Part shown: in pieces, positions 1 through 64,000 of the stretch | How positions within the stretch are numbered: position 1 is the stretch's first letter | Layout: every line of letters begins with the position of its first letter | NCBI GenBank assembly: GCA_032622095.1 | Contig: CP136066.1 | Coordinates: forward strand, 115,961,319 to 116,025,318 | Direction: 5' to 3' | Length of the DNA: 64,000 bases | DNA from: Siphonodentalium dalli | Taxonomy: Eukaryota; Mollusca; Scaphopoda; Gadilida; Siphonodentaliidae | Notes under the pieces: model-generated | Seen by the model: the letters and a program-made list of their open reading frames with translations, nothing else | Told to the model about the DNA's origin: nothing | Database searches by the model: none | Translations under genes and position numbers: made by a program

Positions 1-157
1 ATGAGTGCTCTGATGTTCTCAGAAGCGGTGCGATGACACTCCATCTGTAAGTTTACATTTAGATAGGAAGTTTGGGCTCAATCCGTCTGGCAGTTTTCCC
101 GGCCATAGCTAACAGACAAACAGACAAACAAACAGAAGTCCCAAAATATATATTAGA
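1..157 (-). mobile_element. Helitron-like element 0 (5' part, runs off the window)
   Basis: On the minus strand the 5' end TCTAATATATATTTTGGGAC starts at 157, directly after the CTAG terminus of the next element, and runs into a (TGTT/TGTC)n tract. The core at 1-115 resembles 50940-51040 (AGGAAGTTTGGGCTCAATC against TTGGAAGTTTGGTCTCGATC). Only about 157 bp are in the window. Confidence 0.55.
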
Positions 158-550
158 CTAGCCGATGAGCCCGACGTTGTCCGGGCTATTCAAAAACCAA
201 ATTTCAAGTCGATAGCTCCACCCGTTTCCGAGATCTGGTCTGCGCATGCGCGAAGCTTGCGTCGCACGGGCTCGGCGACCCGATAAAAATCGTATCCGGG
301 GCAAGATACATTCACATATCAAATTTCAAGTCGATAGCTCCACCCGTTTCCGAGATCTCGTTTGCGCATGCGCTGCACGGGCGTCGCACCGGCTCGCCAA
401 TACGACAAGGACGACCGCCTGGTCAAACTACACACACGTACCAAGTTTCGTCCCGATCGGTCGAGAATCGTAGATTTGTATAAATGACATACATACATAC
501 AGACATACATACAGACAGACAGACAGAGGTCTTCAAAAATATATAAGAGA
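158..550 (-). mobile_element. Helitron-like (pearl/HINE-type) element I
   Basis: Read on the minus strand, it starts TCTCTTATATATTTTTGAAG at 550 and passes a (GTCT)n tract and two core repeats of about 120 bp (phases at 201 and 320). It ends with the hairpin AGCCCGgacaacgtCGGGCT, then CATCGG and CTAG at 161-158. A TC start, a 3' hairpin about 6-10 nt before CTRR, and a T after the end are hallmarks of Helitrons. It has no Rep/helicase frame, so it is non-autonomous. Tandem cores flanked by tetranucleotide repeats resemble bivalve pearl elements. Confidence 0.65.
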
Positions 551-1221
551 CTAGCCGATGAGCCCGACGTTGTCCGGGCTATTCAAAAATCAAATTTCAA
601 GTCGATAGCTCCACCCGTTTCCGAGATCTGGTCTGCGCATGCGCGAAGCTGGCGTCGCACGGGCTCGGCGACCCGATAAAATTCGTATCCGGGGAAAGAT
701 ACATTCACGAGCCCGACGTTGTCCGGGCTATTCAAAAACCAAATTTCAAGTCGATATCTCCACCCGTTTCCGAGATCTGGTCTGCGCATGCGCGAAGCTG
801 GCATCGCACGGGCTCGGCGACCCGATAAAATTCGTATCCGGGGCAAGATACATTCACATAGCCAATTTCAAGTCGATAGATCCACCCGTTTCCGAGATCT
901 CGTCTGCGCATGGGCGAAGCTGGCGTCGCACGGGCTCGGCAACCCGATAAAATTCGTATCCGGGGCAAGATACATTCACATAGCAAATTTCAAGTCGATA
1001 GCTCCACCCGTTTCCGATATCTCGTCTGCGCATGCGCGAAGCGGGCGCCGCACCTGATCGCCAATACGACAACGACGACCGCCTGGTCAAACTACACACA
1101 CGTACCAAGTTTCGTCCCGATCGGTCGAGAATCGCAGATTTGTATAAATGACATACATACATACATACATAGATACAGACATACAGACAGACAGACAGAG
1201 GTCTTCAAAATATATAGGAGA
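551..1221 (-). mobile_element. Helitron-like (pearl/HINE-type) element II
   Basis: Same architecture as element I. The 5' end is TCTCCTATATATTTTGAAG at 1221, with A immediately upstream as expected for A^T insertion. A (GTCT/GTAT)n tract follows, then four core repeats (phases 594, 740, 866, 985; about 120-145 bp, each with GCATGCGC). The 3' hairpin and CTAG are at 554-551. An extra internal copy of the terminal hairpin lies at 708-731. All ORFs across 246-1314 are products of the core repeat and are not genes. Confidence 0.65.
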
Positions 1222-4200
1222 TTAGATATATATATAAATTTGAAGGCCCTTTTTTGCAATTTTGCAACCGTTCTCAGAACAACAACATGGGAGCATTCAA
1301 GAGACCCAGTTTGAGAGCGAGAAGCAAAACACTTTGTTAAATTTACTCATTTTCTCGAGAACACGAAGAAAGAATATTGATTTGTCATAAATCATTTCCA
1401 AGATAACTTCTTTTCAAAACAAAACTGCGAACTCATTATTGGAGCGGAACATTGAATACTTGACAAGTGACCCAACAATACGCGCATTTATGTCGTTAAT
1501 TTTACAGCAGATGCAGCGATGATTCAGACCTATTGAACAGTCATTTAGCGACCTGCCGCTTTATTCGGGTCGTGCATCGGCTCATTATATATGCATCGTT
1601 CTCGCTATCCATTAAATGATCTATTGCAAGATGACAGTAATATATTTTTACAAAATGAATTCTTAAATTCTGTCTTTTTTCTGATTGTACAACCGATGAT
1701 TATGACAGCATGACAGTCAAATAGACTATAGTGTAACCCATGTTGGTTTTTAATCGGCTCATGCACAGAATCTTTAAATAATTATATACGTGTTAGTACA
1801 TATGGTAGATGACCAGCTACAACTTATTTTCAAATGATAGAATGCACCCATACACGTTACTGTTTTCGCATGCAGGTGCATTTGGGGCATACCCGCAGTT
1901 GTTTGTATATTCGATACTTTGATAACGACGCGGACAGCCTTTCACTGTGAGATGTACATAATTATGATGTTCGCAAAGATATGTGGCCTAATACTTCTTT
2001 AAAGATCTTCCATGTACATGAATTATGTACTGCATGATATGTTCAGGGGTATACGATAGTAATTTGAGCCAAAAGTCATCAACTTCTGTAACTAGGAATA
2101 ATTAGTTTCTTAATTTTCAGCGAACCTTTTGGACGAATAAAACGACCTCGTGTTGGGCAGTATATAGTTGCTATAGTATTACATGTGTTTCTTAAATAAA
2201 TCATATAAGTCACTTTAAGTTTAAGCCATGTATAGTGCCAGTCATATGTTTTCCAACATTTCAAATTAGCTAATGTGAAATGCATGTAACCCCCGCCTTG
2301 ATCGAACCAGATGGGTTGGGGCTCAGCGATTTACCGTTATATGGAGGCAGATGTATGCTGTCCTTCTCATTATTCGTGTTCGAGCCGTCCAGATGTATGG
2401 GTTGATCCATATGACAGAGGATCGGAGCCGGCTGGGGTAATTGTTCTTCACCGACCGACACATCACAGATCCCGTCTGCAGCGTGCATGTTGACAATCGA
2501 TAATTCAATCCGCTGTAAACTATTGACTCTGATATTGCCGAACAATGATTCCACTTTTGCTGATAGCCCGGCAGCGATAAACGACGTAACACTTGGAATA
2601 AACAATAATAGTAATAACTCCCCCGCGATACCAGTTGTGTTGATGTGCAAACTTTGTATGTTTAATGGTTAAGTTTTGGGTTTGCAGTTGGGGTTTATTT
2701 TTGCACCCCGTTCGTTGAAACTACTATGCAGTTAAACGATTGGGACCATTTGAAGAAATAGGCTGCACCTGGACCCATGAGATACAAAACAAAAACCACC
2801 GACTGGAATCCCAAAATAAAACATGATTAAGAATATAAGGATAGCTATTAAAGGCAACCATCCCTCACTTTACTGCCGTCTATATTAGTAGTGAGTTTTT
2901 ATTATCTTTTAGTTCAAATACACACACAATGTCATTGATAATATATCGCTAGTATATTCGATCACAGTGTCTGAACTTCTCTGAATCAATCCTGGGAAAA
3001 GAGATAGATCTCTAGACCGTCAAATCTTGATCCAACCACCACTACCTTAATTCGGTACATTCTAATCACATTCTAACTCTACATATAAACTTCCTATACT
3101 CCCGCCCATGCATAATTTGAATCACGGCAAACACATTTCATCTATACAGCTTGAAATTGGTCCCAACACTCGTACTGTCAGCTATATTCGTGTTTTGGCG
3201 GAAGTTGTCGGGGTGTTCAAATACATCACAGATTGGTACACTAGCTTGAGGCTAATCTAGTCTCTAGCTCGCACTATGATATAGTTTAGACATATTTCGT
3301 TTTAGCAATAAATGCACTATAAGTGCCGCGGGCTAAACGGGAATGATGTCTATCTTTCGAATGTTTTCAGTCACTGTCAAAAAGTACGATATTGGATTTA
3401 CGACATTTCACATCTGGCATTTAGCCTCTGGTTTGTTTTAATTGATATCGTATTGTTGGGTTTTATTGTCCGCCAAGGTCACAAACTGTCAACTACCATA
3501 ACCACAGTGATATTCCCAACACTCGTACACAAGACTGTAACATACAGGTCATATCTAATAGAGTATTTTGAAGAGGAGCTATATTAATTAAGCGTATATA
3601 TATGTAGTCACACAATTAAACAAAGTGATCACTTTGGGAATATGCGTCCATATATGCATGCTTTCATTTTGCCAATGGAGATAGATATGTTCCAATATAT
3701 GTTTCAAATTATTAATTCCATATTTCGAACACATTTACGCATGTGATGCTTGTTTTGTTTGTCGAGTCATGGTTTGTCGTCGTTATGCCATGTCACGCAG
3801 AATAAATTGAACTATTATTCTTGTGAAATAAGAAGTAAAAAAAAAACACACGATCATTTGCACATTAGCAGTCAGATGCTCGTAGCCCGTTTATATATAA
3901 CCATGGGTATATGCGAAAAATACACAACGAAAACACACTCCACAGTTTGGATCGATCAGTCTTGCCCTGTGTATTTTGATGTTGAGTTTTTTGACAATCG
4001 GTCTTCCGTATCATTTCTACAACACAATTATCGTCTTACTTGCAGCACGACGTTATCGTGTGATCGCAACGGAAGCGTTTTCTTTCAGAGTATGGTCAAT
4101 ATATTGCCGCCGGTGCAGTGTATTCTCAGATAGAAAACAAATATGCCTATGCCGAGGGCAGAAGCTAAGTTGCAAGGGGCACCCCTGGTTGAGTGTGGGA

Positions 4201-6480
4201 TAGTTGGCACTCGGGACTTGGTTAGAGGGTTTTCTTGGAATTTCTAACTGCACCCCACCCCATTGAACCACACCAAACTCACACGTTTGCGTAAATCAAT
4301 TTGCACCCCCCCCCCCCCGTGCTTTGATTTTTCCCAAATGTTCCCTCACAGACTACTAGATAGTATTCTAAATGAACCAGTAATATTGTGGCCACTTGTC
4401 ATGCAGGTGGGGGGGAGGGTAAAAAGGATGGTTCGGCCCAGTATGAGATTAAAAAATCCTAACATCTATAGTGCATGGTATAACACCAGTCGAACATGAT
4501 TACCTTTCAAAGCAATAACACCGGGCACCATGTTACGGACAACCACAGGCACACACACCATGGATTAATACACGGTCAAAAGAACGGCGTTTTTTTTGTT
4601 GTACGGTTATATCTGGCATATACCCATGACGAATATTCAGGCCATTATTCAACAGTAGCTGTTGCTGTTAATGCTTTCTGCGTAAATGAGTTAAATGAAC
4701 GAAAGGTGTATTGCACCCAAAATGCAAGTGATACTCACAGGTCCCCTGGTGCGACAACCCCACCATGAGTATATTTACCTTGTCGCACTATATACTATAG
4801 AGTGACAAGTCAGGTTGTGCGTTGAAATAATTAATTTGTATGCAGTCATTTAAACTTTGATTGTCATAAGAGGAAATCAAACTAACGTTCTGTGAATGCC
4901 AGTTTATACAAACAATATACTGTTTCATCATGTTAGAATTTTATATCGATAAAAGTCCATACTGTTTTTTTTTCTTTTCCGTTTGTAATTCCCAGTATTT
5001 ATATATAATAGTACTTCGGAATGATTGGTTATATATAATACAGGCAAATATGAAGATTTGTTTCAAATACTGGAATATAGGCATTTGTCCGCTACCACAT
5101 ACGTGCATTGGAGTTTCCAGGTCATGATGAGAATATGCTAGGTCTACCTTGGTAGTCAAATTCCATACTGCTAAATGGAAATTCTTATGCATTAATGTTG
5201 TGGACAAATTCAGTAACTAATCAGAAGTCTATATGTGCCCATAAAACACTATTATAAGTTACTATAGATGCGGCCCATTTGTGCGTTAGAGACCTGTGGT
5301 CCATGTGTGCGCTTCGCGCACATTTTGATCGTTTAAACAGTTTGAGTTAAAAACAATATTTTTTTTAGATTGAGATATTTGTTCAAATTAACAATCATTT
5401 TTATTTTTATTTATATATTTTTTTTATTTTCTTAATTAAATTTGTTTATGTAAAATTTTTGAAAAACTAACGCCGTTATTATATAACCTCCATCAGGGTA
5501 ACCACACACAATTTGGTTGAAATCGACCTGCAGGGGAGAAAAATGAGGAACGACAGACCGACATATCCTACTCTCTTATATGATTGTATAGGTATATGCA
5601 TCCAATTTTACGAAAAGAAATTATACGTATCACAGCATATCCCCTGCATATCTAGTGAGATATCGTTTTCCCCCTGCAAGCTATTACATGAACCGAACAA
5701 ATGTGTTTTTGCTATTTGGCTGTAATACATTTTATTAAGCTGATAACGTCTCAGGGCAGTGAACCAATGTCCTATATATGGGCTGGTAGGGCCCCTGGCA
5801 AAATTGGAACTCTCCGTCCAAGATGGCCACCAAAATGTCCGCCGAACGTGGAAAATATGACTACTGTTCACTAATATCTTCTAGATTAGTTTCTGCTGTT
5901 TGGAACTGGTTGAGAATTTCGACTTTATTTTGTAGTTTTCATGTTAACTGCAATATGCCGTTCTGTGGGTCCAGGCGCCTTTCGATCCTCAAAAGTTTAA
6001 TTTTATACATGGACGTATGATCATGGGTGAGTGTGTGTGGGTAAATACATATGAAGTGGTTGTATTGTTATGGGTAATGTGTATATGTGTACATGTACGG
6101 TCATGATTGAAGTGTATATGCATACCTGGATTATAGCTGGATGGTAATTGGTGAGCGTGTGGGTATATTGGAAGTGCCCTTAATGTGGTAATGGGTGGGA
6201 TGTATATGTGTATATTTTAGTAGGTATACATTGAGTACCTGCATGGTCGTATATATTTACATATTCACAGGCATGACTGACATAACTGCACAAGGTTACC
6301 ATCAGAAAATGTACTTTACTTTATAAGAACGCGTTGGTTACTAATGTGTTGTTTGATATCTAGACGAGAGATTCCCCAACTACTGCATGATAAGATTCTA
6401 ATTTTGTCGAAAGACCAAAATCCTTTCAAAAGCCTTGGATGTACATGTAGAATACTATGGGAACAGTACGTTAGTCGAAA
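1222..6480. other. AT-rich intergenic sequence
   Basis: Apart from the possible exon at 2270-2650, I see little. A poly(C) run lies at 4306-4318, and 4190-4270 resembles repeat family D (GGAATTTCTAACTGCACCCC). A hairpin GTGCGCTTCGCGCAC near 5307 recurs near 37886. A short repeat tail (TTTGGTTGAAATCGACC then GACAGACCGAC) lies at 5505-5565. Short open frames here have no coding character. Confidence 0.5.
2270..2650 (-). CDS. Possible exon, unknown product
   Basis: A minus-strand frame of 126 codons in a locally GC-richer island. It has no ATG at its head (the first codon is TTG), so it would be an internal or terminal exon. The N-terminal third is hydrophobic (ELLLLLFIPSVTSFIAAGL), and the rest includes SVGEEQLPQPAPILCHMDQP. 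A possible acceptor (CTATCAG) lies inside it, and a possible donor (ACG|GTAAAT) lies near 2325. No domain recognised; composition is the main support. Confidence 0.2.
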   Translation of the reverse strand: MHINTTGIAGELLLLLFIPSVTSFIAAGLSAKVESLFGNIRVNSLQRIELSIVNMHAADGICDVSVGEEQLPQPAPILCHMDQPIHLDGSNTNNEKDSIHLPPYNGKSLSPNPSGSIKAGVTCISH

Positions 6481-6487
6481 TGATCGA

Positions 6488-7140
6488 TAGTCTGGGGTTC
6501 ATTGGTTCGATGGTTCGCTATAGTCTGAGGGTTCATTGGTCCGATGTACCATGCAGGAACATAAACATTCCCTCTTCTTTCTTTTTTTGTGCGCCACCTG
6601 AAGGTGTCACAATCCAACGTGGAGCTATCGGTTTGGGGATACAACGGGGAGGGAGGTGGGACAAAGGAGTATATAAATCATGACCAGGCACCTGAAACAC
6701 GAATACAACAATGACACAATTTAAGAACGCACTATTGGAACGCGACCCTCATCGCATATATATCACTACCGTTAGATATATACAAGTTTTTTCCTTATAT
6801 ACATTCCACACATTTGTGAGCTGTTCATGTATTTGACTTGTTTTGTTTATATATATAACCTGATATGTGCTGCATATCCACCTGTTGACGAGTTTGATAC
6901 CCCGAAACCCACTGTCGCCACGCCCCTGCTAATGGACCGTCAGACAATTGAACCGTCGGACTATCACACCCTATATAGGACTATCAAACCATTGGTCTAT
7001 TGAACCCTCTGACAATCAAACCCTCTAACTATCGAACCCCCATGCAGTGTGTTCTACTTTATACATGCATGCAGACTAACCCTCGGACCACCGAACACTC
7101 TAGATGACTATTGAACCATCGGACACGATCCATCGGACTA
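6488..7140. repeat. GAACCCTC-GGACTAT motif arrays in both orientations
   Basis: 6488-6545 holds minus-oriented copies (AGTCTGAGGGTTCATTGGT), and 6935-7135 holds at least seven plus-oriented degenerate copies of GACTATCGAACCCTC at spacings of about 15-20 bp. The two sets are about 400 bp apart in inverse orientation. Confidence 0.6.
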
Positions 7141-7250
7141 AAGCACGGTGCCCGAACACTGTGCATGTGTGTAAACGACTGTCAAAGTGAAATGTATATT
7201 GGCCGGTTTAATCACCAACTAATATGCGGGTTGTCGTAATTATAAGAAAC

Positions 7251-7355
7251 CAACGTCGTCTTCGATGCATCTGTCGGCGTATAGAAGTGCCTGGTGCCAA
7301 ACTATACATACATCAGACACTTCTTTTCGCCGACAGATGCATCGAAAACGACGTT
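7251..7355. repeat. Inverted repeat with 40-bp arms
   Basis: CAACGTCGTCTTCGATGCAT and following bases at 7251-7290 pair with 7316-7355 with few mismatches; the loop is about 25 nt. It lies immediately before the CCGGTATAAA minisatellite. Confidence 0.8.
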
Positions 7356-7505
7356 GATTGCATATCTAGTGGCCTGTATAAATGTATAGTGGCCGGTATA
7401 AATTTATATTGGCTGGTACAAATGTACATTGGCCGGTATAAATGTATAGCGGTCGGTATAAATGTATAGCGATCGGTATCAATGAATAGTGGCCGGTATT
7501 ATATG

Positions 7506-7642
7506 TTATTAATTGGTTGTTTCCATATTGGCCGAGTTATGAGGCCGAGGTTTGTCGTATTGGCCTGAGGCCGCAGGCCGAAGGCTAATACGACAGACCG
7601 AGGCCTCATAACTCGGTCAATGTGGAAACAACCAATTAATAA
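7506..7642. repeat. Palindrome, about 65-bp arms, inside the minisatellite
   Basis: TTATTAATTGGTTGTTTCCA at 7506 pairs with the complement ending at 7642. The arms continue through GAGTTATGAGGCC and GTCGTATT to a GC-rich centre (GGCCTGAGGCCGCAGGCC). The arms differ at a few bases only. Confidence 0.85.
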
Positions 7643-7974
7643 GTATTTTATTAATTAGCAACAATGGCAATAATTGTTTCACAGGATGAATATATTAACA
7701 TAGATAATACCATTGTGTGTTTTATTAAATTAAAAATTATTCCAGCAATTTTTATTCTTGTGAACTTAGTGAATAACTTGCAGCGAGTTCACAGTACTGT
7801 CAGTTTCCACTGGGAATGGTATTGATACGCATACATGTAGTTCATCCACGTTCATGTATATTTACTCCCAAAAACTGTGACTGTCCGTAATCATCCGAAA
7901 TCAACTGCAGTCTATCTCCCATCGATCCAATATTCTTTGACGATCGAGCTAATTACGTATGACGTAATTTACGT

Positions 7975-8100
7975 TACCTTGACTTATTGGCCGCGTTTTC
8001 TACTTATTGGCCGACTTTTGTTACTTATTGGCCGCGTTTTCTACTTATTGGCCGACTTTTTGTTACTTATGACGCGGGCAGCGTTCTACTTATTGCGGCC
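7975..8100 (+). repeat. Short array of TTACTTATTGGCCGNSTTTT
   Basis: Five or so units of about 22-24 bp alternating CGCGTTTTC and CGACTTTTG. The array sits in the insert that splits the 20-bp minisatellite and ends near a TAATTAATAA matching the left border of the insert. Confidence 0.75.
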
Positions 8101-8153
8101 GATAACCTCTAGCTAATTAATAAAAATATATAGTGGCCGGTATAAATATATAT

Positions 8154-8256
8154 GGACTAGACGCTGGCTCTATGAGGCTACGTCGTTACACTATGCACGC
8201 CGTCATGACGCGGACAGAGCAGAGCGTCGGAGCGTCATAGAGCCAGTGTCTAGTCC
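8154..8256. repeat. Inverted repeat with 22-bp arms between minisatellite blocks
   Basis: GGACTAGACGCTGGCTCTAT at 8154-8175 pairs with 8235-8256 with one mismatch. The interior is CpG-rich and holds a secondary repeat of CGTCATGACG type. It is flanked on both sides by minisatellite units, so it looks like an insertion into the array. Confidence 0.75.
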
Positions 8257-9039
8257 AAAATATATAGTGGCCGGTATGAAAGTATAGTGGCCGGTATAAA
8301 TGTGTAGTTGCCGGTATAAATGTATAATGGCCGGTATAAATGTATAGTTGGCGGTATAAATATATAGTGGCCGGTATAAATGTATAGTTGCCGGTATAAA
8401 TGTATAGTGGACGGTATAAATGTATAGTTGCCGGTATCAATGAATAGTGGCCGGTATAAATATATAGTGGCCGGTATAAATATATAGTGGCGGTATAAAT
8501 GTGTAGTTGCCGGTATAAATGTATAGTGGCCGGTATAAATGTATAGTTGGCGGTATAAATATATAGTGGCCGGTATAAATGTATAGTTGCCGGTATAAAT
8601 GTATAGTGGACGGTATAAATGTATAGTTGCCGGTATAAATGTATAGTGACCGGTATAAATGTATAGTGGCCGGTATAAATATATAGTGGCCGGTATAACA
8701 GTATAGTGGCCGGTATAAATGTATAGTGGCCGGTATAAATGTATAGTGGCCGGTATAAATGTACAGTGGCCTGTATAAATGTATAGTAGCCGGTATAAAT
8801 GAATTGTTGCCGGTATAAATATACAGTGGCCGGTATAAAGGTATAGTTGCCGGTATATATATATATATATATAGTGGCCGGTATAAATGTAGAGTGGCCG
8901 GTATAAATGTAGAGTGGCGGTATAAACTAAAAACCGATTGATATGCTTAATATTATATTAACTCATTCTGTTGGAAACTATTAAAACATTTTTGAATTTA
9001 TGTTTTTCGAGTATTATTCGAGATAGCACTTCGAGTGAT

Positions 9040-9620
9040 ATTGGCCTGTAATTACGTGCGCTCGCGCAACAGTATGGCGATCAGACAGATTCGTAGCTTG
9101 GTAGCTTGGTGTCACACTCCATGACGTCACCAAAAACGACGTAAAACCTCGTGGCGTTCTGACATTTTTACTGTGCCGCGTTTTTGCTATGTTTATTTTA
9201 TGTGTTGTTTTCGATTATTTGTTTGTCGCCGATATCGCCATTTGTCAGGATTCCCTGTTTCTATATTTAAAACTGGCATGCTCGTAGTTGGCCTCGATTT
9301 CGATTTTTTCTCACAGGTCAAAATTCGTCAGAGTTATGACAAAAATAGATCGACCTACATTTTCTCCATCGATCTACATCAAAGAGTCTATAGACTCCTT
9401 CGGGACCTACATAGACTCCTTCATTTGGGTATTTTCACTTATAATTGGGAAGTTTTATCATTTTTGGTTCGTGCGAAGACCTCTTTTTATCGTGCGAGAA
9501 AAGAGAGACATTCAAAACGCGATTTCGTAATTCGACGCAATATGCTGAATAGCCTAACCTTCAGCAGAGTTCCGGGTCAAATACGACGAATGACGTAACA
9601 CAAAACAAAACGCATTTGTT
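9040..9620. other. CpG-richer region with CRE-like TGACGTCA
   Basis: TGACGTCA lies at 9122-9129 in a stretch with several CGTCA/ACGTAA motifs. A plus-strand open frame (9173-9598) runs through it but starts with GTG and has no recognised domain. It could be a degenerate element or a regulatory region. Confidence 0.25.
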
Positions 9621-9763
9621 AACACAAACACCGTTTGAAGAGTTTATTATTACATAAAATGATCGTTATTGATTAATTATTGATTAATTATTGATATTTA
9701 TTGTTGCATATTGGCTGCTATCAATATTTACAAAAATAGTACTAATTATTTCTTATAATTGCA

Positions 9764-10128
9764 GGGGGGGGGGGGGTGAAAAAAAAATTATCGTGTTGTA
9801 TTTTGTTGCAAATTTTGAAATTCAAGATGGCCGCTGGCGGCCATGTTTTTTTGGCCGAATGACTTCAAAATGACTCATTCCTATTTACATGTCCATGTTA
9901 ACATCCATGATAAATAGTATGCACAGAAGTTCATATACAGCTGTTTACAGTGAATTTTCCCCCGCAAATCTCTGTTTTAGTGTTAAAAGGGGGGGGGGGG
10001 GTGGGTGTCAAAAAATGGTCGGAAAAAACTGCCGAAAACGGAAAAAAATTTGGCGGTGGGGGTGGGTGGGTACAAAAAATGATCGAAAGGGAAAAAATGC
10101 CGTACGACCCCCCCCCCCCCCCCCCCCG
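9764..10128. repeat. Poly(G)/poly(C) repeat block
   Basis: G-runs at 9764-9776 and 9989-10001 and a C-run at 10108-10127 frame A-rich segments such as CGGAAAAAACTGCCGAAAAC. The same association of G/C runs with CCGGAAAAAAACTG occurs at 48816-49720, so this is likely a dispersed repeat. ORFs encoding Gly- or Pro-runs here are artefacts. Confidence 0.6.
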
Positions 10129-13100
10129 ATAATTGCTCCTTTGGTCAACTTTGACTATCGGAAAATGAAAATCAAAATATGCCGCTGAAAAAAATGTAAT
10201 CGATATTAAAGTCTCATCCTTTCGGCAACATGGAATTGGTTTTAATTACTTAAATGATTAATATAGTAAATTGCCTTTTATCTGTGATGAAATGAGAAAT
10301 GGTAATTTTCTTTTTTTTGCTAACATTAAATTAAATTAAATAAATTAAGTAAAATACAGTGAAACTATTTTTTTAATTATTGTTTATTACATTTTTGCGC
10401 ACGTTGGCATCTCTCTGAGTGCATTCTAGTTATTTGTATGTGCTTGATCATCTTTTTTGAATATCGGTACATGTACGAAATTGGCATGCTTCCAAGAATT
10501 TGGAAAACAAACTTAAACGCGTCCTTTTCGTATAAATGCGTCATTTAGCAAATAGCTGTGAATTGTTTTCGTGTAGCATGTTTGCACATTGTATCATATT
10601 ATTCACTTTATCTCTCATTTTATTTTATTTCTTTACGGTCGGATATAAACTTCTTGATTTTAGAAATACTTTTCTATCTGTCTCGACGACGTATCTCACT
10701 TTTTATTTCGGACATGAACCATGACTTTTTTTTAACGAATTAGTACTCTTCGTTTGGGAATTGTATGTATCATTCATAATTTCCATGTATTTATACATCT
10801 ATATATATATATTGGTAAAAGTCACCGTTGTAATTAACGTAACGTGAATATCTAGCGGCCATACCCTATATATATCTATGCAATTGATCTCGATAAGTTA
10901 TGCACGTTCTCTAGAAAGTCAACTCTTATCATAATTCCATTTTTACCATGGGAGTAAAATCCAGATCTGCTGTAGCTCTGCTAATTTTAGGGTACTACAT
11001 ACATTTGATGATTAAAATGAAGATAAATCAGTGGTATATAATATAGTTACAATAATAATACTATACTGACGTTAAATAGTTTCAAGTTAAGTGGTAAAAT
11101 GAAATATTTTACTGTTCATTTCTTCAAGAAGTGAGTTTTGCAGTAAATAATCGTGTGTTGCCATCAGTGTTCAAGGCAAGCTACTACTTTCTGTTTAAAA
11201 ATTTTAGTATAGTCCAAAGATAACACAAGATATATACGTCTTCCGGACAGTCGCGCATCATTCCGTGTCTGATTCCAGAATATAAATAAATACAAATGGC
11301 GTACCAATTCCTCGGGCCCGACTGATAGCGAGGATACACATGCACAACATGCCCCCCCCCCCCCCCCACCCGCACACACTCTGCCGTCACACCCCGACCA
11401 GGAACCCAATTCACCACTTGTTACGACTATATATATGCATGTATAATATCGTACTGTTTCAATAAATAGAATATAGGACAAGCACCATGCATATATAACG
11501 GCATTCTGCATGCTCCGACATTTATATATACTTCAGCAACTAAAAACCACATGCTCCGAAGAATAATAATCACATGCATGTTTGCGAGAGAAAATTGAAT
11601 CTAATTGAAAACACGGCCGCTTCCCGGGGTGGCGACGAGTGTGCTACTCGAGTACAAAGAATATACCAGATCTGATCAACAAACGAGCGATAAACGGCGT
11701 CGGAAACATGAGAATCATTTGTGTAAAAAGAGTTTGTAATTCATTGGTTTATTGTGTGTATATATGAATGGGTCTCCGGTCGGATCTGGAACGTTTGTGA
11801 GTCACTTAAACGGCCACTACATTTCCCCAATGAGGCTTATTGATGTTTCGAATCGCATCAACGCGACAAACACGCACGCGACACAGCTTTGTCCACCAAA
11901 GTCATTAATCCCCATTCGATATTCCGCCTTTTGTGTTGTTTTTGTATAAAATAAATAGTTGCCCTAGTCATCAAGCACATCGTTGTCAAGAATTTCCTAT
12001 AAATCTCATACTCTGTTCGCAGAAAGTGGTTATTCGATATCATGCGCAGAGGTGTGCACAATTATGTTACAGAAGTTTCGCCATATATAAACGTGGGTTA
12101 TAGGCGCGCGTATGTCTTGTTGTGATGTGCAACAAAAGAAAAGAGGAAACATAATTCAATGGTGCAGTTAGAAGTCGTGGAATCATGTGAATGGGTTATC
12201 GTATTGGCACGCGAATGTGTGTGAGAGAGGTCGCCTTTCTGTGGTGTCATCTTGCTCTTAATTTTCGCATTCCCACGCGATATGGTTTGCAATTAGCCAA
12301 CTATCAGATGACAGGCATGATGTGTATATATGGAATTGCTGATTTTACATGTATACTTGGAGATACTTATATCAGACTTTTATAAACTGTATTTTATTTC
12401 GTTTGAACCCACGTCGAATGGTCTGGTATCCCTTTAACTAAATTTACTTTATATGGTGATACGTTGCTGATCGATTAATCAAGTCAATTGCATGCAATGC
12501 CCCTTTTCGATCAGAAACATACCGTATATACATTAGTGGGAGTGACCCCTACCATATCCCTTTTTCACCCGGGGTAAATATTTCATTGTGAAAACTGAAT
12601 TATAAATTTTTTACGTGTGTGTGATTATATATTGATGAATGTACTGTAATAATGTGGTCTCTCTCTCTCCTTGTTCTCTTTAAAACGACATATTTGTAGT
12701 ATAAAACGATGGAGTCGGAAAAATAAGTTATCTGAAGTTTTCCCATTATATCAGAAATTGTATTTATATTATGATTATACCAGCAAAATGTGTTGCCCAT
12801 ATCCAAAAATAAAGTGGATGAATATGCTTGTTATTGAAAATTATCTGTCGTGATAGAATGAAGATTGATCATCTCCAAATTTTAATGTTAATTACTTGTA
12901 AGTCGAAGTTATATATATACTAATACTTAAAGGGGAGATAATCCACTTTTGTTTTGTAACCTCGTAACAATTGTTATCCCTATGAATATTTATATCACGT
13001 GAATATGTATATATTATCTATTTCAATGTATACCCCGCCTGTTATATTATGTATTATATCTCAAACACTGTTTTTACAGTTTAATGGGAAATAAACATTG

Positions 13101-13820
13101 TATATTGGTTCAAGGGTGATCACCGATAATAGCCTTCAACATTAACACGTTGGGCGGCGGTGACAAAAAATTGTAATTTGGTATTCATTACAAATGGTGA
13201 AAAGTTGAAAGTTTCAACAATTACATATGTAAGAACATTGACCTTTCGAAATGTAAACGTGGCGCGCACTGAACAGCCGGCCCGGCATAGTTCATACGCT
13301 TTGTGTGGCAGAACTATTAGTGTATTGGGAGAATCAACTAATTGATACAATTGTGTGATTAATATATTTATCTCATATTAATATGCATCATAAATAGCAA
13401 TTCATAAAAGGAAACAAAATACTGTCAATAAATACAAATGAAATGCAATGGATTGGCGAACAGTCGCCCAATAAAAATGCTGCGTGTAACCAGTGCAACA
13501 GCCCACAGTGGGAGAAGCCAATTCGATCAGATATGTTGGTGAAAAAATTCATGAACAACTGAATACATGCATGTAACTGTGAAATTAAACTCCCAAATTT
13601 GTTTGTTAGCTGCTCTTGATCACTCCATCCCTCCCAATATTTATGTGACCATATACATCACTCTTTCTCTCGCATATGCATATTAGCCGTTTTCGGTTGA
13701 GGACTACTTTAACCAATGATGACATTGGCTTATATAGTTTGTTATCGCGAATTTGCTAAACGTCTGACTGTCAGTGTTGATCATGCAGTTTTACCTTCAC
13801 TCTTGAACAAATGTGTATAA
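10129..13820. other. AT-rich intergenic sequence
   Basis: A poly(C) run at 11352-11367 and small homopolymer tracts are the only features I can support. No exon-like frame stands out. Confidence 0.5.
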
Positions 13821-13822
13821 AT

Positions 13823-14287
13823 TCTACACAATATGTTTTAAATTGTATCTTGAACCAAATTGTGTAGAAATGACACATGATATATGTGAGGTGGACTTTC
13901 CTCACCATTGAATATCAGTGAATATGAGAGTTTATCATAGTTATTAATTAGATGAGATGTGTTCTATTGGAGGCATAAAACTCGCAGAGGCTACCACAGA
14001 ACAAACAAATGGCAGCAGTTTTAAAATCTGTTATACAGTTTTTGTGTCAAAACTGAACAGCACATGATTGTGTAGCACAACTTATTAAAGTACTGTGAAA
14101 TTGTTAATATGGTAGCTTTTACGAGATATGTTCTCCAATAGAACATATCTCATCGTGTCTCATCTACTAACTATAATATACCCACAAATTCACTCATATT
14201 AAATGTTGAGAAAATCCACCGACTATTATGTCATGTGTCATTTCTACACAATTTTGTTTAAGATCAAATTAAAAATATATTGTGTGG
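13823..14287. mobile_element. Imperfect foldback element
   Basis: Left arm 13823-14000 and right arm 14110-14287 are complementary over much of their length (TTGTGTAGAAATGACACATG against CATGTGTCATTTCTACACAA, and ATGTTCTATTGGAG against CTCCAATAGAACAT). The outer ends carry TACACA/TGTGTA motifs, linking it to the clusters at 16950 and 31450. It has no coding capacity. Confidence 0.75.
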
Positions 14288-14984
14288 AATGTATGCAGAT
14301 TTGTTCAACGAGTTTTGGGTGACACAAGATATCTTAAAATAAAACGCACAATTTCCTAAGTTCATAATGCATAACCATGTACCAAGAATAGCAACACATA
14401 TAGTATGGATGATAAAGAGCACACACAACAAGTCGCGGAAATCGATCATTATATATAGGCATGAAATCAGATGTATATATGCCGCGCTATATTATCTAAT
14501 CGTGGGACTCTATTCGGAACAAGGAAGTGTATGTTATACACAGGGCTTAGTAGCGATAAAAATTTAATATGATCGGATAAATGAGAGTTTTGGTGTTGAA
14601 TTATAGAGTATACTGTTATGTACTATTATAGACAAATGTACATAACACAAATTATTGGAATTTATGGGTCACTGGCATTTATATAAGAGAATGCACTGGT
14701 ACAGGATCTGTAATGCTAAACCACCACAGCCAGCAAGTCTGTGGGTTAAATGTGTAGGTGTGACCTGGACATGGAATACTTGGGTTAAGAGAGTCCAATT
14801 TAAGTTTACAATAATAATGTGTCCTAGTATACAGATAAGCAACCTCACCACTGACCCATTAATATCAATTATATAGCACAGCTGTCAAAAAATCACAGGA
14901 ATTGTTTATGTTGAACACTGACCTCTATTAAACCAATAACAATTATAATGATATCAGACCATCTGAAGATATAACTCTGCAGCA

Positions 14985-15725
14985 CAGATGTCCAAGTCTA
15001 CTGTTAATATCATGTGATGTTTATTGTTGAATCTTATTTTAAATTAGATATCATAGCCTTCTTTATCAGATTATTTGCACATTGGCATAAGAGACATCAG
15101 AAAATAATATAGCTTTATCAATAGCTAAGTAGTCCAAATGCAATTGGTGAATTAATTAAAAAATTAAAGGGACACATTGGAAATCTTTTTATCAACTTGT
15201 ATCATAATCATCAATATCTAAATGAAAACAAATGACAATGTCAATGACATTTTTTTTATTATTATTATAAAAGTTAAAAATAATTGTTTTTTTAAATCGA
15301 TTTTTTTTTTCAAATTTATTTTTGTTTGAAAAATGGTCATAACTCCTTTAAACTCCGGATCAAACCCATATTCGAACTAGATCTGTATTTTGGGCTGTGA
15401 AACTCACATACCAAATTTGGTTCCAATCAGATAAAAAATGTTTGAGTTATGGCAGAATGTGTGAATTCTAAGTCGAAAAAGGGCCATAACTCTGTAACAA
15501 AAACTCGGATCAAACCCAAATTCGAACTCGATCTGTATTTTGGGCTGATATACCCATATACAAAATTTGCTTCTGATTGGATAGAAAATGTTTGAGTTAT
15601 CGCATTACATGTGAAGTGTCTACGGACGGACAGACGGACGGACATACGGACGGACGGACGAACGACGAGTGGTCAATCCGGACAACGACACTATGTTTAC
15701 CATACATGGTATGGGTAAACATAAA
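14985..15725 (+). mobile_element. Dispersed tandem-core element, copy 1
   Basis: Shares its 5' part with 34135-34805 (GTCTACTGTTAAT, GGCATAAGAGACATCAGA, AGTTGTCCAAA-like blocks). It then has two core repeats of about 143 bp (CGGATCAAACCCAAATTCGA, ATGTTTGAGTTAT), a (GGAC)n tract at 15625-15665 and a terminal hairpin TTTACCATACATGGTATGGG. Two copies with the same order of parts support a mobile element. The layout recalls pearl-type elements, but I see no clear Helitron ends. Confidence 0.65.
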
Positions 15726-16740
15726 AAGGTACATTGGAATGGTCTATTCGTCTATAGAGATTTGTTCAGAAAATACCAATATACAATATAGATAATACAA
15801 ATGCAGAAGTATTCCAATTAATTCCTTGGTGGGAAATGTTAAGTAATAAGTTCAGCGAACGTCCATTGGCTTAATTAATGAATTAAACCATAGTCCGTTT
15901 GTCTTAACATTTCCAAAGACACTTTGCAAAGGGAACGAATCATCAATGAGAATTTAGTAAAGAGGGAGTTAGAGATGTGTTGATGATCCCAAGCTAGTTT
16001 TACTCTATAGTCTACACAATTGGATTCTTGAACTCAAAAGTACAATATGAATGATACCATCTTGTTATAGGCATATAATTTCCTCCACATTGTCTTAACT
16101 GTTTCGGTGATTTAGAGGGACATTAAGGAATTAAAGGAATACATGTGTTTATAAATATGAAATTGTATTTATAATATAAGAATATCTCAAGTGTTTCCAA
16201 TATTCGGTCAGCGATGGTGTCTAGGATTGCACTTCTTACTTGTTGCTTCCTTTTATCGCCAAAATAACCGTGCACGTGATAATTCGCGCTAATATCTTTG
16301 AAATCGACTTTAGAAGACACAATTTTAAGCGTGGCCCGCTGTGTGGGTGTATCCAAATCCGGTTATACTATATATGCTATATACCACCATACACACGACT
16401 CGTAAGCGTGGTGTGCGTATCTCGTTTCACTTCCTTTCAAGATCATGCAGAATATACCCAAATATAAACTCTCCCACAATCGAAACATACGATATGATAT
16501 GACCATGTACCGGAGCAAGCATCATCAAACTCGCTGAATTGGTCGTTGTCGCTGGCGTCACACACAAGCATCCGTCACTCAGTGTAACATCTTCGAAATG
16601 TGGATCAGCGGATACCAAGGATTGTTGAAATGCGAATAATTTGTAAGGTCAGCCAAGATTTCCACATTTCACCTTATTGTGACGTGCCATATGCAACTTT
16701 CGTATATATAGACAGAACACAACGCGCATCTTAATCGAGA
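15726..16740. other. No recognisable feature
   Basis: AT-rich single-copy-looking sequence. Short frames only. Confidence 0.4.
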
Positions 16741-16853
16741 CTCTTTTATCGAATGAGTTGTGTTGTGGATGGCGCATGGATATATTTCGCGAGAGCGTAG
16801 CTCGAGCGAAATATTTAACTTTGCGCCGTCCGCAACGAGTTCGATAAAAGATT
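16741..16853. repeat. CpG-rich palindrome, about 50-bp arms
   Basis: TCTTTTATCGAATGAGTTG at 16743 pairs with CAACGAGTTCGATAAAAGA ending near 16851. The arms continue through GGCGCA and AAATATTTCGC to a centre at GAGCGTAGCTCGAGC. Confidence 0.8.
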
Positions 16854-16949
16854 CCAGATTATGATGCAAGTTGTGTTCTGTATTTATTCTACACCGTTCA
16901 GTCAGATAAGTTCAATCCATGAATGTCACCTCCATTGTTACTATACACT

Positions 16950-17290
16950 CTTATTACTAATGTGTAGTTTTTCTACACAAAATGTGTAGCCCTGCTACAC
17001 AATCATTATTCATTTTTGATCTTAAACATATTTGTGTAGTAAATGTGTAGTTTCATCGAAGTACACAAATTGTGTAAGAATTTTTACACAATAAATGGGT
17101 AAATTTCTACACATTTATACACAATGATGTGTATAAAATATACACATACCCCTTACACATTTTGTGTACTTTCTTACACATTACAGTGTATGTTTTTACA
17201 CATACTATTTACACAAAAATGTGCACAATTTCACACATTTTTGTGTTAAATTATACACATTATTGTGTTAAATTATACACATAATGGTGT
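16950..17290. repeat. Cluster of TACACA / TGTGTA motifs
   Basis: More than twenty TACACA or TGTGTA hexamers alternate in about 340 bp, often as back-to-back pairs separated by a few AT bases (CTACACAAAATGTGTAG). Spacing varies, so it is not a simple tandem repeat. A second cluster lies at 31450-31600. Confidence 0.8.
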
Positions 17291-18312
17291 ATAAAAATCA
17301 GGACCATGAATCAATATGACTAACGTACTCTCTACACCTTCACTTCAGACATTCGGATAGCTGCAGTATCTGGAACTCATGAAATGTACACTATTCTGTG
17401 CCAATATTTTGTATATACCCCAATCCTTCCAGTCCTGATGGGTCGCCGTCAGAAACATGACTGTTCATGTGGGCTATTTACATAAAAATAGCAAGTATAT
17501 ACTAATATAGTGTTGCATGAGGGCAAAATAAAACATGGGTCAACCATTGAAAACACGACTACATACATATTTCATAATTTATTGTTAGATTTCATTTCAT
17601 ATCAACATAATGAAAGGTGACTGTCTACATCCAGCCATTATATAGGCCATTTCGCACTCTATTCAACGGAAAATATGCAACAAATAAACAAATTTGAGTC
17701 TGGGATGATTGCTCAAAACACTAAATGTAACATGAAGGATGTAAAACAACATGGTAATTATAATGAAAATGAGTAAAAGGCTTAAAGGAACTTAATCCGA
17801 TTACGCACCCTTAAATTACTATTCTTTGGCTTCGGGGGTAAACAATATTTGATTCGAGTCGAGGAACTGAAAGCCATAAAGGTACTCAATACGATTAAAC
17901 ACCCCTAAATTACTATTTCTTTGGCTTCGGGGGTCAAAAATATTGTATTCGAGTCGAGGAACCCACCATTCAAAGCTCAGAGTGATCAGTTATTGATTTT
18001 TGATGTTTGTTATATTTTTTAGATGTGGTCCACTTCCACGTGCTCAAATGAACAAATTGCGGGTGTAAGGTGGATAACTAAAAAATAATGGTTATTATTG
18101 TTAATAGTAACCACTTGATTTTCGAGTTATCCATCTTACACCCGCAATTTGTCCATTTGAGCCCGTGGAAGTGGGCCACATCTAAAAAAAATAACAAACT
18201 TCAAAAATCAATAACTGATCACTCCGAGTTTTGAAGGGTGGGTTCCTCGACCCAAATCCAATATTTTCACCCCCGAAGCGAGGGGGGGGGGGGTCGTGAA
18301 ACGTTACATTGT

Positions 18313-18917
18313 GCACAGTTACTGGACATAAAGTCCCAAAAATAAGGTTTTAATCGAGTTATTTGACGATGACCATGCATAATCTCATCTAATTCTATAG
18401 CCAACACCTATTAAACCAATTAACTACAACTTTTGAATAATTCGTTGTAATAATTCACAAACTGACCGGCCTCCGATAAAGATATAGGCAGATTAACTTT
18501 TCCTTCCGACGTCCAAAACGAAAAATTGCGATCTCTCAATTGTTCCGTTTTAGTGGGTTGGCATTTTTTATTCGCCAGTTTATTTCTGCATTCGATTGGT
18601 TTCGGTTTTGAATTCAATGATGGTGTCGAGCCACTGGACGATCACGGCGAAAAATGTTTAAAACTCCGTTAATTTGGCGTCCGGAATGATTTTATCGCTG
18701 CATAGTTGTAGGTGAGTATGTTATTTATAGGAAACAAGCGACTTTATGGCCGGTATTTTGCGTTTAGTGCTTTTATTTGAGACATGTTTCTCGGGGGTGA
18801 ATTTTCAAAAATTAATTCATGCATTACCAGTGATTACTTGACTTCGTTATATAAGGATACCGATTTCTAAACTCGATTAAAACCTTATTTTTGGGACTTT
18901 ATGTCCAGTAACTGTGC
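18313..18917. mobile_element. 605-bp element with perfect 48-bp terminal inverted repeats
   Basis: 18313-18360 (GCACAGTTACTGGACATAAA and on) is exactly complementary to 18870-18917. A 48-bp perfect match implies recent movement or gene conversion. No clear target duplication was found. The interior is more GC-balanced and includes a minus-strand open frame of about 75 codons (18420-18650) with segments such as EQLRDRNFSFWTSEGKVNLP. It lacks an ATG and I do not recognise it; it could be captured exon sequence or a transposase remnant. Confidence 0.75.
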
Positions 18918-19378
18918 CCCATCTCAACAGATTCCAACAACAACAATCCGATCAGAGGGTCCTATATTACTATATCTTTGGCTTTGGGGGTAAAAAATAT
19001 TTGATTCGAGTCGAGGAACCCATCAAACAAAGCTCAAGAGTTATTAGATATTGATTTTTGAAATTTGTTATTTTCTCAAGATGAGTACTAATAATTGCCT
19101 TTAATTTCATAATCTGCTCGAGATGTGTACACCAAAACACTAATCAAACAGACAAGGATGGATAACTCTAAAATCAAGTGGTAATAATATTAACACAATT
19201 TTGACTGTGATCTGGGACAGAAAGAATAGAAATAACGAAACTTCATATATCGATATCTGATCACCCTGAGCATTGAATGGTAGGTTCCTCGACTCGTATC
19301 AATTATTTTTTACCCCCAAAGCCAAAGAAATAGTAATATAGGACCCTCTGATCGGATTGAGTACCTTTAAAACAATGT
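18918..19378. mobile_element. Fold-A family copy b, left end missing
   Basis: Begins within the family at CCCCATCTCAACAGATTCC, has the signature CTTTGGCTTTGGGGGTAAAA, folds back, and ends CGGATTGAGTACCTTTAA at 19378. Compared with 28071-28816 it preserves empty target sites for two 123-bp elements. Confidence 0.7.
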
Positions 19379-19868
19379 CCATAATGTGGGTTGAAAAAAA
19401 TTTGCACAAACAGTTTTTTTCAGGCCTCTGAGATGCACCCCGCCCGGTATAGGTATGTTTTTGGAAGATCTCCCCTGTATTACCTATAAGTTATAACTTA
19501 TATCTACCCTGTTCCTAAGTGTCTGTAAAGGCCACAACCTGCCTTAGAACACAATTATTAATGAATATATTTGAAAACAACTTAAAACAAGGGCAAAAAT
19601 GTGAATGTGAATTTTTTGCACAAATTCATTTTTTCGGGCCTCTTCGGACCTACCCACCCCAGCCCTGTATGATAAAACTTTTGTGCAACCCCCCCCCCCC
19701 CCCCCACCCGAAGCCAAAGAAATAGTACTTTTGGGGTGTTTAATCGTATTGAGTACCTTTAAGCCTTTCACTCATTTTCATTACAATTTTCAGGTCGTTA
19801 TACGTGTTTCTCTGTGTGTATTAGGAGATGGCTCAATAAGTGGCTGAATTTAAATAGTCTCCCTTTAA

Positions 19869-20736
19869 TTTTAATCCAATAATATTATGTATTTATATGT
19901 AGCCCCCCCAAATATCAGTAAAGTATTTACAAATAGATATATCACCCCTGGTCAAGTGGTCCTGCTAGTCTGCTATGATGTTGGTGATTCTGATGAATTG
20001 GTATGGTGCTGGTAGGGCAAACCGATGCTAAAGTTGTCGTTTTGGCGTGGTTTGGCTAAACAGAACGATTTGAGAAAAATGCCAGTGTCTATGAAAAATT
20101 CAAGAACAATTTAAAAAAAAAAACCTCAACAAGGGTTGTGCTATTGATTGCAAAACAACATGAATAGCCATCTTATAATAGTCAAATCACAACTAATACA
20201 GCCAGTATTGAAATATTTTGTAAAATATATGATTTTGAATGTTTGATACAATTATGTTCAGATTATTGGAACACCTCGAACATAAAGTTTAGAAAAAAAT
20301 AAAGGTACTTTTTCTTAAAGGCATCAGTTTGACCAAACAGCAGCACAGCAATTCAGCAGTCACTAGCATCATATGGTATTTCCCTAAGTAATCGACTCCT
20401 TAACCACAGCAGAATGATGTTTTTTTTTTCGGGATTTAGTCAGAAATATGGCTTGTTGCCAAATATGGCTTGCTGCCATTCACCGGAAAGCTCTCAGTGG
20501 TTATTTAGGGCATTACTGTAGCACATTAGCAGGACTACTTGAGTAGGGTAGATATATAATATACACATCAAATTACCAAAATAATTCATAACAAGTTCAG
20601 AGAATAATATTAATTACACATTTAGGCCTTTATTTGTGTGTTATACACCAAAATAAAGGATATTTCAAGATGTTCAATTATGACTTTCCATACAGCTGAC
20701 AATAGAGAACAATTATGTCAAAAAGCATCAACATAT
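19869..20736 (+). repeat. Segmental repeat unit 1 (spacer between Fold-C blocks)
   Basis: Matches 21440-22330 and 22720-23360 closely (shared TTTAATCCAATAATATTATG, ATCACCCCTGGTCAAGTGGT, AGCATCATATGGTATTTCCC). It contains a half of the palindrome seen complete at 26201-26412. No coding frame. Confidence 0.8.
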
Positions 20737-21435
20737 TGAAAGCTGACTGTCTACATCCAGCCATTATATAAGCCATCTCACACTCTATTCAATGGAAAAT
20801 ATGCAACAAATAAACAAATTTGAGTATGGGATGAGTGCACAAAACACTAAATGTAACATGAAGGATGTAAAACAACATGGTAATTATAATGAAAATGAGC
20901 AAAAGGCTTAAAGGTACTCAATACGATTACGCACCCTTAAATTACTATTTCTTTGGCTTCGGGGGGTAAAAAATATTTGATTTTAGTCGAGGAACCCACC
21001 CTTCAAAGCTCAGAGTGTTCAGATATAAATTTTTTATTTTTGTTCAGATGTGGTCCACTTCCACGTGCTGAAAAGGACAAATTGTGGGTGTCAAAAATCA
21101 AATGTTTATTATTGTTAATAGTAACCACTTGATTTTCGAGTTATCCATCTTACACCCGCAATTTGTCCATTTGAGCACGTGAAAGTGTACCACATCTAAA
21201 AAATATAACAAATTTATATCTGAACACTCTGAGCTTTGAAGGGTGGGTTCCTCGACTCGGATACAATATTTTTTACCACCATAGCCAAAGAAATAGTACT
21301 TTTGGGATGTTTAATTGTATTGAGTACCTTTAAGCCTTTCACTCATTTTCATTACAATTTTCAGGTCGTTATACGTGTTTCTCTGTGTGTAGTAGGAAAT
21401 GGCTCAATAAATGGCTGAATTTAGATAGTCTCCCT
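20737..21435. mobile_element. Fold-C block 2 with a single Fold-A insertion (20912-21329)
   Basis: The left arm of Fold-C ends AGGC and is followed by TTAA (20908-20911), a compact 418-bp Fold-A foldback starting AGGTACTCAATACG and ending GTATTGAGTACCT, then TTAA (21330-21333) and GCCTTTC of the right arm. This is the cleanest copy of the nested arrangement. Confidence 0.8.
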
Positions 21436-21439
21436 TTAA

Positions 21440-22556
21440 TTTTAATCCAATAATATTATGTATTATCATGTAGCCCCCCCCCCCCCCCCCAAATATCAGT
21501 AAAGTATTTACAAATAGATATATCACCCCTGGTCAAGTGGTCCTGCTAGTCTGCTATGATGTTGGTGATCCTGATGAATTGGTATGGTGCTGGTAGGGCA
21601 AACTGATGCTGTTACAAAAAAAAGTACCATTATTTTTCCTAAAGTTGTCGTTTTGGCGTTGTTTGGCTGAACAGAACGATTTGAGAAAAATGCCAGTGTC
21701 AATGAAACATTCAAGAACAATTTAAAAAAAAAACCTCAACAAGGTTTGTGCTATTGATTGCAAAACAACATGAATAGCCATCTTATAATAGTCAAATCAC
21801 AACTAATACAGCCAGTATTATTATAGTTAAATCACAATTAATAACATATATGATTTTGAATGTTTGATACAATTATGTTCAGATTATTGGAACACCTTGA
21901 ACATAAAGTTTAGAAAAAAATAAAGGTACTTTTTCTTAAAGGCATCAGTTTGACCAAACAGCAGCACAGCAATTCAGCAGTCACTAGCATCATATGGTAT
22001 TTCCCTAATTAATCGACTCCTTAACCACAGCAGAATTATGGGTATTTTTTCGGGATTTAGTCAGAAATATGGCTTGTTGCCATTCACCAGAAAGCTATCA
22101 GTGGTTATTTAGGGCATTACTGTAGCACATTAGCAGGACTACATGTACTTGAGTAGGGTAGATATATAATATACACATCAAATCACCAAAATAATTCATA
22201 ACAAGTTCAGAGAATAATATTAATTACACAGATACGCCTTTATTTTTGTGTTTAATATACAGAAAAATAAAGGATATTTCAAGATGTTCAATTATGACTT
22301 TCCATACGGCTGACAATACAGAACAATTTTGTCAAGAAAGTTCAGAACATCATTGCCATAACAGTGAGGAATATGTTTTCATTTTCTGATATATACTCCA
22401 TCTAGAGTGTAAATTAAGCCTAACTATTAAAGCTTAAGTGATATGAATGGCAAAGTCAGTCACCAGGTTGTGTAATGAACATAGAACAACACAGGTATAT
22501 CAATAGGTTGATGCTATCGCAAGTGTTTGCCTTGCCGCGACTGCCGGCGAGGCGAA
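21440..22556 (+). repeat. Segmental repeat unit 2
   Basis: Second copy of the spacer unit, with a C-run at 21474-21490 and small indels. After about 22330 it leaves homology and passes through a CpG-richer stretch (CTTGCCGCGACTGCCGGCGA near 22531) before Fold-C block 3. Confidence 0.75.
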
Positions 22557-22715
22557 CTTCATAATGAACATGAAGGACATAAAACAACATGGTAATAATA
22601 ATGAAAATGTGTAATTGGTTAAGCCTTTTTACTCATTTCGTTAAAATGATCAGGTCATTATACATGTTTCTCTGTGTATAGTAGGAGATGGCACAATAAA
22701 TTTAAATGTCTCCCT
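22557..22715. mobile_element. Fold-C block 3 with empty TTAA site
   Basis: The same arms as blocks 1 and 2 meet at AATTGGTTAAGCCTTTT. The single TTAA at 22619-22622 is where the other two copies carry Fold-A flanked by two TTAAs. The right end is AAATGTCTCCCT before TTAA at 22716. Confidence 0.8.
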
Positions 22716-22719
22716 TTAA

Positions 22720-23360
22720 TTTTAATCCAATAATATTATGCATTATGTAGCACCCCCCCAAATATCTGTAAATAGATATATCACCCCTGGTCAAGTGGTC
22801 CTGCTATCATGCTGGTGGTCCTGCTGAATTGCTATGGTGCTGCTAGGGCAAACTGATGCTGTTATGAAAAAGTATCATTATTTTCCTAAAGTTGTCATTT
22901 TGGCACTGTCTTTTGAAACAGAACAATTTGAGAATAATGCCAATGTCTATGAAATATTCATGAGCAATTCTTTTTAAAAAATTCAAGAATGGCTGTGCTA
23001 GTGTGCAAAACAACATGAATAGCCATCTTATTACAGTCAAATCACAATTAATACAGTCAGTATTGAAATATCTTGCAATATTTATGATTTTGAATGTTTG
23101 ATACAATTATGTTCAGATTATTGGAACACCTCGAACATGATAAATTTAGAAAAAATAAAGGTGTTTTTTTCTTAAAGGCATCAGTTTACCCAGACAGCAG
23201 CACAGCAATTCAACAGAACACACTAGCATCATAGCACAGGACTACTTCACTTGACTAGGGTATATATATAATATACACATCAAATCACCAAAATAATTCA
23301 TAACAAGTTCAGAGAATAAAATTAATTACAGTTATGCCTTTATTTGTGTGTCATACATGG
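22720..23360 (+). repeat. Segmental repeat unit 3, shortened
   Basis: Third copy of the spacer unit, with internal deletions relative to units 1 and 2 (for example, most of the half-palindrome is missing). It ends near 23360. Confidence 0.75.
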
Positions 23361-23371
23361 ATGATCTTAAA

Positions 23372-24010
23372 TGAGTTTCTATTTTATACGGAATTTATCA
23401 ACCGAGTTCACTAAATTTGATTTGAGCCGAGGTTTACCGAGGCTCAAATAGAATTTAGTGGATGAGGTTAATAAATTACATATAAAATAGAATGAGTTTG
23501 AGATACCTTTTATCACATGATCTAATAAACGCAAAGTATTCATCAAAAACAATAATCATTAAACTTCAGAAATTGCAAGTCATTCAAATAATGGTATGAC
23601 GTCATCGCACGCGCTAATACTTATAGACGTGTGTCTTACCAATAATTATGAAGCTGGTTTTGTGGGTTAATTATGTGATAAATAGAGGATCTCACATGAG
23701 TGTCTATTTTATACGGAATTTATCAACCGAGTTCACTAAATTCGATTTGAGCCGAGGTTCACCGAGGCTCAAATAGAATTTAGAGGACGAGGTTGATAAA
23801 TTACGTATAAAATTGGACGAGTGTGAGATACCTTTTATCACATGATCAAATAAACCCGAAGCAACGCGAAATATTCATCGAAAACAACAATCATAAACTA
23901 CAGCGATCGCAAGTTATTTGAAGAACAACGTGACGTCATCGCACGCACTGATATTAAACGTGTCTATTACCGATAATTATGAAACTGCTTTTATGGCCAA
24001 ATTATGTGAT
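23372..24010. repeat. Two tandem copies of a hairpin unit, about 310 bp each
   Basis: Each copy (about 23372-23670 and 23690-24010) contains an imperfect hairpin with ATTTTATACGGAATTTATCA paired to TGATAAATTACGTATAAAAT and a loop region GAGCCGAGGTTYACCGAGGC. Both continue with TTTTATCACATGATC and GTGACGTCATCGCACG-like sequence. Confidence 0.8.
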
Positions 24011-24116
24011 AAAGCAAAATAAAGGATAATTCAAGATGTTCAATTATGACTTTCCATATAGAACACAATACATGCCAATTATGTATATTAAAGCCAATAT
24101 AAAAAAAATGCTTGAT

Positions 24117-24453
24117 TTACATCCCCTTCCAACCATATTTGTAGTCTCTCTTCAATTTTTTATATATAGCCACCATCATTGGAATTGATGGGTTAAATAC
24201 TTGCCCAAATTTTAGAGTTAGATCGCTTACATCATATAGAAACATATTCTTCGATACACTGTCAAACAGTGTTTCTGATGAAAAAGTTACCAAGTTTTCT
24301 CCACTCGGTTCTCTTAAATGCACCCTAATCGGTCAAATTCTTTCGATAATTCTATCTAAATACATCTTAGCTATTATTTGGATCAGCTCTCCCCGTCGAA
24401 AAAGTGATACATGTAGTTGGACCAAAACGACACTTGAGAAAAGTTTGTTTACA
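24117..24453 (-). pseudogene. Coding fragment interrupted by one stop, unknown protein
   Basis: On the minus strand, one frame reads through residues that include SLFRRGELIQIIAKMYLDRI, meets a single TGA near 24333, then continues as PIRVHLREPSGENLVTFSS and on to MMVAIYKKLKRDYKYGWKGM with a stop at 24117. The protein-like composition on both sides of one stop suggests a decayed exon, or two exons whose junction I cannot see. It lies just downstream of the exon at 24937-24644 in the same orientation, so it may come from the same gene or a duplicated copy. No ATG starts it. Function unknown. Confidence 0.35.
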
Positions 24454-24559
24454 ATATCAATGCACAGTTTAAAAAAATAAAATTGACCTCTCGCAGTCTC
24501 CCGCCCCTTTTTTCTGAAAAAGTTGGATGTAAATCTAGCAATTTACTTAAATTGGCCTA

Positions 24560-24666
24560 ATTTATAAACTTGATGCAAAACTTAATTGATGAGGCCAATA
24601 TAAATAAATTGCTAAATTTACTCATATTGGCCATCTTATCAATTCAGTTTTGCATCAAGTTTATAA
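24560..24666. repeat. Inverted repeat over the 3' end of the terminal exon
   Basis: Arms 24560-24601 and 24624-24666 are nearly complementary (TTTATAAACTTGATGCAAAA against TTTTGCATCAAGTTTATAA), with a loop of about 22 nt. One arm is the end of the coding exon including its stop, so a transcript would end its frame inside a hairpin of about 40 bp. It could be a small inverted duplication of the exon end or a miniature element. Confidence 0.7.
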
Positions 24667-24937
24667 GTTCAGTCACACATGGTCTTCCCTTACTGCCTTT
24701 AAGACCTACAAGTTGCTCAAAAAAGTTATATATTGTGGTGAGTTCCTGCGGATACGATAAATTGAAAACAAAGTATGTTCCAAGAACAAATTCCACAGCC
24801 TTGAAAAGGTCCTCACTGTGGATGGGAATAATGTTTCTATCCACAGAACAGAAGTAGAGATCATTGATGTGAATTATTCCTGGCTGCTTCATGCCTCCTT
24901 TTTCTGCTAAGCGGATGCATTCTTCAGGTGATTCATT
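24644..24937 (-). CDS. Terminal exon of an unrecognised protein
   Basis: A clear acceptor (TATTTCAATATTTTCAG) precedes 24937 on the minus strand. An uninterrupted frame of 97 residues follows, starting NESPEECIRLAEKGG and ending CVTELINLMQN before TGA. The segment GTYFVFNLSYPQEL followed by NFFEQLVGLKGSKGRP looks like a conserved block (aromatic, V-F-N, Y-P, then F-x-Q-L and a basic loop). I associate this loosely with uncharacterised multi-exon animal proteins, but I cannot name the family. Codon structure and splice site make it a believable exon. The stop codon lies within one arm of the inverted repeat at 24560-24666, so the 3' end may have been reshaped by a duplication. No upstream exon was found in this window. 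Confidence 0.5.
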   Translation of the reverse strand, partial: NESPEECIRLAEKGGMKQPGIIHINDLYFCSVDRNIIPIHSEDLFKAVEFVLGTYFVFNLSYPQELTTIYNFFEQLVGLKGSKGRPCVTELINLMQN

Positions 24938-25006
24938 CTGAAAATATTGAAATAACTTCTTATTGACAGGTGCAAAGAAACATTCCCTCCCTGCTTACAA
25001 TATTTA

Positions 25007-25246
25007 AAGGCCCACTTAATTTTCGAACCCCCAGATTTCTTTTTATAAAATATATGGCGGGCTAACCTGCTAGTTATATACAAGATGTTTTCTATTTCTC
25101 TAGGGGCATATTCTGATACAGACGTTTGGAATGGTAATGAACTATATATAGTGTTTTAATCATATTTTATGGCACAGATTGTGTTTAAAACCTGATATCA
25201 AGGCACTATAAAAAATAGCCGATGACTCGAAAATTAAGTGGGCCTT
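25007..25246. mobile_element. 240-bp miniature element with 20-bp inverted ends
   Basis: AAGGCCCACTTAATTTTCGA at 25007 and its exact complement ending at 25246. The interior is non-coding. The target duplication is unclear. Confidence 0.75.
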
Positions 25247-25624
25247 ACAATTCAATACAAATTCACAATTGCAGTTAGGTTCAACTCATACCCGTCTATT
25301 CAACGACATTCTGCTTCGCAGTATTCCTTAAGAGTTATAGTCCCGCTGTTTTAATCCCGCCTTTAGCTGGCGTATTGTTGCTTGTAAGATTATTGAGATA
25401 TAACGCCATGCGCGATGACATTAAATCGCATGGAAAGAGCAATTGTGTGAATATGTATTGGAAAATAACGTCATACGTAATGACATTAAATCTCAAGGAA
25501 ACCCGCGAAAATATAAAAAATAACATTTATTGTTTCAATGTTTAAGTTATTTCCTTCATAAAAAAAAGAGTCTTCGTGATAAAGAACCTTCTCAATACTT
25601 GAATATAGAATTAACCTTTAAAAA

Positions 25625-25712
25625 AAAAAAAATCTTCGGAATAACGAACCTTCGGAAAAGAGAACCTTCGGAATAGAGAACCTTCGGAGTAGTGAACCTT
25701 CGGAATAGAGAC
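25625..25712 (+). repeat. 16-bp repeat GAACCTTCGGAATAGA
   Basis: Five or six units with small variants (AATAACGAACCTTCGG, AAAAGAGAACCTTCGG). A related single unit occurs near 25571. Confidence 0.8.
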
Positions 25713-25729
25713 ATGTTCCCAAATAATGA

Positions 25730-25890
25730 ATTGCGCAATTAATTGCGCTTAAGCGCAAATACCACATATTGTGCTTAAGCGCAAATAGGGCATTTACCCT
25801 TAAGTGTAATTAATTACGCTTAAGCGCAATTAATTGCGCTTAAGCGCAATCAATTGTGCTTAAGCGCAATCAATTGCGCTTAAGCGTAAT
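25730..25890. repeat. Palindromic tandem repeat GCGCTTAAGCGCAATTAATT
   Basis: About seven units of roughly 20 bp in which both halves are self-complementary (GCGCTTAAGCGC and AATTAATT), so the whole array reads almost the same on both strands. Variants replace AATTAATT with AATCAATT or spacer bases. Confidence 0.85.
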
Positions 25891-26200
25891 TGTGACTACT
25901 ATCTAACCTACCCATAAACTATTAGCATGACCTGGTGTATCTCCTAGCAACACAAGATGAGCATTGGGCTAATTTTGACCTGTACTCAACAGTCAACTGT
26001 GAGTATGTGTTCAACAAGGAGAATCCCTAATTACATATTATCAGCATCCCTCTATCCAAAGAATTGATGTCGCCTTCCCGGAACTCTAGTAATTTTTTGT
26101 ATGATGTTTTTAATGTATTTTTAAACAAATTTTAGCCTTTACTATGGTAATATCCTATACATGCATGCTGTGTCATTGCATGAGGGCTTTCTTACCTCAT

Positions 26201-26412
26201 ACAGTAATGCTCTAATTAATCGACTTCTTAACCACAGCAGAATTATGGGTAACTTTTCAGGATTTAGTCGGAAATATGGCTTGTTGCCATTCATCGAAAA
26301 GCTCTAGAGAGCTTTCCGATGAATGGCAACAAGCCATATTTCCTACTAAATCCTGAAAAGTTATCCATAATTCTGCTGTGGTTAAGGAGTCGATTAATTA
26401 GAGCATTACTGT
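26201..26412. repeat. Near-perfect palindrome, about 105-bp arms
   Basis: ACAGTAATGCTCTAATTAAT at 26201 pairs with the complement ending 26412. The arms meet at AGCTCT-AG-AGAGCT with a 2-nt spacer. One arm is homologous to single-arm sequence inside the segmental units (20390-20520, 22010-22125). Confidence 0.85.
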
Positions 26413-26769
26413 ATGGTTTACTTATTGACTTAAATCAGGGGGAAAAAACCCTATTTTCATATTATCAGCATCCCTGTCCAAAAAATGGTGTGTAATTACT
26501 GGAGCTTTGGTGTCTCAGTCCTGGAGCTCTAGTTTTTCTTATTAAATCAGCATCTCTTGCACAAATCTATAGTATTTCCATGATCATATAGTGTGAATGT
26601 GGTGTCACCGAGGGCTTGCTTCCCTCATATGGTGTGCCTGTATACTCGAAAATTGAAGAAAATCAATGTCGCCCCAACTAATACAGAAAGTAGCCCCAAC
26701 TAATATATACCGAAGATAATATAATGCTATCACGAGTCGCTCCAACTAAAACAGAAGGTGATACTATTG

Positions 26770-27145
26770 CAGGTCCCAATTGAAGTTAAAAATAGCAATT
26801 TGACTTTTAACAAACCCAAATAGTCCCCACCATGAGCCCAAAATCCATCCCAGGTGACCAGATATGTTTTGTTGATTGCCTGCCTATATTTCTAAAAGTC
26901 AAATGTGGAATAATCCAGAATGAGTACAGCCTGAGAGAACAGTGACTCCAAAATATAATTTTAAGGCAGGGTTCTGTATGATTATATCATAGGTGCTGTG
27001 GCCTGTGGGTGTTGGGCTGTCTCCATACCCTTACAAGTTACAACCCACTGAGGAGCCTAATCTTTGTGCAAACCATTTGTATAGATGCATACCTATCCAA
27101 AAACACTAAAAGATCTGGACTGGTATCCACATGATGGGTTAGGCC
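26770..27145 (+). repeat. 370-bp satellite, first unit
   Basis: Contains CAATTTGACTTTTAACAAAC, CCCACCATGAGCCCAAAATC, GAGAACAGTGACTCCAAAAT and ATCCAAAAACACTAAAAG, which recur in order at 29048-30175. Confidence 0.8.
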
Positions 27146-28102
27146 AAAAAAAAAGATTGTATGTTTCCGCTAATGGAGCGAAAAAATTAGGGTATAGGTA
27201 GGCAGGAAATTTTTTGTTTTATTTTATTTTGATATTTTGTATCCAGCTGCAGGAATATTGAATTACCTCGACCAAAGTGACATAAAATGCCAACTCGTGA
27301 TTTGGGGAAAGTATTACTTGATACTGTGGTTAAACAAATTATTTTTATAGTATATGTATAAGGAATCAACATAGTATTTGTCAAGTGGTGTTTTATTCAA
27401 TATGAATATTTAAATGTTCACATGTACACCATATATACATGTACTTGAATATGTACATGCATAAAGTTATAAGCTCATCATTTCGGTATCTGAATCATAT
27501 AGAAATCTTGAGTTTGTGCTGATTTCAATTTTCATAGCTTCAAAATCAATAAACATGCAGACCCAAAATTGGAAATAAGGATTATAAGTACTGTGCAGGG
27601 GGGGGGGGGGGGATTTCCCAAAAAAATAATAAACGTGCATGCATGTTTATTTGGAGTCCATGAGTAGGGTCGGCGGGTTAGTTTTCGGGTCGGTCGATGT
27701 GCGGAAACTTAGTATCTTTTTTTTTGTCTTACAGGGCCCAGTTAAAGATAGCAATTTGACTATTAAAAAGCCCAAATAGTCCCCACCCTGAGCCCAAAAT
27801 ACATCCCAGGGTGACCAGATATGTTTTTTGATTGCCTGCCTATACTCTTGGGCTCCAAATAAACATGCATGCACCTTTATTATTGTATTGGATAATTTTC
27901 TCCTTACACAGTGCTTATTTGGGTCTGCACATTTGAGGCTATATAAATTGAAATCAGCACAAACTCTAGATTTCTAAATGTATATGACTCTGATATAAAA
28001 ATGGTGAGCTTACAGGTATAACTTTATACATGTACCTTTGTATATGTATGGCATACATGTGAACATTTAAAGGTACTCAATCCGAACAGAGGGTCCCCAT
28101 CT

Positions 28103-28225
28103 CAGCCTTCATAATTAGCTACGGCAATCAGCATTGCCAAAGCAATTTGCTGAAGCAAACTGGGCCATGGCATACTGTTGCCATAGCGGATTGCCGAAGC
28201 CAAACAATCTGAATTAAGAGGGCTG
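28103..28225. mobile_element. 123-bp miniature element E, copy 1
   Basis: Ends are CAGCCTTCATAATT and AATTAAGAGGGCTG (imperfect inverted repeats). It is flanked by CCATCT on both sides (28097-28102 and 28226-28231). The Fold-A copy at 18918 has a single uninterrupted CCATCTCAACAG, i.e. the empty site. The inner part is also self-complementary (GCTACGGCAATC against GATTGCCGAAGC). Confidence 0.85.
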
Positions 28226-28460
28226 CCATCTCAACAGATTCCAACAACAACAATCCGATCAGAGGGTCCTATATTACTATTTCTTTGGCTTTGGGGGTAA
28301 AAAATATTTGATTCGAGTCGAGTCGAACCCATTAAACAAAGCTCAGAGTTATTAGATATTGATTTTTGAAATTTGTTAGTTTCTCGAGATGAGTACTAAT
28401 AATTGCCGTCAGTTTTGTAACCTGCGCGAGATGTGTACACCAAAACAATATTCCAACAGA

Positions 28461-28583
28461 CAGCCTTCATAATTGGCTACGGCAATCGGCAATGCCGAAG
28501 CCATTTGCTGAAGCAAACTAGGCCACGGTAAATGGTTGCCGTAGCAGATTGCCGAAGCCAGACAATCTGAATTAAAAGGGCTG
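28461..28583. mobile_element. 123-bp miniature element E, copy 2
   Basis: Same length and ends as copy 1, with about 12 substitutions. It is flanked by AACAGA on both sides (28455-28460 and 28584-28589). The empty site AAACAGACAAGG is present in the paralogous Fold-A copy near 19157. Confidence 0.85.
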
Positions 28584-29047
28584 AACAGACAAGGATTGAT
28601 AACTCTAAAATCAAGTGGTAATAATAACGCAATTTTGATAGAGTTAAAATTCTGGGCCAGAAAGTATTCCCGATAATGAAAAATAATAGATTTCTAAAAT
28701 TGATATCTAACAAATCTGAGCTTTGATGGGTGACTTCCTCGACTCGAATCAAATATTTTTGACCCCCGAAGCCATTGAAATAGTAATTGAGAGGAGTTTT
28801 ATTGGATTGAGTACCTTTAAATATTGAATAAAACACCACATGACACATACTATGTTGATTCCTATACTTGAAATACTTATTCCTACATTATAAAAATACT
28901 TTGTTTAACCACCTTTAATATGTTGATGTTTTGTTCAGAGTTCACCCTGCACTATTATTTGGGTCTGCTTGTTTATTAAATTTCAATGGAATTTCCCCCC
29001 TGCACTATTATTTGGGCCTGCACTTTTATTTGGAGCCGAAGAGTACT

Positions 29048-30175
29048 TATAAAGTCAAATGTGGAATAATTTCCATAATGAGTACAGTCTGAGAGAACAG
29101 TGACTCCTAAATATGATATTAAGGTACGGTTCTGTATGATTTATCATGGGTGGTGTGGGTTTTCAGGTCAGCTTTTTGCCCTTAAATCCCACCGAGGAGC
29201 CCAAACTTTTACAAGTCTTATGTATCGATTCAGACATATCCAAAAACGCTTTCAGTTCTTGCTAAACACCTACATGTATAATGTGTTACAGGGCCCAATG
29301 AAAGTTAAAACTACTAATTTTACTGTTAATAAGCAAATATTCCCCTCCCCTTGATCCCAAAACCCCATCCAGGTGCCCAAGTATTTTTGTTCATTGCCTG
29401 CCTATATTCTAAAGTAAATAATTGTGGAATTATTTTAATAATGAGTATAGTCTGATAGAAAGCTGACTTCAAAATATGAGTTTGTATGCATGCATGGCTG
29501 CTGTACTGTTTTATCACGGGTGGTAGCGTATGGGTTATTGGGACGCCCCCTTACCATTAAATCCCAACTGAGCCTTTTGCAAATCTTTTCTAGAGATGCT
29601 GGCATATCAAACAACACTAAAAGTGCTGGAATGAAGCACCTATAGTGGTTTAATACAGGGCCCATTCAAGTTGAATGAAATATCAATTTGGCTATTAAAA
29701 ACACAAATATTGCCCTAGCTACATTGAGCCCTAAACCCTTCCAGCCTCCAGGTGCCCAAACCATTTTTGTTCATTGACTACCTAAATTATAAAGTCATAT
29801 GTTGAATAATTTTCAGAATGGTTATACACTCTGTCAGAGAAAACAATGATTCCAAAAAAATATTTTAGATGCGTGGCACGGTGCTGTATAGTTTTATCAT
29901 GGGTGCTGCCACGGTGGATGTACTAACTAGTAGGGCATTTTTGTAGGCCAATTAAGCTCCATACCCTTAAAAAATGCTGGGGAGCCCAAGAATATCTCTT
30001 ATATAGATGCAGACCCGCTATCTAAAAACACCAACAGGGATGGGAATAAAAACTATAATGGTTACAGTGCCCAATTCAAGTTAAATGTACCAATTCTTAT
30101 ATTTAAAAAACATATTTCCCTACACTAAGCCCAAAATCCCTTCTAATAATATATATATGTGCCCAAGTCACAAGT
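29048..30175 (+). repeat. 370-bp satellite, three consecutive units
   Basis: Units 29048-29412, 29413-29793 and 29794-30175 (365-382 bp). Each opens with an AAAGTCAAATGTGGAATAAT-like start and ends near TTGTTCATTGCCTGCCTA or an equivalent. Divergence between units is substantial, so the array is old. Confidence 0.8.
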
Positions 30176-30479
30176 ATGGATCCTAAGTCAACCAGTTGTC
30201 ACCATATGTAATATATGACACAAAACCCCTGACAACTGTGACTATATAGATGACCTAAATGAAGACATATTCACAGTTTGTATTGTAATATATCAGCAAT
30301 TGTTTGCATTGTTTTGCTTGCAACTGTACTTTTGACTGGCGTAATAGTATTTGTAGTAAAAATACTAAAAATAAAATGTATCAAGTAGATCTACTAGTAC
30401 TGGCGGATGTTTACATTGTGTTTGTATTATTTGTGTTAGGTGGGTGGTTGGACTCTTGTCTGTGACATTCCCTATTAGT

Positions 30480-30860
30480 ATTACAGTATTAGTATTTTTA
30501 TTGATTGCGTGCCACGTGCTGTTGTGTTTATTTATATTTTTAATGTTTATATGTGACGTCAGTATCGTGCTTTGATCACGTGATCCATACCGATGACGTT
30601 TACTTCGAATCAGATGGCATTCAAGTTGGCATTTTTAACGTTACAGGGTCAGTCTGCATTTACTGTTTTGCTGAACGATATGAAGGCAACTATCTGCGCG
30701 ATTAGTCGAAAACAACTTTGCAACAGACTCATTCACTCAATCGTGATCAATGGGATTGGGAAGGTTTTTCACTTTGACTTTATATCGATATTATATATGA
30801 TGAAAAATACAACGACTGCTCGTCGAAATTTGGGCAAACATTTGGGATAGTTTCCTAGTT
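30480..30860. promoter_or_regulatory. Possible regulatory region with two CACGTG boxes and a CRE
   Basis: GCCACGTGC (about 30512), TGACGTCA (about 30554) and ATCACGTGAT (about 30578) occur within 75 bp of otherwise AT-rich DNA. A plus-strand open frame of 85 codons with an ATG follows at 30593. This density of palindromic bZIP/bHLH sites is suggestive of a promoter or enhancer, but no gene is recognised. The frame has no known domain. Confidence 0.3.
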
Positions 30861-31449
30861 TGAACCACTCTGTAAATTGTTAATAACAACATCGACGAGG
30901 CGCAGTATAAGAGTATTGTCTTTTGTGTCTGTGACTGTGAGATTGATTTAGTCGTTACCAGAGTCAGGCCGGGTAAATTAATTTTGATTGTTAACAATAA
31001 CATTAACAACCGGTATAATGTACCATATATTTATATATTTGATTATAATTTATATGTATCATGTATCGGTATATAGACTATGTATGTAGTATTTTATTTG
31101 TGTGAGTATTCTTTTAGAAACTGAACAATTATAAATCAGGAACGCGGCGTGGTTCCATAGAGTGATACTGATAGACTATAATTGAATATTAGTTTTATAA
31201 TAACGGCCATAAAAAGAGTCTTAAGGTCAGTAATCGCCAAGGAAGTTTAACAAATGAATCATCGTGTATTACTTATACTATACCCACAAGTCGGAATTCT
31301 GAACTTACATTTCTTGGCTCTGATCCCAATAGATTGTACACATTTTTAACTTTTATAATATTAAATTAATATGGCGTCTGTCGGACAGACGCTATAAAAC
31401 CACAATGCAATGCGCTTTTTGCCGCCGCACGCGACATGCACGCGACATC

Positions 31450-31600
31450 TTTACACAATTTTGTGTACCAAAATATACACAAAATGTGTAAACGGCTATT
31501 GGTCCATGCATTCATATGTAAAACTACACATTGCTATGTGTATAAACCGGGTTTACACATTTGATGTGTAATCGTTTCTACACATTACTTATAAGAGTGT
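31450..31600. repeat. Second TACACA / TGTGTA cluster
   Basis: About ten hexamers in 150 bp (TTTACACAATTTTGTGTACC, ATACACAAAATGTGTAAA, TTACACATTTGATGTGTAAT). Same motif grammar as 16950-17290. Confidence 0.75.
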
Positions 31601-32314
31601 AGCTATCTTTATTGTGATTTAAATTAAATTAAATTTAAATTAAATTACGTCACGTTTGCACCAACACCTGGATGCCAGCTATCATACTACTATACCGATC
31701 ATTTCATGGTGGACAATGAATGAAAATAGCGGATAATGAAATTAAAAACGTGAATGTGTGGTGAATGTGTGGTGAATGTGTTGTTGATGTATTTTTATTA
31801 TATGCTTGCCTGTAATAGCGGGAAATTGCCGAAAGGTAGATCTTAGAAGTTACAGTGAAATACGATGTCGTTATCTCACTGTATTTCGTTAAATTTCACT
31901 GTAGCCCGCCGGGTGGTTTGTACATGAGCGAGAAATTTGAAGACAAATTCTATAACCGCGCGTTATAGTAAATTTTTGCAAACTTATCGGTTATAACCCA
32001 CAACCTTATTCGAAACAAGAGTTATTTCTTATAATTGAATCCGTTATTGCATAGGAGAACCACCATAATAAAAGGCAGGAGTAACAAGCGAAATACTTTC
32101 CGAAGAAAATCACACACACGCGTAAAGTTGAAACAGGCACCCGTGACATCTAATTATCGACCAAGTGTCGTCAGATATTCGGCACCGCAACTTATATCAC
32201 GCACCATGCAGCTATGACCCGTGCACGTGGGTTTTATATATGTGTACTGGTGACACGGAGAATTGTTAATTTCGATTCCGTGTTTCATTTCTTTGCATGA
32301 GTCTTGTTGCTTAA

Positions 32315-32662
32315 ATGGGTACTGTACACTAACTCCGGCCATTTGTGGGACCATCACATTTTATACTCAACAAAATATATGCAACAAATGAATGAATTTG
32401 AGCCATTGATTAGTGCAATATAAACTCATGTGTTCTATGAGTGATGCAAACAACATGGTAATTATAATGAAAATGAATAAATGGCTAGAGTCATAAATTC
32501 ATTTTCGTTATAATTACCATGTTGTTTGCATCGTTCATTGAGAACATGGCTGTATTTTTCACTAATCCATGGCTCAAATTCATTCATTTTTTGCATATAT
32601 TATGTTGAGTATATAAGGAGATGGTTCCATAAATGGCCGGATCTAGTGTATACAGTACCCCT
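32315..32662. mobile_element. Fold-B foldback with TTAA target duplication
   Basis: ATGGGTACTGTACACTAACTCC at the left and GGATCTAGTGTATACAGTAC at the right are inverted. TTAA lies at 32311-32314 and 32663-32666. The arms pair through AACATGGTAATTATAATGAAA with its complement around a centre at about 32488. The arms are homologous to Fold-C. Confidence 0.8.
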
Positions 32663-33266
32663 TTAATCTAGGTACATATAATTATGCACTTTCGATTAGT
32701 AGGAAGTATTCTTCCCGAGTATTGTTCAAATTGCTGTACTATTAAAAGTCAAAAATGCCGCATAATTTAGCAACTTTGAGCTTTAATAAGCTGTGTACAT
32801 TCTGAGTTAACATGTTTCAAGCGAGAGATAGAGTGTGCAATCTCGCATTCAGAAATTGGATATGGCAACTAGAGAGACAAACTGACAGCAATCACAAGAA
32901 GAAAGACAAGAATCAACAATTAAAACACCAGATGGTTTGATTGATAAATACTGAGCGAACCGTATAGGTATGCATGTCGACACATATTGAAGAATATCAA
33001 AGTTCCGATACCAATCACATGCATGCAGGCTTGCAATAATATGACTCCTCGTTGTTTTTATTACAAACGTCTCCTTTCCAAATTAAAGAGTTTGTATGTT
33101 TATGGTGTTTAGTCAACATATACTAGTATATATGGATTAATATGTTCACCTTACCGCTTCAATCGTATCATTGAACTCGTGACAACGAACTGACGAGTTA
33201 CTGTATGCCCCATCGGATTTTCATTGGGATAATGTAATTTTATACATGAGTTTAATTTATCGGAGC

Positions 33267-33366
33267 ACTTCCCACGTATATAGTCTCCCGTTATCCCACG
33301 TATATAGTCTCCCGTTATCTCATCGTATATAGTCTCCCACTTCCCACGTATATAGTCTCCCGTTAT
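33267..33366 (+). repeat. 25-bp repeat CCCACGTATATAGTCTCCCG
   Basis: Four units, one degenerate, about 100 bp downstream of the SERTA gene's stop. Short frames here follow the repeat. Confidence 0.85.
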
Positions 33367-33464
33367 CATGCATGCATGCAGTTGACACTTTCCGAAAATA
33401 CATGCATTCTTGACGTGATTGAACCGTGTAATAAAAATGATATGTGGTCGATGGAACACTCACA

Positions 33465-34081
33465 TCAAGTCTCACCAGGTTTTCGAATAGAATGCGCCGG
33501 GATACTATCACGGTTAGAATGAACCTGTGAAGTCACGGTATTACTGTCGTGATCATTGATTTTTCGCTGCGCACTATCATGCGTCGTCGACTGACCTGAC
33601 GACGTCGCCTCTACACTATTAATAAGAACATCACTCATATCGTCTGTGATTTTCTCCGGAAGACCGTCCATTATGAAAGAGTCGTCGAAATGAACAAAAT
33701 TAGAACTCTGAGTCAGATTACTGCCGAGTGTAACCTGGGAATGACGTTTATCTGAGAATGCTCGTTTGGTATATGCAAACTTTTTAGCTTTTTCCTCTTG
33801 GAGTTCCTTTTGTACAGTTTTCATGGTATTATTAATTAGAACCGATCTATACAGACACTGTTCCGGGTCATCAATGCGACGTAGTTTTCTCAGAGTCGTC
33901 CTCCATATTTTCCGTCGTTCCTCTTTGCGTTGTTTGGGTGTGTTTAGAAACGGAGACAAACGCTTGAATGGCCTTTCTTTTGCCTCGTTTTCCTCATTGA
34001 GTTTTCGCTTGAGTCCTCGTATAATGTCCACACCACAAGGCTGTGACGATTTATATGTCAGTCCCTCCAGCCCACACGACC
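33465..34081 (-). CDS. SERTA-domain (SERTAD/CDCA4/taranis-like) protein, main exon
   Basis: Minus-strand exon opened by a TTTTTCAG acceptor at 34082 and closed by TGA at 33465. Joined to the exon at 47856-47664 it gives 269 residues. Residues 86-92 are RGLKRKL, the basic GLKRK motif near the N-terminus of vertebrate SERTAD/CDCA4 proteins. Residues about 116-161 form the SERTA motif, including KLRRIDDPEQCLYRSVLINN and a following helix TMKTVQKELQEE. A basic patch (RPFKRL, about 101-106) could be nuclear targeting. A Ser/Asp-rich tail with an acidic stretch (FDDSFIMDG, DDMSDVL, about 196-217) resembles the acidic activating regions of the family. Known members are nuclear transcriptional co-regulators acting on E2F/DP and cell-cycle genes. 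Oddity: AAACCTG|GTGAGA at 33476/33475 is a good donor eight bases before the stop, so an alternative 3' exon may exist. Confidence 0.85.
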
Positions 34082-34134
34082 CTGAAAAAATAAATGAACA
34101 CATTACCAGGAATTGATTGTGACTCAATGTTAAT

Positions 34135-34805
34135 GTTGTAGTCTACTGTTAATGGCATGCCATATGTATTGTTTGAAACATTTGAACAAAATTAGAAACC
34201 ATAGCTTTCTTTATCTGCACACTGGCATAAGAGACATCAGAATATTATATAGCCATATTAATAGCTCAGTTGTCCAAAGGCATGGGATGGACTTGGTAAA
34301 TTGGCTTAATATCGCTCCAAACAAATTTACCAGTATATAACACAAGATTTTGGACCGATTTAAACCAAATTTGGTGTGGTGACTCGGGGTACCATGGCGG
34401 AGATTTAATGGTGTTAGTTTTTCAAATTTGTTTAACTTAAATTTTTTTTTAAATTGAGCAAGGAATTCAATCTAATTAAATTAAAACAAAATTGTTTTAT
34501 TATTTAAAAAAAACTTATTTATTATTTTTTGTTGTTGTTAAATTGAGCAAGGAATTCAATCAATTTTTTGTATGAGTGAATATATTTTCGTTAAAAGAAA
34601 TCAGATCAAACCCAAATTCGAACTCGTTCTGTATTTTTGGTTGAGAAACTCATATACATAATTAGGTTATGATCGGGTAGTAAATGTTTGAGTTATCGCG
34701 CCATGCGTAAAGCGTTTACGGACAGACATACAAACAGCCAGGCAGAAAGACGGACGGACGGACGTCGACACTATGTGTACCATACTATGGTATGGGTACA
34801 CATAT
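34135..34805 (+). mobile_element. Dispersed tandem-core element, copy 2
   Basis: Same order as 14985-15725, with one core (CAAACCCAAATTCGAACTCG, AAATGTTTGAGTTATCGC), a (GGAC)n tract and the terminal hairpin GTGTACCATACTATGGTATG. It lies in the predicted intron, 50 bp from the exon 2 acceptor. Confidence 0.65.
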
Positions 34806-37800
34806 ATAAAAATGATGTCATTTCCACGCCGTGTTATCGGATGTGTTAAATGATGTGTAGATTTTTTTTTACATAATCGCACCCAAGGGTTATCCAGCCA
34901 GTCACATAATTTATATATATATATATCTCTACACTGAATATATAGTATATGCACTACATAAATTTGGTGTATATGCCGGATACGTACATACACTATAATA
35001 CATAATAACATATAATGTAACATATACTGGGTGTCATGGGGATAAATTGACATACCATCGTTCTAACTATAATATTTGATGTAACATAACCCATCATTCT
35101 CGGAGAAGCCTCGTGCTGACATGTTAAACTCACTGCTATGAGCTATACCAAGCGGCTTTGTTATAATTCATTTTCAAACCGCATACCATTGCTATGTATT
35201 TGACATGCCGCCAAATCAAATACAGGGTGATAAACATGCCGTCACGAAGAAGCAAATATATTGAGTTAGATGCTCGATGGAATGTGTGCCGCCAACAACC
35301 TTTAATGCGAATAATGGCTATTGGTGCATATATTATATGTGCATGCTGGTCGGACATAAACACGGGCGCCGCCGCTATACAAAGAAGTTATTGTGTATAT
35401 TTCATATGCCCATGGATGCCACCAAATTTCCAACATTGATGAAAATTAATTTTTCCTTGTTGAGTTATACCATACTTTATTTTGCGCAGGGAAAACGGTT
35501 TTCAAACATTCACGGTAGCGAGTAATCAAATTGTCTTATATGAAATTCTGAATATTCCTCAGTGGAAAAATGTATACGGGATTAAATTTCGACTTATCAA
35601 AAGACGGGAACTTGGTCCTATAATATAGCGATATGTATATTGGGTGCATATAAGTGTACTGTGGAGTCATTCATCACGCAGAATGTGCTGCTCTGTCCAC
35701 GCTGATCACAAAATAGAGGATATACATATAGATGTTAGTCGTTATTCAAAATATATAGTGTCGATACACGTATGCTACACGTAATTTTTATTTACGTAAA
35801 CAATTGTCAGTTCCGTGTTTCTCTGTTATATACCAAATTAAAATGTAATGAACTGGCACTGCATGCCATGTTTCTAATTGGTTACATGTACTTACCTGCT
35901 AGTTTGCAATATGCCTATATGGTGAATATTACAGTGGCATAACATTGCAGCGTTTGCCTCAATTATGGGCGTAATAATATTGTTTATGAGCTTTGGCAAC
36001 GATATCGTTTATGTTAGTTCAATCTGACACGTTTTTCTAACATGCAACAACGCTGCATTATATTCATCTTTATTCAGAATATCGTATGATATCTTTCTCT
36101 TATATAGTTATATTTACCGTACGGACATGCATTTATAACTTAGGACGTTGTTAGAAGCAACTCGGTCGATATATAGTCGAGGTCGACATCATATTGATAA
36201 TGCAGTATACAGTACCTATTATTGTCGATGCGTTCGTTTACAATCATTCTAGCAATAGCCGCCCCATGTACGAGCACTGTGCGCATGCATAATTATGTCA
36301 AGTGTATCAACATATTCAACAAACATCGCCCACATACGAATAACAATTACAAAACACAGTATCCACACTTTAGAATGGCGCTCCAACTATACCTGTCAGT
36401 TCAAACAGTAATGACAGGTGGCGCGAGACAGCTGGAAACTTCAAAGTTTTAATCTGGCGATAGCAACAATGCCTATCCGGCTATAGTGGAACATGTGTAT
36501 ACATAATTACATGTCCGTGTCGCGTACAACGCCACTCAACAAGTCGTCGGCTCCACCGGTGTAGCTTAAATGGTATTTCTGGTTTATTCATTGGTATTTC
36601 GACTGAATTTTGATTGAGTTTTAATTCTTCTGTTTAGTCTCCTCTCTGTAGAGGATTGGTGTGTGAAACATTTAACGGATCATTTGGCCAGCTTGCTGTG
36701 CATGGGATTTCAGGCAGGTGTATCTGTTTAACAATACTTTCGCCCATGTCGCCAGATATATTGTGGCGGGAGGCGATGAGCACCCTCTATGAACGACTCA
36801 TTGGTCCTTTTCGAAGAAAGTTTGTGAAATAAGCTCATCAGCACAAAGGATATAACTAAAATGTGCCCCATTAGTTTTCGTTAAACTAGATATCCAAGGG
36901 AACACAAGACCAATGTGGTGGTATGTTGTCCATGAAGATATGACTGTTATATCTATGGAGGGACTGTACATATCTATCTCAATGACAACAACACATTTTT
37001 ATTTAACATCTGATCCACTTATAACTTGATTCAAACCACAGACGATATACATGTTCAAAGTACTTCTAAAGTAACTTTCATTGCAAATTTAACGATGAAG
37101 GTCTCAGCCAATCGCAAATATATAAAGTAAATATGCAGAACATTTTATATCGGACAAGAAATCCCTTCAAAGTGGCACCACTTTGGTCAATATTATATTT
37201 TATTCATTAGAATAAATCGCGAATGCATGGACTCGATTTCCATATAATTATGAAAGTAATGTCAAAATCGTAGGTACATCACTGTCGATAACGCATAAAA
37301 GGTTTAATGGTTTACATCATGTACATGTAGTACCTCATTTCACATCACTGCACTATAAAAAAAAATACCCTAATTATAGTTTTGCGTTAATTAGTGAGTG
37401 TTACAAAACTACAGTTGACATCTAATCATACAAAGCAGAATATAAACATGCATGTATTGCATGCCCATTGCCTTCTCGTTATTTAAATTCGGAAATTGGA
37501 GAACATGCCCGCCAGTCATATTATTCATGTATACCGCTGATGCTCAAAGTACAGATACCGTCTGTATTTTATCCGACAAAGCAATCAATTACAGAATTAA
37601 TATATTAAAGGTAAAGAGATGTCATTCCTCTCCTATTCGGAATACTTAATTACTATATCTCGATCTGATCGTCATCTAAGTTGATCTAACCCATTAAACC
37701 CATTTATATTGGACATTGACCTAAATTATGTTAACATAATTTATAGTACTCGAGGTCACTGTACCTGAATTAATTAAACATATTGCAAAGGTCGCCTTAC

Positions 37801-37850
37801 GTGTGTGGATTTATATAGTATTATCTAAAACAGGCTCCCATCTGGACTAT
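34806..37850. other. AT-rich intronic or intergenic sequence
   Basis: No exon-like frame or repeat that I can support. A short (TA) tract lies near 34912. Confidence 0.4.
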
Positions 37851-37861
37851 TTATTCGGCGT

Positions 37862-38290
37862 GGGGGGGGGGGGGGGCTCCACTTTGTGCGCTTTGCGCAC
37901 ATTTTGATTTAATACAGGCATTGAACAAGTAGTTCTATATAGGGAAATAGCTCTGTTAAGCCGGGTGTTCACCTTGAAATTTCTAACTAGACAACACTCC
38001 AACCCCACCCTTAACAGCCAGACCACAGTCCTAAGTGTACGAAATTCCTTTTGCACATCCCTCTTTGGTTGGAATTTTACAACTGGTGCTTTCGCTTTTT
38101 GGAAATTTCCAAACTGACATTCCCCACAAAGTTAGAAATTCCCAAATGTGGCCATTTCGTCCAACAGTTTAACCAAAAGTAGGAAAATGTGCGATTGTTG
38201 GTTTAAAATTTGAATACTAGTTGGAAAAACAAACTATGAGAACAATTGTAATCTATTTTTGGCGTGAAAATCAAATTTACAACTAATACA
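37862..38290. repeat. G-run and family D repeat
   Basis: G-run at 37862-37876, hairpin GTGCGCTTTGCGCAC near 37886, then family D text (TTGGAAATTTCCAAACTGAC, AACAGTTTAACCAAAAGTAGG). Family D recurs at 4190-4270, 54700-55470, 58190-58620 (inverted) and 63690-63860. Confidence 0.6.
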
Positions 38291-39229
38291 TCAGATTATC
38301 AAAACCTAACTGATAATATATCAACCTTATTGCATGTAACATAAGAGTCTATATATTAGTATATCAGTACCGAACTCGAATTCAACAGCATATATAGGGG
38401 TGGAGGAGTGTTAAATCTTTTATGTCTGCCCCTATTCTGTCCATATGTGAACCCATATAAATCTCAATCTATATGAAATCAATGCATCTCGTAATTTCAA
38501 ACGGTATATTTAAAGAGTTGATGTGAATTTATTTTCCTCAAAAGTAGTTACAGAATTTAGGGAAGAGTTATCAGCATGTCACCACTGATAATTGTTCCTT
38601 GAGATTATCAGAATAATAGATCTACACCTCGCGAGCATAGACGAAGATAGTTAACAGCATATATATACATAATATTGTAAATACTGTTAACTGATAATTT
38701 ATAAAAAAAATAATATATATATATATATCTGATTACACGAATCTACTAGTATATATCGGTAACCAACTTAAATTCAAAAGTTCAAATAATTAGTCTTAAA
38801 GGGTTTAATTAATTGGGGTCGGTGCGGTAGTTTTAAATGGCACAGCTCTGCCCCTATTCACATCATCCGATGACATCTCACTGTGAGATCCAATGGTTTC
38901 GTGATTTCGGAGGATATGTTTAGGAGTCGAAGTCAACTCATATATGTGTTAAAGTTAAGTGTTAAATATGTTTCTATGCTACTCTTGATTTGCCAGTTAT
39001 TCAAAAGAATCCATATATTACATTATATGGTTAAAGATTCCATCTCCTTTCTAAAGCAAATGATAAGTGGTTAACAAACTAGACTGCTTAGAACAATTCC
39101 TCTCAAATTTAAATTGAAATTAATGACCCACATTCTCCCACAGTGACCCACAGTTCTGTTATTTTTTTTTATCAAACATGTCAGATCAGATCATATGACA
39201 TGCGCGTGCAATTAGCATCCACGTGACTC

Positions 39230-39960
39230 TGGTATGCTTATTGTTGACCCGGTGATACCATTCGAACAAATTTTATTCCTAGTCACTCAAGGACCATCCA
39301 TACCAAATCTAAGCTTAATCGGCCTGATGGTTCTGGAGAAGACGTTTTAATAATTAATATGGATGGAAAACGTTATGTCATCTGGCTCTGCCCATATTTG
39401 ACCCGGTGACCCCATTTGAACAAATCTGAATCATAGTCACCAAGGACCCTACATACCAAATATAAGCTAAATAAGCCTGAGAGGACATTTTAAGAATTAC
39501 TATGGAGGGGAACATTTATGTCCCTGGATCCGCCCCTATTTGACCCTGCGACCCCATTTGAACAAATCTGAATCCCAGTCACCAAGGTACTATCCACATC
39601 AAACATAACCGCACTCGGTCTTCTGGTTCTGGAGAAGAATACGTTTTCTAAATTACTATGGCTGGAAAAGTTATGTCCCTGGATCTGGCTTATCAGGACC
39701 CGGTGACCCCATTTGAACAATTCTGAATCCCAGTCATCCAAGGACCCTCCATACCAAATATAACCTGAATAGGCCTAATGGAGAGGAAAAGTTGTGTCCC
39801 TGGATCCGCCCATATTTGACCATGTGATCCCAATTGTACAAATCTGAATCCCAGGTGTTTAAATAATTGTTGACGGTGGACGGACGGGAGGACTGACAAC
39901 AAACGGGAGGCGATGACTATATATCCACGGGAGATTTCGTCTCAGGTGGGCTAAAAACGT
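39230..39960 (+). repeat. Tandem repeat F, about 150-bp unit
   Basis: Five units keyed on GGTGACCCCATTTGAACAAA (39251, 39406, 39549, 39702, 39825), each followed by CCTCCATACCAAAT-like and GTTCTGGAGAAGA-like blocks. It ends with a (GGAC)-rich tract and GAGATTTCGTCTCAGGTGGG. Confidence 0.8.
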
Positions 39961-41070
39961 TGTCAGGATATGAAATTCAAGATTCCAGATTTATTAAATG
40001 GTAAAGACGTCCAGCTGGAACATTTTGTGATGACACATTGTGAAATAATAATAGTGAACCAAAACAAAACAAGAGATGGACTGTCGTCCGGTGCATACCC
40101 CCTCGTGGCATAGTCATACCGCCTAGTGTAGTAGTGTGGGAAGCCAACATTTCCAGATATAATTCTAGAATGGAAAATCCGAACAAACGATGAAACCCTC
40201 TGTTTAATGTCCTCATAGTAGTGAACAGACATACCAAATTTCATTGAGATCCCAGTACAAATGTTGAAATTACGACATGAACAGACACCAGACAGACCAA
40301 AAAGCCAACATTTCCAGATAATCCAAGATGAATAACTCTAGAATGGAAAATCTTAACAAAACAATGTAACCCTCTTTTTAATGTCCTCATAGTAGTGAAC
40401 ATCCATACCAAATTTCATTGAGATCCCAGCACTACTGTTGAAATTACGACATGAACAGACACCAGGCAGACCAAAAAGCCAACATTGCCAGATAAACAAA
40501 GATGAATAACTCTAGAACGGAAAATGCGAAAAAAAACGATGTAACACTCTATTGAATGCCCTCACAGTAGTGAATATCCATACAAAATTTCATTAAGATC
40601 GGAGCACTAATGTTCAAGTTATGACATGAACAGACACCAGACGGACCAAAAAGCCAACATTTCAAGATAAACAAAGATGAATAACTCTAGAATGGAAAAT
40701 CCGAACAAAGCAATGGAACCCTCTATTTAATATCCTCATAGTTGTGAACATCCACACCAAATTTCGTTGAGATCCCAGCGCAGCTGTTGAAGTTACGACA
40801 TGAACAGACACAAGACTGACAAAAAAGCCACCATTTCCAGATAAACAAAGATGTATAACTCTAGAATGGAAAATCAGAACAAAACGATGGTACCCTCTAT
40901 TTAATGTCCTCATAGTAGTGAACATCCATACCTAATTTCATTGAGATCCGAGCACTAATGTTCAAGTTATGACATGAACAGACATCGGACGGATGGACGT
41001 ACACACACACGCACGCACGGACAGGTGCAAAACAGTATACCCCCCCCTTTTTTTAAAGGGGGTATAATTA
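39961..41070 (+). repeat. Tandem repeat G, about 177-bp unit
   Basis: About five units keyed on AGCCAACATTTCCAGATAA (40142, 40301, 40480, 40655, 40830), with AACTCTAGAATGGAAAATCC, CCTCATAGTAGTGAACATCC and ATTTCATTGAGATCCCAGC. It terminates in GGACGGA / ACACACGCACGC microsatellite and CCCCCCCTTTTTTTAAAGGG near 41041. The minus-strand ORFs with repeating peptides are by-products. Confidence 0.85.
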
Positions 41071-41410
41071 CACAATCATGCAATATACATACACATGAAA
41101 AGCCAGAACAACATTTAGTAGCACACTAAATATAGGAGAAGGAAAGCAGATCGACTTCGTATATATAGTTAATATGTACGCATTGCTCCTGTATCTGGGA
41201 TCGACTTCGTATATATAGTTAATGTGTACGCATTTTTTCGTTGCAATGGACTTAAATTGGAATGATCTTGGTTGCAGGGCAATATGATCCTATATAGTGT
41301 GTTTAGAACTGTTTCAATTAAATTGGTTCGCTATTTTTATATATACACAGGTTGAAAACACAATACGTGCGTACAGCATGCCATAGCTTTATATGTGTTT
41401 GACTGGCACG

Positions 41411-41946
41411 TTAAAACGTAGATCATGCCATGAATCTCTACTATGGCTAACGCCCATAGAGATCACATTCCACCAGTACAAAACCTGGGAACTTTTTGAA
41501 GCTTTGACAGGGAACCTTATAAAATTGGAAAAAAAACAACACAGGGAACACATTTCTTTTTTATTATGTGTTTCTTAATAATGTAATTCACTATAGGTGA
41601 AGATCCCAACTCGAAATTTCACGATTTAAGTGACTTTGTGACCGATTTTACTTTGCGTTTCTTACAATTATGAAATTTTTCCTGGGTAATTAATTGAATG
41701 TTTATTGCGATATCGGCTCTCAAAAGTCACAGAAAATAATGCAATTTCGAGTTGGACCTTCACATACAGTGAAGTACACTATTAAGGAACAGATAATCAT
41801 TAAGAAATATATTCCACGTGTTATTTTTCGACTTTATAAGGTTCCCTGTCAAAACTTAAAACAGTTCCAAGGTTTTTGTACTTGACGAATATGATCTCTA
41901 CAGGCGTTAGCCAGAGTAGAGATTCATGGCACGATCTAGTTAAAAC
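41411..41946. mobile_element. Long imperfect foldback, about 250-bp arms
   Basis: TGCCATGAATCTCTACTATGG near 41427 pairs with the complement near 41920; GTTTTGACAGGGAACCTTAT-like and CTCGAAATTTC blocks also pair. Centre about 41678. No coding capacity seen. Confidence 0.8.
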
Positions 41947-43076
41947 AGTTGAGAACCCCACAAATTCATTAAAAATTATTAGCCTGTTGACTTTAATAAT
42001 GGAAAAACAAGTTTACAAGAACACACGCCAACAAATTTATCTGATATCAAATAAATATCGTTTGTAAAACGCGCCTTTCTTGAATCAAAACATTGGATGT
42101 AAAATGAACGATGATATTGTAAGTGCACGAAGTACATTACACCGAGAGCAATTCATGTACACCCTATAAAGTCACCATGTCAGTAAAATATAGATGACTC
42201 GCACTCGAGTGCTTTTGGTACGTTGATTGCTGTGGTGTACTAGGAAATTATGTGGGAGTTAACTCGTCTATAGATCAATATTCTATTATGTGATAGGACT
42301 TGAAGGTCTTCATGGTTGGATCTCTCCGGGGTATATACGGGGGACTACTTTATAATTCCATATAGCATGGTGTGAAGTTTTATCAAAACACAGAACTGGA
42401 TAGAATTATATATAGAATGCACCATCTCAAAACGTCCAGGGACAGTACGTCCCAAATTGGACGAAGGTACATGTACACCGAATAAGTATTATACAAGTGA
42501 CTTGCACTTGTTATTGAAGCCCGCAACAACTGTAAGGAATGTATCTCTATGACATAACATACTGCAACATTGCTTTACACAATATCAGTAGGCACAATTA
42601 TGGCTATGCATTGAAAGTAACTTTATATGGCAAATACGTAAATCAATATGTTTAAACTATATATTGCCGTGAATTACCTAGCTGCATGTGTCCATTGCTT
42701 GAAACCTGAACTTTATCATTTGTGTCGGATGTTCTGCGTTCAATAATGCAGATACCGTGCATGTCTTTCCTATTTTAAAAAGAACGATAGGCGGATACTT
42801 GTTATTGTCTAGCATTGCACATGAACACGGGATGTAGATTTGTTGACGAATTAATAAAAGCAATATTATGACCAGTAATATAACTAGTAGAGGGATCCGG
42901 TATCCTCATTACGAGGAGTGATTTTATCGTAAGGATTGATCGTCTTACAGCGAATAGTGCTTTGTCGATAATATGCAATCCCAATGAAACTGTTAACTGT
43001 CGGATGATCGATTTTCGGCAGCATGGGGCGGCGATCAAAATCAGGCGTCAGCCTGTAAACATACCTACCACGATAC

Positions 43077-43092
43077 CACGTGACCTTTGACC
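43077..43092. promoter_or_regulatory. CACGTG box fused to a DR1 motif
   Basis: CACGTGACCTTTGACC: an E-box overlapping TGACCTTTGACC, the complement of GGTCAAAGGTCA, which is the direct-repeat-1 site bound by HNF4/RXR/COUP-TF-type receptors. It sits in a CpG-richer patch (42900-43110) inside the predicted SERTA intron. Confidence 0.35.
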
Positions 43093-43794
43093 GTCCGCCG
43101 ATGTGCAACATTGTGTTATGATCAGAACATCTTCGTGTGTAGCAGTGTAACTTAAAAGAATATATACTGACATTTGTCTGGTAAATTCCTGGTTTGTAAA
43201 TGTGTATATATAGTCTACGGTACACCATCCACGTTGTGACTATACACAGTGTCATGCTATCCTAAACACATGTATATATAATGTGTTCAACGAGTATATG
43301 CGCCTCAGACTGAATGGAAAGCAGAGCAAGTTATTCAGGTTTATAATAATCGAATGCATTTGTTTGTGTGTGAAAATGTCCTGAGAGGAGGAACTGACCA
43401 TTATATTATTATTTCTCAATATACATGCACACTTTATCGACAGTTATATTGTTGTGTATAATTTCGGACTGTATATCGGTAATGGCACGCACAGTAAAAC
43501 AGTTTTACAACTCTTTGTATGAAATTACTGATATGACGGAAACCGAGCACATGCAAAACAGTATACCTGATTTTAATAAACATTCGTAATGACAAAAAAC
43601 TAAACACTAATAATAAAAAAAATAAAAAGTCAATAGAGATATCCCTGGTAATAATCCACAATTGATTTTTATCGATAATTTCAAAATGTTTATTTCTCAT
43701 TAAACTGTAATTACAGTGAGCAATGTGTAATAATAGCAGACGGGGTACATTGAAATATCTATTATATAATTTGTAATTTCTGTCTGTAGATATG

Positions 43795-44046
43795 TGTGAC
43801 TCGAAAACTGCTCGACCGATATGGGCAGGTCCAGTTTCACGTGCGACCGTGTCCTTGACCTCACTCATATACGCTCATATAGGCATGTTTCTGGACCTCG
43901 ACCGATCCGACTCAAATTTGGTATATAAGCCTACGTTGATCCCGGGAACAATATGGGCGGGTCCAATTTCACGTGCGACCGTGTCCTTGACCTTGATCTT
44001 GACTTCGCTCATATATGCTCAAATAGCCCGGAAGAAGTCGGGCACA
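43795..44046 (+). mobile_element. Helitron-like remnant, plus strand
   Basis: Two diverged core repeats (TTTCACGTGCGACCGTGTCC twice, 140 bp apart) precede AATAGCCCGgaagaagtCGGGC and CATCATCCGAATAG. This matches the 3' hairpin of the elements at 158-1221, with CTAG decayed to ATAG. Confidence 0.5.
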
Positions 44047-44489
44047 TCATCCGAATAGTAACTATTACGATGACTTGTGGATTCTCTTCTCTTTAAGTAT
44101 TATCATACAACTTACTTACAAGTAAATATTGCTGGGATAATCATATTATCAAAACGATTTCTGGAAATAAATAACTTGAGTAGAGGTCGTTCCCCACTGA
44201 GATCTACATGGGACCACCAAATTATATATCATTCTGATTAGTCCGTGTCATTTTTGGTCGTACATTAATGCAGCTAATATTTTAAATGGCCCGGGCATAA
44301 CTTCAAACTAGCAATTATTCCAGCGCATACGCCCTGGAATAATTGAATGCTTTCAGCAATTGTCCTACTATTTGATAGTGTTCTAATGTCATTAGCACGT
44401 GAAGAAATATTCTCATATTGTAGCAGAATTAAACATTTCAAGAAAGAGAGAGAGAGGGAGGGAGAGTGGTGAGATATAGAGATAGGGAG

Positions 44490-44565
<76 letters not shown>
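44490..44565. repeat. (GA)n microsatellite
   Basis: About 75 bp of nearly pure GA, preceded by imperfect GAGGGAGG. It creates the Ser/Leu-repeat frames on the minus strand. Confidence 0.95.
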
Positions 44566-44567
<2 letters not shown>

Positions 44568-47500
44568 TGCTGGGAAAACACCCGAAGTACAAACACAAAA
44601 CCCGACTATCGCACTCTTTACGCCGATTTTCATCTTTTTTTGTTGGCCAAATTTATGCAACTTCGTCATGTACATGTATATGTTCTCTGTCAACTTGTTT
44701 AAATTCATGTAAACGATTGTATTTTGGAGTGGCGACAGTTGTATGTTGTATAGTATAAACTTCTTCCCCAATTAACCCGGTTGTTAGTGAATTTGCAATA
44801 AAATATGTTTAAAAGTAAAGAAATTTTCTCTCATCTTTCATTGCATTTTGGGTCGCCTCTCTCACACACCATATATTAAAATGTGTTTATTATTGTATTG
44901 ACCTTTCTTTATTCGTGTTATGCAATTTGTTTTAAAGTTATGTCGAAAATCATGACCCCACCCACCTCCCGCACGTTTGCTATGAACAGTTCTCACATAT
45001 GGTGGTATTCGTGAAGGACTGGAGTATCTGATAGATTGGTGAATCCAGATCTGATATAGCCATAATTCTGTGACGATAACTCCTGTTGTGTAGAATAATG
45101 TATCTTCTTTGCACGTGAGAACATTCATTGCATATTATAGTACTCGGGAAATCTACCCCGTGCACCCTCGTTAGTAATTAGGGGCCCAGTTAGCTCGATC
45201 AAATGACAGACACGGTTGGTGTTATATAATAAGTTTTGCGATCTTCTCAGTGGGCGATATGTCTGTTATTAGCCTGGGGCATATATACGTATTGCGCAAT
45301 TAATCACTTCGTATTAACAACAGAAGCATCAAAAGCCGCGCTAATATTACATATATTTGGGTCAGAACAGAAGAGGCTCAAGTGACAAGGGTGTGTTTGT
45401 GGGGCATGTGTTGGGTGTGTGGGTATTCAGACCGATGATGCCGGTTCGTCGGAATAACATTTGATCCTAATTTGGTTCAGTATCAATAGGGCGACAAATG
45501 CAACCGGTTAGTGTCAGTCTCAGAGCATTGTATTCGCGATTTTGATACCTCTACACTCTACATAATATAAATATATATGAATTTCAGCTTCTCGTTTTGA
45601 AATTACAATACTCATCAAATTCACATGCATCATGATTTAAAAATAAACTGCACCAAATCATTCCGTGATGCTGTGAATGTAACAAATATGTGTCGGGACC
45701 CCGCCTATCAGTCATTCTAATCACCATACTCATGCATGACTTACGAACATGCACTGCCACATACACCGGCATTTCGAAACCACTCTAATATATGCCGTTT
45801 TTTTTATTATTATTATAAATTAACTTATTCACTTCGCACAGGCTTTAAGACGAAGTGTGGTTCTCAAACTGTTGGCTCCCAGCATGCAATTCTCTACACT
45901 CGAGCCGCCTCTATCGGTAGCTTTTATCTTCAGCGGATAATATGTTGCATTCTTTGTTGACATAACAAGGAATGCATGAAACGAAGCTTGTAAATATTAG
46001 GATTTGCCGGCTCGACACTGTTACCGGAATATTTTAAGCTAATACAGACGGAAAACATCTTGAATTCCCACCGAGAGTTATTGCCATACAAACTTAATTG
46101 GAATCACGCCGGAGCAAGGCGCCTATCGAATCGCCAAGATAAGAGATAGCGAATTTAGAGCAGTTATCAGAATCAAAGGGGCAACACGAAGTTATGTGCA
46201 GATAATTACCCCAATGCGCGATCACTGCAATGTTCCGCATCAAAGGGGAATTTATATAATGCTGTATATCGCCGCCTACAGTATCCAATGCTAATGTATC
46301 TCGGTTTAGGTTGGTTCCTGTCAGAGGAATACTCAGTTTTCTATAATGTCGAACACCAATATCAATCTTACAACTTACAAGATAACAAAAATTATGTTTC
46401 AATCATAACCCGCTAAAGAGGAGAACAATAATATTAACCTGATCATTTAATAGGCAATATATTGTAATTCAGTCAGCAGCCACATAAATCATCTCTCAAA
46501 TCAAATGGCCCAGATCACTTCTATGTTGTTACATGTATGTTTTGTTCAGTAAATAGCTATTAGTCACTTTACTTTGCCACGGTTCGAATCCATGCTATTT
46601 TATGGAGGGTCTAAGTTGGCTAAGATAAGTCTGATAGTTTCACAACGACTTTACAACATCCTAGTTTTTTCTAGTAACTAGTAACTCCAGAGTCACAACT
46701 GACGATAACTTGACTACCCATTATAAGATTATATAGTGCCTACAATTTCCAATCGTTTACTTCACAAATGCACAATTAAACATTGTATTGATTAATATTC
46801 AAAGTTCGTGAGGTTATTGGGAAGCACTACGAGAGGTTGGCCATAAACTAAAAATTTAAATTCACCATTGTAATGTTGTGTCAACAATCTCAATGGTCTT
46901 GAATATTCTGGGAGTACCAGTGGCAAAGCAGATGAGTCTTTTGATATCGACATCATATCATGTGGTCTTACCCCAGGAAAATAAAAACAGAAACAACAAC
47001 ACACATAAAAAAAAACCCCGAAACGATATGAAAACAGAAACAAAACAATGCAAAACAGAATTATTATTTCAGGGAGAGGAGAATATTCTAAGTGAACAGC
47101 AATTGTCCTCCAATCCGTTTGTCAACAATCCATATTTGAACAAATAAAATATATATAAACAAAGCAAAAACATTAAAAATGTTGATCACTGTTGATCGGA
47201 GCAACAGGTTGCCAGAACTCTATATCAGTATACGGTACACCTATTCGTTTATTGTTGAGAAATACAGTAAAATACAAAACATTTCAAAACGTTCCATAAA
47301 CAAATTTGTATTGTCCTTGAACAATATACACCGATTATGCTACGTCAACGACGTCAACTTTAACAGATGAATTATTCACTAAAACACGTTTGTTTAATTA
47401 AATAGAGCAATATCGACCTAAATTTCAGTATATTAGAAACTGTAATCGTCAGAGTGTGCAATAAACATTGAACACATGCACAGTTGTACGTGTGAACACG

Positions 47501-47657
47501 TTAACGTTATTTCACGCGTTTATCGTGTCGCGAGGTAAATCTCGAACCTACATGAACGGTTCTTGTTTTACCATTGAGTCACAACAAACTCTTGACATAA
47601 CTTTAACCAGTTTAACACACTTGTGTCATTCTATCTGTATATATTCCCGATTCTAAA
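44566..47657. other. No recognisable feature in the intron 5' part
   Basis: AT-rich. Several short frames (for example 46094-46402 minus) were examined and not supported by a start codon or splice sites in phase. Confidence 0.35.
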
Positions 47658-47663
47658 ACTCAC

Positions 47664-47979
47664 CCATATTTCCTGGAACATGAAGTCTCTCATTTAAAGC
47701 AACATCTATAGACTGTCTTGAAAATGAATTATTGTCACTGCGAATATGCAGGTTGTGTTCAGTGAAATCACACGAGGTTACACCATTATCACTAAACTCG
47801 TCCCCTAATCCTCGGGGGTAGCTGCAGTATGCATTCACGGCTAGTGCCACGGCCATGGTGTAGCCCTGTGGCAATCCTAGTGTTGTCCCAGAACTATTCC
47901 AAAAAGTCCTAAACAGGAGCACCTCAGACGAAAGTGACGAAAACAACTTATCAGACAATGGAGATCGTTGTGTCAACAA
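47664..47979 (-). CDS. SERTA-domain gene, first coding exon
   Basis: Open frame on the minus strand. Its first in-frame ATG is at 47856, in the context ACCATGG, a strong Kozak match, so I place the start there; the frame from 47979 to 47857 would be 5' UTR. The coding part is 193 nt (64 codons plus one base). It ends AATATGG followed by GTGAGT, a consensus splice donor at 47663-47658, and an in-frame TAG follows just inside the intron. The encoded N-terminus starts MAVALAVNAYCSYPRG and has no domain I recognise. The exon ends in phase 1, which fits the phase-1 acceptor of the SERTA exon at 34081 and restores a glycine codon (G+GG). Joining the two across about 13.6 kb is inference from phase, strand and splice consensus; an unseen exon between them is possible. 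Confidence 0.6.
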
Positions 47980-48179
47980 ATTTCTGATCTTTCATATCAC
48001 ATAACGTCGCATCTACAAATACAAATATATCCCAAGTGTCGTTTGCAAATACACTAGAATCCACAGAACGTTCTTTGGATAAGCTTAGGAGATATCAGGA
48101 AATCCTTAGTATGTTGATACGGCTTGATCGATAAAATCCGATAGCGCTAGTTGTGAATAAAGATAACACCGCCGTACAA

Positions 48180-48400
48180 TATCTGTTATGTTTAGTCAAT
48201 GAACATAGGCCAGACTTCCCATATGCGACTGCCACAGAGCGTAGCGATTAGGCGACTGGCCGACAGATTAAGAGTGGGTGACTGAAGTAGAGTACGCATT
48301 GAGTGTGTTCGCCGAAGGCCGCGCGCTTGTACTGTCATGCGCAAACAATTTCAGCTTCGTAAACAAAGAAAACTAGCACCGACCGCCGATGAGATATAAA
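48180..48400 (-). promoter_or_regulatory. CpG-richer stretch upstream of the SERTA gene
   Basis: About 325-545 bp upstream of the chosen ATG the sequence becomes markedly richer in CpG (GCGCGCGG, GCCGAAGG, CCGACCGCCG) than its AT-rich surroundings. A TATTTATATC motif lies at its distal edge on the minus strand near 48400. Position and composition would suit the promoter of the minus-strand gene, but no core promoter element is decisive. Confidence 0.3.
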
Positions 48401-48815
48401 TAAATTAGCTTTTTAGAATCAGGATGTTAAGTAGCCTTAAATGGATGTCGTCGGGGAATTAATATGGACGGAGATACTAGAGGAAATGATTTCATCTATT
48501 ATTATCGATTATCGTGTTTCTCCAGACGTATATAGTAATTATAGGATGTTTTATCGTAGGTGCCAATAAGCGGACTTCGCTTATGGGTATACTGGGAGGT
48601 GATTTCCCCACGCACAGGAAAATTCTGCCCCGACTTTGTTGAAATAATAATCTATTGACAAAACCAAACACACAACAAAAATGGTTCGGATGTACTGGTA
48701 GAATAAACTGGCAAATGAACGTGCTGGGGGGATTCCCACCTCACACCGCGAATGGTGAATAATTCAACTTTGATTATAGAACTACTCACTCTGTATATGA
48801 TATACGGTAATACCA

Positions 48816-49720
48816 GGGGGGGGGGGGGCCGGAAAAAAACTGCAGACACAGGGTGGAAAAAACTGTTTTCTTCGATTTGGGTACCCCCCCCCCCCCAAAA
48901 CAGCAAAAACTGCAGTTTTTTTCCACTGACCATTGCCCCCACCCCCCCCTCGAAAAAAATAATCAAATCTGCCCCAGCCGGACAACAACTCGGTTTGACC
49001 GGAAACCGAAAAAAACACCGGAGCATACAATTCACGAGAAGGTGCTTGGTAACTTAGTTTAGATTATTATGACTAAAATGGTCATTGTCTACCAGTAGAA
49101 CGCAGATTTGTTCCTCGTGATGTCATGACATGTACAAACATGTATATTGGTGATCGCAACGCTTTGTATGCACTTTAAAAAATGACAACTAGTCATTACC
49201 TCGACTTTGAAAAAGATGCAAATGAGATGAGTGAGATACCAGCATATAATTGTTTTCTGATACCATTGGAGGAGAAATTGTTTAATACATGGGATAGTTC
49301 TGCAGTAAAAATTTGCCAGATAAGCGATCGCAGGGTAGAATACTGCATTCGACTGGTAGACACTGACATAGTCGGCTTATTAAGAGGGTTAATGGGGTCA
49401 ATATCACATGTAAACCAAGACAGTGGTTATCCAAAATTGTTTTAGGTGGATTGTACTACTCATGTATATATGATTTGGATATTAAGGTTAATCCATATTC
49501 TATAAAATGAGAGAAAATTGAAGTTGTGAGTCTGAAAATACATATTTGGAAAAAAATTACATGCAATTTTTTTCCGATAACCCCCCCCCCCCCCCCCCCC
49601 ACCTAAATGAATAAGGAAAAAATTTACGTGTAAATTTTTGACGCCTAGGTACCCCACCCCCCCCCACCCCCCGGTACGTTGTGTCCCGCAGTTTTTTTCC
49701 GGCCCCCCTGGTAATACCCC
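48816..49720. repeat. Inverted poly(G)/poly(C) composite repeat
   Basis: GTAATACCAGGGGGG...CCGGAAAAAAACTG at 48808-48842 is matched in inverse orientation by CAGTTTTTTTCCGGCC...CCTGGTAATACC at 49690-49718. Between them lie C-runs at 48884-48896 and 49581-49600 (20 C) and several C-rich tracts linked by TTTTTCC/GGAAAAA segments. The small ORF at 49182 lies inside. Confidence 0.7.
49182..49445 (+). CDS. Small ORF, unknown product
   Basis: ATG at 49182 and TAG at 49443 enclose 87 codons with fairly protein-like composition (LDFEKDANEMSEIPAYN, LVDTDIVGLLRGLMG). It sits between two poly(G)/poly(C) repeat blocks that are in inverse orientation, so it may be internal sequence of a composite repeat. 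No domain, signal peptide or membrane segment seen. Confidence 0.15.
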   Translation: MTTSHYLDFEKDANEMSEIPAYNCFLIPLEEKLFNTWDSSAVKICQISDRRVEYCIRLVDTDIVGLLRGLMGSISHVNQDSGYPKLF

Positions 49721-50293
49721 ACATTTCATGTGATAAATAATTAAAGGAAAAGTGACAATTCATTGCCAATCTTAATGGCCTGTCTGTCCCATTATCATTC
49801 CATTCGTGTAACATTAGATTGTAATACGAAACATCAGAAATATACCCCAAAATTGGAGGTTTTCGTGTACAATACAGAACTTCCCATTCACAAAATAAGT
49901 TTTTATCGTATCAGGGGCTGAATTGGAACTCATCTCTCTTTGGACCAAGCTCGTGTGGTATCATGTAGAATGTTGTTTGGTCATTCTTCGTCGAGGAATT
50001 AATCACGTCTCAAAACGCTGGATTAACCAAAAAATCAGTAATTGTGGACGTGATCTAGCCGTGTTTTCGCGTATTGAATGGATTCAGAGGAGTATATCAT
50101 AAGTAATTTTGTTATTACTTACAACTTCTGTAAACATAAACCTGAGTAAACCCTGTTTATATGCCCGTAAACAACAAATCGCTTTGGGATCCCCCAGTTC
50201 AATACTCCTGGTCGTCATGAGATGTATAGCACATGAGACCTCAAACCATGCACTCACGTATAACGCGATGGTGATTTTCTCCCTATATATATA

Positions 50294-51050
50294 CTAGCAG
50301 GTTGTTAGCCCACCACTGGCGGAAATCGTCAGAAACATGACAATTTTTAATAAAATTTTTTAATAACATTTTTTATTTAATTTTTTGTTTTTCAATGAGT
50401 TAATTCTTAGCAGGTTAGCTCGCCACTGGCGTGGTTCGTCTCATGGCTTTGTTAGAAAAACCAATTGCAACAGCTTCCGAGACACGTATGCTGCACCTAG
50501 GTGTAAAATTTCGTCGAAATCCTCCAGTTTTACCCGATTTGACCTTGAATTGATCATTTTCAAGGTCAGGTCGGGGTCAGCATTTAACCCGTCCATGACA
50601 CTTCCCGTAGGTAGCAAGTTTGAGCTCAATCGGTTCGAGTCCATAAAGGACACACACATATATATCATTTGTGGGTACCCGTTTCAATGTGAAGATCACC
50701 TCGGGCGGAAAAACTGACCCGATGAAAATCTCCCCCCGTTCCTATGAAGCCCTAAGTACGTAAGAATCACACAACACGCTCATGTCTGGATACAGTCACG
50801 CTCACGTGTGGACCCAGACGTAAGAATTACATTACACGCATAAGCTCTCTATCAACGACACTGCGGATACGAACGCTCTTTAACTATCAACGCGATTTAA
50901 AACCCACAGTGCCGTTTTTGTGACTGAGAGTGGAGAACGGGTGCTCGGAGCTTCTCCAAAACGGCGCGACGACCATTCCCGTGGGTTTTTACCCTTAGAT
51001 TGGAAGTTTGGTCTCGATCGATGCAGCCGTTTTCGATTCTATAAAGTATA

Positions 51051-51103
<53 letters not shown>

Positions 51104-51145
51104 CTATATATATTTATATACGTAGTTCTCAAAATATATAGTAGA
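50294..51145 (-). mobile_element. Helitron-like remnants and related core
   Basis: On the minus strand, CCGCCAGTGGTGG then GCTAACAACCTG and CTAG end at 50294, with T following. A second similar terminus (CGCCAGTGGCG, AGCTAACCTG, CTAA) ends near 50407. The block 50430-50720 (AAATTTCGTCGAAATCC, GGTCAGGTCGGGGTCAGC) and the core at 50930-51040 resemble the cores at the window start. A (TA)n tract occupies 51051-51102. Confidence 0.5.
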
Positions 51146-52372
51146 AGATTCCATGTGTGTGTTTTGTTCCCCTCTTCATTTCTTTTTTATTTGCTGATTC
51201 TGATAAAAGCCATACTATAAAGGCATTATATATAACACTGTATATTGCCAATGTGTGCATATACGGGGCTACTTAAGTTTAAATAACTTGTGCTCCCATC
51301 CATTGTGTATGTTTTTATATACGGTTAAAATATGCTTAAAGTAAAGTAAAGTCGCATATAAACTGTAACTTTAGCATTAACAAACATCAACTACAGCTAT
51401 TGTAATACACAAACTTGTCACCAATTTTCTATTCGAATAACATTTTTTTTATTTGATTTAGTTTGTACAATCAGGCAATACATGTTCAATGACCATCAGT
51501 TGGAAACTTCTGATGGTAATTATAGTGTGTTAAGCATCATCCATCATATAGAGTTGGAATACACCCAAGATCAGCACCAGAAAATGCCACCGAAAGAATC
51601 ACCAGGGAACAGAATCACAAACAAGCTCTCGGTCATCGGTTATTTGATAGATAGATAGATAGATCTTTATTTGCACAATAATATACAATACATTAACAGA
51701 ATATTAAACAAAATTATATTATTGCACAGGAGCAGCATGACCTAGCTGGCCGTCTTCCTGCTGCCCCTGAATGATAAGTGCAATATGAACATATGATGGC
51801 GTATTTACAATTTCACACAGACTATTTTGTATTTGGATGGCCGGTTGGTGCCTACTTTAATATTTTATGTGGTCGTTTTAATCCAGACTGGGTTGAATTT
51901 TGAACAATGCTGTACTGTAATAGAGATTTTTGACAAGTTTAAGAGATTGAAACAAAACTAGTGATGTTGTTGCGACAGTCCGATGTCACATTCGCCGACA
52001 ACACCGTGCATGTGACACAGGGCTATCTGGGATGTTCAGGGTGATAACTGGAGTGCACAATAATATGAGTTAAAAAGTTCACCTTGGTCAGATTATTGAG
52101 TCAAGTGGATTTTGGCCGTCTGCAAATGTAGCATAATTTGTTTGCACAGATAACCAATTGAGAATATTTACATATTAGTTCCATAGACAATAACTTTTTG
52201 AATGTGTAATTAAATTTACATTTTTTTATTTTGGAATTTATCGAGTTCCACACTTTAGGAAATGAATGCTTTGGTAGGGCTTCTGAAAAACATGTTCTAG
52301 CTTTATTGCTTCTTAATTTATCCGCATGTCTAGTGTTAACACCGAGGGAATATGTGAACATATTCTTAAATG

Positions 52373-52982
52373 GCAAATTTGAATTTTGAGACAATGCAAA
52401 TTTTTGAAATTGGGTGGGATACGAACCCCGGCCCGACGGCGAGCGCGCCTTGCGACTCAAAGTCCGACGTCAATACCACACGGCCACCGAAGCAACCCCT
52501 AAAAAGGAAGCTCGAATGGCCGCTGTATTCCGACGTCGCACTTAGGACACTATATTCACATTTTTAAGGTCTCTTTATATATATGGATATATGAGGTTCG
52601 GCACAGCGGCAATGTTATATATTTTATGCCTCCGAAACATGGCGAGCATTGCTCTTAGAACATGCTTGGGACTATACAACACACCAGGCGCCTATTTTGA
52701 GCGGCAAATTTGAATTTTGAGACAATGCAAATTTTTGAAATTGGGTGGGATACGAACCCCGGCCCGACGTCGGACTTTGAGTCGCAAGGCGCGCTCGTCG
52801 TCGGGCCGGGGTTCGTATCCCACCCAATTTCAAAAATTTGCATTGTCTCAAAATTCAAATTTGCCGCTCAAAATAGGCGCCTGGTGTGTTGTATAGTCCC
52901 AAGCATGTTCTAAGAGCAATGCTCGCCATGTTTCGGAGGCATAAAATATATAACATTGCCGCTGTGCCGAACCTCATATATC
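52373..52982. mobile_element. tRNA-derived SINE complex inserted in the LINE
   Basis: Flanked by the 14-bp duplication CATATTCTTAAATG (52359-52372 and 52983-52996). The left part (52373-52570, minus) holds a tRNA-like head: A box TGGCCGTGTGG at 52487-52477 and B box GGTTCGTATCC at 52427-52417. The head is followed by body sequence. The right part is the palindrome listed next. The head looks Leu/Ser-like with a long variable arm, but I do not assign the isotype. Confidence 0.8.
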
Positions 52983-52987
52983 CATAT
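52581..52987. repeat. Perfect 189-bp inverted repeat with 29-nt loop
   Basis: 52581-52769 is exactly complementary to 52799-52987. Each arm is SINE body plus B box; the loop holds the anticodon-side part of the tRNA-like head (CGGACTTTGAGTCGCAAGGC). Two SINE copies therefore lie head to head, and a plus- and a minus-strand frame have identical translations. Confidence 0.95.
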
Positions 52988-53715
52988 TCTTAAATGATTT
53001 AGGGAGATTATTTCTAGACCAGTTGTACATAAAGACAGATGCATTCACTGTATATATATCTTTGAACATTAGGATATTTTCTTGTTTGAAGAGGGGTTCT
53101 GTGTGACTCCTATATTTTGTGTTGCATACAATACGAATTGCCCTTTTTTGTAAGGTAGATAGCACGCCCGTGTGAATCGAATGTCCCCATGTCGGGAGAC
53201 CATAAATAAGATGACTATGGATTAACGACTGATATAGTGTTTTTCGTGATTTTTTTTGGTAGAAAGTTTTTAACTTTGTTCAGTATGTAGAGAGTGTGGT
53301 ACAGTTTACGTTGTATCATTGATATATGGTTTTTAAAAGTCAAGTTTTCATCGATCAAAATGCCTAAAAGTTTTATTGATTTTACTCGCATTTGATTCCC
53401 AACTCTAATTAGTTCCATGTTATTCAATTTCAGTGTGAAATTTCTCCACTTGTCCTCGTTGCCTCTGGGGTGGATTAACATGAATTTACTTTTAGTTGCG
53501 TTGATATCTTTCTAGCATGGTGTTGAGTGCATGGACCTGACATGATGTTATACATTCGGCAATTGCGGTCTCAGTGCATGCTTGGCTAGCTATACACAAT
53601 TTCAAACATTGTTTTTTGGGTGGGGGTGACATAAGCCCCATGAATAATTTTGTTTTATTTCAGACATCAATGGCTGGGTTACGGAAGCCCAGTATACTGC
53701 CAGTTAGATTTTTGT

Positions 53716-53900
53716 TAAAAGTCGAAAATTCTAGATGTAATGTCAAATATTCGAGATATAAAGTCGAAAATTCTAGATATAAAGTAGAAAATTCGAGAAA
53801 ATAAGTAGAAAATTCGATATAATAAATCGAAAATTCGATATATATATATATATATATATAAAGACGAATATTCGAGATAATAACTAGAAAATTCGATAAA
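53716..53900 (+). repeat. 18-20-bp repeat AAATTCGAGATATAAAGTAG
   Basis: About nine degenerate units alternating TTCTAGA and TTCGAGA, running into (TA)n at 53838-53860. The Tyr/Ile/Phe-rich minus frames derive from it. Confidence 0.85.
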
Positions 53901-54099
53901 AAAAAATTGAATAATGACCAATTTATGATGCGGACGATATATTGCAAGATAGACGAACCCCATCTATCCCTAGTTGAACCAGGCACCCTTTGGGAGCCTT
54001 TACTCATGCAGTGGCATATATGTGCATGGGCCGGTTGGGGCTCACTGAACAACAACATATATACTACTGAATAGCCGCCATTACCCATGCACATAGTGG

Positions 54100-54215
54100 G
54101 CGTGCTTGCATGTGTGTGGGACGGGCTGATGGGGTATCTCGCAGACTCAATATTGGGACGAGAGGGGGGTATCTCACAGACTCAATATTGATCAACACAT
54201 GCACGAAGAGCGCAT
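54100..54215 (+). repeat. Short direct repeat GGGTATCTCRCAGACTCAAT
   Basis: Two copies about 35 bp apart. No coding support. Confidence 0.6.
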
Positions 54216-54699
54216 AGCCACCTCCCTGGCTATGCCGCAGAACTGTGAATCGGTTTCCCAGCATATTTCCCGGGCTACTTCTGATACATATATATATAAA
54301 CATGCATTATGAATATTTTGGACACTGGAACACATTATAAATTGATAATATGTATTGTGCATTTGAAATCTAAAGCTCTCACGTCACAACTCTCGGCAAT
54401 AGACCTTATTCATTAAATCACCATTTAATATATAACAGCTGTGCAATATCAAACCTTTCGGCCACAGGCCTTCCTCGCGGTGATGATCCGAAATTTACAG
54501 GACCTGAATGGAAATACAACAATAAGTTTAGAGGGACATCATAAAATCGGTACACGCGCAGGGCATAATTCCATGTGCACCCCCTTACACCTCAGTGCTC
54601 AGGCCTAATGTCCTATATATTCATAAATCATGGCTATATATTCCCGGTAAGAGAACATTCAGATATTTTAACCTGAAAAATTGCATACATCCTAACATC

Positions 54700-55470
54700 T
54701 ATAGTGGTCTAACTCCAGACAAATGCACACGGCTACGGGCAAGAGACCAGGATACACCGGGCTGACCATGGTTGCTCGGCTCGGTGAGAGAAAATTTTGA
54801 AAACTATACAAGAAAATCGCAAATCCTATCATCTAGACTGGCCTCTACTGAAGCTTTCCTATAGTGTTGGAAATTTCAAACCTCATACTCCACCTCAGGT
54901 TGGAAAATTTTCCAACTGATGACCGTTTCAGTCCACAAGTTTGACCAAATGTATAGTAAATTATTGTTTTCTTAAACTAATTAGCAGTTTTGTATTGGCC
55001 ACCGGGAGGGACAATGACACACCGGGCCGACAAATTTTGAAATCTGAACAAGAAAATCGCAAAATCCTAGCATCTAGACTGGCCTCAAGCCTTCCTAGAG
55101 TTGGAAATTTCAAACCTGACACCCCCACTTCGGTTGGAAAATTTCTAACTGATGACAATTCCAATGACAATGTTTACCAAATGTATGCCAATACTGTTTT
55201 CTTAATTTAACAAGCAGTTTTTGACTGGCCACGGGGGAGGGACTAGGACACAAGCTTTCCAAGTATTGGAAATTTACAACCTGTCAACCCCCTTAAGGTT
55301 GGACAAATTTCCAACAGATGACCATTTCAGTCCAAAATTTTGACAAAAAATAGGAAAATATGCAAATATTGGTCCAAAAACAATTAATTGTTTTAAAATC
55401 AAACTACAAGAACATTTTCAACCTATTTTTGGTGTGATATTTCCAACTGTTGAAAATTTTGATCACAGTT
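54700..55470 (+). repeat. Family D tandem repeat, three units of about 240 bp
   Basis: Units share ACAAGAAAATCGCAAA, TAGACTGGCCTC, GTTGGAAATTTCAAACCT and AACTGATGACCATTTCAGTC. It ends at a G-run (55471-55483). A 28-bp duplication (CTGTCGCCACGTCTCT) follows at 55492-55546. Confidence 0.8.
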
Positions 55471-55694
55471 GGGGGGGGGGGGGACACCTCCTGTCGCCAC
55501 GTCTCTGTACACGCGGCTGCTGTCGCCACGTCTCTCTACACGCGGCTGGGATTCGTATAACTAGGTCATCACGAGACCAGTTATTTACGTTGACTATTGT
55601 ATTTTCGATGTTTTTGGACTATACTATGACAAAACACACCCCTATAGATGGCATTTGATATGGCAGATATTGTTAACATAAACTGAGATAATAG

Positions 55695-55970
55695 GAGACC
55701 CGGGCAAAGTGGGACACCCGGGAAAAGCGGGACATTGGCTAACATGCCCGAAACGTGCCGCGCATTTCCCGCTAAAACTTGAACACGCCGATTGCGATGA
55801 GTAAAATGAGTTATGGATATATCGCCTATTCCTTTTTTCAACAATTTGAGTTTGACAACGTCATTGACCTCTGATATGTGATGTGATCTGTTATGCCAGC
55901 ATAAACCAACGGAGTCACGCGCGTGCTTCGCCGCTCTCCAATGAAATGGAGGGAATCCCATCAATTCAGT
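55695..55970. other. CpG-rich segment with CCCGGGCAAAGTGGGACACC
   Basis: GACCCGGGCAAAGTGGGACA at 55698, with a nearby second CCCGGGAAAAGCGGGACA, resembles terminal repeats of pogo-type Tc1/mariner elements. No opposite end was found. The minus-strand frame across it has no recognised domain. Confidence 0.25.
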
Positions 55971-56119
55971 AACTGATTATCAATGAGATATCCAGAGACG
56001 TAAATATTGTAAATTTTTCGTCGGCTTTTTAAAGATACTGCAATATCAACTCAATTGTGTTGAAGCTCAGGCAATTGTATACGGGAAGTCAATTACACTA
56101 TATATTCAAAGCGCAATTC

Positions 56120-57150
56120 AATTGCACGGTTCAAAGCACATAGTCCAGGAGATATTGGTGGCCCCAGGACTCAACTTCACCCCACTAATTTTCTTCCTTA
56201 ATGCCTCCTTAACAAGAGATAAAAAGTGGCCGCAGAGACTCCAGACAAGATGGCGTCCACCATGGCGGCCATTTTGCTTGATATGCACCTCTTTGATCGC
56301 CATTATAGCAAAGATAGTATCGCATGCGGTCTTGTTTTCCGCTCGATTTGTTATGCTAATATACAACCCTTACAAATTAGCACTATAATTCGACACCAAA
56401 ATCCAATATGGCGGCCAAGATGGCGGCCGAAATGTGAAAAACTTATTTGCTATTTTTTTTTTACATTTCACCACCTATCGTTTGTCGTCTCTGTGGGAAA
56501 ACATGGACATCTTTACGTGCCTTTATACATTTGTCATATAGAAGTAAAGAGTCATTTAGGCACAAAATGAGATATAATACACAATCATGGCCCGTATGTT
56601 TGTCCGATATCACGTTTGTCTAAATGCCGCTATAATCCGGTCAAATCCGAATCGACGCTAATAACGCAGTGTCTGCTTCGAATCAGTGGGTATTATTATT
56701 CTTATAACTCCACCCATTCATATATAGAAAATAGCCGACCTAGGATTCCTCTTATATATGAGTTGAGGAATATCACCCAATTCCAAGATGGCGGCCAAAA
56801 TGGCCACCAGAAATTGAAAAATCGCCGAAAATCGCTGCTTTTCACATCAGTGAGCGTTATTGTCACAACAATTCCACACATGCTTACTGTTGTGAGTTGG
56901 GAACACTGAGGCGAAGTACTGACCTTATATCAGATCCAACAAAAGGTCCCCCAAATCAAAAAATAGAGCCCACAATGACTGGACACATTTTTTAAAATCA
57001 GGGAAAATCCCTCATATTCACATCATTGGGCGTTATTGACATGAAAACTCCACCCAGGCTTACATCTCATACAAGAAATGGTTTCCCAAATCGAAGATGG
57101 CGGCCAATATGGCGACCAAAATTTGAAAACACACCTATATTCCTTAAATG
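56120..57150 (+). repeat. Diverged repeat carrying AAGATGGCGGCC
   Basis: AAGATGGCG(G/T)CC-type boxes recur at 56249, 56416, 56785 and 57096, each with a neighbouring ATGGC(G/C)(A/G)CCA, a GAAAAATCGC-like stretch and CATCAGTGRGCGTTATTG. The unit is about 320-370 bp. Single relatives lie at 5820 and 9826. Confidence 0.6.
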
Positions 57151-57315
57151 TTTCCACCAGAGAAATGGTTGAGAACAGTAGTTACAGTACACATGGATGG
57201 TTGACTACTTTCCGTAAAATCAAATGTTCATCTAGATTACTAGGGAATTATTCATGATAATTTTCACATGTTAACAAATATTTAAAGGCAGATCGGACTA
57301 CACACAGCATATAGG

Positions 57316-57600
57316 GTAGTTCCCCCGGTAGCTCAGTTGGTAAGATGAACGGCACATTAGGAAAACCTGAGCCGTCCAGCAATCGTGAAGCTGGTTCAAA
57401 TCCAGATGTGCGCGGATTTATTCAAATCCAGATGTACGCAGATTTATTCAAATATCCAGATGTGCGCCGATTTCCGATCGATTCATAAGGCAAGTAACAT
57501 GATTCGTGTATCAGGGCAAGTTTGAAAGTTCCTTTCCCGGAGTCGGTGATTCCGATATGAAGTCGATTAATTTCCTGGTGAAATTAACCATCTGTTCGAT
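57316..57600 (+). mobile_element. tRNA-derived SINE or tRNA pseudogene
   Basis: A box TAGCTCAGTTGG at 57329-57340 and B box GGTTCAAATCC at 57393-57403, 52 bp apart, with an expanded anticodon region that cannot fold as a normal tRNA. The B-box tail (TTCAAATCCAGATGTGCGC) is repeated twice downstream, and a body continues to about 57600. Confidence 0.65.
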
Positions 57601-57627
57601 CTTTCCTCCACCGGTTAACAGTTACTG

Positions 57628-59217
57628 AGGTGACGTTTACACATAGCCGGTGAAGCCGTTACCCGGCGAACCCATTAGCCGGCGAAGGTTGGGTAGAGTG
57701 TTTACACATCGCCGGCGAAGATAAGCATATATTCATGTGTCTCCGTTACTTGTTAATAGTTTTCCTTTTAGTTCTCACTGAACTGCAATATGATATTGCT
57801 GTACGCCTGTAGACATCTAGCCGCTTCCTGTTAGAGATATGGTTGGGCAGTATAGTGAAATGAAACTATTTAGAAATGGAAATGCCGAAATTATTAATAT
57901 CCAACTCAAACTTTCAGGTATTGCTATTGGTAATTTTATAGATATTTAAACAACATTGTTAATGGTTTGTTTGGGTTCATAGACAGCCTGTGAAGTGAGT
58001 GTCGCACCAAAAGCATGGTCATTGTCAGTTTTGATATATTTTCGTCGCATACATCTACAAATTGGTGTCTAATCATTCGGATTGGATTTTATATTATATA
58101 AATTATATAAGTTTCAACAATGCGAATCAAATGTGACACATTTTCCGTTTGCATATTATACAATAAAATATGTTTTTCATTTTACTCGGGCGTTCACCAT
58201 GTCCATGTATATAGGGCCGTGGCGATGGGGGTGTCTCATCCCAACTTTAATCAAAATATTCAAAAGCTGGAAATTTCATACCTGACACGGCAATAGTTGG
58301 AAATTTGACATCAGCAATATGTTGAAATTGTTCTCGTAGTTTTATTTTCAACAATTTGTTATTGGTGATTTCTTTAGGCAACATTTGCTTATTTTTGGCC
58401 AAATTGTTGGACTGAAATGGCCATCAGTTGGAAATGGTCCAACCTTAGAGGTGCGTCAAGTTTGGAAAATGTCCAACAATTGGAAATCTTAAGGCTGGAT
58501 GCTAGGATTTTGCAATTTTCAGGGTTCAGATTAAAACAATTTCTCACACCTGGCCATAACCACGGTCGGTCGATAAATTCCAAAGATGAACAGTCCCACA
58601 CCTCCAAATCAGGCCCTCTAGACCCGTCCCTGTGTACATATGTCCACGGCGCACTCAGATTTAGATTATTGAACTAATTGTCCATTAAGTTTGAATCCAT
58701 AGAAACGTGCCATCCCATTTCTTCCACATATATATGGACATACATGTACATGAATTAATTACCTCGAATGCGCAACAAATGTACCATGCACACGCAGAGT
58801 ACGTGTACCATCATCAGTTAGTATTTATAATAATAGCTTATAACCAAGGTGCGTGACCACCGACGGACAGCTGATTAGAGACAATCAAACTGGCACACTG
58901 ACCAATATATACACAGGTGAAAAGCGGGCTGGTCTATCAGCGATTGCCCAATAATATTGTTCGAGTTAATTGTTGAAAGGAAATCACCCATGACGGCATG
59001 CCCCCAGATAAACATCTAACTTAACAGCAGAGCGAATTAGAATCCATACGACAATCAGGTGCTTGTACTAAATCATTTTATCCAAAAGTTGAAAACCGTA
59101 TAGCTGAGTATCCGGAGAGCCGTAATTCTTATCCGGCGAAGTATAAACACTCTATTGTTATTAATGCCGGCTAAAGCGAATGCGATCTTCGCCGGGTAAT
59201 GTATAAACACCCCCTGA
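57628..59217. mobile_element. 1.6-kb element with CCGGCGAA subterminal repeats
   Basis: The left end CTGAGGTGACGTTTACACAT and the right end (complement) CTCAGGGGGTGTTTATACAT are imperfect inverted repeats. Both ends carry multiple CCGGCGAA / CCCGGCGAA motifs and a repeated GTGTTTAYAC. The interior contains an inverted family D segment (58190-58620) and no transposase frame, so it is non-autonomous. Confidence 0.65.
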
Positions 59218-62200
59218 GATGGCCTGGCGGCTGAATCAACGATAAATCACAACCAGCAAAATCAAACCAAACTTTTAGTACGGGTAGTTGTTATGGATCC
59301 GATAACTGTCCTATGCCGAATTTAAGACTACAAAATTGTTTGAAGCTGGGTTACACGAGAAATTGCGCACTGGCGAGAGCGTGTATGATAATAAAAATTG
59401 GGTCACACAAGAGAAAAAATTATAACACTTCACTGGATAGAATAGAAGCCGAATCAAATGAACACTTGGAATGGTGACATCAGGTTTGTCCATTCTTCCT
59501 GTTCAGTAAATGCCGTTCTTAAATAAAATGGAGAACATTGGTCAAATATCGCATCATGTCTTTTCAAGGCAATGCCAATCACTGTATATAATGAGAAGCC
59601 ATTGGCTGGTTGTCTCAGAACGGCACTGGTGCTACGCCGATACCGCTACGTAGCCTATACATACACCGTGCATTGGCAACAGTGTGTACCCACGTATGGT
59701 AATGTACATATACGAACCACTGGTTATCCTTAAGTGGTGGGGAATCCTTGTGAAATAATGTGGCGATCGCATCATTAGCAAAGCACAAAGTTTACGGTAC
59801 TCTATGAACAATACTTAGTAAACAAAAATATTTTCAAGACAAACCCACATGCCCGCACCGAAGTTATATATATGGTACTGGTGTGCTCGTGCTAAATATT
59901 TTAGGTTCCGTGACAAGTTGATTATGAGTTTGCTCATCAACATTGGGATCCTATCTATAGGATAAAACGTACAGGTATTTGAGCCAATAAACGTCAAATA
60001 ATTATTCTATAAAATAACTATACCACATTTAATATATAACATTCACTTCATATTATCTCAATGACATTACCTTGACAGTACAACACGAAACTCACAACAT
60101 TTCAGCCCTATACCTGACTTAAGTTCAGATACTATAGCTGGCATTCCATGTGACATACCCTTGATTAGTCAACAGCTAAGGTAATATCGTGGACATAATA
60201 GGAAGCATATATAGGGCTACGGCGTTCATTTATTACCCCCCCCCCCCACACACTTTTAGAAGACTTCTATACGCGGTCCTAATATTTGTTCCATGCTGGA
60301 AAATGTCAAAAGTCTTAGACTATAAACACGTGCCGCCATGCCCACCCTGTAATCGCAGGGGGGGGGCATATCTTTGGTATGACAACCTTCATAGAAAGAC
60401 GGTCGCACCATACATGAATGAAACATCAATCAGAGACATATAGAGTTTGAAGTCAAGTGTATCTTGCGATGAATTTCTGAAGCAGCGCTAATAGTAACTG
60501 CTGTCACTGCAAATTGTAATGAGTTGAGCTGCCTGCTGCAAATAACAACATTATTGACTTTGTGTAGAAACATTATTAAAATATCATGCAAGGACTAGCA
60601 ACTCTCAAAGACAAAAGCTCAGTTGATGTGCACAATGTGTAATCGCACCATGGGGTCGTGCAACGCACATGCAGACTTTTGGGGTACATCGTGCCTGTAT
60701 TGTCCATCACAAAGAATTCTACTACATCTTCTTGATCCATGTATTATATAAAAATGTATCGGTGGGATTCGGAGCAGATGTGGATAAGGATTGTTTCTCG
60801 TATGATTTTCCCCTTCACTGTAATAATCAGACACATAGAGAAGCCAATTGTATATACAGCATGGGAACATTAAATTTGTACATTTGCCACGTGCGTCATA
60901 ACCAGCTGAATATATAAGTATTTAGAATTAGAACTCAATCAAACTGCAAGACATTTAAGACCTCACTGTCCACACATTAGCACAATCCTTATATTAACCG
61001 TTGATAATGCATTTATGCCACAAGAAGAATCGCAATCGTCAATATAATGCCAGTATCATAATCAATCTCATGGTTGGTAGGAATTATGAATAAGTTGCTC
61101 TTAGTTGATACTTTTCATCATGGCAGCATATCCACCTCATGGTTGCAAGGAATGATAGCAGATATATGGACAAGTTGCTTACGGTTGCTATATATAATTA
61201 GCACAATATATAGATGTAGTTTGCATGATTGCATCCCAATTTATTTTGTCAAAACGCTATACACGAGAATCCAACTCGCGGTCGTTAACTGAAATCAAGA
61301 AGAGAATCAATCATTGTTTTATATTACATGTGCAGTACTGAAGTTGTCTGGTGCATTATTTTGGTCAATACAGTCCTGAGTAAGTTTATTGGTATTTCGG
61401 GTGACCACGAGACGTAAACTCGTGGAAAGTTGACGAAAATATACCTTCATCATATGGGACGATTTATTTAGTCAATAACCTCAATCCTAAATTCGCGTGG
61501 CACGACGTGTTATATCAATATCAATCGCTACATAATCGTCAGCACCGATTAAATACATTTCGATATCTAAGCCTGTGTGTTCTTTACATCCTTGTTCGGC
61601 AAATTTTCCGGAGCAAAAGAAATAATAGAAACGTTTGTATTAATTATTGAGATCTTACTCTGGCAGTAAGGGAGACTGCCAATAGTAGCTACAATGAACC
61701 CAGAGGAAGTTTCCTCGCAATCGTTAGGAAATGAAGGAATTCTAGGCTCAATTTACTGATCTTACGTTGATTTTGAAATATATTTCTGCTCAAAAATGTA
61801 TTCTCCATAGTCTTCGCAGTTTATTTTGACAATTTTGCGATTATAAGAACAGGTTTCACAGAAAAGGTCTACATATATATGTTTTTGTGACATTGTTCAA
61901 TGTTATGTCTCAAATTCGACCCGAAAAAAGGTAAATTTGGAGGATTTTCCAATTTTTGTATTCATTTAAAGCTAATTGATACTAGCTGGTGGGTATTTAT
62001 TATTTTCGTAACATTAAAAATAAATTGCATTGTAGGGGTTAGGGTTAATGATTAATGCCAGATTGATTTCTTTTTGCTCCGTTAGCAGCTTTTTTGATAT
62101 CTACCTATCGCCTGTTCACGGGCAAAGATTTTAAAGCTATAAAATTGTTGATCCAAACATAATTGTCCGATTTACGATACCTAGAACACACCGGTCACCC

Positions 62201-62225
62201 GCGTTTCACCAACACGGAGGAGTAC
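59218..62225. other. AT-rich sequence without a supported gene
   Basis: C-run at 60236-60247 and G-run near 60359. Short repeats of GGTTGGTAGGAATTATGA type lie near 61070-61165. No exon-like frame. Confidence 0.4.
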
Positions 62226-62229
62226 TATT

Positions 62230-62327
62230 TTCTTGACACCAAAACATTGACCAGACGACCGGATTTCAGTGGCAATAATTGCCACGGAAATCCGGTCGTC
62301 TGGTCAATGTTTTGGTGTCAGGAAAAT
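62230..62327. repeat. Near-perfect hairpin, 47-bp arms
   Basis: TTTCTTGACACCAAAACATT at 62229 pairs with the complement ending 62326. The arms meet at GGCAA-TAA-TTGCC. Two short frames cross it, but neither has a start or splice signal. Confidence 0.85.
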
Positions 62328-63011
62328 GTGAGTTTATTTATTTATATGCATTTTATTTCCGGTTTAATATTACGAAAATAAATCCATTCCAATATTCGTG
62401 TGTGGATAATCTGATATGTTTTCTTTGTTGGAATAATCTCGTTATGTTCAGTGACAGCTACAACGAAAATGGAAATAACAGTGTTAATCGCTCTTTTTTA
62501 AAACTAATATAACAACTGGCGCCGAACGGATCAAAATGACCATACTGCAATATATAATGTGTGCCCCAAAAAACATGGTGTTAGCAGCTTCATCTGATGC
62601 ATAATTGTCAGAAAACAGCCTTTTCAAAAAACGTCGATTGTATAAAAATTGTACCAACAACTCGATGACAAGTACCCGTTGTTGCGATGAGCAATACGTT
62701 TTGAGAACCAACTGACTCGGTGTTTCCCAAAATTGGAATGTTTTCTTGAATTCAGGACACGTCGGACAGAATATAACCCTGGATTATATCATGCCATACA
62801 ACGGCCTATGAAATTTGACGGAACTGATGGGTTTTCAACCGATTTGGCCCATCTGGCCGTCTTTTTAAAACATTTATTAGTTCCAGGATTATATTTGATG
62901 CAAGTTAACGTTATTTTTCCATTTTTTTTCTCACAGAAATGAGATGGCTGATCATGTCCAGAGACCGTTCTGATGTCACCTTTTGCCGACTCTTTTTTAA
63001 CATCTTGGAGT

Positions 63012-63400
63012 GGCAGGATAGGATAGGATAGGATCATTTTATTTACAATATACACACATGGAAAGTACAATTACAAATAAATATAATATTAATAGACTAT
63101 ACATGTATATTGTTAGGGGTGATATAGTCATGACTGACTGTCTTCCTATCACCCCTGAATGTGGTGACAGATTATATGATGTAGATGGCAGAATGAATTT
63201 GATTGTTTTTTGGGTTACGTTCATCGTGTTACGTTCATCGTGTGCACGCCATCAAATACCATCAAGACCTATAGAGTACGTAAAATTGGCATTAGATCAC
63301 ACAACCGGACACAACGGATACCAGCGTATAACATATCCTGGATTATGACCATCTGCAATTTCACAAAGTAATAGTGAAATATTTGTGTCCGTGGACGATA
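63012..63400 (-). mobile_element. LINE 3' end with (TATCC)n tail
   Basis: (GGATA)n at 63018-63037 is followed by TTTATTTACAATATACACAC and CTGTCTTCCTATCACCCCTG. The same order occurs at 51646-51770 (TTTATTTGCACAATAATATA, CCGTCTTCCTGCTGCCCCTG), so this is a related LINE 3' UTR. No RT coding is left nearby. Confidence 0.65.
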
Positions 63401-63479
63401 GGATAACGCTGCGCGAATACCATGCATCTAGCAACATTTCAGAAAAGAAAAATACCCGTATGTAATGACCATAGCTATA

Positions 63480-63600
63480 CCACCACCAATATACCGAAGA
63501 CGACTCAGCAAATACCAACAACACCACAGTGATCAACACTAATGGTGATAACCAACAAGGTACCACCACCACCATCTACAACAACAACACCAGCGCCTCA
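63480..63600 (+). repeat. ACC/AAC-rich simple repeat
   Basis: Interrupted runs of ACCACC and ACAACAACAACACC. Confidence 0.75.
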
Positions 63601-63883
63601 GGATTCCAGAAATTCTGAGCTCGGATCCAGCGTGTGTTATCAGATCAACCACATCGAGTTGGAGCTTGTACATGTACCACAAACTTTCAATATTTGAGTT
63701 AATTTTTCAACGTTACATCCATATGGTTGGTCATTTCAAATAATTGACATTTCAGTCCAAAAAATATCTGACACAAATCAATTAATGTACAACATCCAAG
63801 TAAAGTGGCATGCAGGCATGCATGACATTTCCAACTATTGGCCATTTTGGCAAACTTTGGCGGAGTAGACACTCTTTTTTACT

Positions 63884-64000
63884 CTTTTTTTTACTTTAAA
63901 CATATTTTATTCGTATATAAATATACAAAAGGGATCGGGGCACAAGTTATTTCAACTTAGGTAGTCCCTCTCCCGTACAAAATTTACAATACATTGTTAT
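63884..64000 (-). mobile_element. Probable LINE 3' end, cut by the window edge
   Basis: CATATTTTATTCGTATATAA, CACAAGTTATTTCAACTTAG and AAAATTTACAATACATTG show the same kind of 3' UTR layout as 51650-51830. The coding part would lie beyond 64000. Confidence 0.4.

What the first reader, a model, noticed from the sequence alone, without database searches (positions are those of the whole stretch)
17611..22715. Foldback inside foldback at TTAA, with a paralogous empty site
Three Fold-C blocks lie in a segmental tandem array. Blocks 1 and 2 carry Fold-A bounded by TTAA at the exact centre of Fold-C; block 3 has one TTAA there and nothing else. This shows TTAA duplication directly, shows that Fold-A moved as a unit, and orders events: Fold-C first, Fold-A next, then duplication. 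Insertion at the loop suggests a preference for TTAA at palindrome centres.
Basis: seen in the sequence. Interest (0 to 1): 0.75.

Follow-up and report, generated by a model that had tools for sequence, protein, structure and literature searches.

The report
Jumping DNA landing in hairpin loops
In a 2.2-Gb genome, short mobile DNA pieces that insert only at the letters TTAA have repeatedly landed in the TTAA at the exact tip of an older hairpin-shaped mobile element, several to tens of times more often than at an average TTAA, which suggests that they favour a TTAA held open in a loop.

Summary
In detail: three blocks, a TTAA-flanked insert at the Fold-C centre in blocks 1 and 2, a single TTAA in block 3. 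Fold-A is a very abundant foldback MITE (47,852 exact ends, 88% preceded by TTAA); Fold-C is also a dispersed TTAA-flanked foldback. Both have RR..YY ends, the Kolobok signature, not piggyBac's. No transposase was tied to either.

The array was later copied to two other chromosomes.

The loop preference looked over-read (0 of 30 dispersed Fold-A copies lie at palindrome centres), but a genome-wide test supports it. Of 97 intact half-sites of the GGC-TTAA-GCC loop, about 14 hold recognisable TTAA elements of at least three families, against 0.9% of ordinary TTAA half-sites and 4 of 153 TTAAs at MITE ends. Eight piggyBac-type inserts are 83-98% alike while their host arms are 58-89% alike: repeated independent insertions. 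The TTAA is the four-base loop of the predicted hairpin, like the unpaired TTAA that piggyBac transposase binds. The structural cause is inferred.

The parts
17614..19864 (+). Block 1: Fold-C (C2 subfamily) foldback MITE, interrupted at its loop; left TSD degenerate (ATGA 17610-17613), right TTAA 19865-19868
   Evidence: ends compared with full Fold-C copies
17782..17785 (.). Left TTAA of the loop insertion, block 1
17786..19758 (+). Composite insert in block 1: Fold-A ends (17786-17867 and about 19712-19758) split by further Fold-A copies (17877-18279, 18944-19370) and other DNA
19759..19762 (.). Right TTAA of the loop insertion, block 1
20740..21435 (+). Block 2: Fold-C2 with Fold-A at its loop; left TSD TTGA 20736-20739, right TTAA 21436-21439
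20908..20911 (.). Left TTAA, block 2
20912..21329 (+). Fold-A in block 2 (418 bp; ends AGGTACTCAAT / ATTGAGTACCT)
21330..21333 (.). Right TTAA, block 2
22563..22715 (+). Block 3: left-truncated Fold-C2 with an empty loop; right TTAA 22716-22719
22619..22622 (.). Empty-site TTAA at the Fold-C loop, block 3
   Evidence: also empty in the C2 copy of the array
28067..28820 (+). Another Fold-A copy (754 bp with both TTAAs) at a non-palindromic site
32311..32666 (+). Full-length Fold-C1 MITE with TTAA at both ends (ends AGGGGTACTGT-type) and a loop without TTAA

Best explanation
Fold-A and Fold-C are two families of non-autonomous foldback MITEs that insert at TTAA and have Kolobok-type RR..YY ends. 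In the window, a Fold-C2 element whose central palindrome is GGC-TTAA-GCC was copied with its flank. After block 3 had split off, one Fold-A inserted at that central TTAA, and the filled block was then duplicated to give blocks 1 and 2; the array was later copied to two other chromosomes. Genome-wide, this loop TTAA is a repeated target for at least three unrelated TTAA families (Fold-A; a CCCTTTACCC piggyBac-type MITE of about 385 bp; other AG-ended elements). The most likely reason is that a TTAA at the exact centre of a palindrome is the unpaired tetraloop of an extruded hairpin or cruciform, close to the melted TTAA conformation that TTAA transposases need. Shown: anatomy, TSDs, order of events, repeated independent insertion, enrichment over average TTAA. 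Inferred: cruciform extrusion as the cause, and Kolobok transposase as the mover of Fold-A.
For: TTAA precedes 42,163 of 47,852 exact Fold-A ends. Fold-C copies elsewhere are dispersed, palindromic and TTAA-flanked. Block distances: 1-2 0.037; 3 versus 1 and 2 0.15-0.17. There are 79 empty loops at up to 3 mismatches and 416 half-sites at up to 1 mismatch (control 16). Fold-A fills non-array loops at C3:87.10M, C2:179.93M and C3:111.04M (both arms seen), C4:291.09M with its duplicate at 292.39M, and on one arm at C2:160.39M and C9:139.11M: about 6 events against 1-1.8 expected. The CCCTTTACC MITE fills 9 of 97 perfect half-sites against 6 of 2,430 elsewhere, P 5e-10. Its inserts are 83-98% alike, their host arms 58-89%, and they lie in both orientations. 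Other elements sit at the same loop (1.85 kb at C1:107.79M; 364 bp at C2:115.31M). Loops 14 of 97 versus MITE-end TTAAs 4 of 153, P 7e-4. TTAA is the four-base hairpin loop in the predicted fold, z -4.0. In the piggyBac strand-transfer complex the target TTAA is unpaired and resembles the TTAA hairpin intermediate (PMC7351741).
Against: 0 of 30 dispersed Fold-A insertions are at palindromes, although such TTAA sites are rare, so this has little power. Against Fold-C's own ends alone (4 of 63) the loop excess is not significant (P 0.13). Fold-A enrichment alone is modest (3-6x). The sample is the first 100 listed half-sites of one hairpin family. No other TTAA-loop palindrome family was tested, so loop geometry and some other property of Fold-C2 are not separated.
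Confidence: 0.68

Rival explanations
1. No loop preference as such: Fold-C2 copies are old and lie in MITE-rich, insertion-tolerant DNA, so any TTAA in or next to them has collected more insertions.
For: TTAAs at Fold-C ends are also raised (4 of 63) over ordinary TTAA (CCCTTT 0.6%). Loops versus Fold-C ends alone is not significant.
Against: Loops exceed pooled Fold-C and Fold-A ends (14 of 97 vs 4 of 153, P 7e-4). The strict CCCTTTACC count is 9 of 97 loops vs 1 of 153 ends, P 0.001.
Confidence: 0.25
2. The palindrome was made around Fold-A by inverted duplication of its flank, so Fold-A is at the centre for that reason and did not insert into a palindrome.
For: This seems to have happened at C9:139.11M: a 1,162-bp palindrome (96%) with Fold-A at its centre, both Fold-A ends sharing the variant AAAGTTACT, the arm sequence hit on one strand only elsewhere.
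Against: For Fold-C2 there are 79 empty palindromic loops and many loops filled by unrelated elements; Fold-C is a dispersed family without Fold-A.
Confidence: 0.04
3. Block 3 once held Fold-A and lost it by precise excision; all duplications followed the insertion.
For: piggyBac excision leaves no footprint (PMC7351741), so the empty site by itself cannot exclude it; the footprint behaviour of Kolobok excision is not known to me.
Against: Block 3 is the deep outgroup (72 sites unite 1 and 2 against 12 and 5), its C2 copy is also empty, and empty loops are the common state.
Confidence: 0.1
4. Fold-A is moved by a piggyBac transposase.
For: TTAA target; more than 100 PF13843 matches, many with long open frames.
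Against: Fold-A begins AGG and ends CCT. TTAA elements with 5'-RR..YY-3' ends are Kolobok, not piggyBac (PMC9587614); Xenopus T2-MITEs are TTAA + AGGRR (PMC6004289). A PF20700 + YqaJ transposase like KolobokE is in the genome.
Confidence: 0.12

Closest known systems
Kolobok-superfamily MITEs (Xenopus T2-MITE)
   Same: TTAA target duplication, AGG.. ends (RR..YY), very high copy number, no coding capacity
   Different: Fold-A and Fold-C are near-complete foldbacks; the end sequence AGGTACTCAAT was not matched to any named family here; no autonomous partner found
piggyBac-type MITEs
   Same: The about 385-bp element found in Fold-C2 loops has TTAA + CCCTTTACCC ends, like piggyBac-type elements
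   Different: Fold-A and Fold-C have AG..CT ends; no transposase was linked to any of them
piggyBac target recognition (TTAA melted, same shape as TTAA hairpin; PMC7351741)
   Same: Predicts that an already unpaired TTAA tetraloop would be a good target
   Different: Published for one enzyme in vitro; no palindrome-centre preference is reported in the passages read
Insertion of transposons at palindromic targets (plant LTR retrotransposons, PMC6911290 title and abstract; bacterial IS into REP palindromes and P elements, from memory)
   Same: Palindromic targets preferred
   Different: Those are other enzyme classes; here elements with two TTAA-type end classes use the tip of another MITE's hairpin

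Membership tests
Kolobok superfamily (non-autonomous) | TTAA target-site duplication | tested here: met
   42,163 of 47,852 exact Fold-A ends preceded by TTAA; Fold-C copies TTAA-flanked
Kolobok superfamily (non-autonomous) | 5'-RR .. YY-3' termini | tested here: met
   Fold-A AGGTACTC..GAGTACCT, Fold-C AGGGGTACTG..CAGTACCCCT; criterion from PMC9587614
Kolobok superfamily (non-autonomous) | Mobilised by a Kolobok DDD/E transposase with matching ends | tested here: inconclusive
   A PF20700 + YqaJ protein like KolobokE is present, but no matching ends were found around the one copy examined
piggyBac superfamily | TTAA target-site duplication | tested here: met
piggyBac superfamily | CCY-type termini (not RR..YY) | tested here: not met
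   Fold-A and Fold-C start AGG. Met by the other loop element, CCCTTTACCC
piggyBac superfamily | Transposase gene with AGGTACTCAAT ends | not tested
Foldback MITE | Short, non-coding, high copy number, arms pairing over most of the length | tested here: met
   block 2 Fold-A pairs with its own reverse complement over its full length at 80%; Fold-C1 about 340 bp matching both strands, over 6,000 first-look candidates

The most novel reading that the evidence does not exclude
TTAA-specific transposases of more than one superfamily read DNA shape: they prefer a TTAA presented as the unpaired tetraloop of a cruciform, so foldback MITEs with a TTAA tip act as landing pads ('MITE traps') and seed nested foldbacks.
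Probability: 0.4. Interest if true: 0.75.

Novelty: new variant of a known kind. Interest (0 to 1): 0.58.

Why it matters
If the loop effect is structural, it links a published enzyme property (piggyBac binds a melted TTAA that looks like its own TTAA hairpin) to where elements land in a genome, offers a natural reporter of cruciform extrusion in the germline, explains part of the nesting of MITEs, and suggests a simple way to bias TTAA vectors to a chosen site.

Tried and rejected
(1) Flank-complementarity test on 30 independent dispersed Fold-A copies: no palindrome signal and no GGC context at -1 to -3, so the loop excess is not a primary-sequence motif of ordinary sites. (2) Three more AAAAGGC|TTAA contexts (L112, L113, L114) showed no Fold-C arm and are chance matches. 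(3) C9:58.42M tandem copies: not Fold-C2 loops. (4) L125: weak match, not a Fold-C arm. (5) C9:139.11M centre case: palindrome most likely made around Fold-A, so not counted as insertion into a palindrome; its separate Fold-C2 left arm with Fold-A is counted on one arm only. (6) Amplification of one Fold-C2 + MITE composite rejected by orientations and by insert versus arm divergence. (7) Ends of a PF20700 transposase element: none found with TTAA and matching inverted repeats. (8) Literature searches returned no report, in titles and abstracts listed, of TTAA transposons preferring palindrome centres; the library lacks most subscription journals.
Full report
WHAT WAS CHECKED. The window lies in a 2.23-Gb, nine-contig assembly. 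In 17611-22715 there are three tandem blocks. Each contains a Fold-C element; blocks 1 and 2 have an insert at the centre of Fold-C with TTAA on both sides (17782-17785 / 19759-19762 and 20908-20911 / 21330-21333), and block 3 has one TTAA (22619-22622) and no insert. The inner flanks are complementary at 19 of 20 and 18 of 20 positions. Two details differ from the finding: the block 1 insert is a 1.97-kb composite of broken Fold-A copies and other DNA, and Fold-C in the blocks is asymmetric, and truncated on the left in block 3.

WHAT THE ELEMENTS ARE. Fold-A ends (AGGTACTCAAT) occur 47,852 times exactly, against about 920 for the reversed control, and 42,163 (88%) are preceded by TTAA, against 5 in the control. 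Fold-C is itself a dispersed foldback of about 340 bp: a full copy at 32311-32666 has TTAA at both ends, and 30 copies elsewhere show ends TTAA|AGGGGTACTGTACAC and near-perfect arms. The copies in the blocks belong to a relative, Fold-C2 (ends TTAA|AGGGAGACTGTACC in several copies), whose tip is GGC-TTAA-GCC; the main family has no TTAA at its tip. Both Fold-A and Fold-C start AG and end CT. TTAA elements with RR..YY ends are assigned to Kolobok and distinguished from piggyBac (PMC9587614), and the Xenopus T2-MITEs are TTAA + AGGRR (PMC6004289). So the source is more likely Kolobok than piggyBac. The genome has both piggyBac (PF13843) and PF20700 transposases; one of the latter carries a YqaJ nuclease domain, as described for KolobokE. 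None was tied to AGGTACTC ends.

HISTORY OF THE ARRAY. Distances on the block DNA to the right of the loop are 0.037 between blocks 1 and 2 and 0.15-0.17 to block 3; 72 sites unite 1 and 2 against 12 and 5 for the other groupings. Block 3 therefore split first, Fold-A went into the common ancestor of 1 and 2, and a second duplication followed. The array also lies at C2:220.86-220.87M (about 95%, block 3 empty there too) and C4:252.62M (99.6-99.8%, lacking window 21668-24047). These copies are one insertion event, not several.

IS THERE A LOOP PREFERENCE? At first it looked unnecessary: the loop TTAA is the only internal TTAA in the left arm, and 0 of 30 independent Fold-A insertions in C1:0-10 Mb lie at a palindrome centre. 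But such sites are rare, so the right test is occupancy of the loops. The half-site AATGAGTAAAWGGC|TTAA occurs 416 times at up to one mismatch (control 16); 79 loops are empty at up to 3 mismatches (each is listed on both strands). Fold-A fills loops outside the array at C3:87.10M, C2:179.93M and C3:111.04M (both arms read), at C4:291.09M with a near-identical duplicate at 292.39M, and, with one arm read, at C2:160.39M and C9:139.11M. Six events are found where 1.0-1.8 are expected from the genome or held-sequence baseline; the 1.0 figure uses my rough estimate that 0.25% of TTAA sites carry a Fold-A.

Reading the nine bases after TTAA in 100 perfect half-sites showed that other TTAA elements use the same loop: CCCTTTACC in 9, AGGCCCACT in 3, and single cases of other AG-ended elements, among them a 1.85-kb element at C1:107.79M and a 364-bp one at C2:115.31M, both read through to the second arm. 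The 97 half-sites used below are these 100 without the three array copies. CCCTTTACC follows only 6 of 2,430 TTAA half-sites in held DNA not chosen for Fold-C2; 9 of 97 versus 6 of 2,430 gives P 5e-10. Eight of the nine were read: a MITE of about 340-390 bp, flanked by TTAA, in both orientations, with the second Fold-C2 arm seen in L134, L136, L137, L138 and L140. The inserts are 83-98% identical while the host arms are 58-89% identical, so they are separate insertions into old Fold-C2 copies, not one composite that spread. One of the eight (L133) has little Fold-C2 sequence left of the half-site, so seven are secure.

CONTROLS AND LIMITS. TTAAs at the outer ends of Fold-C are also raised (4 of 63); against these alone the loop excess is not significant (P 0.13). 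With 90 Fold-A ends added (none occupied) it is 14 of 97 versus 4 of 153, P 7e-4. The pooled control was assembled after seeing the first comparison and should be repeated on a full count. Loss of empty loops by hairpin deletion could inflate occupancy, but one-sided deletions are only about 6-7 of 97 half-sites (read), too few to give a several-fold effect. Half-sites are the first 100 listed (perfect matches, in contig order), not a random draw.

MECHANISM. In the predicted fold of an empty Fold-C2 copy the TTAA is exactly the four-base hairpin loop (z -4.0). In piggyBac the target TTAA is melted in the strand-transfer complex and takes the shape of the TTAA hairpin intermediate (PMC7351741). 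A pre-opened TTAA loop should therefore be a good target. This is inference; whether Kolobok transposase works in the same way is not known to me. At C9:139.11M the reverse process is seen: a 1,162-bp palindrome apparently built around a Fold-A by inverted duplication, a warning that a central position alone does not prove insertion into a palindrome.

VERDICT. The less ordinary part, a TTAA hairpin tip used again and again by unrelated TTAA elements, is supported by counts here, with its structural cause still to be tested.

Noticed in passing
L115 + L117 (C9:139,110,856-139,112,017): 1,162-bp palindrome (96%) with a Fold-A at its centre; both Fold-A ends share the variant AAAGTTACT and the arm sequence hits on one strand only elsewhere, so the palindrome was probably made around Fold-A by inverted duplication.
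   Followed up: partly
L110 (C4:252,623,600-252,629,800) versus window 16942-25000: Near-identical (99.6-99.8%) interchromosomal copy of the array, lacking window 21668-24047, so a recent segmental duplication followed or accompanied by a 2.4-kb deletion.
   Followed up: partly
C2:220,859,940-220,871,153: In the C2 copy of the array the block 1 loop insert spans about 11 kb (about 2 kb in the window).
   Followed up: no
C2:178,172,508-178,205,115; C3:99,313,395-99,323,517; C9:23,151,209-23,164,745; C6:79,177,920-79,192,543: PF20700 transposase frames of about 600 aa in head-to-tail rows with a near-constant period (about 4.49 kb, or 6.2 kb on C9), reminiscent of KolobokP multimers.
   Followed up: no
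L139 (C6:864,340-864,990): A CCCTTTACC MITE in a Fold-C2 loop abuts, at its far TTAA, an AGACACGGGCGGC-ended element, i.e. apparently two TTAA elements stacked in one loop; the outer Fold-C2 end also abuts a CCCTTTACC end.
   Followed up: partly
window 25800-25870: Short array of TTAAGCGCAATTAATTGCGC-like palindromic units; further palindromic TTAA sites of low complexity.
   Followed up: no
window 17040-17290: Stretch of irregular ACACA / TGTGT-rich units of about 20-25 bp just upstream of block 1.
   Followed up: no
L118 (C3:87,101,164-87,102,364): The loop insert has unlike ends, AGGTACTCAAT on one side and AGATGTATAAT on the other, so Fold-A and an AGATGCATAAT-ended family seem to form hybrid elements (see also L037 and L119).
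   Followed up: no
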